Assembly (NCBI GenBank): GCA_030145325.1
Contig: JAQYVW010000017.1
Location: forward strand, 1 to 49,705
DNA: 49,705 nucleotides
Source: Desulfurivibrionaceae bacterium
GTDB lineage: Bacteria > Desulfobacterota > Desulfobulbia > Desulfobulbales > UBA5123
Direction of reading: 5' to 3'
Below are positions 1-49,705 of this stretch, piece after piece; position 1 is the first letter of the stretch, and every line of letters starts with the position of its first letter. Under the pieces are notes generated by a model that was given only the letters and a program-made list of their open reading frames with translations, had not been told where the DNA came from and did no database searches. The position numbers and the translations under genes were made by a program.

Positions 1-1
1 C

Positions 2-1258
<1,257 letters not shown>

Positions 1259-1345
1259 TCATTCTACGGATTATTATGATCTGACTAATCATTTTGGTGA
1301 TGATTGGTCAGATTTTATATCCGGTTTGCATAAAGAGGGATTCCA

Positions 1346-1765
1346 ATGGCAGAGAAGTTACAATTAGAAGTGGTTACTCCCAAGGGAGCCGTTTTCAGTG
1401 ATGCGGTTGATATTGTCACTGCGCCTGGCTTTGGTGGAGAATTTGGTGTTCTTGCCAACCATGCTCCTTTCCTGAGTACGATCAAGACCGGTGTCCTCTC
1501 TTACAAGAAGGATGGGGTTGAAGATTTAATGATGGTGAGCGGTGGGTTCTGTGAGGTCTCCAATAATAAGCTGAGCTTTCTTGTCGAATCGGCTGAGCGC
1601 GGGGGCGAGATTGATGTTGATCGGGCTATGCTTGCTAAGGAGCGGGCTGAAAAGCGTCTTGCTCAGGCTCAGTCGCAACAAGAAAAACTTAATCGTACCC
1701 GGGCTGATGCTGCCTTGCAGCGTGCTCTTTCCCGGTTGAAAGCAGCTGAGCGACAGGCCAAGTAA
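1346..1765 (+). CDS. atpC: F1F0 ATP synthase subunit epsilon
   Basis: Epsilon subunit of the F1 central stalk, which couples rotation to catalysis and can inhibit ATP hydrolysis. The 139-residue product has the N-terminal beta-sandwich ([15 protein letters not shown], then [15 protein letters not shown]) and a C-terminal helical hairpin rich in Ala, Arg and Gln (from about residue 90, [19 protein letters not shown]). Length and order after atpD are typical. The start is an ATG preceded by AAAGAGGGA. A strong hairpin terminator follows about 30 bases after the stop, so this is the last gene of the atp operon. Confidence 0.97.
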
Positions 1766-1793
1766 GACTCCTGTTTCTTAACTTGATAGCAAT

Positions 1794-1826
1794 AAAAAAG
1801 GCCGTGCAGATTGCACGGCCTTTTTT
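1794..1826. terminator. Bidirectional intrinsic terminator between atpC and cheX
   Basis: A perfect 9-bp stem, GGCCGTGCA paired with TGCACGGCC around a GAT loop, is flanked by A6 on the left and T6 on the right. It can therefore end transcription from both strands and separates the convergent atp operon and cheX. Confidence 0.93.
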
Positions 1827-1866
1827 ATTGCCCAAAAATAGGGAAATCAAAAATTATTTGTGGAGT

Positions 1867-2340
1867 CTATTTTTCGGAAAGATTAGCTTCGATGACGAAA
1901 TCACCAGCCTCGGTTTTAAAAGGGATGGTAATGGTGGGTTGGTCGGAGTAGTGGGATATTTCCACCCCTTGACCAACGACCATGGTTGGGGTGGCAAGGT
2001 CAAATTTATGGTTAAGTTTAGCCAGTTCGGCTTTGGCTCCACCGCAAATCATGTTGGTTAGTTCGCCAACCGCATCAACAATCTCATCGTCGATCTTCGC
2101 TTTGGGATCTTCCATGAGCATGTTGCCGACAATTTTGAGGATACATGCTTCAGAGAAACTGACCACCATGGTGCCGGAAACGGTATCTGAAGCCATGCCG
2201 ATAATACCAGTAACTTCGCCGTAAGTGGTGGCGCCATCTTTTAATTGTGGTTTTTGGGCTTGAACTGGGGTTTGGGCCATGGTTTCAATGACATTTTTTG
2301 TAGCGTTCAGAAATGGATTTATAAATTCTGCCTTCATCAT
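1867..2340 (-). CDS. cheX: Chemotaxis protein CheX (CheY-P phosphatase family)
   Basis: CheX/CheC-family proteins dephosphorylate phospho-CheY or related receivers and so reset chemotactic or surface-motility signalling in the cytoplasm. The 157-residue product begins with the family N-terminus MKAEFINPFLNAT. At about residues 88-105 it carries the phosphatase helix DAVGELTNMICGGAK, with the Glu and Asn of the E-x-x-N signature. The C-terminal half forms the usual beta-rich dimer region. Two adjacent ATG codons can serve as start; the outer one is chosen because AGG lies 7 bases before it. It is a lone gene convergent with atpC and divergent from the gltA-type gene, with its own likely promoter. 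Confidence 0.88.
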   Translation of the reverse strand: MMKAEFINPFLNATKNVIETMAQTPVQAQKPQLKDGATTYGEVTGIIGMASDTVSGTMVVSFSEACILKIVGNMLMEDPKAKIDDEIVDAVGELTNMICGGAKAELAKLNHKFDLATPTMVVGQGVEISHYSDQPTITIPFKTEAGDFVIEANLSEK

Positions 2341-2651
2341 ATGCAGACCTATCTAGAGGATATTAGTATGAATTGTCTTACTGTCAATATACGTTAGTCC
2401 AGTCTAGCATAAAGGAAAAAGGGATGCTAAGCCTTTTTGTGTAAATGATAAACATTGCAAAGATAAACTATTCTTCATGAGGTTCTTCGGGGCGGTCTGG
2501 TGGTATCGGTGCTAAATTGTCGCTGATGTGCATTAAATAGATGAAATGAATCTGAAAACATATTACATTTTGAAACCTTTTAACAACCCGTATTGTTGAT
2601 GTTTTTGAAATGAAGCCGTTTTTTACGGATGGCAAGTTTGAGGAGGAAAGG
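2341..2651. other. Intergenic region between cheX and the gltA-type gene
   Basis: This 311-base AT-rich divergent region holds the cheX promoter and a short inverted repeat, TAGCAT with ATGCTA 13 bases apart, at about 2405-2429. A ribosome site GAGGAGGAAAGG lies directly before the plus-strand gene at 2652. No credible small gene was found. Confidence 0.5.
2360..2387 (-). promoter_or_regulatory. Candidate sigma-70 promoter of cheX
   Basis: Reading the minus strand, a perfect TTGACA -35 hexamer is followed after 16 bases by TAATAT (4 of 6 to TATAAT), about 20 bases before the cheX start. Seen by eye only. Confidence 0.5.
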
Positions 2652-4055
2652 ATGAAGCCCAAAGAGCGTATGGCTATACCCCGACAGAAGGTAGCAGAAC
2701 TTTCTCCACTGGAGAGAGTTACAAACTTTGACGAAGTTACAGCCGGTTATGATCATGAAACGGTGATTAGGGAAGCGGAGCGTTGCCTGCAATGCAAGAA
2801 ACCGAAATGCCGTGAAAGTTGCCCGATCCATAACGATATTCCCGGTTTTATCTCCCTGCTGCGTGAAGGTAAGATTGAGGAGGCATATTGGAAGGATCGT
2901 GAGACTAATTCTTTGCCTGCCATTTGTTCTAGGGTATGTCCACATGAGTTTCAGTGTGAGGGGTCCTGTGTTCGTGGTAAAAAGGGGGAGCCGGTGGCCA
3001 TCGGCATGATCGAGCGTTATCTTGTCGATTGGATGGTCGCCAACAACAAGGAAATTCTCAAACCCTGTGCAATGCCCAAGGATAAGAAGGTTGCCATTGT
3101 CGGCTCGGGTCCGGCCGGGATGACCGCAGCCTATATCTTGGCTCACGAGGGCTATCACTGTACCATCTTTGACAGCTTGCCCGAAGTTGGTGGCATGTTG
3201 AGCATGGGTATTCCTGCCTATCGTTTGCCTCGAGACATTATCAATGCTGAGTTTGATTCGTTGCGTAACTGCGGCGTTGAAATTGTTCCCAACGTCACCA
3301 TCGGCAAGGACAAGACCATTGCCGAGCTGAAGGCGGAAGGTTTTGATGCGACTTTTATCGCTGTAGGTGCTCATTTGAGCCGTAAGCTTGGCATTGATGG
3401 CGAAGATTTGGGCGGAGTTGTGCACGGAGTTGATTATCTCAGACGAGTTAATCTCGGTGAAAATCTCAATATCGGTCGCAATGTTGTGGTTTGCGGAGGC
3501 GGAAATGTGGCCATTGACTGCGCTCGTACCGCCCTGCGCACAGGTTCAGATAAGGTTTTTATCCTCTATCGTCGTACCAAGGCGGAGATGCCTGCCTCTC
3601 AGGCTGAGGTTCATCACCTTGAGGAAGAGGGGGTCAAGATTGAGATGTTGGCCGCGCCGGTGAAGATTCACGGTGAAAACGGTAAGCTTACCAAGATCGA
3701 GTGTATCCGCATGGAGTTAGGTGAGTGTGATGCCTCTGGTCGTTGTCGGCCGGTGCCCAAGGAGGGTTCTAATTTCATGATTGAGGCCGATGCCATCATT
3801 CCGGCGATCAGCCAGGATATGGATCCCACCGTCAATAACGGTGCCGACCTGGCTTTGGCCCGCTGGGGCACCTTTGTGGTGGATGACATCACCATGCAGA
3901 CCTCTCAGGAAGGAGTTTTTGCCGGTGGTGATGCTGTTCTCGGACCTCAGACCGTAGCCAAGGCAATTTTTCAGGCCAAAGAGGCTGCTGAGTCCATCAT
4001 CCGTTATCTCGAAGGTCGCGATCTCAAGGCAGGCCGGGAGCTGGTTGCAGAATAA
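2652..4055 (+). CDS. gltA: GltA/NfnB-type NADPH-dependent FAD/iron-sulfur oxidoreductase
   Basis: Flavoprotein of the glutamate synthase small-subunit / NfnB / SudA family. Family members pass electrons between NAD(P)H, FAD and iron-sulfur clusters, either for glutamate synthesis or in the electron-bifurcating NfnAB complex. The 467-residue product has two N-terminal cysteine groups (CLQCKKPKCRESCP and ICSRVCPHEFQCEGSC), a first Rossmann fold GSGPAGMTAAYI, a second VVCGGGNVAIDCARTA, and the closing FAGGDAVLGPQTVAKAI. The start at 2652 is chosen over an ATG 42 bases upstream because AGGAGG lies 5 bases before it. No nfnA/sudB partner or large glutamate synthase subunit is adjacent, so the exact reaction stays open. 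Confidence 0.88.
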   Translation: MKPKERMAIPRQKVAELSPLERVTNFDEVTAGYDHETVIREAERCLQCKKPKCRESCPIHNDIPGFISLLREGKIEEAYWKDRETNSLPAICSRVCPHEFQCEGSCVRGKKGEPVAIGMIERYLVDWMVANNKEILKPCAMPKDKKVAIVGSGPAGMTAAYILAHEGYHCTIFDSLPEVGGMLSMGIPAYRLPRDIINAEFDSLRNCGVEIVPNVTIGKDKTIAELKAEGFDATFIAVGAHLSRKLGIDGEDLGGVVHGVDYLRRVNLGENLNIGRNVVVCGGGNVAIDCARTALRTGSDKVFILYRRTKAEMPASQAEVHHLEEEGVKIEMLAAPVKIHGENGKLTKIECIRMELGECDASGRCRPVPKEGSNFMIEADAIIPAISQDMDPTVNNGADLALARWGTFVVDDITMQTSQEGVFAGGDAVLGPQTVAKAIFQAKEAAESIIRYLEGRDLKAGRELVAE

Positions 4056-4057
4056 AT

Positions 4058-4119
4058 TCCCCACTCTCTTGTTGTTGTAAATATAATCCTTACCGGCTTG
4101 TTGCGGTGGGGATTTTTTT
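4058..4119 (+). terminator. Possible terminator after the gltA-type gene
   Basis: TCCCCAC just after the stop pairs with GTGGGGA at 4106-4112, followed by seven T. The loop is long (about 41 bases), so the structure is plausible rather than classical. Confidence 0.5.
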
Positions 4120-4137
4120 GTTGAGTCTAGTTGAAAG

Positions 4138-4234
4138 GTAATTACTCACAGGTTAGCGACCGAAGGGAGATTCTGATACCTCGGTAGGTGAGCAGGGCGC
4201 TAACGCGTCAAGTTCGGTACCCTGTGGCAATTAC
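4138..4234. repeat. Dispersed palindromic repeat, copy A
   Basis: A 97-base element bounded by imperfect inverted ends, GTAATTACTCACAGG and CCTGTGGCAATTAC. Inside are nested pairs: GTTAGCG (4152) with CGCTAAC (4198), and ACCGA (4159) with TCGGT (4181), so the element folds into a long hairpin in DNA or RNA. Its 3' module GTGAGCAGGGCG(C)TAACGCG recurs almost exactly at the right edge of the window, and its end motif GTAAYTACTC recurs at 6591 and 49567. It has no coding capacity. It resembles a REP/MITE-type repeat, but I cannot name a family. Confidence 0.7.
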
Positions 4235-4354
4235 GTTGAAAGATTCAGTTGCATGGCTTTGCGGCGGTTGATACGATTGCTAAGGTTGGTTGTTGGAATA
4301 TAGTGGGGTGATGTAACCTGAAGTCTCTAAACCATGGAAGGTAGAGGATTGTCG

Positions 4355-5239
4355 ATGAGTGACGCGAATCGTTTTGATTTCCCTTGGGTAATCATATTAC
4401 TGAAAGGGACAAAGTTTGCCGTATCCGCTGGCGCTGTGCAAGCAATGGTGCGTATGCCACATATTGTCGAGGTGCCGCAATCACCTTCCTATGTGCGTGG
4501 GGTTGCGGAAATGCGTGGTAAGGTGATTCCCTTTGTTGATTTACGGCTTCGTTTGGGGATGAGCTCCTTTATCGAGGAGGTGGATGACTTTTGTCGAACC
4601 ATGGATAAGCGCGAGGAGGATCATCGACACTGGCTCGAAGAACTGCAAGCTTCAGTGCGGGAGCAACGAGAGTTTTCTCTGGCTACAGATCACCATCAAT
4701 GCAAGTTTGGAAAGTGGTATGACAGTTACAAGCCAACGGATCATACCCTTGCCTCTTTGGTGGGCAAGTTTCGTAATCCGCATCGGGCCATTCATGGTAT
4801 TGCGGTTAGGGTGAAAAAATTAGAAAGCGAAGGCAAGATGGATGAGGCCCATGCCATCATCGACCAATGCCGGGATAACGAAATGGCGGAGATGATTTCC
4901 TTGTTTGCAAAAATCAAGGTTGCCTATCGTGAGAATAATCGTGAGATCGCCTTGGTGCTGATCCATGGGGACAGTTCTTTTGCCATAGCCGCCGATTCCG
5001 TTGAGTCCATTGAACATCTGTCAGAGGATGTTTCTGATGCAGCCCGAATTGATGGGATTACCCTTACCGATGGGGGGCTGGTTAATTCCATTGGTCGTCG
5101 TAAGAATCATGATGTTCTTGTGCAGATACTTGACCATACGAGATTGATGGTTGGTGCTGATCTTGTTTCGGATGTTGATGAGGAAAATGAGAAAACGTTG
5201 CTAATGCCTGCCGCAGCAATTGGTCTAGCGTCGGCCTGA
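4355..5239 (+). CDS. CheW-like coupling protein with inserted CZB zinc-binding domain
   Basis: A CheW-type scaffold that would link chemoreceptors to the CheA kinase, interrupted by a chemoreceptor zinc-binding (CZB) domain. Residues 10-75 are the first CheW half (VIPFVDLRLRLGM is the typical strand). Residues about 76-192 are CZB, with the signature CKFGKWY (Cys116) and candidate zinc ligands His90, His143 and His147. Residues 195-275 complete CheW (VLIHGDSSFAIAADSVESI). CZB domains sense zinc or oxidants such as hypochlorous acid, so this adaptor may feed such a signal directly into the array (inference). ATG 4355 is preferred over ATG 4334 because AGAGGA lies 6 bases before it. It is a single gene of 294 residues. 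Confidence 0.85.
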   Translation: MSDANRFDFPWVIILLKGTKFAVSAGAVQAMVRMPHIVEVPQSPSYVRGVAEMRGKVIPFVDLRLRLGMSSFIEEVDDFCRTMDKREEDHRHWLEELQASVREQREFSLATDHHQCKFGKWYDSYKPTDHTLASLVGKFRNPHRAIHGIAVRVKKLESEGKMDEAHAIIDQCRDNEMAEMISLFAKIKVAYRENNREIALVLIHGDSSFAIAADSVESIEHLSEDVSDAARIDGITLTDGGLVNSIGRRKNHDVLVQILDHTRLMVGADLVSDVDEENEKTLLMPAAAIGLASA

Positions 5240-5284
5240 TTTATAAAGTTCAAGCTATGGTTTCTTAGCCATGGCGGAGACACC

Positions 5285-6550
5285 TTAGATGTCGCAACAA
5301 TGGGTTTTTACCTGATTGCGACCATTATGCTTGGCAGCATAGAGTTGTTCGTCGGCAAATTTTACCATTTCGTCGAGGCTGTAGGCTCCACCGCCGGTAG
5401 CCACGCCGATGCTGGCGGTAATGTTGATTGTCTTGCCACCGCCGATCTCAATGGGTGTTTTTTCGATTAGTTGTCTGATTTCCTCAAAGAGCTTTTCCAC
5501 TTTGGCTGGGGACACGGCCACCGCCAGGATGCAAAATTCTTCACCGCCCATTCTTGCCAGCAGGTCTGTTTCCCGCATTCGTTCTGAAAGTATTCTTCCT
5601 AGCTGTTTGAGGGTTCTGTCGCCGGCATCATGACCATAGGTATCGTTTACTTTTTTGAAAAAATCGAGATCAAGCATTCCGCAGGCAAGGGTAAATTTGC
5701 TACGTATGGTGCCAGCAAATAGTTTGTTGCCGAATTCAAAGAAATAGCGGCGATTATAGAGGCCGGTGAGGTAGTCCTTGATTGCCGCATCCTTAATAGC
5801 TTGAATATTATAAATTAGATCCAGACATTGATTGACTCGACAATAAAACTCTTCGGTGAGAAAGGTCTGCTTGATGATGAAGTCATTAGCGCCGTACTTG
5901 ATGAAGTTGGCAGCCATAATTTGGTCGCCCTGAGAAGAGATGCCGATAATGGCTAGATCCTCACGCTTATGGGTGGTGCGGATGGCCTGGGTTAGTTGCA
6001 AGCCGTTCATTTCCGGCATGTTGTAATCGGTAATGATTAATTTAATATCCGGGTGTTGTTTAGCGATATCCAGCGCCTCTCTGCCTGAGGCCGCGGTAAG
6101 CACTTGGAAAAGATGTGTTTTTAGAAGATTGACGATCACTTTTCTGAAGAAGCCGGAATCCTCGGCGACCAGGACCTTGCTCTGCTGATTACGTTCAAGT
6201 CGTTGCACCATGGTGACCAAATAGTCAGGGGCATTGGGGTTATCCTTGAGCACGTAATCAACAACATTTTTGGACCAGACCATTTCCCGAACGTTTTTGC
6301 TCAGGTTGCTGGTGAAAACAATGATCGGAATATTTATGGTCATGACTAGATCGATGATCTCGCCATTGGCGGCGTCAGGAAGTCTAAGGTCAAGAATCGA
6401 GCACCAGAAATCCTCAGAGGGGTTGCTGAGCAATGTTTCAGTTTCGGCTAAGCTTTGCACCCACACAACTTCGAAGTGTGCTTCTTGGAATTTTTCACAT
6501 AACAGCATCCCCACCGATTTACTGTCTTCAACCACCAAAATTCTTTTCAT
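5285..6550 (-). CDS. Diguanylate cyclase response regulator (REC-REC-GGDEF)
   Basis: Two receiver domains precede a GGDEF domain that makes cyclic-di-GMP from two GTP. REC1 (about 1-120) has the acidic pair VVEDS and phosphoacceptor Asp54 (LDLRLPD). REC2 (about 124-245) has VAEDS and ITDYNMPEMNG. The cyclase domain (about 260-421) has DYLTGLYNRRYF, DLDFFKKVNDTYGHDAGD and the active site GGEEF near 333-337. An RETD inhibitory site lies exactly five residues before it, so product feedback is expected. ATG 6550 is chosen over an adjacent TTG, with GGAGG 7 bases upstream. The architecture resembles PleD/WspR-like regulators; no sensor kinase is adjacent. Confidence 0.93.
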   Translation of the reverse strand: MKRILVVEDSKSVGMLLCEKFQEAHFEVVWVQSLAETETLLSNPSEDFWCSILDLRLPDAANGEIIDLVMTINIPIIVFTSNLSKNVREMVWSKNVVDYVLKDNPNAPDYLVTMVQRLERNQQSKVLVAEDSGFFRKVIVNLLKTHLFQVLTAASGREALDIAKQHPDIKLIITDYNMPEMNGLQLTQAIRTTHKREDLAIIGISSQGDQIMAANFIKYGANDFIIKQTFLTEEFYCRVNQCLDLIYNIQAIKDAAIKDYLTGLYNRRYFFEFGNKLFAGTIRSKFTLACGMLDLDFFKKVNDTYGHDAGDRTLKQLGRILSERMRETDLLARMGGEEFCILAVAVSPAKVEKLFEEIRQLIEKTPIEIGGGKTINITASIGVATGGGAYSLDEMVKFADEQLYAAKHNGRNQVKTHCCDI

Positions 6551-6590
6551 CAATTTTCCTCCACCATTGCATGGTGATCATACGTTCTTT

Positions 6591-6644
6591 GTAACTACTC
6601 TCCAGGTCGCGACTTTATTTCCTTGATACCCTGCAAGCAGTTAC
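6591..6644. repeat. Short relative of the dispersed repeat, copy C
   Basis: A 54-base palindromic element with ends GTAACTACTCTCCAGG and CCTGCAAGCAGTTAC, the same terminal motif as copies A and B but without their long interior. It sits between the diguanylate cyclase start and the stop of the FGE-type gene. Confidence 0.5.
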
Positions 6645-6650
6645 CTTTCT

Positions 6651-7457
6651 TTATTGGTTGTTCTGTTCAATAGGTAAAACAAGTCTAAAACCCAGGAAGT
6701 CGTTGCGAAAGTGTGGTTTGCTCCAGTCGCGGTTTGCGGCGCGGACAAACCAGGCGTCAGTGGCCCAACTGCCGCTGCGAATAACCCGGTTGCCGTTGGC
6801 GGAAGGAGCCGGACTCAACGGGTCGATTACTGGTTCCGGATTATAGGCGCTGCCGTCCCAAGAGTCTGCGCACCATTCCCAAAGATTGCCGTGCATATCG
6901 TAGAGTCCCCAGGCGTTAGGTTGTTTTTGCGCCACCGGATGTACGGTGTCTTCGGCGTTGTAGCAATACCAACCCATGGCGTCCAGGGCTGGATCAAAAG
7001 CGCAGGCTGGTTCCGTGATTTTGCCGTTGGCAAAGGCGGTGGTACTGCCAGCACGAGCAGCGTATTCAAACTCAGCCTCGGTGGGGAGCCGGTAATTCAG
7101 GCCAGATCTGCGGTTTAAGGTGCGGATAAAATCTTGCACCTCATCCCAAGAGACGGTTTCCACTGGGCAATCGGCACCGCACTGGGCGAAATGGGCGGGA
7201 TTGTCGCCCATAACCTCTTGCCATTGTTTTTGCGTAACTTCGGTGGTCTGCATGTAAAAAGATCGGCTTAGGGTCACCTGATGCTGGTTTTCATCTGCGT
7301 CACGAAATGGTTCCTCCGCCGGACTGCCCATCACAAAGGTACCTGCTGGCAACAATTTGAAGGTCATTCCGATTTCGTTACGGAAATCCGCAGCTACGGA
7401 AAGGGATGCCATTGCGAGCCAAATCATTGCCGTGGCGGTTGCGATCATTTCTCTCAT
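6651..7457 (-). CDS. Exported FGE/SUMF1-fold protein
   Basis: The 268-residue protein has a signal peptide (MREMIATATAMIWLAMASLS, then VAA) followed by a formylglycine-generating-enzyme-like domain. Family motifs seen are GMTFKLLPAGTFVMGS, TEVTQKQWQEVMG, PVETVSWDEVQDFI, YRLPTEAEFEYAARAG, NAWGLYDMHGNLWEWCAD and RSGSW...RAANR...GFRLV. In true FGE two redox cysteines lie near the last block; here that stretch has none, so sulfatase activation is unlikely and a binding or scaffold role is more probable. ATG 7457 is chosen because AGGAGG lies 6 bases upstream and the signal peptide begins there; longer versions would run through the ahpC terminator. It is downstream of and separate from ahpC. Confidence 0.85.
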   Translation of the reverse strand: MREMIATATAMIWLAMASLSVAADFRNEIGMTFKLLPAGTFVMGSPAEEPFRDADENQHQVTLSRSFYMQTTEVTQKQWQEVMGDNPAHFAQCGADCPVETVSWDEVQDFIRTLNRRSGLNYRLPTEAEFEYAARAGSTTAFANGKITEPACAFDPALDAMGWYCYNAEDTVHPVAQKQPNAWGLYDMHGNLWEWCADSWDGSAYNPEPVIDPLSPAPSANGNRVIRSGSWATDAWFVRAANRDWSKPHFRNDFLGFRLVLPIEQNNQ

Positions 7458-7494
7458 CTCATGCCTCCTGAATAGTTTTTCTGTCATCTCCGCA

Positions 7495-7531
7495 GAGAAA
7501 AGGGCGTGACGATCACTGTCGTCACGCCCTT
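7495..7531 (-). terminator. Intrinsic terminator after ahpC
   Basis: A perfect 13-bp stem (AAGGGCGTGACGA with its complement) and a six-base loop lie about 40 bases past the ahpC stop, followed on the minus strand by TTTTCT. It separates the ahpC transcript from the FGE-type gene. Confidence 0.85.
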
Positions 7532-7572
7532 GGGGGAAGGGGAGTGGGGAAGGAGTTGGGGGGGGGTGAAAT

Positions 7573-8163
7573 CTATTCGCCATGTTTACTCAGGTACTCG
7601 GCCACGCCTTCGGCGGTGGGCTTCATCGCCTCTTCGCCCGGCTTCCAGTTAGCCGGACAAACTTCGCCGTGTTTTTCAAAGAATTGCAGGGCATCAACCA
7701 TCCGTATGGCTTCATCAACATTGCGGCCCAAGGGCAGATCGTTAACCACGGCATGGCGGACAACACCTTTCTGGTCCAGCAGGAATAAACCGCGCAGGGA
7801 GATCCCGTCCGGCAGGAGTACACCGTAGGCCTCGGAAATTTGTTTGTTGAGGTCGGCCACCAGCGGGAACTGGATGTCGCCGATACCGCCTTCCTTCACC
7901 GGGGTGTTTTTCCACGCCAGATGGGAAAACTGTGAGTCCACCGATACGCCGACCAGTTCACAGTTTCTTTTCTGAAATTCAGCCATGGCTCGGTTGAAGG
8001 CCAAAATCTCCGAGGGGCAGACAAAGGTGAAATCCAGCGGATAGAAAAAAAGAATTACATACTTCTCACGTAGGTCGGAAAGGGTAAATTCACTAATGGT
8101 ATTGTCGGCCAGTACCGCCTGGGCGGTAAAATTAGGGGCCTCTTTAGTTACTAAGGTACACAT
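7573..8163 (-). CDS. 2-Cys peroxiredoxin (AhpC/Prx1 type)
   Basis: Thiol peroxidase that reduces hydrogen peroxide and organic peroxides in the cytoplasm. The 196-residue product shows the peroxidatic site PLDFTFVCPSE (Cys49) and the resolving cysteine in GEVCPANW (Cys169), the pattern of typical 2-Cys enzymes. GVSVDSQFSHLAW and the C-terminal YLSKH match the family. ATG 8163 has GGAGGAACAATCC before it; longer frames are not supported. The Cys-rich winged-helix gene ends 40 bases upstream on the same strand, so the two probably share a transcript. The reductant (AhpF, thioredoxin or rubredoxin) is not encoded nearby. Confidence 0.95.
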   Translation of the reverse strand: MCTLVTKEAPNFTAQAVLADNTISEFTLSDLREKYVILFFYPLDFTFVCPSEILAFNRAMAEFQKRNCELVGVSVDSQFSHLAWKNTPVKEGGIGDIQFPLVADLNKQISEAYGVLLPDGISLRGLFLLDQKGVVRHAVVNDLPLGRNVDEAIRMVDALQFFEKHGEVCPANWKPGEEAMKPTAEGVAEYLSKHGE

Positions 8164-8203
8164 GGATTGTTCCTCCAGAAATTTATAAAAGATGATGGTA
8201 TTT

Positions 8204-8443
8204 TTATACTGCTGCGCGGCCGGTAGCGGTGATCGCATACTTGCAGCGGGCTGGGCTCTCGACATAACCTTTCTTCTTGAGGGCGGTAAGTTTGCAGCTC
8301 ACTGATTTACTCTCCATGCCGCTGGCGGCAGCAATTTCCTTGCAGGCGCAAGGTTCGCTCTGATTGGCCATGGTGGTGAGAATCTTTTTTTGTTCGTCGG
8401 TAAGATCATTTTTGCAGCCACATTTCTTTGTTGCACACGCCAT
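8204..8443 (-). CDS. Small cysteine-rich winged-helix regulator
   Basis: A 79-residue protein with a predicted winged helix-turn-helix (about 14-75). The helix pair is CKEIAAASGMESKSVSCKLTALKKKGYV, cited here by position 34-61. It holds seven cysteines (3, 8, 10, 32, 34, 50, 67), including CGC and CAC pairs, which suggests metal or iron-sulfur binding or thiol switching. It sits 40 bases upstream of the peroxiredoxin gene on the same strand with a good ribosome site (GGAGGAACAAA), so it may be an autoregulated redox sensor of this operon (inference). I recognise the fold type but not a named family. Confidence 0.75.
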   Translation of the reverse strand: MACATKKCGCKNDLTDEQKKILTTMANQSEPCACKEIAAASGMESKSVSCKLTALKKKGYVESPARCKYAITATGRAAV

Positions 8444-8518
8444 TTTGTTCCTCCATTGAGCAGTTTTGTTTTAGTCTCTTTTAAACATTGTCAGTCGAGT
8501 AAATGGCTCGCTGGCATG

Positions 8519-8722
8519 TCATGATTCTTCTCCGTTGCCGTTCCGCTGGTGACTACGTTGTTCCCGCTCTGCCTCCAGGCGAATCTTGTAGGCACAATCC
8601 TGGACGATGCCAAAGAGGAGTCGGCAGCCATCATCTTCGGCGGATGCCTGTCCTTCATCGGCGAGTATGAGCATCTCGCGGCTCAATTTAATTACCTTGC
8701 GGATGTTGTCGTCGTCTTGCAT
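8519..8722 (-). CDS. Small conserved hypothetical protein
   Basis: A 67-residue acidic protein with the core MLILADEGQASAEDDGCRLL and then GIVQDCAYKIRLEAERE, a helical pattern I associate with small uncharacterised proteins of Desulfobacterota and relatives. It has two cysteines, no membrane segment and no known fold. It lies immediately downstream of a near-consensus sigma-54 promoter, but the predicted transcript start is only two bases before this ATG. Translation may therefore be leaderless or begin at an internal start such as the Met at 8674. The next gene on the strand starts 76 bases after its stop. Function unknown. Confidence 0.6.
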   Translation of the reverse strand: MQDDDNIRKVIKLSREMLILADEGQASAEDDGCRLLFGIVQDCAYKIRLEAEREQRSHQRNGNGEES

Positions 8723-8734
8723 GCCCTAAATCAT

Positions 8735-8750
8735 TACAAGAGCCGTGCCA
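8735..8750 (-). promoter_or_regulatory. Sigma-54 (RpoN) promoter
   Basis: On the minus strand the sequence is TGGCACG-GCTC-TTGTA. The -24 block is a perfect match to the sigma-54 consensus TGGCACG-N4-TTGCW and the -12 block has one mismatch (GT for GC), with correct spacing. The predicted start of transcription is about 8724. An inverted-repeat site array 70-220 bases upstream fits an activator-binding region. Confidence 0.65.
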
Positions 8751-8820
8751 TAGTTGATTATTTGTGAATTCGTTAGTTCTTTTAGGGGGTTGTGGCGTGG
8801 TGGGGCGAAAAAGGGAGGTG

Positions 8821-8956
8821 TGTCTCATTTGTGGTTGGTGAGACATTCATGGCAGGTGCTATGGATGTCATTCAGTGGGGAGATGGCCCATATATGGGGG
8901 AGGGGCTTTGTGTCTCATGTTTGAGACACAGTTCTGGACAGAGACAGTCTGAGACA
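8821..8956. promoter_or_regulatory. Array of TGTCTCA/TGAGACA inverted repeats (candidate activator sites)
   Basis: Three clusters are seen. TGTCTCA (8821) faces TGAGACA (8839) with 11 bases between. A tight palindrome TGTGTCTCA-TGTT-TGAGACACA spans 8909-8930. An imperfect half-site (AGAGACA, 8940) and a perfect TGAGACA (8950) follow. The array lies upstream of the sigma-54 promoter in the position expected for an enhancer-binding protein. The gene to the right ends here on the same strand, so the region serves only the leftward genes. The regulator is not identified. Confidence 0.65.
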
Positions 8957-8993
8957 GTTGTTTGGGGGGGATTCCGGGGTTAATTTTCACCGG

Positions 8994-10787
8994 TTATGGT
9001 CGGCGCAGGCTGACCATGTTCAGTGCGCCAGCGTAGCGGGTGATACCGCTGACCAGTTCCTGAGCCACAGCAGTGAGATATTTGGGGCTTTTCAATCGTT
9101 TAGCCTCGGTGGGGTTACTCAAGAAAGCGATCTCGGTGAGAACCGACGGCATTTGCGCACCGATCAGAACCACAAAAGGGGCCCGTTTGACTCCCAGATC
9201 CTTAACGTTTTTATAGTTGTTGGTGAGGCCGGAAATCATGGTTGTCTGCACGTATTCAGCCAGTTTAGCCGACTCGTTGACCTTGGTGGACTGGATCAGA
9301 TCCATGAGGATCGCCTGTAGGTTGCTCATCTGACCAGCTGAGGTCGCGTTTTCTCGGGCTGCCACCTGCATGGCGTCGTTGGTACGGGCCAGGTCGAGGA
9401 AATAGGTTTCTATCCCCTTGGCCTTGGGGGTGGGAGCGGCATTGACGTGGATGGAAACAAAGAGGTCGCCTTTGCTGGTGTTGGCGATGGCGGTTCGTTC
9501 TTCCAGTGGCACGAAGACATCGCGGTCGCGGGTCAGGGTTACCTGGCAGTGAAGGTCTCGGCGCAGGATGTAGGCCACCTTCTTGGCCACGGTCAGGGCG
9601 ATATCTTTTTCAAGGAGACCGTCTGCGCCCACCGCCCCGGGATCTTTGCCGCCGTGTCCGGGGTCGATTACCACCCTTTTAATGCCCAAGCCCAGTTGTT
9701 GGGCCAAGCTGGGGGGGCCAGGGCGGGTTTTTCTGGCCACGGCGGTTATTTCACGAACCTGTTTTTTCTTGGCCTTGGTAATTGTGGTTGCCTGGGGTTG
9801 GTCGCCTCTGACGTCAATGACTACCCGGAAAGGATCTTCCAGGCTGAAGATCTTGTGATCGGCGATGGACTCGATGTCCAGGACCACCCGCACCGTGTCG
9901 GAGGAGAATTGCGCGCTGCGCACCTGTTTGAGCAGGCCGTCGTCGATCTTTATGGAGGCGGTGTAGCCCGGCGTAACCCGGCAATTGTCGAGATCTATAT
10001 AGAGGCGGCGGGGAATGGTACCCTTTTTCGGGAGCAGTGAATTTTTGAAGGCCACGGCTTTGGAGGTTTCAATAACGATGCGGGTGTAGTCGTCATTGGA
10101 CCAATGTTTCAATGGCAAAATGGTGGCCATCTTGGCTAAAGATGGTGGTTCGTGGTGGTCCTTTTTGGTGGTGGCTGCGGGGTGCTTGGCAATGGGGTCG
10201 TGGCCAGGGTGGGTGGGTTGTTGCTTGGTGTTGACGAGACCTTTGAGTTTGCGTAACAGTTGCACCGCCTCCGGGTACATGTCGCCATTGGGGTAGAGGG
10301 CCACCAGTCGGGCGTAGGTGCGGGCGGCGGTTTTAGGATCACCCTTGGCATCTTGATAGATGCGGGCCATGGCCAGCAGGGCGTCATCGGCCAAGGTGTG
10401 GCGGGGGAATCGTTTGACCAGATCCCGGTAATAGGTGATGGCCATGGCTCGGTCTATGGGGTTCTCGGCCAGCTCCGCTTTTTCTTCGTGGAGAAAGCCG
10501 AGCATGAACAGGCAAGCGGGTGCGTAGTGGTGGTTGGGGTTAGCTGTATAAATGGACTGAAACTGTTTGAGCAGTTTGCTAAGCCCTTTGCTGGAGGTGA
10601 GTTTGTTGTTGCTGTCAGCCAGATTGTGGTAACAGGCCCTGGCCATCTGGTAGCGTTTGCTGGTGAGTTTGTCGTTAGGTTTTTTTGTGGCCGCAGAGCC
10701 CATTGCTACGGATAGCAGCAGAATCACGATTGCTACGCCGCTGGTCAGGCAATGGATAAATCTTGATGTGGGACGGTTTTTAATCAT
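8994..10787 (-). CDS. amiC: N-acetylmuramoyl-L-alanine amidase with TPR-like and AMIN domains
   Basis: Periplasmic zinc enzyme that cuts the amide bond between muramic acid and the stem peptide during cell separation. The 597-residue protein has a signal peptide (hydrophobic IVILLLSVAMGSA), a helical tetratricopeptide-like part (about 45-165, YYRDLVKRFP, LLAMARIYQDA), an AMIN domain (about 215-320) that targets septal wall, and an Amidase_3 domain (about 365-590). Zinc ligands are in VVIDPGHGGKDPGA, LLEKDIA and SIHVNAA, with the catalytic Glu in VLTEIAFLSN. Its ATG overlaps the mutS stop by 8 bases (ATGATTAA), so translation is probably coupled to mutS. Confidence 0.93.
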   Translation of the reverse strand: MIKNRPTSRFIHCLTSGVAIVILLLSVAMGSAATKKPNDKLTSKRYQMARACYHNLADSNNKLTSSKGLSKLLKQFQSIYTANPNHHYAPACLFMLGFLHEEKAELAENPIDRAMAITYYRDLVKRFPRHTLADDALLAMARIYQDAKGDPKTAARTYARLVALYPNGDMYPEAVQLLRKLKGLVNTKQQPTHPGHDPIAKHPAATTKKDHHEPPSLAKMATILPLKHWSNDDYTRIVIETSKAVAFKNSLLPKKGTIPRRLYIDLDNCRVTPGYTASIKIDDGLLKQVRSAQFSSDTVRVVLDIESIADHKIFSLEDPFRVVIDVRGDQPQATTITKAKKKQVREITAVARKTRPGPPSLAQQLGLGIKRVVIDPGHGGKDPGAVGADGLLEKDIALTVAKKVAYILRRDLHCQVTLTRDRDVFVPLEERTAIANTSKGDLFVSIHVNAAPTPKAKGIETYFLDLARTNDAMQVAARENATSAGQMSNLQAILMDLIQSTKVNESAKLAEYVQTTMISGLTNNYKNVKDLGVKRAPFVVLIGAQMPSVLTEIAFLSNPTEAKRLKSPKYLTAVAQELVSGITRYAGALNMVSLRRP

Positions 10788-13416
10788 CAGCCAGTTTTTT
10801 TAGTTCGTAGAGCAGGTTAAGGGCATCCAAGGGGGAAAGTTGGTCCGGTTGTACATCTTGGAGCCGGTCGCGGATGCGGTCATTGTTAGCGCCGAAGAGG
10901 GTTAATTGATTTGGCTCTTTTTTTCGTTTTGTGCCGCCGGTGGCGATGCGTGGCTCACCGCAGTTGGTAAACTCACCCTTTTCGATATTGTGCAACAACT
11001 CTTTGGCGCGGGCCACCACCCGAGCCGGTACTCCGGCCAGCGCCGCCACCTGGATGCCGTAGCTGCGATTGGTGCCGCCCGGCATCAGTTTGTGGAGGAA
11101 GATGATGGTGTCGTTCCATTCCCGCACCGCAATATTGAAGTTTTTCACCCGCTCACTGGTTCGGGCCAGATCGGTGAGTTCGTGGTAGTGGGTGGCGAAG
11201 ATGGTTTTCACCCCTTTGCCATTCTTGTTGACCAGGTCCTCGGCCACTGCCCAGGCGATGGAAAGGCCGTCAAAGGTGCTGGTGCCGCGACCGATTTCAT
11301 CCAGGATCACTAAGCTTCGCTGGGTGGCGTTGTTGAGGATGTTGGCGGTCTCGTTCATCTCCACCATGAAGGTTGACTGGGCGCGGCGGAGATCATCCAT
11401 GGCTCCCACCCGGGTGAAGATACGATCCACCACCCCGATTTGCGCTTCCGCAGCAGGGACAAAGGAGCCCATCTGGGCCATGAGGGTGATCAGTGCTGTT
11501 TGTCGGAGTACCGTTGATTTTCCAGCCATGTTGGGGCCGGTGATGATCAGCACCTCGTCGCTGGTCTGATCAAGATGGATGTCGTTGGGGACGAAACGAC
11601 CGGCAGGCAACGACCGTTCGATCACGGGATGGCGACCTTCGCTGATAATGATCGCTTCGTCGTCGTTGACCTTGGGCTTGGTGTAATAATGTTTGCGGGC
11701 CGCCTCGGCCAGGCAGCAGAAGAAATCGATCTGGGCGGTGAGAGCGGCAGCGTGCAGGATGCGCGAACTCATGGCTGCGGCCTGGGCGCGGATATCAATA
11801 AAGAGCTTGTATTCAAGGGCCAGGCGCCGCTCTTGAGCGCCGGTGACCTTGTCTTCAAATTCTTTCAACTCCGGGGTGATGAACCGCTCGGCGTTGGCCA
11901 GGGTCTGTTTGCGGATGTAGTCGTCCGGGACGTTGCCGCTCTGGGCCCGACTGAGCTCGAAGTAGTAGCCAAAGACCCGATTGAAGCCGATCTTGAGCTT
12001 GGCAATGCCGGTGCGCTCTCGTTCCCGCCCTTCCAATCCTAAAATCATCTCCTTGCCGTCGCGGAGGATGGTAAGCAAATCATCCAGTTCAGGATGAAAG
12101 CCGGGTTTGATCAGGTTACCTTCTCGTAAGGTTACCGGCGCGTCATCGCGGATGGCGGTATCCAGTAGTTCTTGCAGGTCGGCAAGGGGATCCAGGGAGT
12201 CGCGGATTTGCGCCAAGAGACCGGTGGAGTCAGCGAGCTGTTCTTTCAGTAACGGTAACTGGGTAAGGGAAACCCTGAGGGCGGAAAGGTCACGGGCATT
12301 GCCGCTGCCCAAGACCACCCGGCCATTGAGCCGTTCCAGATCATAGACTCGTCCCAGTAGTTCCCTTAAATTAGCACTCAAAGGGCTGTTCAGGTAGAGT
12401 TGTTCGACGGTGTCCAGCCGTTGGTTGATGGTTCCCACATCCTGGAGTGGAAAGAGGATGTTCTTGCGCAGCAACCGCGCCCCCATGGGGGTGGCAGTAT
12501 AATCAAGAGTAGCCAGCAGCGATCCTTCCCGTTTGCCGCCGATGATGGTCTGGGTTAGTTCCAGGTTGCGGCGCGATGAGTCATCCATCAAGAGGATGTT
12601 GTCCAGCTCAATGGGGGTAAGTTGTTCGATGTGGGAAAGATCGGTTTTTTGTGTCTCCTGCAGGTAGAGGAGCAGACTGCCAGCGGCGGCGATCCCGGCT
12701 TTGAGGGTCTCGCAGCCGAAACCGGCAAGGTTGGCCACTTTGAAATGATCCAGCAAGGTTTGTCGAGCTGATTCCGGGTAAAAGTCTCCCTCCGGTCGCT
12801 GGGTTAGGCAGCTCTCGGGGATAACCAGTTTAAGATCTTCGGCCAGGGGATTGGCAACTTCCATATCGTTGTTGACGGGCAGCAACACCTCCGATGGCGA
12901 CATCCGGCCAAGTTCATCAAGGAGAGCTTCGAGGTTGTCGCGCTGGGTAAGCAAAAATTCGCCGGTGGAAAGATCCAAGAGGCTCAAACCCCAGAGTTTT
13001 CCCTTGGGGCAAATAGAAGCGAGATAACGGTTTTCCTTGTCATCCAGGAGTTGTTCGTCGGTGACCAACCCTGGTGTCACCACCCGCACCACTTCACGTT
13101 TTACCACCCCCTTGGCCTCTTTGGGGTCTTCTACCTGTTCACACACCGCCACCTTGAAACCAGCCTTGATTAGCTTGGCCAAGTAGCCGCTGGCAGCGTG
13201 ATAAGGCACCCCGCAAAGCGGAATCCGGTTGGCGTCATCCTTGGCGTTACGGGAAGTGAGGGTAATACCCAAAGTCTTAGAGGCGATTACCGCATCGTCA
13301 AAGAACATCTCATAGAAGTCGCCCAAGCGGTAGAAAAGGATCGCGTCTTGATGCTGCGCCTTAATGGCAAGGTACTGCTGCATCATCGGAGTTATTTTTT
13401 TTGCCGGTTTACTCAT
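10780..13416 (-). CDS. mutS: DNA mismatch repair protein MutS
   Basis: Recognises base mismatches and small loops and starts repair with MutL. The 878-residue product is full length. The N-terminal mismatch-binding motif is GDFYEMFFDDA (Phe-x-Glu wedge). The ATPase has GPNMAGKST (Walker A), DEIGRGTSTFDG (Walker B) and ATHYHEL. A C-terminal tail (about 800-878) carries the dimerisation helix. The ATG overlaps the upstream HIT gene by four bases (ATGA), and its stop overlaps the amidase start, so mutS lies mid-operon. No mutL is visible in the window. Confidence 0.98.
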   Translation of the reverse strand: MSKPAKKITPMMQQYLAIKAQHQDAILFYRLGDFYEMFFDDAVIASKTLGITLTSRNAKDDANRIPLCGVPYHAASGYLAKLIKAGFKVAVCEQVEDPKEAKGVVKREVVRVVTPGLVTDEQLLDDKENRYLASICPKGKLWGLSLLDLSTGEFLLTQRDNLEALLDELGRMSPSEVLLPVNNDMEVANPLAEDLKLVIPESCLTQRPEGDFYPESARQTLLDHFKVANLAGFGCETLKAGIAAAGSLLLYLQETQKTDLSHIEQLTPIELDNILLMDDSSRRNLELTQTIIGGKREGSLLATLDYTATPMGARLLRKNILFPLQDVGTINQRLDTVEQLYLNSPLSANLRELLGRVYDLERLNGRVVLGSGNARDLSALRVSLTQLPLLKEQLADSTGLLAQIRDSLDPLADLQELLDTAIRDDAPVTLREGNLIKPGFHPELDDLLTILRDGKEMILGLEGRERERTGIAKLKIGFNRVFGYYFELSRAQSGNVPDDYIRKQTLANAERFITPELKEFEDKVTGAQERRLALEYKLFIDIRAQAAAMSSRILHAAALTAQIDFFCCLAEAARKHYYTKPKVNDDEAIIISEGRHPVIERSLPAGRFVPNDIHLDQTSDEVLIITGPNMAGKSTVLRQTALITLMAQMGSFVPAAEAQIGVVDRIFTRVGAMDDLRRAQSTFMVEMNETANILNNATQRSLVILDEIGRGTSTFDGLSIAWAVAEDLVNKNGKGVKTIFATHYHELTDLARTSERVKNFNIAVREWNDTIIFLHKLMPGGTNRSYGIQVAALAGVPARVVARAKELLHNIEKGEFTNCGEPRIATGGTKRKKEPNQLTLFGANNDRIRDRLQDVQPDQLSPLDALNLLYELKKLADD

Positions 13417-13934
13417 TTGCCTTGTCTGGTCTGGGGGCTGATGGCCTGAAAGTCAGGCAGGAGCCGATCAAAGGTGTTGTTGATATGTTCAGGAATGGTG
13501 CGCACCTCAGCGAGCACGGTCATGAAATTATGGTCGCCGTCCCACCGTGGCACGATATGCCAGTGGAGATGGGCGGCAATCCCGGCGCCTGCGGTTTCGC
13601 CCAGGTTGAGGCCAATGTTGAAGCCGTCGGGGGCGAGGTGAGCGCGGAGAATAGTAACACTTTTTTGCATTAGCCGCATGATTGCCGTGTTTTCTTCCTC
13701 GCTGAGGTCGGTGAGATCGGCGAGATGTCTGGTGGGCGCCACCAGCAGGTGGCCATTAGTGTAGGGGAAGCGATTCATTAAAACCGCCACCAGTGGCTCG
13801 CGGTAGAGGAGCAACTCCTCCTTGGCGAAGGTTTTTTCCTCACCCTCAGCCACGCAAAAGATGCAGCCCTTGTCGCGCCCTTCTTTCTTTTCCACATAGG
13901 CCATTCGCCAAGGCGTCCAGAGGGTTTTATTCAT
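13413..13934 (-). CDS. HIT-family nucleotide hydrolase/phosphorylase
   Basis: A 173-residue histidine-triad protein with catalytic motif HLHWHIVPRW (about 122-131) and the preceding strands NIGLNLGETAGAGIAAH. An N-terminal WTPWRMAYVE and CIFC resemble the Ap4A-phosphorylase/FHIT branch, which acts on dinucleoside polyphosphates or nucleotide adducts. It overlaps both neighbours by four bases (ATGA with the phosphoesterase before it, ATGA with mutS after it). The exact substrate cannot be read from sequence. Confidence 0.92.
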   Translation of the reverse strand: MNKTLWTPWRMAYVEKKEGRDKGCIFCVAEGEEKTFAKEELLLYREPLVAVLMNRFPYTNGHLLVAPTRHLADLTDLSEEENTAIMRLMQKSVTILRAHLAPDGFNIGLNLGETAGAGIAAHLHWHIVPRWDGDHNFMTVLAEVRTIPEHINNTFDRLLPDFQAISPQTRQGK

Positions 13935-14428
13935 GGGGTCACCCGGTGGATGGAGCCGCGTAGGGAGTTTTCATCCACTTCCAGAATGCCGAAGGTGGGC
14001 GGCGCGCCGTAGCGACCGGTGGAAAAGAAGCTGCCAGGATTAAGATGCAATACCTTGCCGATCCGGTGGCAGACTGGGTGGTGGGTATGACCATAAACGA
14101 TGCAATCAGCCTCCGGGAAAAGCTCTATGAGTCGGTCTTCAAAGTCATAGCTGTTGCCCACTCGATGTACCAGGCCGATGGTGAACCCGTTTACCTCAAT
14201 GGTTTTGTGGGTGGGTAGGGCCTTACAGGTTTTATGCTCACACATGTTGCCATGCACAGCGTGGATTTCCTTATCTTTAAAGACGTCAAGGACAGCGAGA
14301 TTGGTAAGATCTCCGGCGTGGAGGATCATTGATGTTTTGGCGAACGAGGCGGTGGCAATGGCCTTAAAGTAATCGGAGGCCGTATCGAGATGGGTATCGG
14401 AAAGAATGCCAATTCTGGTAGTTGTCAT
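13931..14428 (-). CDS. YfcE/MJ0936-type metallophosphoesterase
   Basis: A small calcineurin-like phosphoesterase of 165 residues. Metal-binding motifs are seen in order: GILSDTHLD, ILHAGDL, AVHGNMCE, IGLVHR and VYGHTHHPV, the last with the closing GHTH motif. Such enzymes hydrolyse phosphodiesters with Mn2+ or Ni2+; the natural substrate is usually unknown. ATG 14428 is chosen because the conserved domain begins right after it; a longer TTG-started form would add 20 unconserved residues. It is the first gene of the overlapping run phosphoesterase-HIT-mutS-amidase. Confidence 0.88.
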   Translation of the reverse strand: MTTTRIGILSDTHLDTASDYFKAIATASFAKTSMILHAGDLTNLAVLDVFKDKEIHAVHGNMCEHKTCKALPTHKTIEVNGFTIGLVHRVGNSYDFEDRLIELFPEADCIVYGHTHHPVCHRIGKVLHLNPGSFFSTGRYGAPPTFGILEVDENSLRGSIHRVTP

Positions 14429-14570
14429 GCCGGGCTCGCAAACGGAAGTGAAAAATTCTGCCAAGGGTTGCTGCGTCGCTATTACCAATGACTGGTCATG
14501 GTAATCCAGCGGGGGGTAAATCTCAAGTCGTATCAGGGGGTGGGGGGGGCGCTAGCGAACTAGAATCGCG

Positions 14571-15890
14571 CTAAATCGTCAGCCGTAAATTACTGCCTAT
14601 TAATTTGAGTAATGAGTGCGGCACGCAGTGTTCGGCGGCTAAGTCATTCCATCTCGAAACATGCTCTGTGGTCTCCTCAATTATCCGATCAATTTTCCGT
14701 TTGTTGAAGAGGGGGCTTACTTTTTCAAGGCTGTAAAAATCTTCTCTGGTGAAGTTGTCACGCTTGCCATTGAGCGTCATCCAGTGACTGTTTACCCCAT
14801 GGCTTCCTGGCTTGTAGCTGTAGGCTAAATCATAAGCAGGGGTTAATCTCCATTGCTTACGATCATCGAGCATGAAGGCAAAGTTCTTGGAATGATCGTC
14901 ATGGTTACGCGCAACAATATTAAAGACCATGCGTTTGAATATCTGCATGGCATCATCAGAGCTTAATTTGAGTGCTCGGGCAATTGCGAACAGTTCGGCA
15001 TAAGAGTATGAGCCTGCTTTTTTGTAGCTGATGTGGGCCAGGCCATTTAATGTTTGTACATGCCGCTTTTTATTTCCATCTCGATCAAAACGGTGGGTAA
15101 TGAAGTGGCGTCGGTCGCCTTCATTCAGCAAGCGACAAGGCATCATCTCTATCCCGCAGCCTTTCGCCATGAGGTGATAGACATACTCCATTGTTCCATA
15201 CCCCATGGGGTCGCTAAAGGTTTCCTGGTTTTTATTATGTTCGCTGACCCCGTCAAATTTCATTATGCAATGCGTAAACCCTTCCGGCGCATCTGTTTGC
15301 CCTGATCGCACCTGGCTGAAATCATCGTTAAAGGCGAGTACCGCTTTGGGTCTGGCACCACCTGCACTTACCCCCACAGACAGTAATGCCATCATGGCCT
15401 CTTTGTCTTCTTTTCCTGGTGCGCCAAGGGCTACTCCGAACTGTTCCCTCTTGTCTAAGATTTCCTGGGCGATGGAAACCAGAGATTGAATTTCAATATG
15501 TTGCGAAGCGTTTAGTTTTTTTCTTTGGATGGCCGGGTGATATGTCAATGCCCCCATGCCAAGCTTGCCGGTATATTTCAAACGCTCTATGGGGGTGATA
15601 TCTGCGGTGGATTTGCCTTGCCCGGCTATCCAGGCATCTAAGACTGCATTCCCAAAATCATCAGGCAATGAATCTGCGATCATCCCTGGTAACCCCTTGA
15701 AGACAGCAGGGTCAGCTTCTGGGAATGAATATATTTTCCGGGACAAAGGCATTTTGAGAGGCGATAGCTCAATGCCTGTTTGGATAAAGCGAGGTTCAAA
15801 CTCGAATGAGCCAATACCTGTTTCGGGATTGAAACTGACCGCGCCAACATCATGCTCTTGGTATTTTACCCTGACGACATCCGTTACCAT
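14571..15890 (-). CDS. hipA: HipA-family serine/threonine kinase toxin
   Basis: Toxin of a type II module. HipA kinases phosphorylate targets such as GltX and induce dormancy. The 439-residue protein has the N-terminal HipA domain (about 1-110), the glycine-rich loop SVGVSAGGARPKA (about 167-179) that contains the serine phosphorylated in HipA, the catalytic block VARNHDDHSKNFAFM (about 330-344) and the metal-binding LTPAYDLAYS. All key residues appear intact. The ATG overlaps the hipB stop by seven bases (ATGGTAA), the usual antitoxin-toxin coupling. The module lies between two housekeeping clusters, which suggests insertion. Confidence 0.92.
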   Translation of the reverse strand: MVTDVVRVKYQEHDVGAVSFNPETGIGSFEFEPRFIQTGIELSPLKMPLSRKIYSFPEADPAVFKGLPGMIADSLPDDFGNAVLDAWIAGQGKSTADITPIERLKYTGKLGMGALTYHPAIQRKKLNASQHIEIQSLVSIAQEILDKREQFGVALGAPGKEDKEAMMALLSVGVSAGGARPKAVLAFNDDFSQVRSGQTDAPEGFTHCIMKFDGVSEHNKNQETFSDPMGYGTMEYVYHLMAKGCGIEMMPCRLLNEGDRRHFITHRFDRDGNKKRHVQTLNGLAHISYKKAGSYSYAELFAIARALKLSSDDAMQIFKRMVFNIVARNHDDHSKNFAFMLDDRKQWRLTPAYDLAYSYKPGSHGVNSHWMTLNGKRDNFTREDFYSLEKVSPLFNKRKIDRIIEETTEHVSRWNDLAAEHCVPHSLLKLIGSNLRLTI

Positions 15891-16222
15891 GAGGATTTAT
15901 CCTCTTTGGCCCGCGTATTCTCGTTCTTGGCTTTTGATGCTCGTTGCCGTTCCCGGCCTCTGAGTTTCGCCAACTGGAGGGGGGATATTTCTTGTACGGG
16001 TAGAAACATATTGAGTTGGTCTGCCATATTCATTGCGACTAATATGGCGACAAGATTCTCCAGCTGAACTTTTCCTTTTTCAGCATTAAGAATAGTCCTT
16101 CTGTTGAGGCCAGCTCGTGCTGCCACTTCAGCCTGAGTTAAATCAGCCCTGAGTCTGGCCTGTTTTAATCTATTGCCTAATTCTTCCGCAATCGCGGCTG
16201 GCGACATGTTGTCAATCTTCAT
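15884..16222 (-). CDS. hipB: HipB-type Xre-family antitoxin
   Basis: A helix-turn-helix DNA-binding antitoxin of about 112 residues that would neutralise HipA and repress the operon. The Xre domain spans about 12-66, with recognition region LTQAEVAARAGLNRRTILNA. The C-terminal tail (residues about 80-112, basic) probably contacts HipA or DNA. An ATG at 16234 is an alternative start but lies inside the operator palindrome; ATG 16222 has a weak GGGT site 7 bases before it, so the start is uncertain. Confidence 0.88.
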   Translation of the reverse strand: MKIDNMSPAAIAEELGNRLKQARLRADLTQAEVAARAGLNRRTILNAEKGKVQLENLVAILVAMNMADQLNMFLPVQEISPLQLAKLRGRERQRASKAKNENTRAKEDKSSW

Positions 16223-16227
16223 AATGT

Positions 16228-16240
16228 TACCCATTGGGTA
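16228..16240. promoter_or_regulatory. Candidate HipB operator
   Basis: A perfect 13-base palindrome, TACCCA-T-TGGGTA, overlaps the hipB start region downstream of its promoter, where an autorepressing antitoxin is expected to bind. Confidence 0.5.
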
Positions 16241-16282
16241 CTTTACGTGGCATGGTTGCGCTTAAAGTGATCATTTTGGTAT

Positions 16283-16311
16283 ATTGTAGTCGAAGAATAA
16301 TAAACAGGCAA
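16283..16311 (-). promoter_or_regulatory. Candidate sigma-70 promoter of hipBA
   Basis: On the minus strand, TTGCCT, then 17 bases, then TACAAT (4 of 6 and 5 of 6 to consensus). The predicted start is near 16276, about 35 bases before the palindrome. Confidence 0.5.
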
Positions 16312-16451
16312 ATTTTTTCTTAAAGTGCGTAAATGGTAGCATTAAGTACTAGTTATGGCGTTAATGTGAGTATATGTGCTCTTTGTGGTGGGTGGTTTGG
16401 TGTGGCGAGTTTGTGGAGAAATTTGATAGCAGTTGGGTATGGTCTCCAAGC

Positions 16452-16676
16452 GTAGGCGTTTCAGCCCTATGTCTGCCCGAGGCAACGGAAAAACGACTCA
16501 ATGAACTGGTGACTAAGACTGGCAGGACGAAGGCGTATTATATTCGCGAAGCCATTGAGGCGTAAATTGCGGATATGGAGGATGTCTATTTGGTTGAAAA
16601 AGACTACGAGGCTTTTGTGAAAAGTGGCAAAGAAGCGGTTTCTATCGAGAAGGTGATGCGTGAATTTGGCACCTGA
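16452..16676 (+). pseudogene. Broken ribbon-helix-helix antitoxin gene (RelB/CopG type)
   Basis: Translation gives VSALCLPEATEKRLNELV, then TKTGRTKAYYIREAIEA, a stop (TAA at 16563), and then in the same frame IADMEDVYLVEKDYEAFV and SIEKVMREFGT before TGA at 16674. Both halves match one typical 70-75 residue RelB/CopG-like antitoxin, so the stop is a nonsense mutation (a single C-to-T change of CAA would suffice). No good start codon is seen at the expected N-terminus either (GTA at 16452). No partner toxin follows. It lies next to hipBA, so this spot has held two toxin-antitoxin modules. Confidence 0.8.
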
Positions 16677-16765
16677 AGCTGTTTTTGCAACGTTTCTTTT
16701 CGGGGCCAGGTCCCTATTTTATAATTGCCGCGCTTGATCTAGGTGCGGTATTGTCATTTCAATGG

Positions 16766-17065
16766 TTATGAGAGAGCTTTGGCAAGGATTGCTGCTGCCT
16801 CGTCCAGGCTAACTCCGGCAAGTTGCAACCGTTTGGTACGGCTTTGTTGCCCACTGTGCAGGGTCACCTGTGCTTTGGGGAGGTGGAAGAATTTAGCGAA
16901 AAAATTGATCACCGCTTTGTTCGCCTTGCCGTCCACCGGTGGGGCGGTGATCATGAGCTTGACTGCCTCGCCGTGGATGCCGACGATCTTGTTTTTTGAG
17001 GCCTTGGGTTGGACATAAACGGTGAGGAGTGGCAAACCGTTTTTTCCTTCCTTGAGGTATTCCAT
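16766..17065 (-). CDS. DUF167/YggU family protein
   Basis: A 99-residue protein of the YggU family, function unknown. The core TVYVQPKASKNKIVGIHG, then APPVDGKANKAVINFFAK, is diagnostic, with the C-terminal GVSLDEAAAIL. ATG 17065 is used; a longer version would begin at TTG inside the divIVA-like gene. It is the last gene of the long minus-strand run, 10 bases after the DivIVA-like stop. The pairing with yggT and divIVA-like genes is common in bacteria and suggests a link to envelope growth (inference). Confidence 0.88.
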   Translation of the reverse strand: MEYLKEGKNGLPLLTVYVQPKASKNKIVGIHGEAVKLMITAPPVDGKANKAVINFFAKFFHLPKAQVTLHSGQQSRTKRLQLAGVSLDEAAAILAKALS

Positions 17066-17075
17066 GTCCGTAGAC

Positions 17076-17885
17076 TTATTTCTCGTCCTTGGGAACCAGA
17101 TCTGCAAAGTTCACTGAGGGCTCGTTGGCGTCAAGGGGGTCATCCAGACTGAAAATTATCTCGTCGTCCAGGTCAGGGATGGCGGCATATGGCTCATCTG
17201 CCCCGGTCAGGTGTGGTTCATCCATCGCTTCAGGCAGCGTTTGGTTCTCCTCGGAGATTAACTCGGCTATGCTGTCATCCGGTAGGGGCAGGTCGATCTT
17301 TTGGTATAGATCGGAGAAATCGTCTTCCTGTTCTGGCTCTGGCTCTGGCTCCGGCTCTGGCTCCATTTCCGGCTCCAGTTCTGGTTCTGCCAAGGTTGAC
17401 GGTGCTTGCGGTTCCGGGGGTACATTGTTCTGGCGTGGCACTGAGATGGGCGCTTCCAGCATCTCCAGATAGCTGGTCAGTATCCTCTGTAATTCATTTT
17501 TGCTTTCATCGCGGAGGTTGTGCAGTCGATCCACTTCCGTTTCCAGGGCGGCGACTTCGCTGTTGGCGGCCTCCCTGATCTCCTCTGCTTCACTACGGGC
17601 CGCAGCGACCAGTTTTTCAGCCTCAAGCTGGCTTTTTTCCATCAGGTCATCGGCAATCTGTTGAGCGGAAAGAATGGCGTGCTGGAAGGCTTTGCCCTTG
17701 CTCTGGTATTCGGCCATTTCCTGGTTAAGGGATTCCACCTGTGCGGCCAGTTTGGTGTTCTTTTCCTCTAGAGCGAGAAATGAGGCGGCAACCTTTTCCA
17801 GGAACCCGTCAACCTCCTCAACATCAAAGCCGCGAAAACGAACATGGAATTCTTGGGTTTGGATCTCTTGTGGAGTAATGGTCAT
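17076..17885 (-). CDS. DivIVA-domain protein with acidic Glu-Pro repeat
   Basis: A 269-residue coiled-coil protein. Residues 1-55 are the DivIVA membrane-binding/dimer domain (MTITPQEIQTQEFHVRFRGF, DVEEVDGFLEKV). Residues about 30-145 form a long heptad coiled coil. Residues about 165-190 are a Glu-Pro repeat (EPEPEPEPEPE), and the rest is a strongly acidic tail. DivIVA proteins mark curved membrane at poles or septa in Gram-positives; in Desulfobacterota their role is unclear. AAGGAG precedes the ATG. It lies between yggT and the DUF167 gene. Confidence 0.88.
   Translation of the reverse strand: MTITPQEIQTQEFHVRFRGFDVEEVDGFLEKVAASFLALEEKNTKLAAQVESLNQEMAEYQSKGKAFQHAILSAQQIADDLMEKSQLEAEKLVAAARSEAEEIREAANSEVAALETEVDRLHNLRDESKNELQRILTSYLEMLEAPISVPRQNNVPPEPQAPSTLAEPELEPEMEPEPEPEPEPEQEDDFSDLYQKIDLPLPDDSIAELISEENQTLPEAMDEPHLTGADEPYAAIPDLDDEIIFSLDDPLDANEPSVNFADLVPKDEK
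17335..17388. repeat. Hexamer tandem repeat within the divIVA-like gene
   Basis: Five consecutive GGCTCT/GGCTCC units (17335-17364) are followed by decayed units to 17388. On the coding strand they encode the Glu-Pro repeat. Changes by whole hexamers would keep the frame. Confidence 0.75.
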
Positions 17886-17939
17886 GGTCGGCTCCTTGCG
17901 ATATTGTTTTGAGACGCAATGGGTTTTGGGTCGCGGTTG

Positions 17940-18239
17940 TTAGCCAAGGCCCATGGCTAACCGTTGTAGGGTGGGAACCAGAAAGCCGCGCAGGAAGATG
18001 ATTGCGGCGATAAGAATCATCGGCGAGAAATCGATGCCGCCTGCGGCCAGAGGGATATAGCGGTTGATGCGGTTAAGAACCGGGTCGGTCACTTCGCGCA
18101 AGAATTTAACGATGGGATTGTATGGATCCGGGTTGACCCAGGAAATAAGGGCGCGACCAATGATGATCCACATGTAGGCGGTGAGTACAAAGTCAACCAG
18201 TGAGGCGATGGCGCTGATAAAGTTACCGATGACAAACAT
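17940..18239 (-). CDS. yggT: YggT family integral membrane protein
   Basis: A 99-residue protein with two hydrophobic segments (about 3-30 and 68-92) around the diagnostic loop GRALISWVNPDPYNPIVKFL and REVTDPVLNRINRYIP. YggT proteins are small inner-membrane proteins of uncertain role, often next to divIVA-like and DUF167 genes as here. The start has GAGGAAGAGA before it. Confidence 0.93.
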   Translation of the reverse strand: MFVIGNFISAIASLVDFVLTAYMWIIIGRALISWVNPDPYNPIVKFLREVTDPVLNRINRYIPLAAGGIDFSPMILIAAIIFLRGFLVPTLQRLAMGLG

Positions 18240-18310
18240 TCTCTTCCTCGTGAAAAATGAAACAGCTTGCAGGCTGTGTTGTGAATTTACAGGTTCGTGA
18301 TTGAACCAGT

Positions 18311-19072
18311 TTAATTCATCTGGGTAATAGTGGTGGCGATTTGGGCAATAGCCTTGCTGGCCCTGCTATCCGGAAAGGTAATGAAAAACGGTTTCTGGGT
18401 CCGGATCGCTTTGGCAACGTGGCTGTCATGGGGCATGATGCCAAGCTGGCTGGGAGTGATCTTTAAGAAGTTTTCCAGAACCATCCGCATGTTGTCAAAT
18501 ACAGATTGCCCTTCCTTTTTGGTGGCAGCGCTGTTCACCATGAGGTGAAACTCTTTCCGGTCGTAACGGGTATTGAGTACCTTCATCAGGGCATAAGCGT
18601 CGGTCATGGAGGTTGGATCAGGAGACAGGACAACGATATTGGTCTTGGCCCAGTTGTTGAACCAGAGCACCGAGTCGCCGATGCCGGCGGCGGTGTCGAT
18701 GAGTACGTAATCGAAGCGGTCGATGATCCCCTCAAGGGTATTGGTGAGGAAGATCTGCTCCTCGTAGGAGAGGTTGGCCATCTCCGGCACCCCGGAGCTT
18801 GCTGGTAGAACATGAAAGCCGGGCTCAACCTCCACCAGAATACTGGCTGGATCCTTCCCCTCTTCAATGGTTTCCCGCATGTTGTGGCGGACATTGATCC
18901 CCAGCACCACATCAACGTTAGCGAGGCCAAGGTCGCCATCGATGAGCAATACTTTTTTGTTCTGTTTGGTCAGGGCGGCGGCCATATTCACCGTGAACGA
19001 GGTTTTACCCACGCCCCCCTTGCCGCTGCTGATACAGATGATCATTGGTTTGTTTGCGGATTTTTCGTTCAT
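18311..19072 (-). CDS. FlhG/FleN-like MinD-family ATPase
   Basis: A 253-residue deviant-Walker ATPase. ISSGKGGVGKTS (about 15-26) is the signature P-loop, with LLIDGDLGLANVDVVLGI (switch I) and YVLIDTAAGIGDSVLWF (switch II). These features and the HVLPASSG stretch match FlhG/FleN/YlxH, which control flagellar number and position, rather than septum MinD; no MinD membrane-targeting helix is evident at the C-terminus. It begins one base after the stop of a degenerate GGDEF gene, so the two are surely co-transcribed. Confidence 0.87.
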   Translation of the reverse strand: MNEKSANKPMIICISSGKGGVGKTSFTVNMAAALTKQNKKVLLIDGDLGLANVDVVLGINVRHNMRETIEEGKDPASILVEVEPGFHVLPASSGVPEMANLSYEEQIFLTNTLEGIIDRFDYVLIDTAAGIGDSVLWFNNWAKTNIVVLSPDPTSMTDAYALMKVLNTRYDRKEFHLMVNSAATKKEGQSVFDNMRMVLENFLKITPSQLGIMPHDSHVAKAIRTQKPFFITFPDSRASKAIAQIATTITQMN

Positions 19073-19073
19073 C

Positions 19074-19799
19074 TTAATTGGTGTCCTTTACTAGAAAACC
19101 GAAAAGTTGGGCCCGTTCCTCTACGGAAACCTGGCAGGCATCTTCCGCCCTGATTCCTGAAACATGACAGATTGGTTCTGCGCCCGGTTGCTGGCTGCGG
19201 GCAAGCTCTGCCTGAGCTTGAGCAAGAAGGTCGTCCGCCGTGAAGCGGTCGTTGGCATAATAGATAGCGATGCCCATGCGGGTGTTGGCGCCGTGGGTAT
19301 GGTTAGCCTGTTGAATGGTTTTGGCTCTCAAGGTCGCCTTGCCGAGATTGGTGCCGGGCAGGATGATGGCAAATTCTTGATCGTTCATTTGGACCAGGAT
19401 GTCCACGTGATGGAGACATTCCTTGATGGCCTCTGCCACCAGGCTGGGCTCGCTTTTGTCTGCGGCCAAGATGATCAGTGAGCAGGGCAGGCGAGTTAGT
19501 TGTACCCGATCAATTTCGGTGCGGATAATCTTTCTAAGCTGATCCGGGCTGGGCATGGAGCAGGCGTTGGCCGCGAGCTTGTTCTCGGCCGCCAGTTGAT
19601 GGCCGTTAAAGGAGGCGGCCAACCGGCTTAAGGCTGCTTCAATCTCGCAGGCTTCGGCATCATCATCCATCAGAAAGAGGCCCAGTAACGACCGATCCTT
19701 GGCGGTGATCTTAACGCTGCGCACTGGATACCGGTCAGCCTGTACTTCCAGGTCCGCGAAGAAGTGGGCAGAATCTTTATCGGTGGCGATTCGTTTCAT
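19074..19799 (-). CDS. Degenerate GGDEF-domain protein
   Basis: A 241-residue soluble protein. The first 75 residues resemble a small sensory or PilZ-like beta domain (not assigned). The rest follows the GGDEF pattern: RTEIDRVQLTRLPCSLIILA at about 92-111, the signature position reading NDQEF in place of GGDEF, then AIILPGT and the closing RMGIAIYYANDRFTADDLLA. Loss of the glycines means cyclase activity is unlikely; it may bind a nucleotide or act by protein contact. It overlaps metG by four bases (ATGA) and abuts the FlhG-like gene, suggesting a role in surface organelle placement (inference). Confidence 0.75.
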   Translation of the reverse strand: MKRIATDKDSAHFFADLEVQADRYPVRSVKITAKDRSLLGLFLMDDDAEACEIEAALSRLAASFNGHQLAAENKLAANACSMPSPDQLRKIIRTEIDRVQLTRLPCSLIILAADKSEPSLVAEAIKECLHHVDILVQMNDQEFAIILPGTNLGKATLRAKTIQQANHTHGANTRMGIAIYYANDRFTADDLLAQAQAELARSQQPGAEPICHVSGIRAEDACQVSVEERAQLFGFLVKDTN

Positions 19800-21724
19800 G
19801 AGACCTTGCTTCCTGCTGGTACGGTGTCACTCAGCGCCGACAGTACCAATGTTTTTCCGTCTTTGGCCGCCAGGACCATCCCTTGCGAGGTAACCCCCAT
19901 CAGTTTGGCTGGTTTCAGATTGGCGACGATGATTACCTGTTTACCCACCATTTCTTCGGGTTGGTAATGTTCGGCGATCCCGGCGACGATGGTGCGTTCC
20001 TCAGGGGCCATAACGGTGAGTTTGAGAAGGCGGTCGGATTTTTTGATCCGTTCCGCTGTCACCACTTCCGCCACCCGCAGATCAAATTTTTGGAAATCGG
20101 CAAAATTCATTAAGCCGTCGTTTTCGTTGGCGCTCTCTTTTTGTTTGTCGTTCTTCTTGTCTTTGGCTGGTTTTTGCTCCTTTACCGCTGGTTCCCCTTT
20201 CTTCTTTTTTTCGAGACGCGGGAACAGGGAATCAGGTTTGGTAATGGCCGTTCCCGGTTTGAGAAGCCCCCATTGGCTGTGGTCGGCAAAGGTGGCGGGG
20301 TAGTCTGTGCCCAGCGCTGCCGCCATTTTCTTGGCCGTCTCCGGCATCACCGGTTGGATGCACAGGGTGACCAGGCGCAAACTTTCCAGCAGGTGGTAGA
20401 GTACTGTGGCTAACTGCTCGCTGTTGGCCGGATCCTTGGCCAGTTCCCAGGGGGCGTTTTCGACGATATAGCGGTTGGCACGGCCAATGACTTCCCACAC
20501 AGCCTGCAAGGCCCGGTGAAAGTTATATTGTTCCATCTGATTCTGGAATTCCGTAACCATTCTTATCGCTGCCTCGGCCAACTCTGTATCTTTTTCAGAG
20601 GTTGAGCCGGGTTGCGGCGTTTTGTCGGCAGCGAATTTGCCCACCATGGTTAGCGAACGGCTAAAGAGGTTGCCCAGGTCATTGGCTAGATCTGAATTTT
20701 GTCTTGCCACCAGCGCCTCATTGCTGAACGAAGAATCAAGCCCGAAGGACATCTCGCGGAGCAGAAAATAGCGCACCGTGTCGGCGCCATAGGCTTCTAC
20801 CATCTCCCCTGGGCGCACCACATTACCGATGCTCTTGCTCATCTTGGTGTCGTTGACGTTCCAGTAACCGTGGACATGGAGTTTCCGATAAGGGGGCAGG
20901 CCCATGGCCTTCAACATGGTCGGCCAGAAAATGCCGTGGGGTTTGAGGATATCCTTGGCGATGATGTGCTCAGCCCCTGCCCACTGCTGGGCAAAGCCAG
21001 GGTCATCGGGGTAACCGATGCCGGTGAGGTAGTTGATTAAGGCATCAAACCAGACGTAGGTGACAAATTTATCGTCAAAGGGGAGCGCAATCCCCCAAGT
21101 GAGACGACTGGTGGGCCGAGAGATACAGAGATCCTCCAAGGGCTCGGAGAGGAAGGAGAGCACCTCGTTTTTGTAACGCTCCGGGGTAATGAACTCCGGA
21201 TTATCCTTGATGTGATCAATGAGCCACTGCTGGTACTTGCTCATCTTGAAGAAATAGTTCTGTTCGGTGACTGCATCCGGCGGGGTGAGGTGATCGGGGC
21301 AGTTGCCGCCCACCAGTTCCTTTTCAGTGAGGAACCGCTCGCATCCCTTGCAGTAAAGACCGCTGTATTCGCTGAAATAGATATCGCCCTGATCATAGAC
21401 CTTCTGGAGGATATCCTGCACCGTTTTGATGTGGTTGGGGTCGGTGGTGCGGATAAAATTATCCGGCTCAATGGCCAGACCCGGCCAGGCCTCGCGAAAC
21501 AGGTTGCTGATCTGGTCAACGTATTCCTTGGTGGCAAGACCTGCTTTTTCCGCGGCTTCCACTATCTTTTCGCCATGCTCGTCGCTGCCGGTTTGAAATC
21601 GTACCTCTTCACCGGCCAGCCGGTGGTAACGACAAACAGTGTCGGCAATAATCGCGGAGTAGGCATGACCTAAGTGGGGCTGGGCGTTAACGTAAAATAT
21701 CGGGGTGGTTAGGTAGAGACTCAT
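19796..21724 (-). CDS. metG: Methionine-tRNA ligase
   Basis: Charges tRNA-Met for protein synthesis. The 642-residue enzyme has PIFYVNAQPHLGHAYSAI with the HIGH-type HLGH (17-20), a zinc-knuckle region CKGCERFLTEKELVGGNCPD, the KMSKSIGN loop and, after a charged Lys-rich linker (about 515-545), a C-terminal tRNA-binding OB domain (FDLRVAEVVTAERIKKSD, then LKPAKLMGVTSQGMVLAA). ATG 21724 overlaps the ricT stop by four bases. The N-terminus at this ATG matches the family, so longer versions are rejected. Confidence 0.97.
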   Translation of the reverse strand: MSLYLTTPIFYVNAQPHLGHAYSAIIADTVCRYHRLAGEEVRFQTGSDEHGEKIVEAAEKAGLATKEYVDQISNLFREAWPGLAIEPDNFIRTTDPNHIKTVQDILQKVYDQGDIYFSEYSGLYCKGCERFLTEKELVGGNCPDHLTPPDAVTEQNYFFKMSKYQQWLIDHIKDNPEFITPERYKNEVLSFLSEPLEDLCISRPTSRLTWGIALPFDDKFVTYVWFDALINYLTGIGYPDDPGFAQQWAGAEHIIAKDILKPHGIFWPTMLKAMGLPPYRKLHVHGYWNVNDTKMSKSIGNVVRPGEMVEAYGADTVRYFLLREMSFGLDSSFSNEALVARQNSDLANDLGNLFSRSLTMVGKFAADKTPQPGSTSEKDTELAEAAIRMVTEFQNQMEQYNFHRALQAVWEVIGRANRYIVENAPWELAKDPANSEQLATVLYHLLESLRLVTLCIQPVMPETAKKMAAALGTDYPATFADHSQWGLLKPGTAITKPDSLFPRLEKKKKGEPAVKEQKPAKDKKNDKQKESANENDGLMNFADFQKFDLRVAEVVTAERIKKSDRLLKLTVMAPEERTIVAGIAEHYQPEEMVGKQVIIVANLKPAKLMGVTSQGMVLAAKDGKTLVLSALSDTVPAGSKVS

Positions 21725-22641
21725 TTTTTGGTTTTCTTCTGCTTTTGAGGTGGTTGCGGGTGGACGGGTTTGGCCTGCTCCCATTCGCTGCGGTTGAGGA
21801 GTTGCTTGTTGTCCCGATCACCGGGCGGGGCCACGGTGATGGTTTCCTGGAGAACATTACAATGTAGAACCTTAAGGGTCTGGTCATCCAGTTGAATGAG
21901 TTTGCCAGCACGCGGCATTTTCTTTCTGATCTGCCGGTAGGAGTCAAACTCGTAGGTTAGACAGCAGAGGAGGCGGTTACAGATCCCGGAGATCTTGGCC
22001 GGGTTCAGCGGCACATCCTGCTCCTTGGCCATCTTGATGGAAACCGGCGCAAACTTGTTGATATATGACGAGCAGCAGAGCTCACGGCCACAGCAGCCCA
22101 AGCCGCCGATGAGTTTGGTCTCGTGGCGCACACCGATCTGGCGCATCTCCACCCTGGTGCGAAATTCTTGCACCAGTCCTTTGACCAGTTCGCGGAAATC
22201 AACTCGGTTTTCGGCGGTGAAATAAAAGATGATTTTGCTGCCGTTGGAGTAACGTTCCACCCGGATCAGCTTCATGGCCAGCTTCAGATCGGCAATCTGG
22301 CTCTTGCCGATGGCAAAGGCTTCTTGTTCCCGTTCGAGAAGGCGGGTGAATTTTTCAATCTCATCATTGCCGGCGCGGCGTTGAATTTTGACGGAAGGGC
22401 TATTCTTTTTGCTTTGTTGGTCAGGCCATTTGAAACCTGCGCCTTTGATGGTTGCCGGTTCCGGCCCGTGATCGGTATGCGTTACTACCAGTTCGGCGAC
22501 CTTCAGGTCGGCAATTGAGGCGGTGGCGGTGGTAAACTGGCCGCCAGGCCGGAATTGGACTTGATAATAAAAGACGTCTGCCTGGGGTGCCTCTGGCACC
22601 TCGGCCTCGGTTACGTTTGGTGCTTCGTTTTGGGAGTTCAT
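21721..22641 (-). CDS. ricT: PSP1-domain protein, RicT/YaaT family
   Basis: A 306-residue protein with the PSP1 core and conserved cysteines GLGCCGRELCCSSY and CNRLLCCLTYE (about 185-235), which in Bacillus RicT help to hold an iron-sulfur cluster in a complex that affects RNA processing. The N-terminal 25 and C-terminal 30 residues are low complexity (the end is rich in Pro, Gln and Lys). ATG 22641 is preferred over a GTG two codons earlier because GGGTG precedes it. It sits between holB and metG, a neighbourhood widely seen for yaaT (known from Bacillus). Confidence 0.9.
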   Translation of the reverse strand: MNSQNEAPNVTEAEVPEAPQADVFYYQVQFRPGGQFTTATASIADLKVAELVVTHTDHGPEPATIKGAGFKWPDQQSKKNSPSVKIQRRAGNDEIEKFTRLLEREQEAFAIGKSQIADLKLAMKLIRVERYSNGSKIIFYFTAENRVDFRELVKGLVQEFRTRVEMRQIGVRHETKLIGGLGCCGRELCCSSYINKFAPVSIKMAKEQDVPLNPAKISGICNRLLCCLTYEFDSYRQIRKKMPRAGKLIQLDDQTLKVLHCNVLQETITVAPPGDRDNKQLLNRSEWEQAKPVHPQPPQKQKKTKK

Positions 22642-22715
22642 TTTCACCCGGTGGTTGGATAAGGATCAGTCTATCTTACTGTTGACGCCATCTTTGTTAA
22701 ACGGACAACATACCA

Positions 22716-23714
22716 TCAAAGAAGCGCAAAGAAAAGTACTTCGCAGACCAGAGCTCGGTTGCAGTTGCGGGAAAGCTGTTTTTCTGCTTGGACCAGGAGG
22801 TCGAACCGTTGGCAGAGGTCGGAAAGCGACCATCGTGTACACGCTGCGGCAAGTAAGGGTTGCAGGTCTTGGCTGGTGATCAGCGAGCTTCGGCCGCCAA
22901 CCTTGGCGACGATCAAATCCCGGAGCCAGAGACGGAGCAGGTCGAATAATTCGGGCAGATTTTCTTTAAGCGCGGCACCCTGCTCGGCGAGATCAAGGAT
23001 GGGCTCAACCCCCTCCGGGGCGTCTGCTTGATATTTGAGCAGGGTTTCGACGATCTCCCGACGAAGAGACAATAGGCCAATTTTGCGCAATCTCCGGGCC
23101 CGCCCGATACTGCCCTCGGCGGCAGCGGCCAGTGAGGACGCTTCTTCCGGGCTGGTTTCTTCTTCGTCGAGTAACAGGGCTGCCGCCACTTGCTGGTAGG
23201 GAAGAGCGTAGAAAGGAATGACCTGGCAGCGGGAAAGGATGGTGGGCAGGATACCGCCCGCCTCTTCGCCGGTGAGGATGATGATGGTGTCGGCGGGTGG
23301 TTCTTCCAGGGTTTTCAAGATGCTGTTGGCAGCTTCACGGCGCATGGTATGCACGTCGGCCAGCAGCGCCACCCGGTAACGGGCCTCAAAGGGTGGGAAG
23401 GTAAGGGTTTTCTTGAGCTCGCGGATCTGGCTGATCTTGATTGCTGCCCCGTCCGCTTCAATATGGATCAAATCCGGGTGGTTGCCTGAAAAAAATTTGC
23501 GACAGGAAGGACAGGTTCGGCAGGCTGAGCCGTTTATTGGTTGGGTGCAGTTGAGCTGGGCGGCAAAGACGGTGGCTGCATCGCGCTTGCCCACCCCGTC
23601 CGGGCCACGGAAAAAATAGGCGTGGGCGATTTTCTCGTTACTTAAGGAGCGGGCCAGCAGGGTTTTTGCCTTGGTTTGGCCGCTGATCAGTTCGGTGGCG
23701 GGTAACGCCATCAT
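22716..23714 (-). CDS. holB: DNA polymerase III subunit delta'
   Basis: Clamp-loader subunit that helps load the sliding clamp. The 332-residue protein has the AAA+ P-loop region FRGPDGVGKRDAA, in which the usual Thr/Ser after Lys is Arg, as is common for the non-hydrolysing delta' subunit. It also has a zinc-binding stretch CRTCPSCRKFFSGNHPD, EEPPADTIIIL and the SRC motif (TILSRCQVIPF). The start ATG overlaps the yhaM-like stop (ATGA). Confidence 0.93.
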   Translation of the reverse strand: MMALPATELISGQTKAKTLLARSLSNEKIAHAYFFRGPDGVGKRDAATVFAAQLNCTQPINGSACRTCPSCRKFFSGNHPDLIHIEADGAAIKISQIRELKKTLTFPPFEARYRVALLADVHTMRREAANSILKTLEEPPADTIIILTGEEAGGILPTILSRCQVIPFYALPYQQVAAALLLDEEETSPEEASSLAAAAEGSIGRARRLRKIGLLSLRREIVETLLKYQADAPEGVEPILDLAEQGAALKENLPELFDLLRLWLRDLIVAKVGGRSSLITSQDLQPLLAAACTRWSLSDLCQRFDLLVQAEKQLSRNCNRALVCEVLFFALL

Positions 23715-24760
23715 GATTCCCAAAGATTGCGCTGTCGGGGGTCGATCTCCGGCCCAGGATTATCTGCTGTCGGGGCGATTTCGGCTGGCACCTGACCAGG
23801 GCTATTGTGGACATAGAGGAATCGCTCCATCACCCGCTGGTAGTCGGTCCACTGATATCCTTCTTGTTGCGCCTGGTCACTGAGCCGGTTGACATAGTTG
23901 ATCTTGGAATCCAGGTCGTCAATAAAGTTCAGGACAAAGGCCTCCAACATCATCGGCACCGTGGGCGACCCGAATTCCTTTTGGCCGTGATGGCTGAGTA
24001 CTAAGTGTTTCAAGCGCAGGGCCAACTCCGCAGGGAAATGGAGAATGGTCTCCATGCGTTTTTGGATCATCTCCACCCCCAAGACCAGATGGCCCATCAG
24101 GCGACCGGAGTCACTGTAGTCAAAGGGATGGGTGGTGAAAGAAAACTCCTCCACCTTGCCGATATCGTGGAGCATGGCCCCGGCCAGGAGTAGGTCGCGG
24201 TCGATGGTGGGGTAGAGCTGGCTGGTGGAGTCGGCCAGCCGGGCCACGGCCAGGGTGTGTTCCAGAAGGCCGCCGATGTACGCATGGTGCATGCCTTTGG
24301 CGGCTGGGGCTTTCTTGAATTGTTCGAAAAAACTGCGGTTTTGGAAAAAGGCAAAAAGCAAATCGCGGAGGAATGGATTGTCAACGCTCTTGGCGATTTT
24401 GCGCAGTTCGCACCCCATGGCTACGATGTCGCCGGGGGTGGAGGGTAAAAACTCGCTAATCTCAACATCTTCAGTGGGGATGGCGGTGAGGTTGTTAATC
24501 TTCAGTTGCAGGACATTCTTGAAAGACTGTGCCTGCCCGGAGAGGAGAACAATCCCACCAGCCGGACAGGCCGGCATCAGTTGATCGGCCTTATCCCAGA
24601 CCCGTCCCCCCATCTCGCCGCTGGCATCCATCAGCGTGAGCGACAGGTACGGGGAGCCGGTACGGGTTTCGGCCCTGCTCATCGCCTTGACCAGAAAAAG
24701 CCCTTCGACGTTGTCGTTCTCGCCGATTTCCTTGATGCAAATGCCTTTCTTGTGCTGCAT
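23711..24760 (-). CDS. YhaM-like OB-fold/HD-domain 3'-5' exonuclease
   Basis: A 349-residue protein with an N-terminal OB-fold nucleic-acid-binding domain (about 15-100) and an HD phosphohydrolase domain (about 150-290). Metal site motifs are HHAYIGGLLEHTLAV, AMLHDIGKVEEF and LSHHGQKEFGSP. This is the arrangement of YhaM, an exonuclease acting on RNA or single-stranded DNA. AAAGGGC precedes the ATG. It starts 54 bases after the purL stop and overlaps holB by four bases. Confidence 0.9.
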   Translation of the reverse strand: MQHKKGICIKEIGENDNVEGLFLVKAMSRAETRTGSPYLSLTLMDASGEMGGRVWDKADQLMPACPAGGIVLLSGQAQSFKNVLQLKINNLTAIPTEDVEISEFLPSTPGDIVAMGCELRKIAKSVDNPFLRDLLFAFFQNRSFFEQFKKAPAAKGMHHAYIGGLLEHTLAVARLADSTSQLYPTIDRDLLLAGAMLHDIGKVEEFSFTTHPFDYSDSGRLMGHLVLGVEMIQKRMETILHFPAELALRLKHLVLSHHGQKEFGSPTVPMMLEAFVLNFIDDLDSKINYVNRLSDQAQQEGYQWTDYQRVMERFLYVHNSPGQVPAEIAPTADNPGPEIDPRQRNLWES

Positions 24761-24814
24761 GCCCTTTCCCGCGCTGGTGTCCGCTGTTGCCGCATTCGCT
24801 GGCGGCGACTTTGT

Positions 24815-27805
24815 TTAGAAGTTGAGGGTTTTTTGCCAGCTCTCTTTGAGGGCGACCAGGGATTCGCTTAACGCTTGATCTCCATTGAAGCCGGTGGCGA
24901 CAAAGGTTTCCTCAGCGGTAATCGTACCGATTTGCGCCCAACCGGTGTCAGTCATGGTGGCTTCAAAGGCCGCGACCTTATCCGGGGCCACGGTGACCAC
25001 GAAACGGCTCTGGGACTCGGAAAAGAGCAGGGTCTCGTCGTTGTCGACCCCTTCGCAAGGGGCCTTGCGCAGATCAATGTTGATCCCGAGGCCACCGGCA
25101 AAGGCGGTTTCAGCCAGCGCCACACCCAAGCCGCCATCCGAGCAATCGTGGCAGGAGGCGATGAGGCCTTCCTTGATGGCCTTTTCCACCGCCCGATAAC
25201 GGGGCAGGGATTCGTTCTCCAGCACCTTGGGAACCTTGTTGCCCACAGTGCCGAGCAGGGTTGCGTATTCGGAAGCACCAAGTTCGTCACGGGTGATACC
25301 CAGGACGTAAACCAGATCACCGGCCCGCTTGGCATCCATGGTCACGGCTTTGCGGATATCGTCGATCTTGGCCATTACTGAAAATAACATGGTGGGCGGG
25401 ATGGAGATCTTGGTTCCTCCCACCTGATAGTCGTTTTTCATGGAGTCTTTGCCGGAGATGCAAGGCACCCCGTAGGTCTTGGCAAAGTGGGCCAGGGCCT
25501 GGTTGGCGCGAACCAGCTGGGCCAGTTTGTAGGGGCCGTCCGGGGTTTTCTCGGAGAGGATCGGGTCACACCAGCAGAAGTTGTCCAGGCCAGCCATCAA
25601 TTCAAGGCTGCCGCCAACGCAGATGGCGTTTCGCACCGCCTCGTCCACGGCACAGGCCGCCATGTGGTAGGCGTCGATGTCCGAGTAACGGGGGCAGATG
25701 CCGTGGGAGACCACCAACCCTTCAAAGGAGTCAAGGATGGGTCGGATCACCGCTGCATCGCTGGGGCCGTCGTTGGCAACACCGGTGAGGGGTTTTACCA
25801 CGCTACCTCCTTGCACCTCGTGGTCGTACTGCCGAACCACATACTCCTTGCTGCATATGTTGAGACTGGCGAGGAGATTTTTCAAATCCCGGCCCAGGTC
25901 GCGCTTGGCGGGCAGGGTAATTTCCGGGTGGGTGGGCGGCTCCCACTTGGCCTGCATCTGCATGGCCGGTAAGCCTTCGTGGATAAAGGCCATGTCCAGA
26001 TAGGAGATGGTTTTGTTATTGTAAAGGATATGGAACTTGCCGGAATCGGTGTAGGTGCCGAGGACGGTGGCCTCGGTATCCATCTTCTTACAGAGAGCCA
26101 TGAACTCGTCCAGATCCTCGGGGGGGATGGCCAGGGTCATCCGTTCCTGGGCCTCAGAGATGAAGATCTCCCAAGGTTGTAAGCCAGGGTATTTCAGTGG
26201 CGCGCGATCAAGATGGAGTTCAAAGCCGCCGGTGTCTTCGGCCATTTCTCCAACCGAAGAGGAGAGACCGCCAGCGCCGTTATCAGTGATGCAGCGATAG
26301 AGATTGCGGTCGCGTGCCTTCAGCAGGCAGTCGAACATCTTCTTCTGGGTGATGGGGTCGCCGATCTGAACAGCGGTGGCGGGCGATCCTTCATTGAGTT
26401 CTTCGGAGGAAAAGGTGGCGCCGTGGATACCATCCTTGCCGATGCGACCACCAGTCATAACGATAATGTCGCCGGGCAACGCCTTCTTGTCTTCGGAGGG
26501 CTTGCCATGGTGAAGGGCGGGCATCATGCCGACGGTGCCGCAGAAGACCAGGGGTTTGCCTGCAAAACGGTCATCAAAAACCAGCGAACCGTTAATGGTG
26601 GGAATACCACTCTTGTTGCCGCCGTGTTCGACACCGGTGCGAACGCCCTCGAAGATCCTTTTCGGGTGGAGGAGCCGCGCAGGTATCGGTTTGTCGTAAA
26701 ATGGGGAGGCAAAGCAGAAGACGTCGGTGTTGGCCACTAGTTTGGCGCCCATGCCAGTGCCAAAGGGGTCGCGGTTGACGCCGACGATGCCGGTGAGTGC
26801 TCCGCCGTAAGGATCCAGGGCTGAGGGGCTGTTGTGGGTCTCAACCTTAAAGACCATGCTCCAATCCTTATTGAAGCGGATAACCCCGGCGTTGTCCTTG
26901 AATACCGACAAGCACCAGTCGTTCTCACCCATCTTGGCCCGAATTTCTGCGGTGGGGTTGCGGATGAAGGTATCAAAGAGACTCTTGACGGTACTCTTTT
27001 CGCCGGTGGTGGCGTCTTCGTAATGGATGTCGCCGCTGAAGATCTTATGCTTGCAGTGCTCTGACCAACTCTGGGCCAGGGCCTCTAACTCGATGTCGCA
27101 GATTTTTTCCGAAAGCCCCATGGCTTTTCTGGCCGCTTGGGTTTCAGGCTTGGTGAGGTAGCTGCGGATCAACTTCATCTCTTCAAGGGACAGGGCCAGA
27201 ACTCCTTCCTTGCTGATTCGCATCAGCTCTTCGTCGGAAATATTCAGATCGATCTCTACCACGGCGCCCTTGTTCTCGCCGGTTACCTTGGGGGCAAAGG
27301 GCTCAAGGCCACCAGCAGCGACAAATTCATCGCGGCTCATCACCGTGTAGCGTTGGATGAGTTCATTGGCCAAGAGTTTGCCGGCGATCTTTTCAGCCTC
27401 TTCGCGGGAAAGATTGCCGGTGATGAGATATTGGGTGGAGGTGTAAACCGCCTCGCCGGGGGAGAGTTTTCGACCGATCAGCATCTCTAACGCTTGCGCT
27501 GAGGTGCGTCCCTCGTTGTCGGTGACGCCAGGCCGAAAGCCCACCTCGATTAGCCAGTCAAACTGGTAATCCCAGTCCAGAGCCAAGGGTCCCAATGAAT
27601 AATCTTGGGTAACCGGATCGCAGTAGGGGCCACGGGCAGTGGCTTCCAATTCGTCGTTGCTGATCTCAGCATCAACGGTGAAGACCTTGATGGTGCGCAC
27701 CGCCTCGGCCTGTAATTTAAGGTCGGAAACAATCCGGCTTTTGGTTTGTTCGCCGTATGAATCGATAATGGCTGGTTTCAGACCAACCTGGATGCGTGCC
27801 AGCAT
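24815..27805 (-). CDS. purL: Phosphoribosylformylglycinamidine synthase, PurS-PurL type
   Basis: Fourth step of purine synthesis: FGAR plus glutamine and ATP to FGAM. The 996-residue protein is longer than stand-alone PurL (about 740) and shorter than the single-chain form (about 1290). An extra N-terminal region (about 1-190) probably carries PurS-like function. Catalytic stretches include QSWSEHCKHK, FKVETHNSPSALDPYGGA, GVNRDPFGTGMGAK, HGGNKSGIPT, ITDNGAGGLSSSVGEMA and SCHDCSDGGLGVALAE. The chain ends in the second synthase half with no glutaminase Cys/His/Glu domain, so a separate PurQ must exist elsewhere. AAGGAG precedes the ATG. It heads the long minus-strand gene run. Confidence 0.94.
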   Translation of the reverse strand: MLARIQVGLKPAIIDSYGEQTKSRIVSDLKLQAEAVRTIKVFTVDAEISNDELEATARGPYCDPVTQDYSLGPLALDWDYQFDWLIEVGFRPGVTDNEGRTSAQALEMLIGRKLSPGEAVYTSTQYLITGNLSREEAEKIAGKLLANELIQRYTVMSRDEFVAAGGLEPFAPKVTGENKGAVVEIDLNISDEELMRISKEGVLALSLEEMKLIRSYLTKPETQAARKAMGLSEKICDIELEALAQSWSEHCKHKIFSGDIHYEDATTGEKSTVKSLFDTFIRNPTAEIRAKMGENDWCLSVFKDNAGVIRFNKDWSMVFKVETHNSPSALDPYGGALTGIVGVNRDPFGTGMGAKLVANTDVFCFASPFYDKPIPARLLHPKRIFEGVRTGVEHGGNKSGIPTINGSLVFDDRFAGKPLVFCGTVGMMPALHHGKPSEDKKALPGDIIVMTGGRIGKDGIHGATFSSEELNEGSPATAVQIGDPITQKKMFDCLLKARDRNLYRCITDNGAGGLSSSVGEMAEDTGGFELHLDRAPLKYPGLQPWEIFISEAQERMTLAIPPEDLDEFMALCKKMDTEATVLGTYTDSGKFHILYNNKTISYLDMAFIHEGLPAMQMQAKWEPPTHPEITLPAKRDLGRDLKNLLASLNICSKEYVVRQYDHEVQGGSVVKPLTGVANDGPSDAAVIRPILDSFEGLVVSHGICPRYSDIDAYHMAACAVDEAVRNAICVGGSLELMAGLDNFCWCDPILSEKTPDGPYKLAQLVRANQALAHFAKTYGVPCISGKDSMKNDYQVGGTKISIPPTMLFSVMAKIDDIRKAVTMDAKRAGDLVYVLGITRDELGASEYATLLGTVGNKVPKVLENESLPRYRAVEKAIKEGLIASCHDCSDGGLGVALAETAFAGGLGINIDLRKAPCEGVDNDETLLFSESQSRFVVTVAPDKVAAFEATMTDTGWAQIGTITAEETFVATGFNGDQALSESLVALKESWQKTLNF

Positions 27806-27936
27806 AGAGTTTCTCCTTAACTTTTCATCCGGATCGGAGCCGTTGTTTGCGGGTAGATTGGAGTACAGGTGATGTTTTTAACGCCGCCGCCGACGACTAT
27901 CGTAAATAAGGGAGTGGAATAATTTCTCCCTATACT

Positions 27937-27964
27937 ATTTTAAATAGCTCGCTATTGTACTCAA
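27937..27964 (-). promoter_or_regulatory. Candidate purL promoter with palindrome in its spacer
   Basis: On the minus strand TTGAGT, 16 bases, then TAAAAT (5 of 6 to TATAAT). The spacer contains AATAGC-TC-GCTATT, a 6-bp inverted repeat, a natural place for a repressor. The leader to the purL start would be about 125 bases; no known purine riboswitch pattern was recognised in it. Confidence 0.45.
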
Positions 27965-28111
27965 TTCGGTATTTTTTGTAATGGCAAATCAGGATATTTT
28001 TTTGGAGATTGAGTGGAAATATCATTAAATCTTTTTATGCTTTGGCGGGGTTGGATTAAAAAAGTTTATGGTGGTGGGGTGGTGGTTGTTGATAATGGTG
28101 GGAAGAGGTGC

Positions 28112-28128
28112 TTGGCACGGCGGTTGCT
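28112..28128 (+). promoter_or_regulatory. Sigma-54 promoter of the minor pilin gene(s)
   Basis: TTGGCACG-GCGG-TTGCT is a perfect match to the sigma-54 consensus with exact 10-base spacing between the invariant GG and GC. Predicted transcript start is about 28139, leaving a 123-base leader. Type IV pilus genes are often RpoN-dependent. Confidence 0.8.
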
Positions 28129-28261
28129 CTTGCCTGTTGGGTAAAGATATCGTTTTTTGTTGGCTATTGGGGCCTTCTTTTTGGTAAACTCCAGTGAAAA
28201 TCGATAATTATATGAGTTGAGCCCATGGGCTGTGGTGGGTGGCGAAGGTGGGAGTTTGGTT

Positions 28262-28921
28262 ATGGACAAGGTTGAAATAGAACGGCAACATCATGCGCAT
28301 GGATTTACCCTTCTTGAGTTGATGATTGTTTTGGTGATCGTTGGCATTCTGGCGACTCAAGTGATCTCGGGCTGGAATTCACCGGAACCGAAGCTGAAGT
28401 CCGCAGCCTTCAATCTGCGCACCGACTTCAATCTGGCCAGGGGTGAGGCGGCGAAAAGGAACGAGGATGTTCTGGTAGATTTTTTTATTAAAGGGGCATC
28501 CATGCAAGATGCTGTCCTTCCCGCTGTTCCTGTTACGATGGCCAATGACGGGTATCGGATTTGTATTGATACTAATGATGATGATGAGTGTCTTGAAAAG
28601 GATGATGATTTCTTGAAAGAGGTTCTTTTCCGTGATGAGATTCGGTTTTACAGTCAAACCATGGTGGCGGTGCCCCCCCCCTCTGGCCCTGATGTAAGGG
28701 CTGGGGGGGGGGCTTGGGATGGTGATCCGGTCAGCTTTGCTAGTGACCGGGTTGTTATGCAACCTGATGGTACCAGCACTTTATCTGGCACCGTTTATCT
28801 CTATGCTCCTTCTCCAGATTCCTTGGCAGTGGTTAAATCTGGCCCCTTTGCCGTGGTTGTCAAAGATACCGGGCGGGTTCGGTTGGTTCGCTGGCGGGCA
28901 GATGCTTGGTACCGAAAGTAG
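28262..28921 (+). CDS. GspH/FimT-type minor pseudopilin
   Basis: A 219-residue prepilin. After a short leader the cleavage motif HG-FTLLELMIVLVIVGIL is seen with Glu at +5, and then a GspH-like globular domain. Such minor pilins prime pilus assembly at the inner membrane after cleavage by PilD. ATG 28262 is chosen for the GGGAG site 7 bases upstream and the correct leader length. Odd: mid-gene it contains a C9 run and a G10 run that form a hairpin (encoding Pro-Pro-Pro and Gly-Gly-Gly), so slippage could switch it off. It is convergent with the inverted pilin gene, so it is probably expressed apart from pilW-pilY1. Confidence 0.88.
   Translation: MDKVEIERQHHAHGFTLLELMIVLVIVGILATQVISGWNSPEPKLKSAAFNLRTDFNLARGEAAKRNEDVLVDFFIKGASMQDAVLPAVPVTMANDGYRICIDTNDDDECLEKDDDFLKEVLFRDEIRFYSQTMVAVPPPSGPDVRAGGGAWDGDPVSFASDRVVMQPDGTSTLSGTVYLYAPSPDSLAVVKSGPFAVVVKDTGRVRLVRWRADAWYRK
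28673..28712. repeat. Paired C9 and G10 homopolymer tracts in a pilin gene
   Basis: Nine C (28673-28681) and ten G (28703-28712) flank TCTGGCCCT-GATGTA-AGGGCT, making a near-perfect GC hairpin of about 16 bp within coding sequence. Both tracts are long enough to slip in replication and shift the frame. Confidence 0.8.
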
Positions 28922-28934
28922 CAGGCTGGCTTTT

Positions 28935-29423
28935 TTAAAAAATTAGCCCGATCAGTGATAAGGAAAAACCTTCATTGCTGGTGGTGCCGGTGCATACGGA
29001 TGGCTCTCTATCGTCTTCTTTGATTTGCCAGCAGTCGCTCCAATCATTGTTGATCGGGCCACCCAGTTCACCTTCTGCCCAGGCCTTATAGGTGGTGCTG
29101 GTGTAATCGGCGACGCGGATGGAATAGCGATAATAGCCGCCATTGCCCATGTAGTACGTATCGTCGGGGCCGGCACCGGCCACCGCCGAACTGAAACCGT
29201 CCAAAAGATTAATGGAGTTGGCATAACTGTCGTTCATCGCGTAGTAGCGTTCCTGGGAGGTTTTTATTTGCAGGAGAATTTGGGCCGCCTCTGCCTGCCG
29301 TGAACGGTTGATATGGTTGTAGTAAGCAGGAATAGCAACGGCAGCAAGGATGCCGATGATGGCGACGGTGACCATCAGTTCGATAAGGGAAAACCCTTTG
29401 GCGTTGCGGTGGAAGTCTTGCAT
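28935..29423 (-). CDS. Type IV pilin, PilE/PilA-like
   Basis: A 162-residue prepilin with the leader [10 protein letters not shown], cleavage before [20 protein letters not shown] (Glu at +5) and the long N-terminal helix [20 protein letters not shown]. The C-terminal domain has two cysteines (DCWQIK and PSVCTG) able to form the usual disulfide loop. It fits PilE-type minor or major pilins. GAGG lies about 9 bases before the ATG. It lies on the strand opposite to all neighbouring pilus genes, splitting fimT from pilW, and so has its own promoter in the 29424-29544 gap. Confidence 0.9.
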
Positions 29424-29544
29424 GGTGGCACCTCTTTTGCACTGTGTTTGAGTCGGGTCGGAATGATTCTATTTGTTTCCGGCTGCATATTGTAGCAGTA
29501 GCGGTATGGAAAATACCATATCAAAATGAATTAGGATAATAACG

Positions 29545-30198
29545 ATGCTCTTACCACATAAACAACAATGGCGCCAAGCTGGTTACACCTTGGTGGAGTT
29601 GATGGTGGCAGTGGCGCTTACCGGTATTGTAACCACCTCGATCTATAAGGGTTATGTATCCTTCTCCACCGCCTATGATGTGCAGGATCAGGTGGTAGAG
29701 GTTCAGCAGAACGCCCAGGTGGCCATGCGACGGATGGTGCGGGAAATACGCATGGCGGGATACGACCCTACAGATAGTGGAACAGTAGGCATCAGCGCGC
29801 TCTCGGATGGTTCGCAGATTGTTTTTAGTCGCTATGATGATGGTGCGGCTGTTAATACTATTACCACCTATGAGTTGTCTTCGCCCTACACCGATTCCAA
29901 CGGGGTTTTGACCACCGACCTCGAACATGATGGGAATTCTATTATTCAGAACGTTGATGCCCTTGATTTTGTCTATAAAGATGCCGATGGAAATACTGTC
30001 GCTCCTGAATTGGCACTGGGGGTGATGATTGCCATCGTGGTCAGATCCACCAACGAAGATTACAGCTATACCGATACCCGTACGTATACCAATCAAGAGG
30101 GGACAACCATACTGGCCCCAGCCGATTACGTTGCTAAGAAAAATTTCCGGCGGCGGTTGTTGACTGCCATTGTCGGTTGTCGTAATTTGGGGATGTGA
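29545..30198 (+). CDS. pilW: Type IV pilus minor pilin PilW
   Basis: A 217-residue prepilin. The leader ends in QAG before YTLVELMVAVALTGIVTTSI (Glu at +5), then VQQNAQVAMRRMVREIRMAGYDP, a hallmark of PilW/PulJ-type proteins. It would act with PilV, PilX and PilY1 in a priming complex at the pilus tip. AGGA lies 9 bases before the ATG. The stop overlaps the pilV start by one base (TGATG). The upstream divergent gap has an inverted repeat GGTAT/ATACC at 29503-29517 that might bind a regulator. Confidence 0.9.
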   Translation: MLLPHKQQWRQAGYTLVELMVAVALTGIVTTSIYKGYVSFSTAYDVQDQVVEVQQNAQVAMRRMVREIRMAGYDPTDSGTVGISALSDGSQIVFSRYDDGAAVNTITTYELSSPYTDSNGVLTTDLEHDGNSIIQNVDALDFVYKDADGNTVAPELALGVMIAIVVRSTNEDYSYTDTRTYTNQEGTTILAPADYVAKKNFRRRLLTAIVGCRNLGM

Positions 30199-30662
30199 TG
30201 GCAGAGAAGAGGGTTTTGGATATGGTTAACGAAAAGGGGTTTTCTCTGATAGAGGTATTGTTCGGAGTGATGATTTTCGCTTTTGGGATGCTTGGGGTTG
30301 CGGCAATGTTGACCGCCACGGTTCGGGATAATTCCTTCTCTTCGGGATTGAGTGAGGCGACGATGCTGGCTTCGAGCCAACTGGATGTGCTTTTGGCTGT
30401 TCCCTATGGCAGTGCTGGTTTGTCGGATGGTTCTGGCACCAATAATGGTTCGGTCGGTCTCGTAGATGGAACTGTTGCTCAACCTGGCACGGTTTCTGAC
30501 TTCTCGTCCCCTAGTCAAGGTAAAAACGGCAAGTTTACATTGTCTTGGAATGTCTCTGCTGATGATCCGGTGGCGGGGAATAAAACCATCAATGTGATTG
30601 TCACGTGGAACGATAAGGACAATGCTCGGCAGGTTAGTTTCAGAGCGATAAGGGGGCAGTGA
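30198..30662 (+). CDS. pilV: Type IV pilus minor pilin PilV
   Basis: A 154-residue prepilin with leader ending NEKG before FSLIEVLFGVMIFAFGMLGV (Glu at +5), and the PilV-like ATMLASSQLDVLLAVPYGSA region. Start ATG 30198 overlaps the pilW stop; an internal ATG at 30222 would give a leader closer to usual length and has AGAGGG upstream, so the start is uncertain. It is part of the translationally coupled pilW-pilV-pilX-pilY1 set. Confidence 0.88.
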   Translation: MAEKRVLDMVNEKGFSLIEVLFGVMIFAFGMLGVAAMLTATVRDNSFSSGLSEATMLASSQLDVLLAVPYGSAGLSDGSGTNNGSVGLVDGTVAQPGTVSDFSSPSQGKNGKFTLSWNVSADDPVAGNKTINVIVTWNDKDNARQVSFRAIRGQ

Positions 30663-30667
30663 TTTTT

Positions 30668-31141
30668 ATGTGGAACCATATGATTTGTAATCAGCGGGGC
30701 TCGGTGATTAATGTCGCCTTGTTGATCTTGATGCTGCTCACCTTGCTCGGGATTAGTTTTGCTAATTTGAGTTCGACTGATATTAAAATTGCCGGAAATG
30801 ATCGAACTCAAAACCTTGCTTTCTATTCTGCCGAGGCAGCCCGTGGTTATGTGGCCGCGACCCCCAGCCTCTATGGCTCCACTAACGTGACGACAACAGA
30901 ACCGTTGAGCTTTCCAGACTTAACAGATACAACCCTTGTGGCAAATATTGCCACAGCCCTGGGGACTAAACAGTCATTTTCCGGCACTGTTACCTATCAG
31001 GGGCGTGGAAATCCCCCCAGGGAATCGGGGTATGCCTCTCCTCCTTTCATGGCCCATCGTTACCAGATGCTGTGTAACGGCACCGGCCCCAGTAATGCTA
31101 ATTCAGAATTAGAAGCTGGGTTTTACCGGATAGGGTTCTAG
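30668..31141 (+). CDS. pilX: Type IV pilus assembly protein PilX
   Basis: A 157-residue protein with the PilX N-terminus: NQRGSVINVALLILMLLTLL, then GISFANLSSTDIKIAGNDRT and the FYSAEAARGYV segment. It lacks the canonical Glu+5, as PilX proteins do. Two cysteines are present (N-terminal and LCNGTG). ATG 30668 lies 5 bases after the pilV stop; a GTG at 30659 overlapping pilV is an alternative. PilX works with PilY1 and other minor pilins in pilus tip assembly. Confidence 0.87.
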   Translation: MWNHMICNQRGSVINVALLILMLLTLLGISFANLSSTDIKIAGNDRTQNLAFYSAEAARGYVAATPSLYGSTNVTTTEPLSFPDLTDTTLVANIATALGTKQSFSGTVTYQGRGNPPRESGYASPPFMAHRYQMLCNGTGPSNANSELEAGFYRIGF

Positions 31142-31187
31142 GTTTATGTACGACTTGACCTTTCAATTTCAGGCAAGAGGTTATGCC

Positions 31188-34100
31188 ATGACGAAAAAAT
31201 GGATTTTGACTGTTGTTCTTGTGATGCTCGCCGGCGTTTTTGCACATGAAACAGTGGGCATTGCCGACGATACCTGTGTCTTTACGGTCAACACCAGCGA
31301 TGACGCCAAGCCCAATATCGTTTTGTTGCTCGACACCGGTGCCGAGATGGAACAGGTCAACTGGCATGCAGGGTTCGACAACAACACTGACTACACCCCG
31401 GTGGTCACGCCGGCGGATCAGGTTGAAGTTATCGGCAGTCCGGCTCCTTCTTTGACCGCCGGTTATCTGGAACTGTCGAATATCGCTCCCGATAGTGGGG
31501 ATTTTAAAAAGAATAACCCGGTGACCGATAATTTGGGTGGGGCTGCTGACACCCCCAACATCGCTGCTTTTTATTTTGACGATGAGTTTGCCGGCGCTGG
31601 AACCGGCAGGATGCTGTTTGAAGGTATGACCCAAGCCTTCACGGTGGGGGCGACGCTGACAAACTACAATGCCACCGCCACCATTACTGCCGTCAAGATG
31701 GGTGGCTACAATGGTTTTTATAACCCCTATGGCTATGCCATCAATGTTAGTGGTTCCTCGGCCTATCTTGTTAAGATCTTGCCGGATCTTAGTTTGGATG
31801 CGGTGGGCAATGGTATTGTCGCCGATGTTTTTGATACCGGCACTAAGCTGGCGAGGTGGACCATCAATGGCCGTCCCATCATTCTCCCCACCGGTGCCGA
31901 CGGCGATGGTACCGGGCATCCGGGGAGTGTTAATACGGTCATTCATGATAAAGCGGTTAATTTTCGCTATTCGACTAACTATCTAAACTGGCTGTTCTTC
32001 GGCGCCTATGCTGGCAACGGTAGCGATCTTGAGCGGGAGAGCCGTCTCTATCCAGCCAAGATGGCGCTGATCACGGTGATCAAGAAGACCGCTAATCGGG
32101 CTGAGTTCGCAATGTACCAGTTTACCGGCGGCAACGGCGCCACCCAGAAACAGCCGCTGAAGGATGCCCTGGAGACCGTCGATGCTGCTGATTGGGAAAA
32201 CAGTGTCCTGGTCAGTGAGTATACGCAGAACATCGATAACATGGATACCAATGCCTATTCACCGCTGGCAGAGGGGTTGATGACCGTTGGTGGTTATTTT
32301 AATAGCCGCAGCTCCGGTCTGGATGCGGGGGCGGTTTGTCAGAAGAATTTTGTCATTGTCGTCACCTCTGGTCTTTCATCCATGGATCGCGGTGATACCG
32401 GTGGCGGCAGTCCCGGCTGTTTGTCGGGCACCGTGCTGCCGGCCTGTGTGGCTGATTATGATGAGGATACCGGCCTGGGTGGCACCGTGACGGTTTTGGA
32501 CGCTGGCGCTGACCCTGAAACTAGTTATGAGCTTGGTAACATTACGGTTGATTATTCCGCCGACGGTCTTGATAACGATGCCGCCAACGGCATTGACGAT
32601 GCTGGCGAGGTGGTGACCTTTCCTGTGCCGTATAATTATGAGGGTACCTCTAATTTTGATGATGTTGCCTATTATATGTACGCCAACGACATGTCTGATG
32701 ATGTGGATGGCTTTCAGAATGTTTATACCTATACCATCGGTTTCATGGGCGATCCGCAGACCAATGCCTTCCTCACCAACGCTTCCAATAACGGCAACGG
32801 CAATTTCAACCTCTATGATGTCCATCACCCGGATTATGGCAAATATCATTTTGAGGTTCAGGATCCAGCTGAACTCGCCGAAAAGCTGGAGTCGGCCATC
32901 GCTTCCATCCTTGAACGAACCAACGCCTTTGCCGCGCCGGTGGTGCCGGTAACCCGTACCACCAGCGGCGATCGCCTTTATATGTCCTTCTTTACTCCCC
33001 GCGAGTCCGGGTCTTGGGAGGGGAATGTGGTCAAGTTTGGCTTGGGCGACGAGAACCAGATTGTCGGCAGTGATGGCCTTGATGCCACCTACGATAATGG
33101 CGCTATTCGGGACGATGCCGAACCCTATTGGTCAACCATCAATTGGGCCGCCGATGCGACAACGGATTTCCCGAAACCTAACGGTATTCATAATACCGCC
33201 AGGAATATCTATACCTATCTTGGCGCTGCTGCTGACTTGACTGCCGAGGGTGATGAAGCGTTGTTGGAACCCAATAATGCTTTTAATGCGGATAATTCCT
33301 ATCTCTCTGCTGCCGTTCTTGGCAACCCGGATCCAACCCGAGTCACTGTTGCCGAGGTGATCAACTATGTTCGGGGCGCCGATGCCTTTGACGCCAATGT
33401 TGATGGTGATACCACTGATAACCGTACCATCATAACCGCCGACGTTTTGCACAGCGAGCCGCTGGTCTATGAGTTTTTGCATACCACCGGTACCTTTTTG
33501 CTGGATCCGGCCACGGTGAGCGGCACCTTTGAGGCCGATGAGATTATCTTCGGCAGCAGCGGCGGGGTTGCAACTTGTACCGCCGCGCAAGGGGTGGATA
33601 TTGTAGGTGATCCGGCTTTGTACCCCTGGTCCGAGGTGTCTTCGACGTACACTCCTCTTACCTATAAAACCATGCAGACCGCCTTTGTGGTTGGTGAGGT
33701 GGTGACTGGGAAAACCTCCGGCGCCACAGGAACCATCCAGGCGATGAGCGATCGGACCATGATCTTTTTCGGCGCCAACGACGGCATGCTCCATGCGGTG
33801 AACGATGTTGACGGTACTGAGGCCTGGGGCTTTATCCCTCCGGATCAGTTGAGCCGGGTGAAGGAGATGGCCCTCGGCACCGGCCATGAGTACTATATCG
33901 ACTCTTCCCCGAAGATCTATCTGAAGGATTTGAACGGCGACGGCTTCATTACTGACGTTGATGGTGGCGGGACCTGGGAGGCCACCGACGACCAGGTGAT
34001 TCTTGTCTTTGGGGAGCGAAAAGGGGGCAATTCCTACTTCGCCCTTGATGTTACCGATCCGCTCACTCCCAAATATTTATGGTGGCTCTCCGGGTTCGAC

Positions 34101-35255
34101 TGGACCCCTTTTTATCCTGGTATGACCTATGTGGCTGGTTTGGGTGAATCGTGGTCTGAGCCCAGGTTTGGTAAGGTCATGACCGCAGATGTCGACCCCA
34201 CCGGCACAGCGGTGATGGTGATTGGTGGCGGCTACACTGATGACAACAGCGCTGGTCACGCGGTGCTGTTGGTTGATGTGCTGACCGGGGCGGTTGTGAA
34301 AACCTTCAAGACTGGCACCGTGCCCTCGTCGTTGCTGGTCGCGGATGAAGTGGAGATGGACTACGGTTTTGCCAGCCAGCCCGTGGTTATGGATACCAAC
34401 GGCAACGGCTTCATAGATAAGATCTATATTGGCGACACCGGCGGGCAAATGTGGCGGTTCGGGGAATTCACCGATGATCTCGGCGCTGCCTTGACCTTCC
34501 CGGATATGCAGGAAAATATCACGAACTGGACCGGCCAGCGCTTGTTTGCTGCCGGTTGTAACGAAGCGGACTGCACCAACAACAGTGACGACAATGGCAA
34601 TGCTCTGGTGGATGAGCGGCGTGCATTTTTCTATCCGCCCACCATTACCTTGGAGAATGGGTATGATCTGGTGTTCATGGCCACTGGTGATCGCGAGAAC
34701 CCCTGTGTAGAGGGTACCTATGATCAAGTCTATGCCGTAAAGGACAGTCATGATCCGTTGACCAATGCGAAGACCGCAGACGATCTGACCGACATTACTG
34801 CCTGCCCCGGTCTGGATATGGAAGATGCAGGCACCGCTGGCTGGTTTTACTCCTTGGCCGAGAGTGAAAAGGTGCTGGCGGAGACCACGGTTTTTTATAA
34901 GGTTATGTATTTTTCAACCTTTACTCCCAGTACCGATGCCTGTGCACCTGGTGGGTATGCGAAGCTGTACGCTTTGAATTATAAAACCGGATGTGCGGCC
35001 ATTAACTTTGTCGCCGAGGAGGAAGGTGAGGATGAGGTTTTGGAGGAGAGTTTGGATATCGGCACTGGTATTCCCTCCAAGCCGGTGTTGGTTATTCGAG
35101 ATACCGGAGACGGGCCTACTGACAGACTGTTAGTCTCGGTGGGCGGGACAACTCCCGATGAGGCAATCCCCAGTACCGGGCCAGGTGTAATGTCCATTGA
35201 TCCGCCGTCACCCACGGCAAATTTCTTTTATCTTTGGTGGAAAGACGTTTTTTAA
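31188..35255 (+). CDS. pilY1: Type IV pilus tip adhesin PilY1
   Basis: A 1355-residue exported protein. A signal peptide (KKWILTVVLVMLAGVFAH) is followed by a von Willebrand A-like half starting PNIVLLLDTGAEMEQ, where the metal site is weak (DTGAE instead of DxSxS). From about residue 600 comes the PilY1 core, and at about 855-1330 a beta-propeller: MIFFGANDGMLHAVNDVDG, ALDVTDPLTPKYLWW and two calcium-loop-like sequences, DLNGDGFITD and DTNGNGFIDK. PilY1 proteins sit at the pilus tip and control adhesion, retraction and surface sensing. AAGAGG lies 8 bases before the ATG; a longer start 42 bases upstream is rejected. It is the last gene of its operon. Confidence 0.93.
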   Translation: MTKKWILTVVLVMLAGVFAHETVGIADDTCVFTVNTSDDAKPNIVLLLDTGAEMEQVNWHAGFDNNTDYTPVVTPADQVEVIGSPAPSLTAGYLELSNIAPDSGDFKKNNPVTDNLGGAADTPNIAAFYFDDEFAGAGTGRMLFEGMTQAFTVGATLTNYNATATITAVKMGGYNGFYNPYGYAINVSGSSAYLVKILPDLSLDAVGNGIVADVFDTGTKLARWTINGRPIILPTGADGDGTGHPGSVNTVIHDKAVNFRYSTNYLNWLFFGAYAGNGSDLERESRLYPAKMALITVIKKTANRAEFAMYQFTGGNGATQKQPLKDALETVDAADWENSVLVSEYTQNIDNMDTNAYSPLAEGLMTVGGYFNSRSSGLDAGAVCQKNFVIVVTSGLSSMDRGDTGGGSPGCLSGTVLPACVADYDEDTGLGGTVTVLDAGADPETSYELGNITVDYSADGLDNDAANGIDDAGEVVTFPVPYNYEGTSNFDDVAYYMYANDMSDDVDGFQNVYTYTIGFMGDPQTNAFLTNASNNGNGNFNLYDVHHPDYGKYHFEVQDPAELAEKLESAIASILERTNAFAAPVVPVTRTTSGDRLYMSFFTPRESGSWEGNVVKFGLGDENQIVGSDGLDATYDNGAIRDDAEPYWSTINWAADATTDFPKPNGIHNTARNIYTYLGAAADLTAEGDEALLEPNNAFNADNSYLSAAVLGNPDPTRVTVAEVINYVRGADAFDANVDGDTTDNRTIITADVLHSEPLVYEFLHTTGTFLLDPATVSGTFEADEIIFGSSGGVATCTAAQGVDIVGDPALYPWSEVSSTYTPLTYKTMQTAFVVGEVVTGKTSGATGTIQAMSDRTMIFFGANDGMLHAVNDVDGTEAWGFIPPDQLSRVKEMALGTGHEYYIDSSPKIYLKDLNGDGFITDVDGGGTWEATDDQVILVFGERKGGNSYFALDVTDPLTPKYLWWLSGFDWTPFYPGMTYVAGLGESWSEPRFGKVMTADVDPTGTAVMVIGGGYTDDNSAGHAVLLVDVLTGAVVKTFKTGTVPSSLLVADEVEMDYGFASQPVVMDTNGNGFIDKIYIGDTGGQMWRFGEFTDDLGAALTFPDMQENITNWTGQRLFAAGCNEADCTNNSDDNGNALVDERRAFFYPPTITLENGYDLVFMATGDRENPCVEGTYDQVYAVKDSHDPLTNAKTADDLTDITACPGLDMEDAGTAGWFYSLAESEKVLAETTVFYKVMYFSTFTPSTDACAPGGYAKLYALNYKTGCAAINFVAEEEGEDEVLEESLDIGTGIPSKPVLVIRDTGDGPTDRLLVSVGGTTPDEAIPSTGPGVMSIDPPSPTANFFYLWWKDVF

Positions 35256-35286
35256 CATCCCGGTGAAAGAGTTGAGTAGGTATGGA

Positions 35287-35328
35287 ATCGGCAGAATCTC
35301 TCAGAAAGAGAGATTCTGCCGATTTTTT
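35287..35328 (+). terminator. Strong intrinsic terminator after pilY1
   Basis: A perfect 16-bp stem (ATCGGCAGAATCTCTC and complement) with an AGAAA loop, followed by T7, lies about 30 bases past the pilY1 stop. Confidence 0.95.
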
Positions 35329-35578
35329 TGTCGGGTAATGGTTGTGTTCTTGTCAACTCACGTTTGTGATGAGGGCGGGTTAGCGTTTTTCTAATCCTGG
35401 GTTGGGATCAGGCAAACAATTGAGGGCCGAGGGGGTTATGACGTTGTTACCGGGCGGTAATTTTGTTCCACCGGGAAGGGGAAATATGTTCCTCGGCGAT
35501 TTTTTTGTGGACGCCAATGTGGATCATCGTTGTTCTCTTTCTGTTTAATGTTAGATGTTTATGTCCTTTGTGGCCTCT

Positions 35579-35594
35579 TGGTATGCCGTTTGCA
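35579..35594 (+). promoter_or_regulatory. Sigma-54 promoter of flgE
   Basis: TTGGTATG-CCGT-TTGCA has the invariant GG and GC at the exact 10-base spacing and a perfect -12 block. Predicted transcript start is about 35605, giving a 43-base leader to flgE. Class II/III flagellar genes are commonly RpoN-dependent. Confidence 0.75.
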
Positions 35595-35647
35595 GGTTAA
35601 GCTGGTAGAAGGATTTTAGTCTATTTCTTAACAATGGCAGGTGAAAT

Positions 35648-37540
35648 ATGTCAATTAACAGCATGTTATTCAATGGTCTGAGCGGTGTTAACAGCATGTC
35701 CGGCAAGATGGGCGTGTTGGCAGATAACGTTGCCAACGTTAATAGCGTTGCCTACAAGACCTCCAATTTGAGCTTTAGCGATATCATGAGCAGTACTATT
35801 GAAGGCATTGGTCAGATGGGCAATGGCTCCGGTGCGGAAGGAATTGTTAAGAGTTTTGAGGCTGGTAGTTTGGAGTCCACCAGCAGGTCCACCGATATGG
35901 CCGTTGTCGATAATGGATTTTTCATCCTTAATGATCCAAACCAAACAGAGCCGGTGTATACCAGAGACGGTCAGTTCCGGGCTGCTGAAAACACTGGTGA
36001 TGCTGGCGCAGATCTTAAGTTGGTTAATGCCAGTGGATATTTTGTGCAAGGGGTTAATATGGGGTCGTTGTTGAATCCCACCGGCGTTGTGGAAGATGTG
36101 GTGATCGGTAAGACATCTCTTCCGCAAGCCACCGAAAATATCACCGTTGCTGTCAATTTGCAAAATGACCCGGAGCAAACAGAAGTTAGCGAAGAAAACC
36201 TTTTTTCAAGCTGGGATGGAACAAATTTTACGGCGGGCAAATCTGATCCCATCGCTGATTCGGCCTATGGGTACCAATGTTCTATTAACTGCTATGATGA
36301 TAGTAGTGAAAGTACCAAGTTCCCTCTAAGTATCTATTTTGATCAGACCACGCAAGATAATGAGCAGGAGTTTCTTGTTACCTGTGATCCCACCCTTGAT
36401 CGCCGCTTGATCGGTGATAGTGACATTCGTTATAACGACGGCGGTGAGACGGTAAATAAAGGGGCCGGCGCCCTTCTTTATGGGAAGCTCTCTTTTGATA
36501 CCAGTGGCGAATTGAATAAGATAACGTGTTGGGAAGTGCCTGCCGATGGCAACTTGAACCCAACGGCTGATAACCAGCTGGAGCTTGGTCGAGGAGAAGC
36601 TTTTAACAGTTTTTCATACAATATCAGTGGGGTGGGGCCAAATCTTTCTTCCACCTTGAGTTTTGGTAACGATCCTATTCCGCAGGTCGTAACCAGTTTA
36701 GGTATCGCTAAGGTTGATGGTGGTGATGGAAATATTGCCTTGTCTTCAGAAAGCACCACTTGGGACAAGGTGTATGACGAGAATGGTAATAAGGTACAGG
36801 CTGGCGATGTGATGACTTTTTCCGGAACCAATGGTGATGGAATGCCAGTTGCGCTGGATTATGCGGTTGATTTTAACAACCCGGTGGGGGATTTACTCTC
36901 TTCTCTGGCCAGCGCTTTTAGTTGCAACGCGACCATTACTGATGGAGTCCTAAACTTGGAAGACTTAGAGATCGGTGATAGTCAGTTGGCGATCAGCTCC
37001 ATTGCCTACCAGGATAGCAGTGGCAACAGTCCAACGACTAACCCTTCTCTAGCGGAAGTGTTTGGCGTTGATGGAGGTTCATTTGCAACCAATCAGGGAA
37101 ATCGGGCCCAGCCTTCCGCCATTAGCACTACCAACTATGCCACAGGATCCAAAACCCTTTTCAAGAATCAGGACGGATATGGCAAGGGGTATTTACAGGA
37201 TGTGAATGTGCGTGGGGATGGGGTGGTTCTAGGTATCTATTCCAATGGGCAGACCCTTGAGCAAGCGCAGGTGGTGTTGGCTGATTTTGTAAATTATGGT
37301 GGCCTGCGTGCCATCGGCGGTAATAATTACTTGGCCTCTGAAGAAGCGGGAGCGGTTACGGTCAGCGCCCCAGGGGAAAATAATATAGGGGAGGTTGTCG
37401 GTAACGCCTTGGAAATGTCAAACGTCAACCTTGCTGGTCAGTTTGTGCATTTAATTAGTACTCAACGGATATTTCAGGCCAATTCCGTTTCCATAAAGAC
37501 TGCTGATGAGGTCTACCAGACAGCCTTGCAGCTGTTATAA
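35648..37540 (+). CDS. flgE: Flagellar hook protein FlgE
   Basis: The hook is the flexible joint between flagellar motor and filament. The 630-residue protein has the N-terminal rod/hook signature INSMLFNGLSGVNSMSGKMG, then LADNVANVNSVAYKTS, and the C-terminal EMSNVNLAGQFVHLIS, TQRIFQANSVSIKTADEV. The middle (about 150-520) holds the variable surface domains. It is longer than enteric FlgE (about 400). It has five cysteines (211, 215, 246, 294, 426), unusual for an exported flagellar protein. AGGTG precedes the ATG. It is a single gene behind its own sigma-54 promoter, with no other flagellar gene in the window. Confidence 0.93.
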   Translation: MSINSMLFNGLSGVNSMSGKMGVLADNVANVNSVAYKTSNLSFSDIMSSTIEGIGQMGNGSGAEGIVKSFEAGSLESTSRSTDMAVVDNGFFILNDPNQTEPVYTRDGQFRAAENTGDAGADLKLVNASGYFVQGVNMGSLLNPTGVVEDVVIGKTSLPQATENITVAVNLQNDPEQTEVSEENLFSSWDGTNFTAGKSDPIADSAYGYQCSINCYDDSSESTKFPLSIYFDQTTQDNEQEFLVTCDPTLDRRLIGDSDIRYNDGGETVNKGAGALLYGKLSFDTSGELNKITCWEVPADGNLNPTADNQLELGRGEAFNSFSYNISGVGPNLSSTLSFGNDPIPQVVTSLGIAKVDGGDGNIALSSESTTWDKVYDENGNKVQAGDVMTFSGTNGDGMPVALDYAVDFNNPVGDLLSSLASAFSCNATITDGVLNLEDLEIGDSQLAISSIAYQDSSGNSPTTNPSLAEVFGVDGGSFATNQGNRAQPSAISTTNYATGSKTLFKNQDGYGKGYLQDVNVRGDGVVLGIYSNGQTLEQAQVVLADFVNYGGLRAIGGNNYLASEEAGAVTVSAPGENNIGEVVGNALEMSNVNLAGQFVHLISTQRIFQANSVSIKTADEVYQTALQLL

Positions 37541-37576
37541 TCACGAACTTCCGGGATGAGATTGGCAACGTTTTGC

Positions 37577-37894
37577 TCAACCCTTTTTCGAGCTTTTTAA
37601 CATCATCTTGATGTACTTGGTCTCTTCGTCCGGCAATAGAGCAATCACCTCTTTCCCTTTTGCCCCCCGGGAACGGTTGTAGAGTTTGTGGATTTTGCAT
37701 GTGGTGCAATAGCCGATTTTTTGGGCCACGGTGCCCTGCACCTCGCCATCGCAAAGGGTGCCGGCGATGGCCCAGCAGCTATGCCCCAAACCTTCTTTGG
37801 AGGCGATACACTCCCCCAGTTCCTCAACCTTTCTGCCGCCTTTCTCGCGGCCGCATTCCGTAATTTCCCAGCAGTTAGGTAGTGAATTGTCCAT
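37577..37894 (-). CDS. Two-CW domain protein (small, Cys-rich)
   Basis: A 105-residue protein with two Cys-Trp motifs, NCWEITECGRE and SCWAIAGTLCDG, and a third cysteine pair, YCTTCKIHK. With seven cysteines it likely binds a metal or iron-sulfur cluster in the cytoplasm. The arrangement matches small two-CW proteins found widely in Desulfobacterota; function unknown. It is convergent with flgE (36 bases between the stops) and divergent from the Kef-type gene. Confidence 0.82.
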   Translation of the reverse strand: MDNSLPNCWEITECGREKGGRKVEELGECIASKEGLGHSCWAIAGTLCDGEVQGTVAQKIGYCTTCKIHKLYNRSRGAKGKEVIALLPDEETKYIKMMLKSSKKG

Positions 37895-37936
37895 CTGTTT
37901 ATTTTTCCTGCCCGGTGAGGGGGACTTTTAGCTTTC

Positions 37937-37979
37937 CGAACGATTATTGTTCGTCCTTGCTAGATATTGGACATTGTCC
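37937..37979. promoter_or_regulatory. Two palindromes between the two-CW and Kef genes
   Basis: CGAAC-GATTATT-GTTCG (37937-37953) and GGACA-T-TGTCC (37969-37979) lie in the divergent gap, possible operator sites. The rest of the 221-base gap holds no gene that I can support. Confidence 0.35.
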
Positions 37980-38115
37980 GCTCTGTCAATTGAAAAGGAT
38001 ATCGGGGGGGCTGTTTCTTCCCCTTTGGACTGATACTGGACAGCAGCCTTCCTTTTGGGGCATAGTTTGGGAGTGGCATTATATTTTGGGCTGAAATCTT
38101 TGCGGGAGTTTTTGA

Positions 38116-40131
38116 ATGGGAATCGCTGCTGATATCATTATTCTTGTTGTGGTGGCCTTGCTTGGCGCCTTAATTGCCCAGCGGTTACGGCAGCCGTTGG
38201 TTTTGGGCTATATCTTGGCCGGGATTGTGGTGGGGCCCCATACCGGCGGCTTTGCTATCACCGACACTCATGAGATCGAGTTATTGGCCGAGATCGGTGT
38301 TGCTCTGCTTCTATTTGCTCTGGGGCTGGAGTTTTCCCTGGCGGAACTAAAGCCGGTGCGTAAGGTTGCCCTGATCGGCACCCCGATCCAGATTTTATTA
38401 ACCATGGCCTTGGGGTTCGGTATTGGTCGTCATTTCAACCTGCCTATCAACCAGGCGTTGTGGCTGGGGGCCTTGATTTCCCTTTCCAGTACTATGGTGG
38501 TGCTTAAAACCCTGATGAGCCAGGGGGTGATGGGTACCCTGTCCAGCCGGGTAATGATCGGCATGCTCATCGTGCAGGATCTGGCGGTGGTGCCGTTGAT
38601 GATTATCCTCCCGCAGTTGAGCGACCCGCAGGCCGGTTTGCCGCTGTTGGGGATCGCGGTGGTCAAGTCAGCGGTTTTCCTCTTTTTAATGTTTTACTTA
38701 GGCACCCGTATTCTGCCGAAACTACTGGGGGTTGTTGCGGGCTGGAATTCACGGGAGTTGTTTATCCTCACCATTACCGCCATTGGTCTCGGCATCGGTT
38801 ACGCCACCTATCTCTTCGGTCTCTCCTTTGCCTTTGGCGCTTTTATTGCCGGAATGGTTTTAAGTGAATCAGATTTCGGCCACCAGGCCTTGAGTGACAT
38901 CATTCCTCTGCGGGATATCTTTGGCCTGCTCTTCTTTGCTTCGGTGGGGATGCTCCTTGATCTTCATTTCATCGTCGCTCATTGGCAAGAGATTCTGCTC
39001 TTAGGTTTTGTGGTTTCGGTGGGCAAGGGCACGATCTTTGCCGCTCTCGCTCGTCTGTTCGGTTATGCCAATATTGTTCCCCTCTCCGTGGGGCTGGGTC
39101 TCTTTCAGGTGGGCGAGTTTTCTTTTGTTTTAGCTCGGGTGGGCCTTGAAAGCGGAGCCTTTGGTAACGATCTTTATTCCATGGTTCTGGCCACCTCGGT
39201 GATCAGTATGGCGACCACTCCCTTCCTCTCATCCTTGGCTGCGCCGTTATACCGGCTCCGTAAACGTCTTTTTCGTCACGAACCGTTGCAAACCGCTAAT
39301 CTTCCCGATCCCGATTTTCATGATCATGTCTTAATCGGCGGCGGTGGCCAAGTGGGGCAGCATGTGGCCTATATTCTTCAACAGCTGGGGGTGCCATTTG
39401 TGCTGGTTGAAATGGATCATACCCGGATGCGTGAATGTAAAGAGGCGAGCTTGCCGGTTATCTATGGGGATCTGAGTCAAGATGTGGTGCTTCATGCGGC
39501 GCGGGTTGCTGACGCTAAGTTGCTGCTGCTCACTATTCCTTCGGTGGTCATTGCCGGGGAGATCGTCAGAAAGGCGCAGCTGCTCAACAAGGATATGCAC
39601 ATTGTGGTCAAGGCCAAAAGTGAAGAGCAGATGAAGGCCCTCTACGAGAATGGGGTTTACATGGTGGTTCTGGCCGAGATGGAGGCAGGGTTGGAGGTGG
39701 CCCGGCAGACACTCATGCACCTTGAATTTTCAGCAACAGTCATTCAGGAGTACACCGATGCGGTGCGCCGTAAGCTATATGCGCCGATCTATAAGGATCA
39801 TTCCGATGCGCAACTAATTACCAGGCTGGACAAGGTCAAGGATTTGATTGAGATCTCCTGGCTGGAGCTTTTGGAAGATAGTCCGCTGGTGGGTAAGAGC
39901 ATCGCTGAGGCCGCCATCCGCAATCGTACCGGTGTTTCCATTGTCGGGGTTATTCGTAATAACGTCTTCGCCCCCAATCCTAAAGCCGATTACTGTTTTG
40001 CTGGCGACGACATGATTGCGGTGATCGGCAACCCACAGGAGCGTGAAGCCTTCAAGCTCTTAGCCATGGCTGCCGTGGAAGAGCAGGATCAGATTGGCGT
40101 GGGGGGGCGGATTGGTTTGCTTCAGGAGTAG
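38116..40131 (+). CDS. Kef-type cation/proton antiporter (CPA2) with RCK domains
   Basis: A 671-residue inner-membrane protein. About 12 hydrophobic segments fill residues 1-385 ([16 protein letters not shown] and [18 protein letters not shown] are typical CPA2 stretches). They are followed by an RCK_N/TrkA-N domain with the Rossmann motif [17 protein letters not shown] (about 406-422) and a TrkA-C domain (about 585-665). It exchanges K+ or Na+ for protons, gated by nucleotide binding at RCK. No KefF/KefG partner lies nearby. GGGAG precedes the ATG. The last 10 bases overlap the convergent cbiB. Confidence 0.93.
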
Positions 40132-41063
40132 AGGCGCAGGATCAGGCCAAGGGCGGTGGCAAGCAGGGTGGTGATGAAAAGGAGCCGATTGGTGGCTGGA
40201 ATGTGGGCAGCAGTGATGGGTTGCAATGGATCACCCAAGAAGGGTTTTTTTACTGTTTTGCCGAAATAGATATTACTGCCGCCCAGTTGGACGCCCAGGG
40301 CGCCTGCTACTCCGGCCTCGCTATGGGCCGAGTTGGGGCTGGTGTGTTGCAGGCGGTCGCGGCGAAAGATCTTCCAGGCGTTCCGGTAATCCATCCCAGT
40401 GAGCAATGCCGACAAGGGGATGAGTAGGCCGGTAATTCGTGCCGGGATAAAATTTGCGCAGTCGTCAAGGTGGGCTGGCCCCCAGCCGAAGTTCTGGTAC
40501 TGGGCGTTTTTGTAGCCGAAGGTGGAGTCCATGGTGTTGATCGCTTTATAGAGCATCGCCCCTAGCGGCCCGCCAAGAAAGGCGAAAAACAGCGGGGCGG
40601 TTACTCCGTCCACCATGCTTTCAGCCACGCTTTCCACCGTGGCCCTGGCAATATCCGTTTCGTTAAGAACCGCGGTGTCGCGGCCAACAATCATCCCCAC
40701 CCGTTGTCTGGCCAGTTTGAGATTGTTTTTAACTAAGGCCTGGTAAACCGCCTTGGCGTGTCGAGCCAGATCGGTGACTGCGAGACTGGTATAGATGAGC
40801 AGGATGGAGCAGATGGTTTCAAGGTACGGATGCAGGAGTGAAGCGCCATGGAGGATGGCAAGGGTGGTAAGGCCGGTGGCAAGCAGCACCGAGAACGTGG
40901 TGCAAATTCCGGCGCATCGTTCGTTAGCGATGAGCCGTCGCAGCAGTTTTTCAAGGAAGATGGCGCTGTTGCCCATCAACCGCACCGGATGCGGCAACCA
41001 GCGAGGGTCGCCCAGGAGCAGGTCGAGAACGAGGGCGGCGATAATCTGGTATTCCAGGTCCAT
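40122..41063 (-). CDS. cbiB: Adenosylcobinamide-phosphate synthase CbiB/CobD
   Basis: Integral membrane enzyme that attaches the aminopropanol-phosphate arm to adenosylcobyric acid in vitamin B12 synthesis. The 313-residue product shows [21 protein letters not shown], cited by position 12-32, then [41 protein letters not shown] and [18 protein letters not shown], with several membrane segments. Its ATG overlaps the cobQ stop by one base (TAATG). It acts directly after CobQ in the pathway. Confidence 0.95.
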
Positions 41064-42562
41064 TATAGCCCCAGCAGTTTATAGATAACATCCATCTCAA
41101 GGGCCTCGCGGACAACTTTTGCCAGGCGGTCAAAGGCTGGTTCGAGATCGTAGGCGGCAACAATTTGTCCATGGGCAACCATTCCCTTCTCCGTCCGTAG
41201 TCGGTCGATGAACCAGCGGCGGAAGGGGTCGGCGTCGAAGATGCCGTGCAGGTAGCTGCCCCAGAGGTTTTTCTCCGTTGCCCACACTCCCGCCGTTTCG
41301 CCGTTTTGCCAGCGCAGCGCCGGGCTGGAAATGCCCCGACTTTGCCCGTGGTGAATCTCGTAGCCATGCACCTTAAGGCTCGAGGCGAGATGGACGCCCT
41401 CTTGCCGGGTAAGGGTTTTCTCTTCTTCTAGGACCGTGGTCATCTCCAACAGGCCGAGTCCGGCCAGACTTTCACCGGTGGATTCGATTTGGTGCGGGTC
41501 GTCGATCTTCTTGCCCAGCATCTGAAAGCCGCCGCAGATGCCGATGATTTCCGTCTTCCCGCTTTCGGCAAGTTTTTGGATCTGGGCTCCCATGCCGGAG
41601 TCCTTGAGCCAGGTGAGGTCGGCGATAACGTTCTTGCTGCCGGGGAGGATAATCGCATCCGGGCAGCCCAACTCTGCCGGTTTTTTCACCACCCGGAGAT
41701 GTACGTCCGGTTCGGCCAAAAATGGCTCTACATCGGTGAAATTAGAGATATGGGGCAGGTCGATCATCGCCACCGTCACATGCTCGCCGGAGGGCGCGGT
41801 ACTGTTGAACAGCCCTTCCTTGAAGCTTACGGAGTCCTCTTCCGGCAGCCCCAGATCTTTCAGGTAGTCAACCGTGCCCAGCACTGGCTTGCCGGTTTTT
41901 TCGAGCATATAGGAAAAGGCGTCGGCCAGGAGACTCTTGTCGCCACGGAATCGGTTGACCACATAGCCAGCGATGAGATCTCGCTCCCATTGGTCAAGCA
42001 CCTCAATGGTGCCGACAAAGGAGGCGAAGACGCCTCCTCGGTCGATGTCGCCAACCAGCAACACCTTGGCGTGGGCTTCGCGGGCCATGGCCATGTTGAC
42101 GATATCGTGGGCCTTGAGGTTGACCTCGCCGGGGCTGCCCGCTCCTTCAAGAACCATCACCTGGTTTTCGGCAGCCAGTGAGTTGTAGGCGTGAATCGCG
42201 GCCTTGAACGCTGTTGGTTTGTAGCGCACGTAATCGGCGACACTCATATTGCCCAGCGGCTTGCCGTTGACGATTACCTGGCTGCCCACGTCCGATGAGG
42301 GCTTGAGCAGGATCGGGTTCATCCGCACATCGGGATCCAGGCGCGCGGCTTGGGCTTGCACCACCTGAGCGCGGCCCATCTCCAAGCCGTCGCGGGTGAC
42401 AAAGGAGTTTAGGGACATGTTTTGCGATTTGTAAGGCGCGACCTTGTAGCCGTCCTGCAAAAGGATGCGGCAGAGGGCGGCGGTAAGCACCGATTTGCCG
42501 GCGTTGGAGCAGGTGCCCTGCAACATGATCGCCGGGGTATGTTGTTTGTTCTGTTTTGCCAA
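41063..42562 (-). CDS. cobQ: Cobyric acid synthase CobQ/CbiP
   Basis: Amidates four side chains of adenosylcobyrinic a,c-diamide using glutamine and ATP. The 499-residue protein has the P-loop-like [20 protein letters not shown] near its start, [12 protein letters not shown], and a C-terminal glutaminase domain with nucleophile [10 protein letters not shown] (about 340) and SYLHGIFD with the catalytic His. The start is a TTG at 42562 ([12 protein letters not shown]), with GGAG 8 bases upstream. The product then has the usual length, whereas longer frames add about 56 unconserved residues. No cobalamin riboswitch was recognised upstream. Confidence 0.94.
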
Positions 42563-42775
42563 AATGATATCTCCGCTCTGAGCTAGGGGACAAGATGCGA
42601 CAATATACCGGTTCTCCGCCCTGGTGGCAAACGGATAGCGTCTTGGTCCCTGATTGTGGGTTTTCCGTTCTGGCTTTGGGGCTGTTTTGGTATTAGAATA
42701 TAGAAGGTTGCCGATGAGATGAGGCAGCATTTATGTGAAATGCCTTTAGGCGTTATTTCAGGATTATGAGCCCTC

Positions 42776-44014
42776 ATGATTAAGAAGGTAGAAGTCAAAC
42801 AACTCCGCCCCGGCGTCTATATCCATCGTTTTGGTGGCAGTTGGCTCCAACATCCCTTCCTGTTTAATCAAAAGCGGATTAGGGGCCGGGAGGCCATCGA
42901 GCAGATGATCGACTGGGGGATGGATTATGTCTATATCGATACCGACCGGGGCTTTGATGTGGAGGATGAGAGCCGTTCTGGGGAGTCGGAGGCGGAGTCG
43001 GCAGCGGTGGTGGAGATTGATTTTGTCGAAGATATAGAAGAGGAGCCGCCGTTGCTTCATGTTCCTCTGCAAGAGGAGATTGTTGCCGCCAAAGCGGTTC
43101 GGAGCAAGTCGCGGAAGGTGATTAAGAGGATGCTTGATGATGTGCGCTCCGGCAAAGATATCGATATTGATGCGAGCCAGGATCTGGTGACGGAGATGGA
43201 TAATACCGTCTGCCGCAATAAGGATGCGCTGTTGTTGCTGATGCGGGTGCGGAACAGGGATGAGTATACCTTTATGCACTCGGTGAGTGTGGGGGCGTTG
43301 TTGATCTCCTTCTGCCGCTCCATGGGGCTTGATGGTGAGGTGTGCAGGGTTATCGGCCTGGGTGGTTTATTGCATGATGTGGGCAAGATGTCGGTGCCCT
43401 TGGCCATTCTCAATAAGCCTGCCGCGCTCACCGACAGCGAATTTTCGATTATCAAGCAACATGCTCTTTATAGCCAGGATATCTTTGAAAAAATGGATCA
43501 TATACCTGAAACCGCCGCCCTCATCGCCCGGCAACATCACGAACGGTTTGACGGCAGCGGCTATCCTTACAATATGAAAGGGGATGAAATATCCCCGGCC
43601 GCGCAAATGGCAGCAGTTGTCGATGTTTTTGACGCCATCACCGCCGACCGTTGTTACCATCAGGGGCTAGATCAGGTGGCCGCGCTACGTAAGATTTATG
43701 GGTGGCGCTGTAGTCATTTTAATGAGGCGTTGGTGCAGCGTTTCATCCGCTGTGTGGGGATCTATCCGCCCGGCACGGTGGTGCGGTTGGAGAGTGGTCG
43801 TATCGGGGTGGTGGTGGAGAATACCGGGGATCTACGTAAGCCGGTGGTGCGGGTGGTATACGATGCCGGTCAGGATTGGGCGATTACCCCCTTGGATATC
43901 AACTTGTTGCAGGAAGACCCGCAGAGCGGCGACCGGATTGTCGGCTATGAATCGCCCCATCGCTGGCGGATTGATCCGCTCCGGGTGCTTGGGATAGGGA
44001 ACAATCTTGCCTAG
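42776..44014 (+). CDS. HD-GYP cyclic-di-GMP phosphodiesterase (DUF3391 N-terminus)
   Basis: A 412-residue protein that would degrade cyclic-di-GMP. Residues 1-130 are a DUF3391-type N-terminal domain (VEVKQLRPGVYIHRFGGSWL). The HD-GYP domain (about 155-335) has FMHSVSVGALL, LLHDVGKMSVP, ARQHHERFDGSGYP and VVDVFDAITADRCY, with metal ligands and the GYP motif intact. It is a single gene, divergent from cobQ. A 12-base palindrome (ATGAG-CC-CTCAT) covers its start codon and could affect initiation. It balances the cyclase encoded at 5285-6550. Confidence 0.93.
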   Translation: MIKKVEVKQLRPGVYIHRFGGSWLQHPFLFNQKRIRGREAIEQMIDWGMDYVYIDTDRGFDVEDESRSGESEAESAAVVEIDFVEDIEEEPPLLHVPLQEEIVAAKAVRSKSRKVIKRMLDDVRSGKDIDIDASQDLVTEMDNTVCRNKDALLLLMRVRNRDEYTFMHSVSVGALLISFCRSMGLDGEVCRVIGLGGLLHDVGKMSVPLAILNKPAALTDSEFSIIKQHALYSQDIFEKMDHIPETAALIARQHHERFDGSGYPYNMKGDEISPAAQMAAVVDVFDAITADRCYHQGLDQVAALRKIYGWRCSHFNEALVQRFIRCVGIYPPGTVVRLESGRIGVVVENTGDLRKPVVRVVYDAGQDWAITPLDINLLQEDPQSGDRIVGYESPHRWRIDPLRVLGIGNNLA

Positions 44015-44018
44015 TGGG

Positions 44019-45707
44019 CTATGTCTCTTCTGCGCTGAAAAGAAAAAATGGCATCATTCGTGGGTCGGGGAGTTCAGTGCGATGCGCCATTTCTTCGTGA
44101 TAGCGGGTGAAGAGCGGCAATAGATAATCTTCGGCAGCCTGTGTCTCTCCCGGGATCTCGCGCAGTCGTGCCCGCAAGGTTTTTTCCATGGTGGCTGGGG
44201 CCAGCAGGGGGGCTATTTCCCCCCACAGCGCCAGTGGCAATGGGCTGATCTCAAAACTTCCTGTCCATATTTCGTTGGCCACGCCGGTGAATAAAAGACT
44301 GCCAAGGGTTACATCGGCAAGGCTGTGGGTATACCCCTTGCGGTACAGGTCGGCTTCCAGTTGTTCCCATTCTTGTCGACATCGCTGTTTGCATTCTTTG
44401 AGCAGGGGGGGTAAGGCCTCAAAAATGTGCAAAATCTTCTGGGCCTGATCCAAGTCAGAGGGACTGCGAATAAAATCCTCTTCGGTGGGGCCGTTGCTTT
44501 GCGGGCGCCGGATAATGGGAGTTCGGGAGCTAAGGAGATCAATTTTTTCCAGCCACGGTTCATCCAGCAGGTTAATCCCTTCCGGCCAGTGTGGAACCAG
44601 ATCGTTGTCGATGATATTGTTGAGTCGGTTGGTGATGGTGGCGGCGGTGGAGTGGCCGTAGCGGAACAGATGTTCGAGATACACCTGCTGCAGGGTCTGG
44701 GCCGCCAGGGTTTCGTCGTCGCCGGCAAAAAGAACCAGGCCCAGGTTGACCATTGCTGCCGCCTTATCCGCCGCCCGGTGCAGGTTGGTGGGGTCGTCGG
44801 TGTCCAGCCGGTCAGCGATGAGCACCTTGTTGGCAAGGGTTGCCATTTCCTGGCGGAGGGTGGCTTGGCTGTTCTGATCATCAATGCGGGCCAGGGCCGC
44901 GCCCAGCAGGTCGCGTTTTCTGACCATGGTCATGGCAAAGGTCGGGGGCGCAGCATCGTCTTCGCCAAGGGGGATAATGGTCTTGTTTGGTTTGATTTGT
45001 CGGCTGAGCAGGGGTTGATAGATGCCCGCTGCTTCTTCGTGGTCGGGGATGGCGTGATCGGCAAGTCGGCCCCGATGAAAGCGGTAAGCAAGCTCCGTTG
45101 TTTCGGCCTCCATTCCGATGCGGGTGTGTTGTAGGAGGGCGACATAAAAGCCGTGGTGGTTCTCAAACAGGTAGCCGAGGATATATTTGAGCAGTGCTTC
45201 GTGGATGGGGTAGCGGGTGGAAAAATAGTATTGGTTGTCGATGGTTAGCCGGGGCAGGATATCGCTTTCTTCCTGGTAATCATCCTCGTCTTCAATGATC
45301 TCCACCCGAGAGAGCCATTTCTTAAAGAAAATAATGAGAAATTCAAAATCAACCTTGTAGAGCCAGTTGAGGAATTTAACCTCGTTGGCCGCGATCATCG
45401 CCTCGCACCAGGCCAAGGTCTTACCAGCTAATAAATCATCTCCCTGCCAGCAGTCAACATCAATGAGATGGGTAAACTGTTCCGGCCTGGACATGGCCAG
45501 CAGTGGGGCGGCGCTGTCGAGATCCAGTTCCTTGACAAACAAGTAGAAATCAGGCTCAGGAAGTGCTGCCACCACATCTTTGGCGTCATCACGATCCAGG
45601 ATGATGGCCAACCGTTCAGGGGCGGGCAACGACATCAGGCGACCGGCCAGGGCAGGTGCCGAGAGGTTTTTCAGGAGTTTTTCTTCAAGGGAGAGAATCT
45701 TAGGCAT
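44019..45707 (-). CDS. DUF6178 family protein, function unknown
   Basis: A 562-residue soluble, acidic, mainly helical protein. N-terminal stretches LPAPERLAIILDRDDAKDVV and ALPEPDFYLFVKELDLDSA recall DUF6178 proteins of Desulfobacterota, which often use such repeated EPxDFYLLVKE patterns. No catalytic motif or membrane segment is recognised. It is convergent with the HD-GYP gene (four bases between the stops). The family assignment is from memory of sequence style; function unknown. Confidence 0.75.
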   Translation of the reverse strand: MPKILSLEEKLLKNLSAPALAGRLMSLPAPERLAIILDRDDAKDVVAALPEPDFYLFVKELDLDSAAPLLAMSRPEQFTHLIDVDCWQGDDLLAGKTLAWCEAMIAANEVKFLNWLYKVDFEFLIIFFKKWLSRVEIIEDEDDYQEESDILPRLTIDNQYYFSTRYPIHEALLKYILGYLFENHHGFYVALLQHTRIGMEAETTELAYRFHRGRLADHAIPDHEEAAGIYQPLLSRQIKPNKTIIPLGEDDAAPPTFAMTMVRKRDLLGAALARIDDQNSQATLRQEMATLANKVLIADRLDTDDPTNLHRAADKAAAMVNLGLVLFAGDDETLAAQTLQQVYLEHLFRYGHSTAATITNRLNNIIDNDLVPHWPEGINLLDEPWLEKIDLLSSRTPIIRRPQSNGPTEEDFIRSPSDLDQAQKILHIFEALPPLLKECKQRCRQEWEQLEADLYRKGYTHSLADVTLGSLLFTGVANEIWTGSFEISPLPLALWGEIAPLLAPATMEKTLRARLREIPGETQAAEDYLLPLFTRYHEEMAHRTELPDPRMMPFFLFSAEET

Positions 45708-45755
45708 TTGGCACCATTAGTGGTTTCAGAGATTATGGTTTGCTAGAGGCATGAA

Positions 45756-45784
45756 ACCATAAGACCGCTTGTTGGAAATGTCAA
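45756..45784 (-). promoter_or_regulatory. Candidate sigma-70 promoter of the DUF6178 gene
   Basis: On the minus strand, a perfect TTGACA, 17 bases, then TATGGT (4 of 6), about 50 bases before the start codon. An inverted repeat ATGGTTT/AAACCAT (45735-45760) overlaps the -10 element. Confidence 0.5.
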
Positions 45785-45886
45785 AGAGTGTCTTGAGAGG
45801 GTTTTCTTTTCTGCAAGGTCTGACTTTGTTGGGATGAGGCGGGAACCTACTCCGGTAAGGATGGAATTCACTCGTTTACCAGATGG

Positions 45887-46180
45887 TCAGGTCACCATTT
45901 TTATCCGGGTAACAATGCCCAGGTGATAGCTGCCTTCCAGCCATTCATCCGTTTGGCACCACTTGACTTCGCCAATGAAATATGATTCTTGCTCATCTTC
46001 CACAAGGGTAATCTCCAGCATGGTGCCGGGGGCAAAATAACTTTCCACGGAAATCCCCATCCCCTCATCACAAATATCGTCAACGATGCCAAGATACCGG
46101 TGCTCCTCGTCCTGAATAAAAAAGGTCAAACCCTGAGCTGGTGGTAGCTGTTTTCGGGGCTGTTTTCTTCGTTCTTGCAA
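45887..46180 (-). CDS. PilZ-domain protein
   Basis: A 97-residue single-domain PilZ protein, a likely cyclic-di-GMP receptor. The N-terminal RRKQPRKQ gives the Arg-x-x-x-Arg motif, and DDICDEGMGI is the second motif, where the usual Asp/Asn-x-Ser-x-x-Gly has Cys at the Ser position. The start is TTG 46180 with AAGGT 7 bases upstream; no ATG is available nearby. It lies alone between the DUF6178 and DUF1566 genes on the same strand. Confidence 0.82.
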   Translation of the reverse strand: MQERRKQPRKQLPPAQGLTFFIQDEEHRYLGIVDDICDEGMGISVESYFAPGTMLEITLVEDEQESYFIGEVKWCQTDEWLEGSYHLGIVTRIKMVT

Positions 46181-46310
46181 AAGCGTACCTTCGGTGGGGT
46201 AATCTGACCAACCAGTCCCGGGAGGATGTTACTTGACTTTCCGTGGGGTCATTTCAACAGCATCCGCAGCAGCAAAGTGGTTTTTTCGTAACAGTGGTGG
46301 TTGTGAGCGT

Positions 46311-46345
46311 ATCCTGGTCTGGGGCGGTGTGCCTCAGACCAGGAT
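46311..46345. other. Perfect 11-bp hairpin between DUF1566 and PilZ genes
   Basis: ATCCTGGTCTG pairs with CAGACCAGGAT across a 13-base loop, just past the DUF1566 stop. It lacks a T run on the minus strand, so it may be a weak terminator or an RNA processing or stability element. Confidence 0.5.
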
Positions 46346-46358
46346 GTTTTACTTGACC

Positions 46359-47297
46359 TTATAAGGTACGACAAACCCGGCCGAAGCCACCGGGGATGGT
46401 TCCTGAGGCCCAGAAAACGGTGCCCTGTTTGAAATCAATAAACCAATAGCCGCCTGGTTTACGCTCATCGGCCAGAAAAATAAAGGGCTGGCCCATACAG
46501 AAACAGGGGTGCAGGAAGAGACCCTTGGGGTTTTGTTCGGGCTCAAGCAAGGCCAGGGCCTCTTCCATGGTGGGAAGTCGCCAGTCTGAAAAGCCTGCGT
46601 ATTTTTGCTCGTTGAGTTTTTTCACCCAGGCGTGGACGTGCCGGATGGCGGTGATATCACAGCCGGTTCGCTGCCACATGATGCCGCTGGCAAGGTCGGA
46701 GATGGTTTTGCCGTCGTTATTATTGACCAGATAGTTGGTAAACCGCCCCTCTGGGTTATGCTGGCTGTCGAAAAAATTCTCGGCCTTGACGATGCCGGCA
46801 ACCTCCTCTTCCTGAATATGGGCGGGAGCGCTCCGCAGGGCGCGGGTTTGCAGGTCAGCCGGTTGCTTTTCGTCCTTGTCCGGCAAATTGCAGGCCAACG
46901 GTTCTTCCTCATGGGCGGCCAGTACAGGGATGATAAAAGAATCATCATCGGAATCCACCACGTTTTCCAGGAGCCATTGTTTAAGGGTCTCGTCAATGGC
47001 GTAACTCTGATCGCGTGACGACTTGCCTTGTCCGGCTACGCATTGGTCGATCATCTCCTGGGGGGCGTTGATGTGAGCCAGCACCTTGGCGAATTTTATC
47101 CCACGTTCCATCAGGCAGAGCTTGGCAGGCGGCTCCCAGTTATCGATGTAAAAATAATGGAACCGCTCTTTTTGGTCGCGAAGCCGTTCCGGTCCGCCCC
47201 AACTTTCAAAGATAGCAAAAGTATTACTTGGTGACAGGCTCCAGTCAATACTGATATCGCCCACGCCCATCATGCCCAGTTTCTCGAATAGTTTCAT
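46359..47297 (-). CDS. DUF1566 domain protein
   Basis: A 312-residue protein without a signal peptide. The C-terminal half (about 185-312) is a DUF1566/Lcl fold: RFTNYLVNNNDGKTISDLAS, GIMWQRTG, AGFSDWRLPTMEEALALLE and the closing GGFGRVCRTL. The N-terminal part (about 1-125; IFESWGGPERLRDQKERFHY and KLCLMERGIKFAKVLAHI) is a separate domain I cannot name. DUF1566 folds resemble C-type-lectin/FGE-like binding domains. AGGAGATATACCT lies before the ATG. It is divergent from glgX. Confidence 0.8.
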   Translation of the reverse strand: MKLFEKLGMMGVGDISIDWSLSPSNTFAIFESWGGPERLRDQKERFHYFYIDNWEPPAKLCLMERGIKFAKVLAHINAPQEMIDQCVAGQGKSSRDQSYAIDETLKQWLLENVVDSDDDSFIIPVLAAHEEEPLACNLPDKDEKQPADLQTRALRSAPAHIQEEEVAGIVKAENFFDSQHNPEGRFTNYLVNNNDGKTISDLASGIMWQRTGCDITAIRHVHAWVKKLNEQKYAGFSDWRLPTMEEALALLEPEQNPKGLFLHPCFCMGQPFIFLADERKPGGYWFIDFKQGTVFWASGTIPGGFGRVCRTL

Positions 47298-47353
47298 AGG
47301 TATATCTCCTGTGTGGATTCATCGTCTGCCCACGCCGATGCGGGGGTGATATT

Positions 47354-47396
47354 CACCGTTAGACTTTCCTTGTCGAGTATTATATATCTAACGGTG
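47354..47396. promoter_or_regulatory. Spaced 10-bp inverted repeat between DUF1566 and glgX genes
   Basis: CACCGTTAGA (47354-47363) and TCTAACGGTG (47387-47396) are perfect inverted arms 23 bases apart, about three helical turns centre to centre. A perfect TATAAT on the minus strand (47379-47384), with TTGTTT 18 bases upstream, lies between and beside them and is a likely promoter of the DUF1566 gene. The arms may bind a regulator shared by both divergent genes. Confidence 0.6.
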
Positions 47397-47457
47397 ACGG
47401 TTAAACAAACTAGAATTAAGAATCTCTTTAACAACGGTTATTTTGGTTGATCTTGCT

Positions 47458-49563
47458 ATGTATTCCTATCAGACTAGTCCTGGTGTACCGCTGCCTCTGG
47501 GGGCCACCATCATGGCCGACACCGTTAATTTTGCTATTTTCAGTCGTCATGCCGAAAGGGTAAGCCTGCTGGTTTTTAAGCCGGGCGAGGCCAGTAAAGA
47601 GGCTGAAATTATTCTGGATTCGAAGCTGAACCGCACTGGCGATATTTGGCATATCAAGATTCATCATCTGCCCCGCGACCGTCGCTATGGTTATCGGGTT
47701 GCTGGGCCGTATGATCCCAAAGGGAGCGGGCATGTTTTTTCTTCTGCCCAGATCCTTCTCGATCCTTACGCCCAAGCGCTTACCGGTGGTCATCAATGGG
47801 GAGTGCCTTACCGCCGCCATAACCCGCAAAGCCCGGAAAGTGACTTTAAGCGGCGCTGCGCTATCATCGACAATGAGTTTGACTGGGAGGGTGATCGCCC
47901 CCTTAACATCCCCCTCAAAGATTCGGTGATCTACGAACTGCATGTGCGTGGTTTTACCAACCACGAGAGTTCGGAGGTCGGTCATCCCGGCACCTATGAT
48001 GGGATCGTCGCTAAGATTCCTTATCTCAAAGCACTGGGAATTACGGCGGTGGAACTGCTGCCGGTTTTTGAATTTAATGAGATGGAAAGTATCTTCAATG
48101 ACCCGGAAACCGGTCGCCCCTTGAAAAATTTCTGGGGCTACAGCCCCCTGGCTTTTTTTGCCCCCAAGGCTTCCTATGCCATTAACGGCGTCAATGGCAA
48201 TCAGGTTCGGGAGTTTAAGGAGATGGTCAAGGCCCTGCACCGGGCCGGGATCGAGGTGATCCTGGATGTGGTTTATAACCATACCGCCGAGGGTGGTGGT
48301 AACGGCCCCACCTACAGTTTCAGGGGCTTGGATAACACCATCTACTACCTGTTGGATCAGGAGAACCGTGACTACCTTAATTTTTCCGGCTGTGGCAACA
48401 CCTTCAACTGCAACCACCCCCTGGTCAGAAATCTGATCATGGACAGCCTGCGCTACTGGGTGATTGAGATGCATGTGGATGGGTTTCGCTTCGACCTTGC
48501 TTCCATCCTGGGCCGATCCCCAACCGGGGAGGTGCTTGCCAATCCGCCGATGGTGGAAAAAATCGCCGAGGATCCCATTCTCGCCCATACTAAGATCATT
48601 GCCGAAGCGTGGGATGCCGCTGGGCTTTACCAGGTGGGTAATTTCTCTTCCCATCCCCGTTGGGCGGAGTGGAACGGTAAGTTCCGCGATGATGTCCGCC
48701 ATTTTGTCTGCGGTTATGATAATAGTGTTGCCGCCCTGGCCACCAGAATCGCCGGTAGTTCTGATCTTTACCAGCATAATGACCGGCGACCATACAACAG
48801 CATCAACTTCATCACCAGCCATGACGGCTTCACCCTCCACGATCTGGTTAGCTATAACTACAAGCACAATTTACGGAACGGCGAGAATGACCGTGATGGC
48901 TGTAACCACGAGATAAGTTGGAATTCCGGGGCCGAAGGAGAAACCGCCAACAAGAAAATCATCAAACTTCGTAACCGGCGGCATCGGACCCTGGCGGTGA
49001 TTCTGATGCTTTCGCAGGGGGCACCCATGCTCACTGCGGGGGATGAGTTTGGCAGGAGTCAGGACGGCAACAACAATGCGTACTGTCAGGATAATCCCAT
49101 CAGTTGGCTGGATTGGCGGTTAGCCGAAACCAACAAAGACTTACTGCGTTTTTTTCAATTATTGATTGCGTTGCGTAAAGCACATCCGGTTTTCCGGCGG
49201 GCTAATTTCTTCCCGGCCACCGATGCCGTAGGGGAAATTCCCATTCGCTGGCAATCAACCAATCCCGGAAGTGAAGACTGGTCGGCAGAGACTAAAACCC
49301 TCGCCTTTTTCCTTGCCGGTAACAGTGTTGGCGCTAATGTTGAGGATAATGATTTTTTCTTGATGTTGAACGGCCACCGTCGCCTCCGCACCTTTACTGC
49401 CCCATCTCCGCCCTCCGGTCGCTGCTGGCATAAAATCATCGATACCGCTGCCGACAGCCCCAACGACATCTTTGTTGAACAGGCCGCGTTGCCCCTGAGC
49501 GATTATAAAATAAAGGTGGCGGGGTTGGCGGCGGTATTGCTGATCTCGGCCCCCATTTCTTAA
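47458..49563 (+). CDS. glgX: Glycogen debranching enzyme GlgX (isoamylase type)
   Basis: Cuts alpha-1,6 branches of glycogen limit dextrin. The 701-residue protein has an N-terminal CBM48 domain (about 5-110, TVNFAIFSRHAERVSLLVF) and a GH13 barrel with the four conserved regions: VILDVVYNHT, VDGFRFDLAS (catalytic Asp), IAEAWDAA (catalytic Glu) and FITSHDGFTLHDLV. The C-terminal beta domain ends the chain. ATG 47458 is taken; a TTG five codons upstream is possible. No other glycogen gene is adjacent. It is followed three bases past the stop by a dispersed repeat. Confidence 0.96.
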   Translation: MYSYQTSPGVPLPLGATIMADTVNFAIFSRHAERVSLLVFKPGEASKEAEIILDSKLNRTGDIWHIKIHHLPRDRRYGYRVAGPYDPKGSGHVFSSAQILLDPYAQALTGGHQWGVPYRRHNPQSPESDFKRRCAIIDNEFDWEGDRPLNIPLKDSVIYELHVRGFTNHESSEVGHPGTYDGIVAKIPYLKALGITAVELLPVFEFNEMESIFNDPETGRPLKNFWGYSPLAFFAPKASYAINGVNGNQVREFKEMVKALHRAGIEVILDVVYNHTAEGGGNGPTYSFRGLDNTIYYLLDQENRDYLNFSGCGNTFNCNHPLVRNLIMDSLRYWVIEMHVDGFRFDLASILGRSPTGEVLANPPMVEKIAEDPILAHTKIIAEAWDAAGLYQVGNFSSHPRWAEWNGKFRDDVRHFVCGYDNSVAALATRIAGSSDLYQHNDRRPYNSINFITSHDGFTLHDLVSYNYKHNLRNGENDRDGCNHEISWNSGAEGETANKKIIKLRNRRHRTLAVILMLSQGAPMLTAGDEFGRSQDGNNNAYCQDNPISWLDWRLAETNKDLLRFFQLLIALRKAHPVFRRANFFPATDAVGEIPIRWQSTNPGSEDWSAETKTLAFFLAGNSVGANVEDNDFFLMLNGHRRLRTFTAPSPPSGRCWHKIIDTAADSPNDIFVEQAALPLSDYKIKVAGLAAVLLISAPIS

Positions 49564-49566
49564 ATT

Positions 49567-49705
49567 GTAACTACTCACGGGGGCGTGGCTAATTCTCCCA
49601 ATATGAGCGTAATTTTAACTGTTTGCAGGGTGCCGGAGATGAAAGGCATCGTTCTGCGAAACATACATTGGTATGTGAGCAGGGCGATAACGCGGCAGAT
49701 TCGGT
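49567..49705. repeat. Dispersed repeat, copy B (runs off window)
   Basis: It begins with GTAACTACTCAC, as copy A begins GTAATTACTCAC, and at 49671-49696 contains GGTATGTGAGCAGGGCG, then ATAACGCGGCAG and TTCGGT, nearly identical in order to 4183-4218 of copy A. The middle is longer and diverged (about 50 extra bases). The right end is not visible. Confidence 0.65.

Follow-up and report, generated by a model that had tools for sequence, protein, structure and literature searches.

A predicted sigma-54-dependent oxygen- and peroxide-defence operon with a conserved TGTCTCA/TGAGACA array and a predicted leaderless first gene in Desulfobulbales

Positions 8519-8956 of the window, by which we mean the whole 49,705-nucleotide stretch of DNA analysed here, very probably hold the control sequences and the first gene of an oxygen- and peroxide-defence operon that depends on sigma-54 and is run by an activator whose gene is unlinked, on contig C88 of the same genome (Table 1). 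The promoter, the array upstream of it, the identity of the activator and the logic of the cargo are predictions supported by comparative evidence. A sequence-only reading of the window had proposed an enhancer-binding protein acting on RpoN at this site, and the proposal is now backed by a conserved array and box, by the presence of rpoN in the genome (PF04552 at G000:C33, E=2.9e-61) and by a co-occurring candidate activator.

Table 1. Features of the predicted operon, its control region and its candidate activator (window coordinates unless a contig is named)
Feature	Position	Strand or linkage	Remarks
Distal direct repeat of half-sites, 10 bp apart	8940..8956		AGAGACA 8940-8946, TGAGACA 8950-8956
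Distal inverted pair TGTGTCTCA-N4-TGAGACACA (N4 = TGTT), half-site spacing 12 bp	8909..8930		exact 9-bp palindrome
Proximal inverted pair TGTCTCA-N11-TGAGACA, half-site spacing 19 bp	8821..8845		putative activator site
Sigma-54 -24/-12 promoter box TGGCACGGCTCTTGTA	8735..8750	minus	GG at -24 = 8749/8748; -12 base = 8736
Predicted +1 (8724), 2 nt ahead of ATG (A at 8722)	8722..8724	minus	spacing rule from -12 element
67-residue protein, first gene of operon	8519..8722	minus	predicted two-helix hairpin
Cys-rich winged-helix protein, second gene	8204..8443	minus	LexA_DNA_bind above cut-off
2-Cys peroxiredoxin	7573..8163	minus	AhpC/TSA and 1-cysPrx_C
Terminator-like hairpin after peroxiredoxin gene	7500..7531	minus	13-bp stem, 6-nt loop, then TTCTCT
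Candidate activator gene, own genome	G000:C88:72883-74622	unlinked to array	one-component enhancer-binding protein, ~580 residues

The near-consensus box that had been read on the minus strand differs from TGGCACG-N4-TTGCW at one position. As a single match it is not beyond chance, since five boxes with two or fewer mismatches were observed in the 49.7-kb window against 5.5 expected. With up to three mismatches, however, a box at the same distance from the ATG is found in all 14 Desulfobulbales genomes that carry the 67-residue gene, a result that shuffles reach in 0.7%. T0, G1, G2, T12 and G13 of the box are invariant in the 14, and TGG and TTG are invariant except for one T. The second base of the -12 element is C in nine genomes, A in two and T in three, these three being of the own genus; this GT in place of GC counts against our explanation.

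Upstream of the box, at a distance of about 71-221 bp, lie the half-sites of the array. About five exact copies of TGTCTCA would be expected over 49.7 kb, and five are present (8821, 8911 and, on the minus strand, 8839, 8922 and 8950), yet all fall within 136 bp (8821-8956). The array had been described as three clusters of one inverted motif, which holds for the motif array itself but not for three equal clusters, as there are two inverted pairs plus single half-sites; the distal pair is present exactly as it had been written out. No second TGTCTCA-N3-12-TGAGACA occurs in the 3.36-Mb genome. Among relatives, the proximal inverted pair, spaced by 19-22 bp, is found in 12 of the 14 genomes, an inverted pair of 12-13 bp also in G001 and G002, and direct repeats of half-sites spaced 9-10 bp in eight of the 14. 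Half-site spacings from 12 to 22 bp are loose for a rigid Fis-type dimer, and this too counts against our explanation.

Array and box are both kept in 14 of 14 genomes, where the 420 bp upstream of the 67-residue gene hold 74 TGTCTC/GAGACA half-sites in total against 2.6 in shuffles (shuffle maximum 9). Loss of array and box in close relatives, which had been named beforehand as a refuting result, was not observed. A functionless chance cluster of motifs, a reading for which one might point to the one box of such quality that the window should hold by chance, is refuted by this conservation at fixed positions, and we consider it vanishingly improbable. The idea that the motif is a general genome repeat was also rejected, its frequency outside the main locus being close to that of a reversed-pattern control in most genomes.

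In all 14 genomes the box begins 27-30 nt ahead of the ATG of the 67-residue gene, and the predicted 5' leader is therefore just 1-4 nt in each, leaderless or nearly so. The start two bases ahead of the small frame's ATG, which had been remarked on as odd, is thus what the spacing rule gives here and a predicted trait conserved throughout the 14 genomes, all of which also have a C immediately before the ATG. Boxes that could be found in other families of the phylum stand farther from the ATG, so the predicted layout looks specific to the order. Differences between copies of the small gene in family f15 are biased to the third codon position (69, against 26 at the first and 14 at the second), which indicates that the gene is coding from codon 2. 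A start at the internal Met17 was rejected, as codons 2-17 already show the third-position bias (69 vs 26 and 14).

The three downstream genes are those named in the sequence-only reading, namely the 67-residue protein, a Cys-rich winged helix and a 2-Cys peroxiredoxin, the last two being backed by domain matches. In 12 of the 14 operons the small gene has the peroxiredoxin gene downstream of it, and six of the 14 contain the winged-helix gene. The hairpin that follows the peroxiredoxin gene has too few T for a consensus terminator scan. Beyond it, at 6651-7475 on the minus strand, is a gene that reads as a formylglycine-generating-enzyme/sulfatase-modifying-type protein, conserved in G001; it is probably outside the operon, because the hairpin intervenes.

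As the Cys-rich winged helix is encoded by the second gene, one could suppose that the array is its operator and that the operon is autoregulated independently of sigma-54. We reject this reading, which is scarcely plausible: the array is retained in the eight of 14 operons that are missing the winged-helix gene, it goes together with the activator gene and with that protein's type of helix-turn-helix, and the box at its fixed distance would be left unexplained.

The candidate activator combines a degenerate N-terminus resembling ArsC/LMW phosphatases, a PAS domain with a Cys4-His motif, a GAFTGA-containing AAA+ domain and a Fis-type helix-turn-helix. Residues 3-127 match ArsC both by profile (1y1l_A, E=2.5e-14) and by fold (Foldseek, E=1.2e-7), and the catalytic CX5R loop is missing from this domain, the loop reading SSKSPLRP or NIGSSLKP, for example, with no Cys. 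In the PAS domain C186, H187, C195, C199 and C202 are invariant. Sigma54_activat (PF00158) is found in the orthologues and in the own protein, GAFTGA and Walker A (GESGTGKE) are present, and HTH_8 (PF02954) scores above cut-off in two orthologues. The sensor is predicted with moderate confidence (pLDDT 73.5). Among relatives in the phylum the PAS cysteine motif is mostly retained while the N-terminal domain is not, and the motif is therefore the likely core sensor, judging from this pattern of retention. No cut-off of a curated NCBIfam equivalog was reached by the activator, PrdR being missed at 373-388 bits against 795.

A search for an NtrC-type activator gene near the array had been suggested, and one was found. 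In five relatives (G003, G010, G016, G036 and G062) it immediately precedes the array and the small gene on the same strand, and it also adjoins homologues of the small gene in other families. The sensor region and the intact 67-residue gene share one distribution, both being present in the same 13 genomes out of 243 in the order (Fisher p ~1.6e-19, uncorrected for relatedness). In addition to these 13, G009 has a divergent GAF-PAS form of the sensor, and G002, a 78%-complete assembly in which the small gene is broken, is without the sensor region.

The own genome encodes 14 full activators, and it could be argued that another of them, such as a two-component regulator, uses the array while the C88 protein co-occurs by descent; the C88 gene is, after all, unlinked and has no array of its own. 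We find this very improbable in view of the adjacency in five genomes of the order and in other families, the shared pattern of presence and absence and the unique match of the helix-turn-helix. The recognition helix VGRATLYRFL is present only in the C88 protein among the 14, and it is common to its orthologues, to the G009 activator and to the f3 activators of G018 and G049, which adjoin the same motif. At L162:3595-3754 of G073, also of family f3, a response-regulator-type activator gene is followed by TGTCTCAATTTGAGACA and TGGCACGCCTTCTGCA. Since the G073 activator has a different recognition helix despite the similar array nearby, such an array alone is no proof of a C88-type regulator, and in that genome a site of this kind may serve another regulator.

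Further candidate targets link the motif to function. G009 lacks the 67-residue gene, yet a perfect TGGCACGACTATTGCA and two motif pairs stand upstream of a small uncharacterised gene that is also found in the operons of G010, G036, G039 and G062. In G064, a second full array and box precede a ferritin-flavodiiron operon. Taken on their sequences, these two targets are independent confirmations of the link. The product of the small gene in G009 (L033:9305-9700) belongs to a family with the pattern NEIDWxMTPEKAxxMxLEWGxGW and no Pfam match, which may resemble DVU0772 of Desulfovibrio, presumably a PerR-regulon gene. G009 may hold yet another target at L160:3667-3817, where TGTCTC half-sites lie 110-150 bp upstream of TGGCATGTTCCTTGTA, facing an unannotated gene of 314 residues.

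The cargo of the operons that carry the 67-residue gene varies among relatives and, as annotated, is always oxygen or ROS defence: peroxiredoxin, rubrerythrin, superoxide reductase (desulfoferrodoxin), ferritin, flavodiiron protein and cydAB. A sigma-54 switch for peroxide defence had been flagged as unusual when the window was read alone, and the cargo of the relatives, together with the second targets in two genomes, strengthens the reading as peroxide and oxygen defence. In G016 (L025), genes that read as cydAB-like lie 551-3258 bp past the small gene, between it and the winged-helix and peroxiredoxin genes.

The same circuit of sigma-54 and activator might instead answer to nitric oxide or another reactive species in the manner of NorR, with flavodiiron protein and peroxiredoxin as the detoxifying enzymes. 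Flavodiiron genes do occur in several operons, and NorR is among the better-scoring NCBIfam models of the activator (337-339 bits). That score, however, falls short of the NorR cut-off of 476, the ArsC-like and PAS-Cys sensor is unlike the GAF sensor of NorR, the own operon has no flavodiiron gene, and rubrerythrin, superoxide reductase, ferritin and cydAB point to oxygen or ROS. A nitric oxide signal thus seems unlikely to us, and we retain oxygen or an oxidant as the probable signal.

The circuit appears to extend beyond the order into other families of Desulfobacterota, as the sensor region is present in 37 of 395 genomes across the phylum and a homologue of the small protein shares a fragment with it in 10 of the 16 neighbourhoods that were read, mostly within ~3 kb. 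Several of these neighbourhoods also have rubrerythrin or superoxide reductase genes. In G018 and G049 of family f3 (L159 and L165), a PAS activator, a TGTCTC array, a sigma-54 box and a distant homologue of the 67-residue protein are followed by a PEP-CTERM protein, which means that neither the motif nor the helix is confined to oxidative defence. Full ArsC-PAS activators also lie a few kilobases from Prx-SOR-ferritin-FprA clusters in G558 and G340 (L208 and L209), members of other families; the open frame of the G340 activator is 344 aa. No clear TGTCTC cluster was seen near these two activators, and the DNA motif may have diverged at their loci.

The 67-residue protein has no family in Pfam, NCBIfam or PADLOC, and its AlphaFold2 model is a two-helix hairpin with a mean pLDDT of 90.5. 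D42, A44 and E54 show no variation across the phylum, and Cys33 almost none. A ferritin-like half-bundle of the EncB type was considered for this hairpin and rejected, as the best Foldseek hit had E=0.5 and no PDB sequence match fell below 0.25. All named copies of the gene come from metagenome-assembled Desulfobulbales or from unplaced Deltaproteobacteria and Proteobacteria. The small protein keeps constant company with the activator even where the cargo differs, as with the PEP-CTERM protein of f3, which suggests that it may be a regulatory partner of the activator.

We propose a model in which oligomers of the activator would bind the TGTCTCA/TGAGACA half-sites 70-220 bp upstream and loop to the closed complex of RNA polymerase and sigma-54 at 8735-8750. 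The PAS-Cys sensor would report oxygen or an oxidant, upon which the activator would open the closed complex, and transcription would begin 1-4 nt ahead of the ATG, so that the first gene would be leaderless. DNA binding, looping, the passage of an oxygen or ROS signal through the Cys cluster, the point where transcription starts and the part played by the 67-residue protein are what we infer from the arrangement of genes and sites. It is tempting to speculate, and we do so tentatively, that the hairpin is a dedicated partner of the activator, acting as feedback or as redox co-sensor and made from an obligately leaderless transcript as the first product under oxidative stress; small protein, activator and array might then form a portable module for different cargo.

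Promoter control by an enhancer-binding protein acting on sigma-54 is a mechanism of known kind. NorR, with its GAF sensor and its own binding sites, regulates flavodiiron NO/O2 reductases; there, as here, a one-component enhancer-binding protein has several upstream sites and detoxification cargo that can include flavodiiron proteins, whereas the present circuit has an ArsC-like and PAS-Cys sensor, TGTCTCA half-sites and a wider oxygen/ROS cargo. The PerR and OxyR peroxide regulons use sigma-70-type promoters and a Fur- or LysR-type sensor; their cargo, including peroxiredoxin and rubrerythrin, is similar, but here sigma-54 with an AAA+ activator takes the place of that machinery. We make no use of the absence of Fur/PerR as an argument, since it is just a hint: Fur-family proteins number one in the own genome, none in G009 and one to three in the others. 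In the PspF/PspA phage-shock operon, the first gene of a sigma-54 operon feeds back on its activator, a logic that the 67-residue protein may putatively share, although there is no sequence relation.

Within the same phylum, the sigma-54 regulome of Desulfovibrio vulgaris features one-component activators whose sites lie together with sigma-54 promoters; peroxi-, ahpC and rubredoxin are absent from its main text (PMC4641369). In alpha-, beta- and gamma-Proteobacteria, the peroxiredoxin family COG0450 is enriched among predicted sigma-54 targets, alongside nitrogenase and hydrogenase assembly genes (PMC12316311). The predicted link between sigma-54 and peroxiredoxin is thus similar, but the classes are different and no such activator or array was found in the passages of that report consulted here. 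In the open-access literature, with subscription journals outside this scope, no description was found of the activator, the array, the small protein or the leaderless arrangement, nor of a sensor combining a dead ArsC domain with a Cys-motif PAS. The regulator, the small-protein family and the leaderless layout therefore appear to be undescribed.

Regulons of the sigma-70 type, such as PerR and OxyR, are usually credited with defence against peroxide and oxygen. In this large anaerobic lineage of oxygen-sensitive, sulfur-cycling bacteria, that defence appears to be under a sigma-54 switch that is strict and all-or-none. The circuit yields a named candidate regulator, a DNA motif and a directly testable list of targets. 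It also defines a small-protein family tied to the regulator and provides a conserved example of a sigma-54 mRNA that is predicted to be leaderless.
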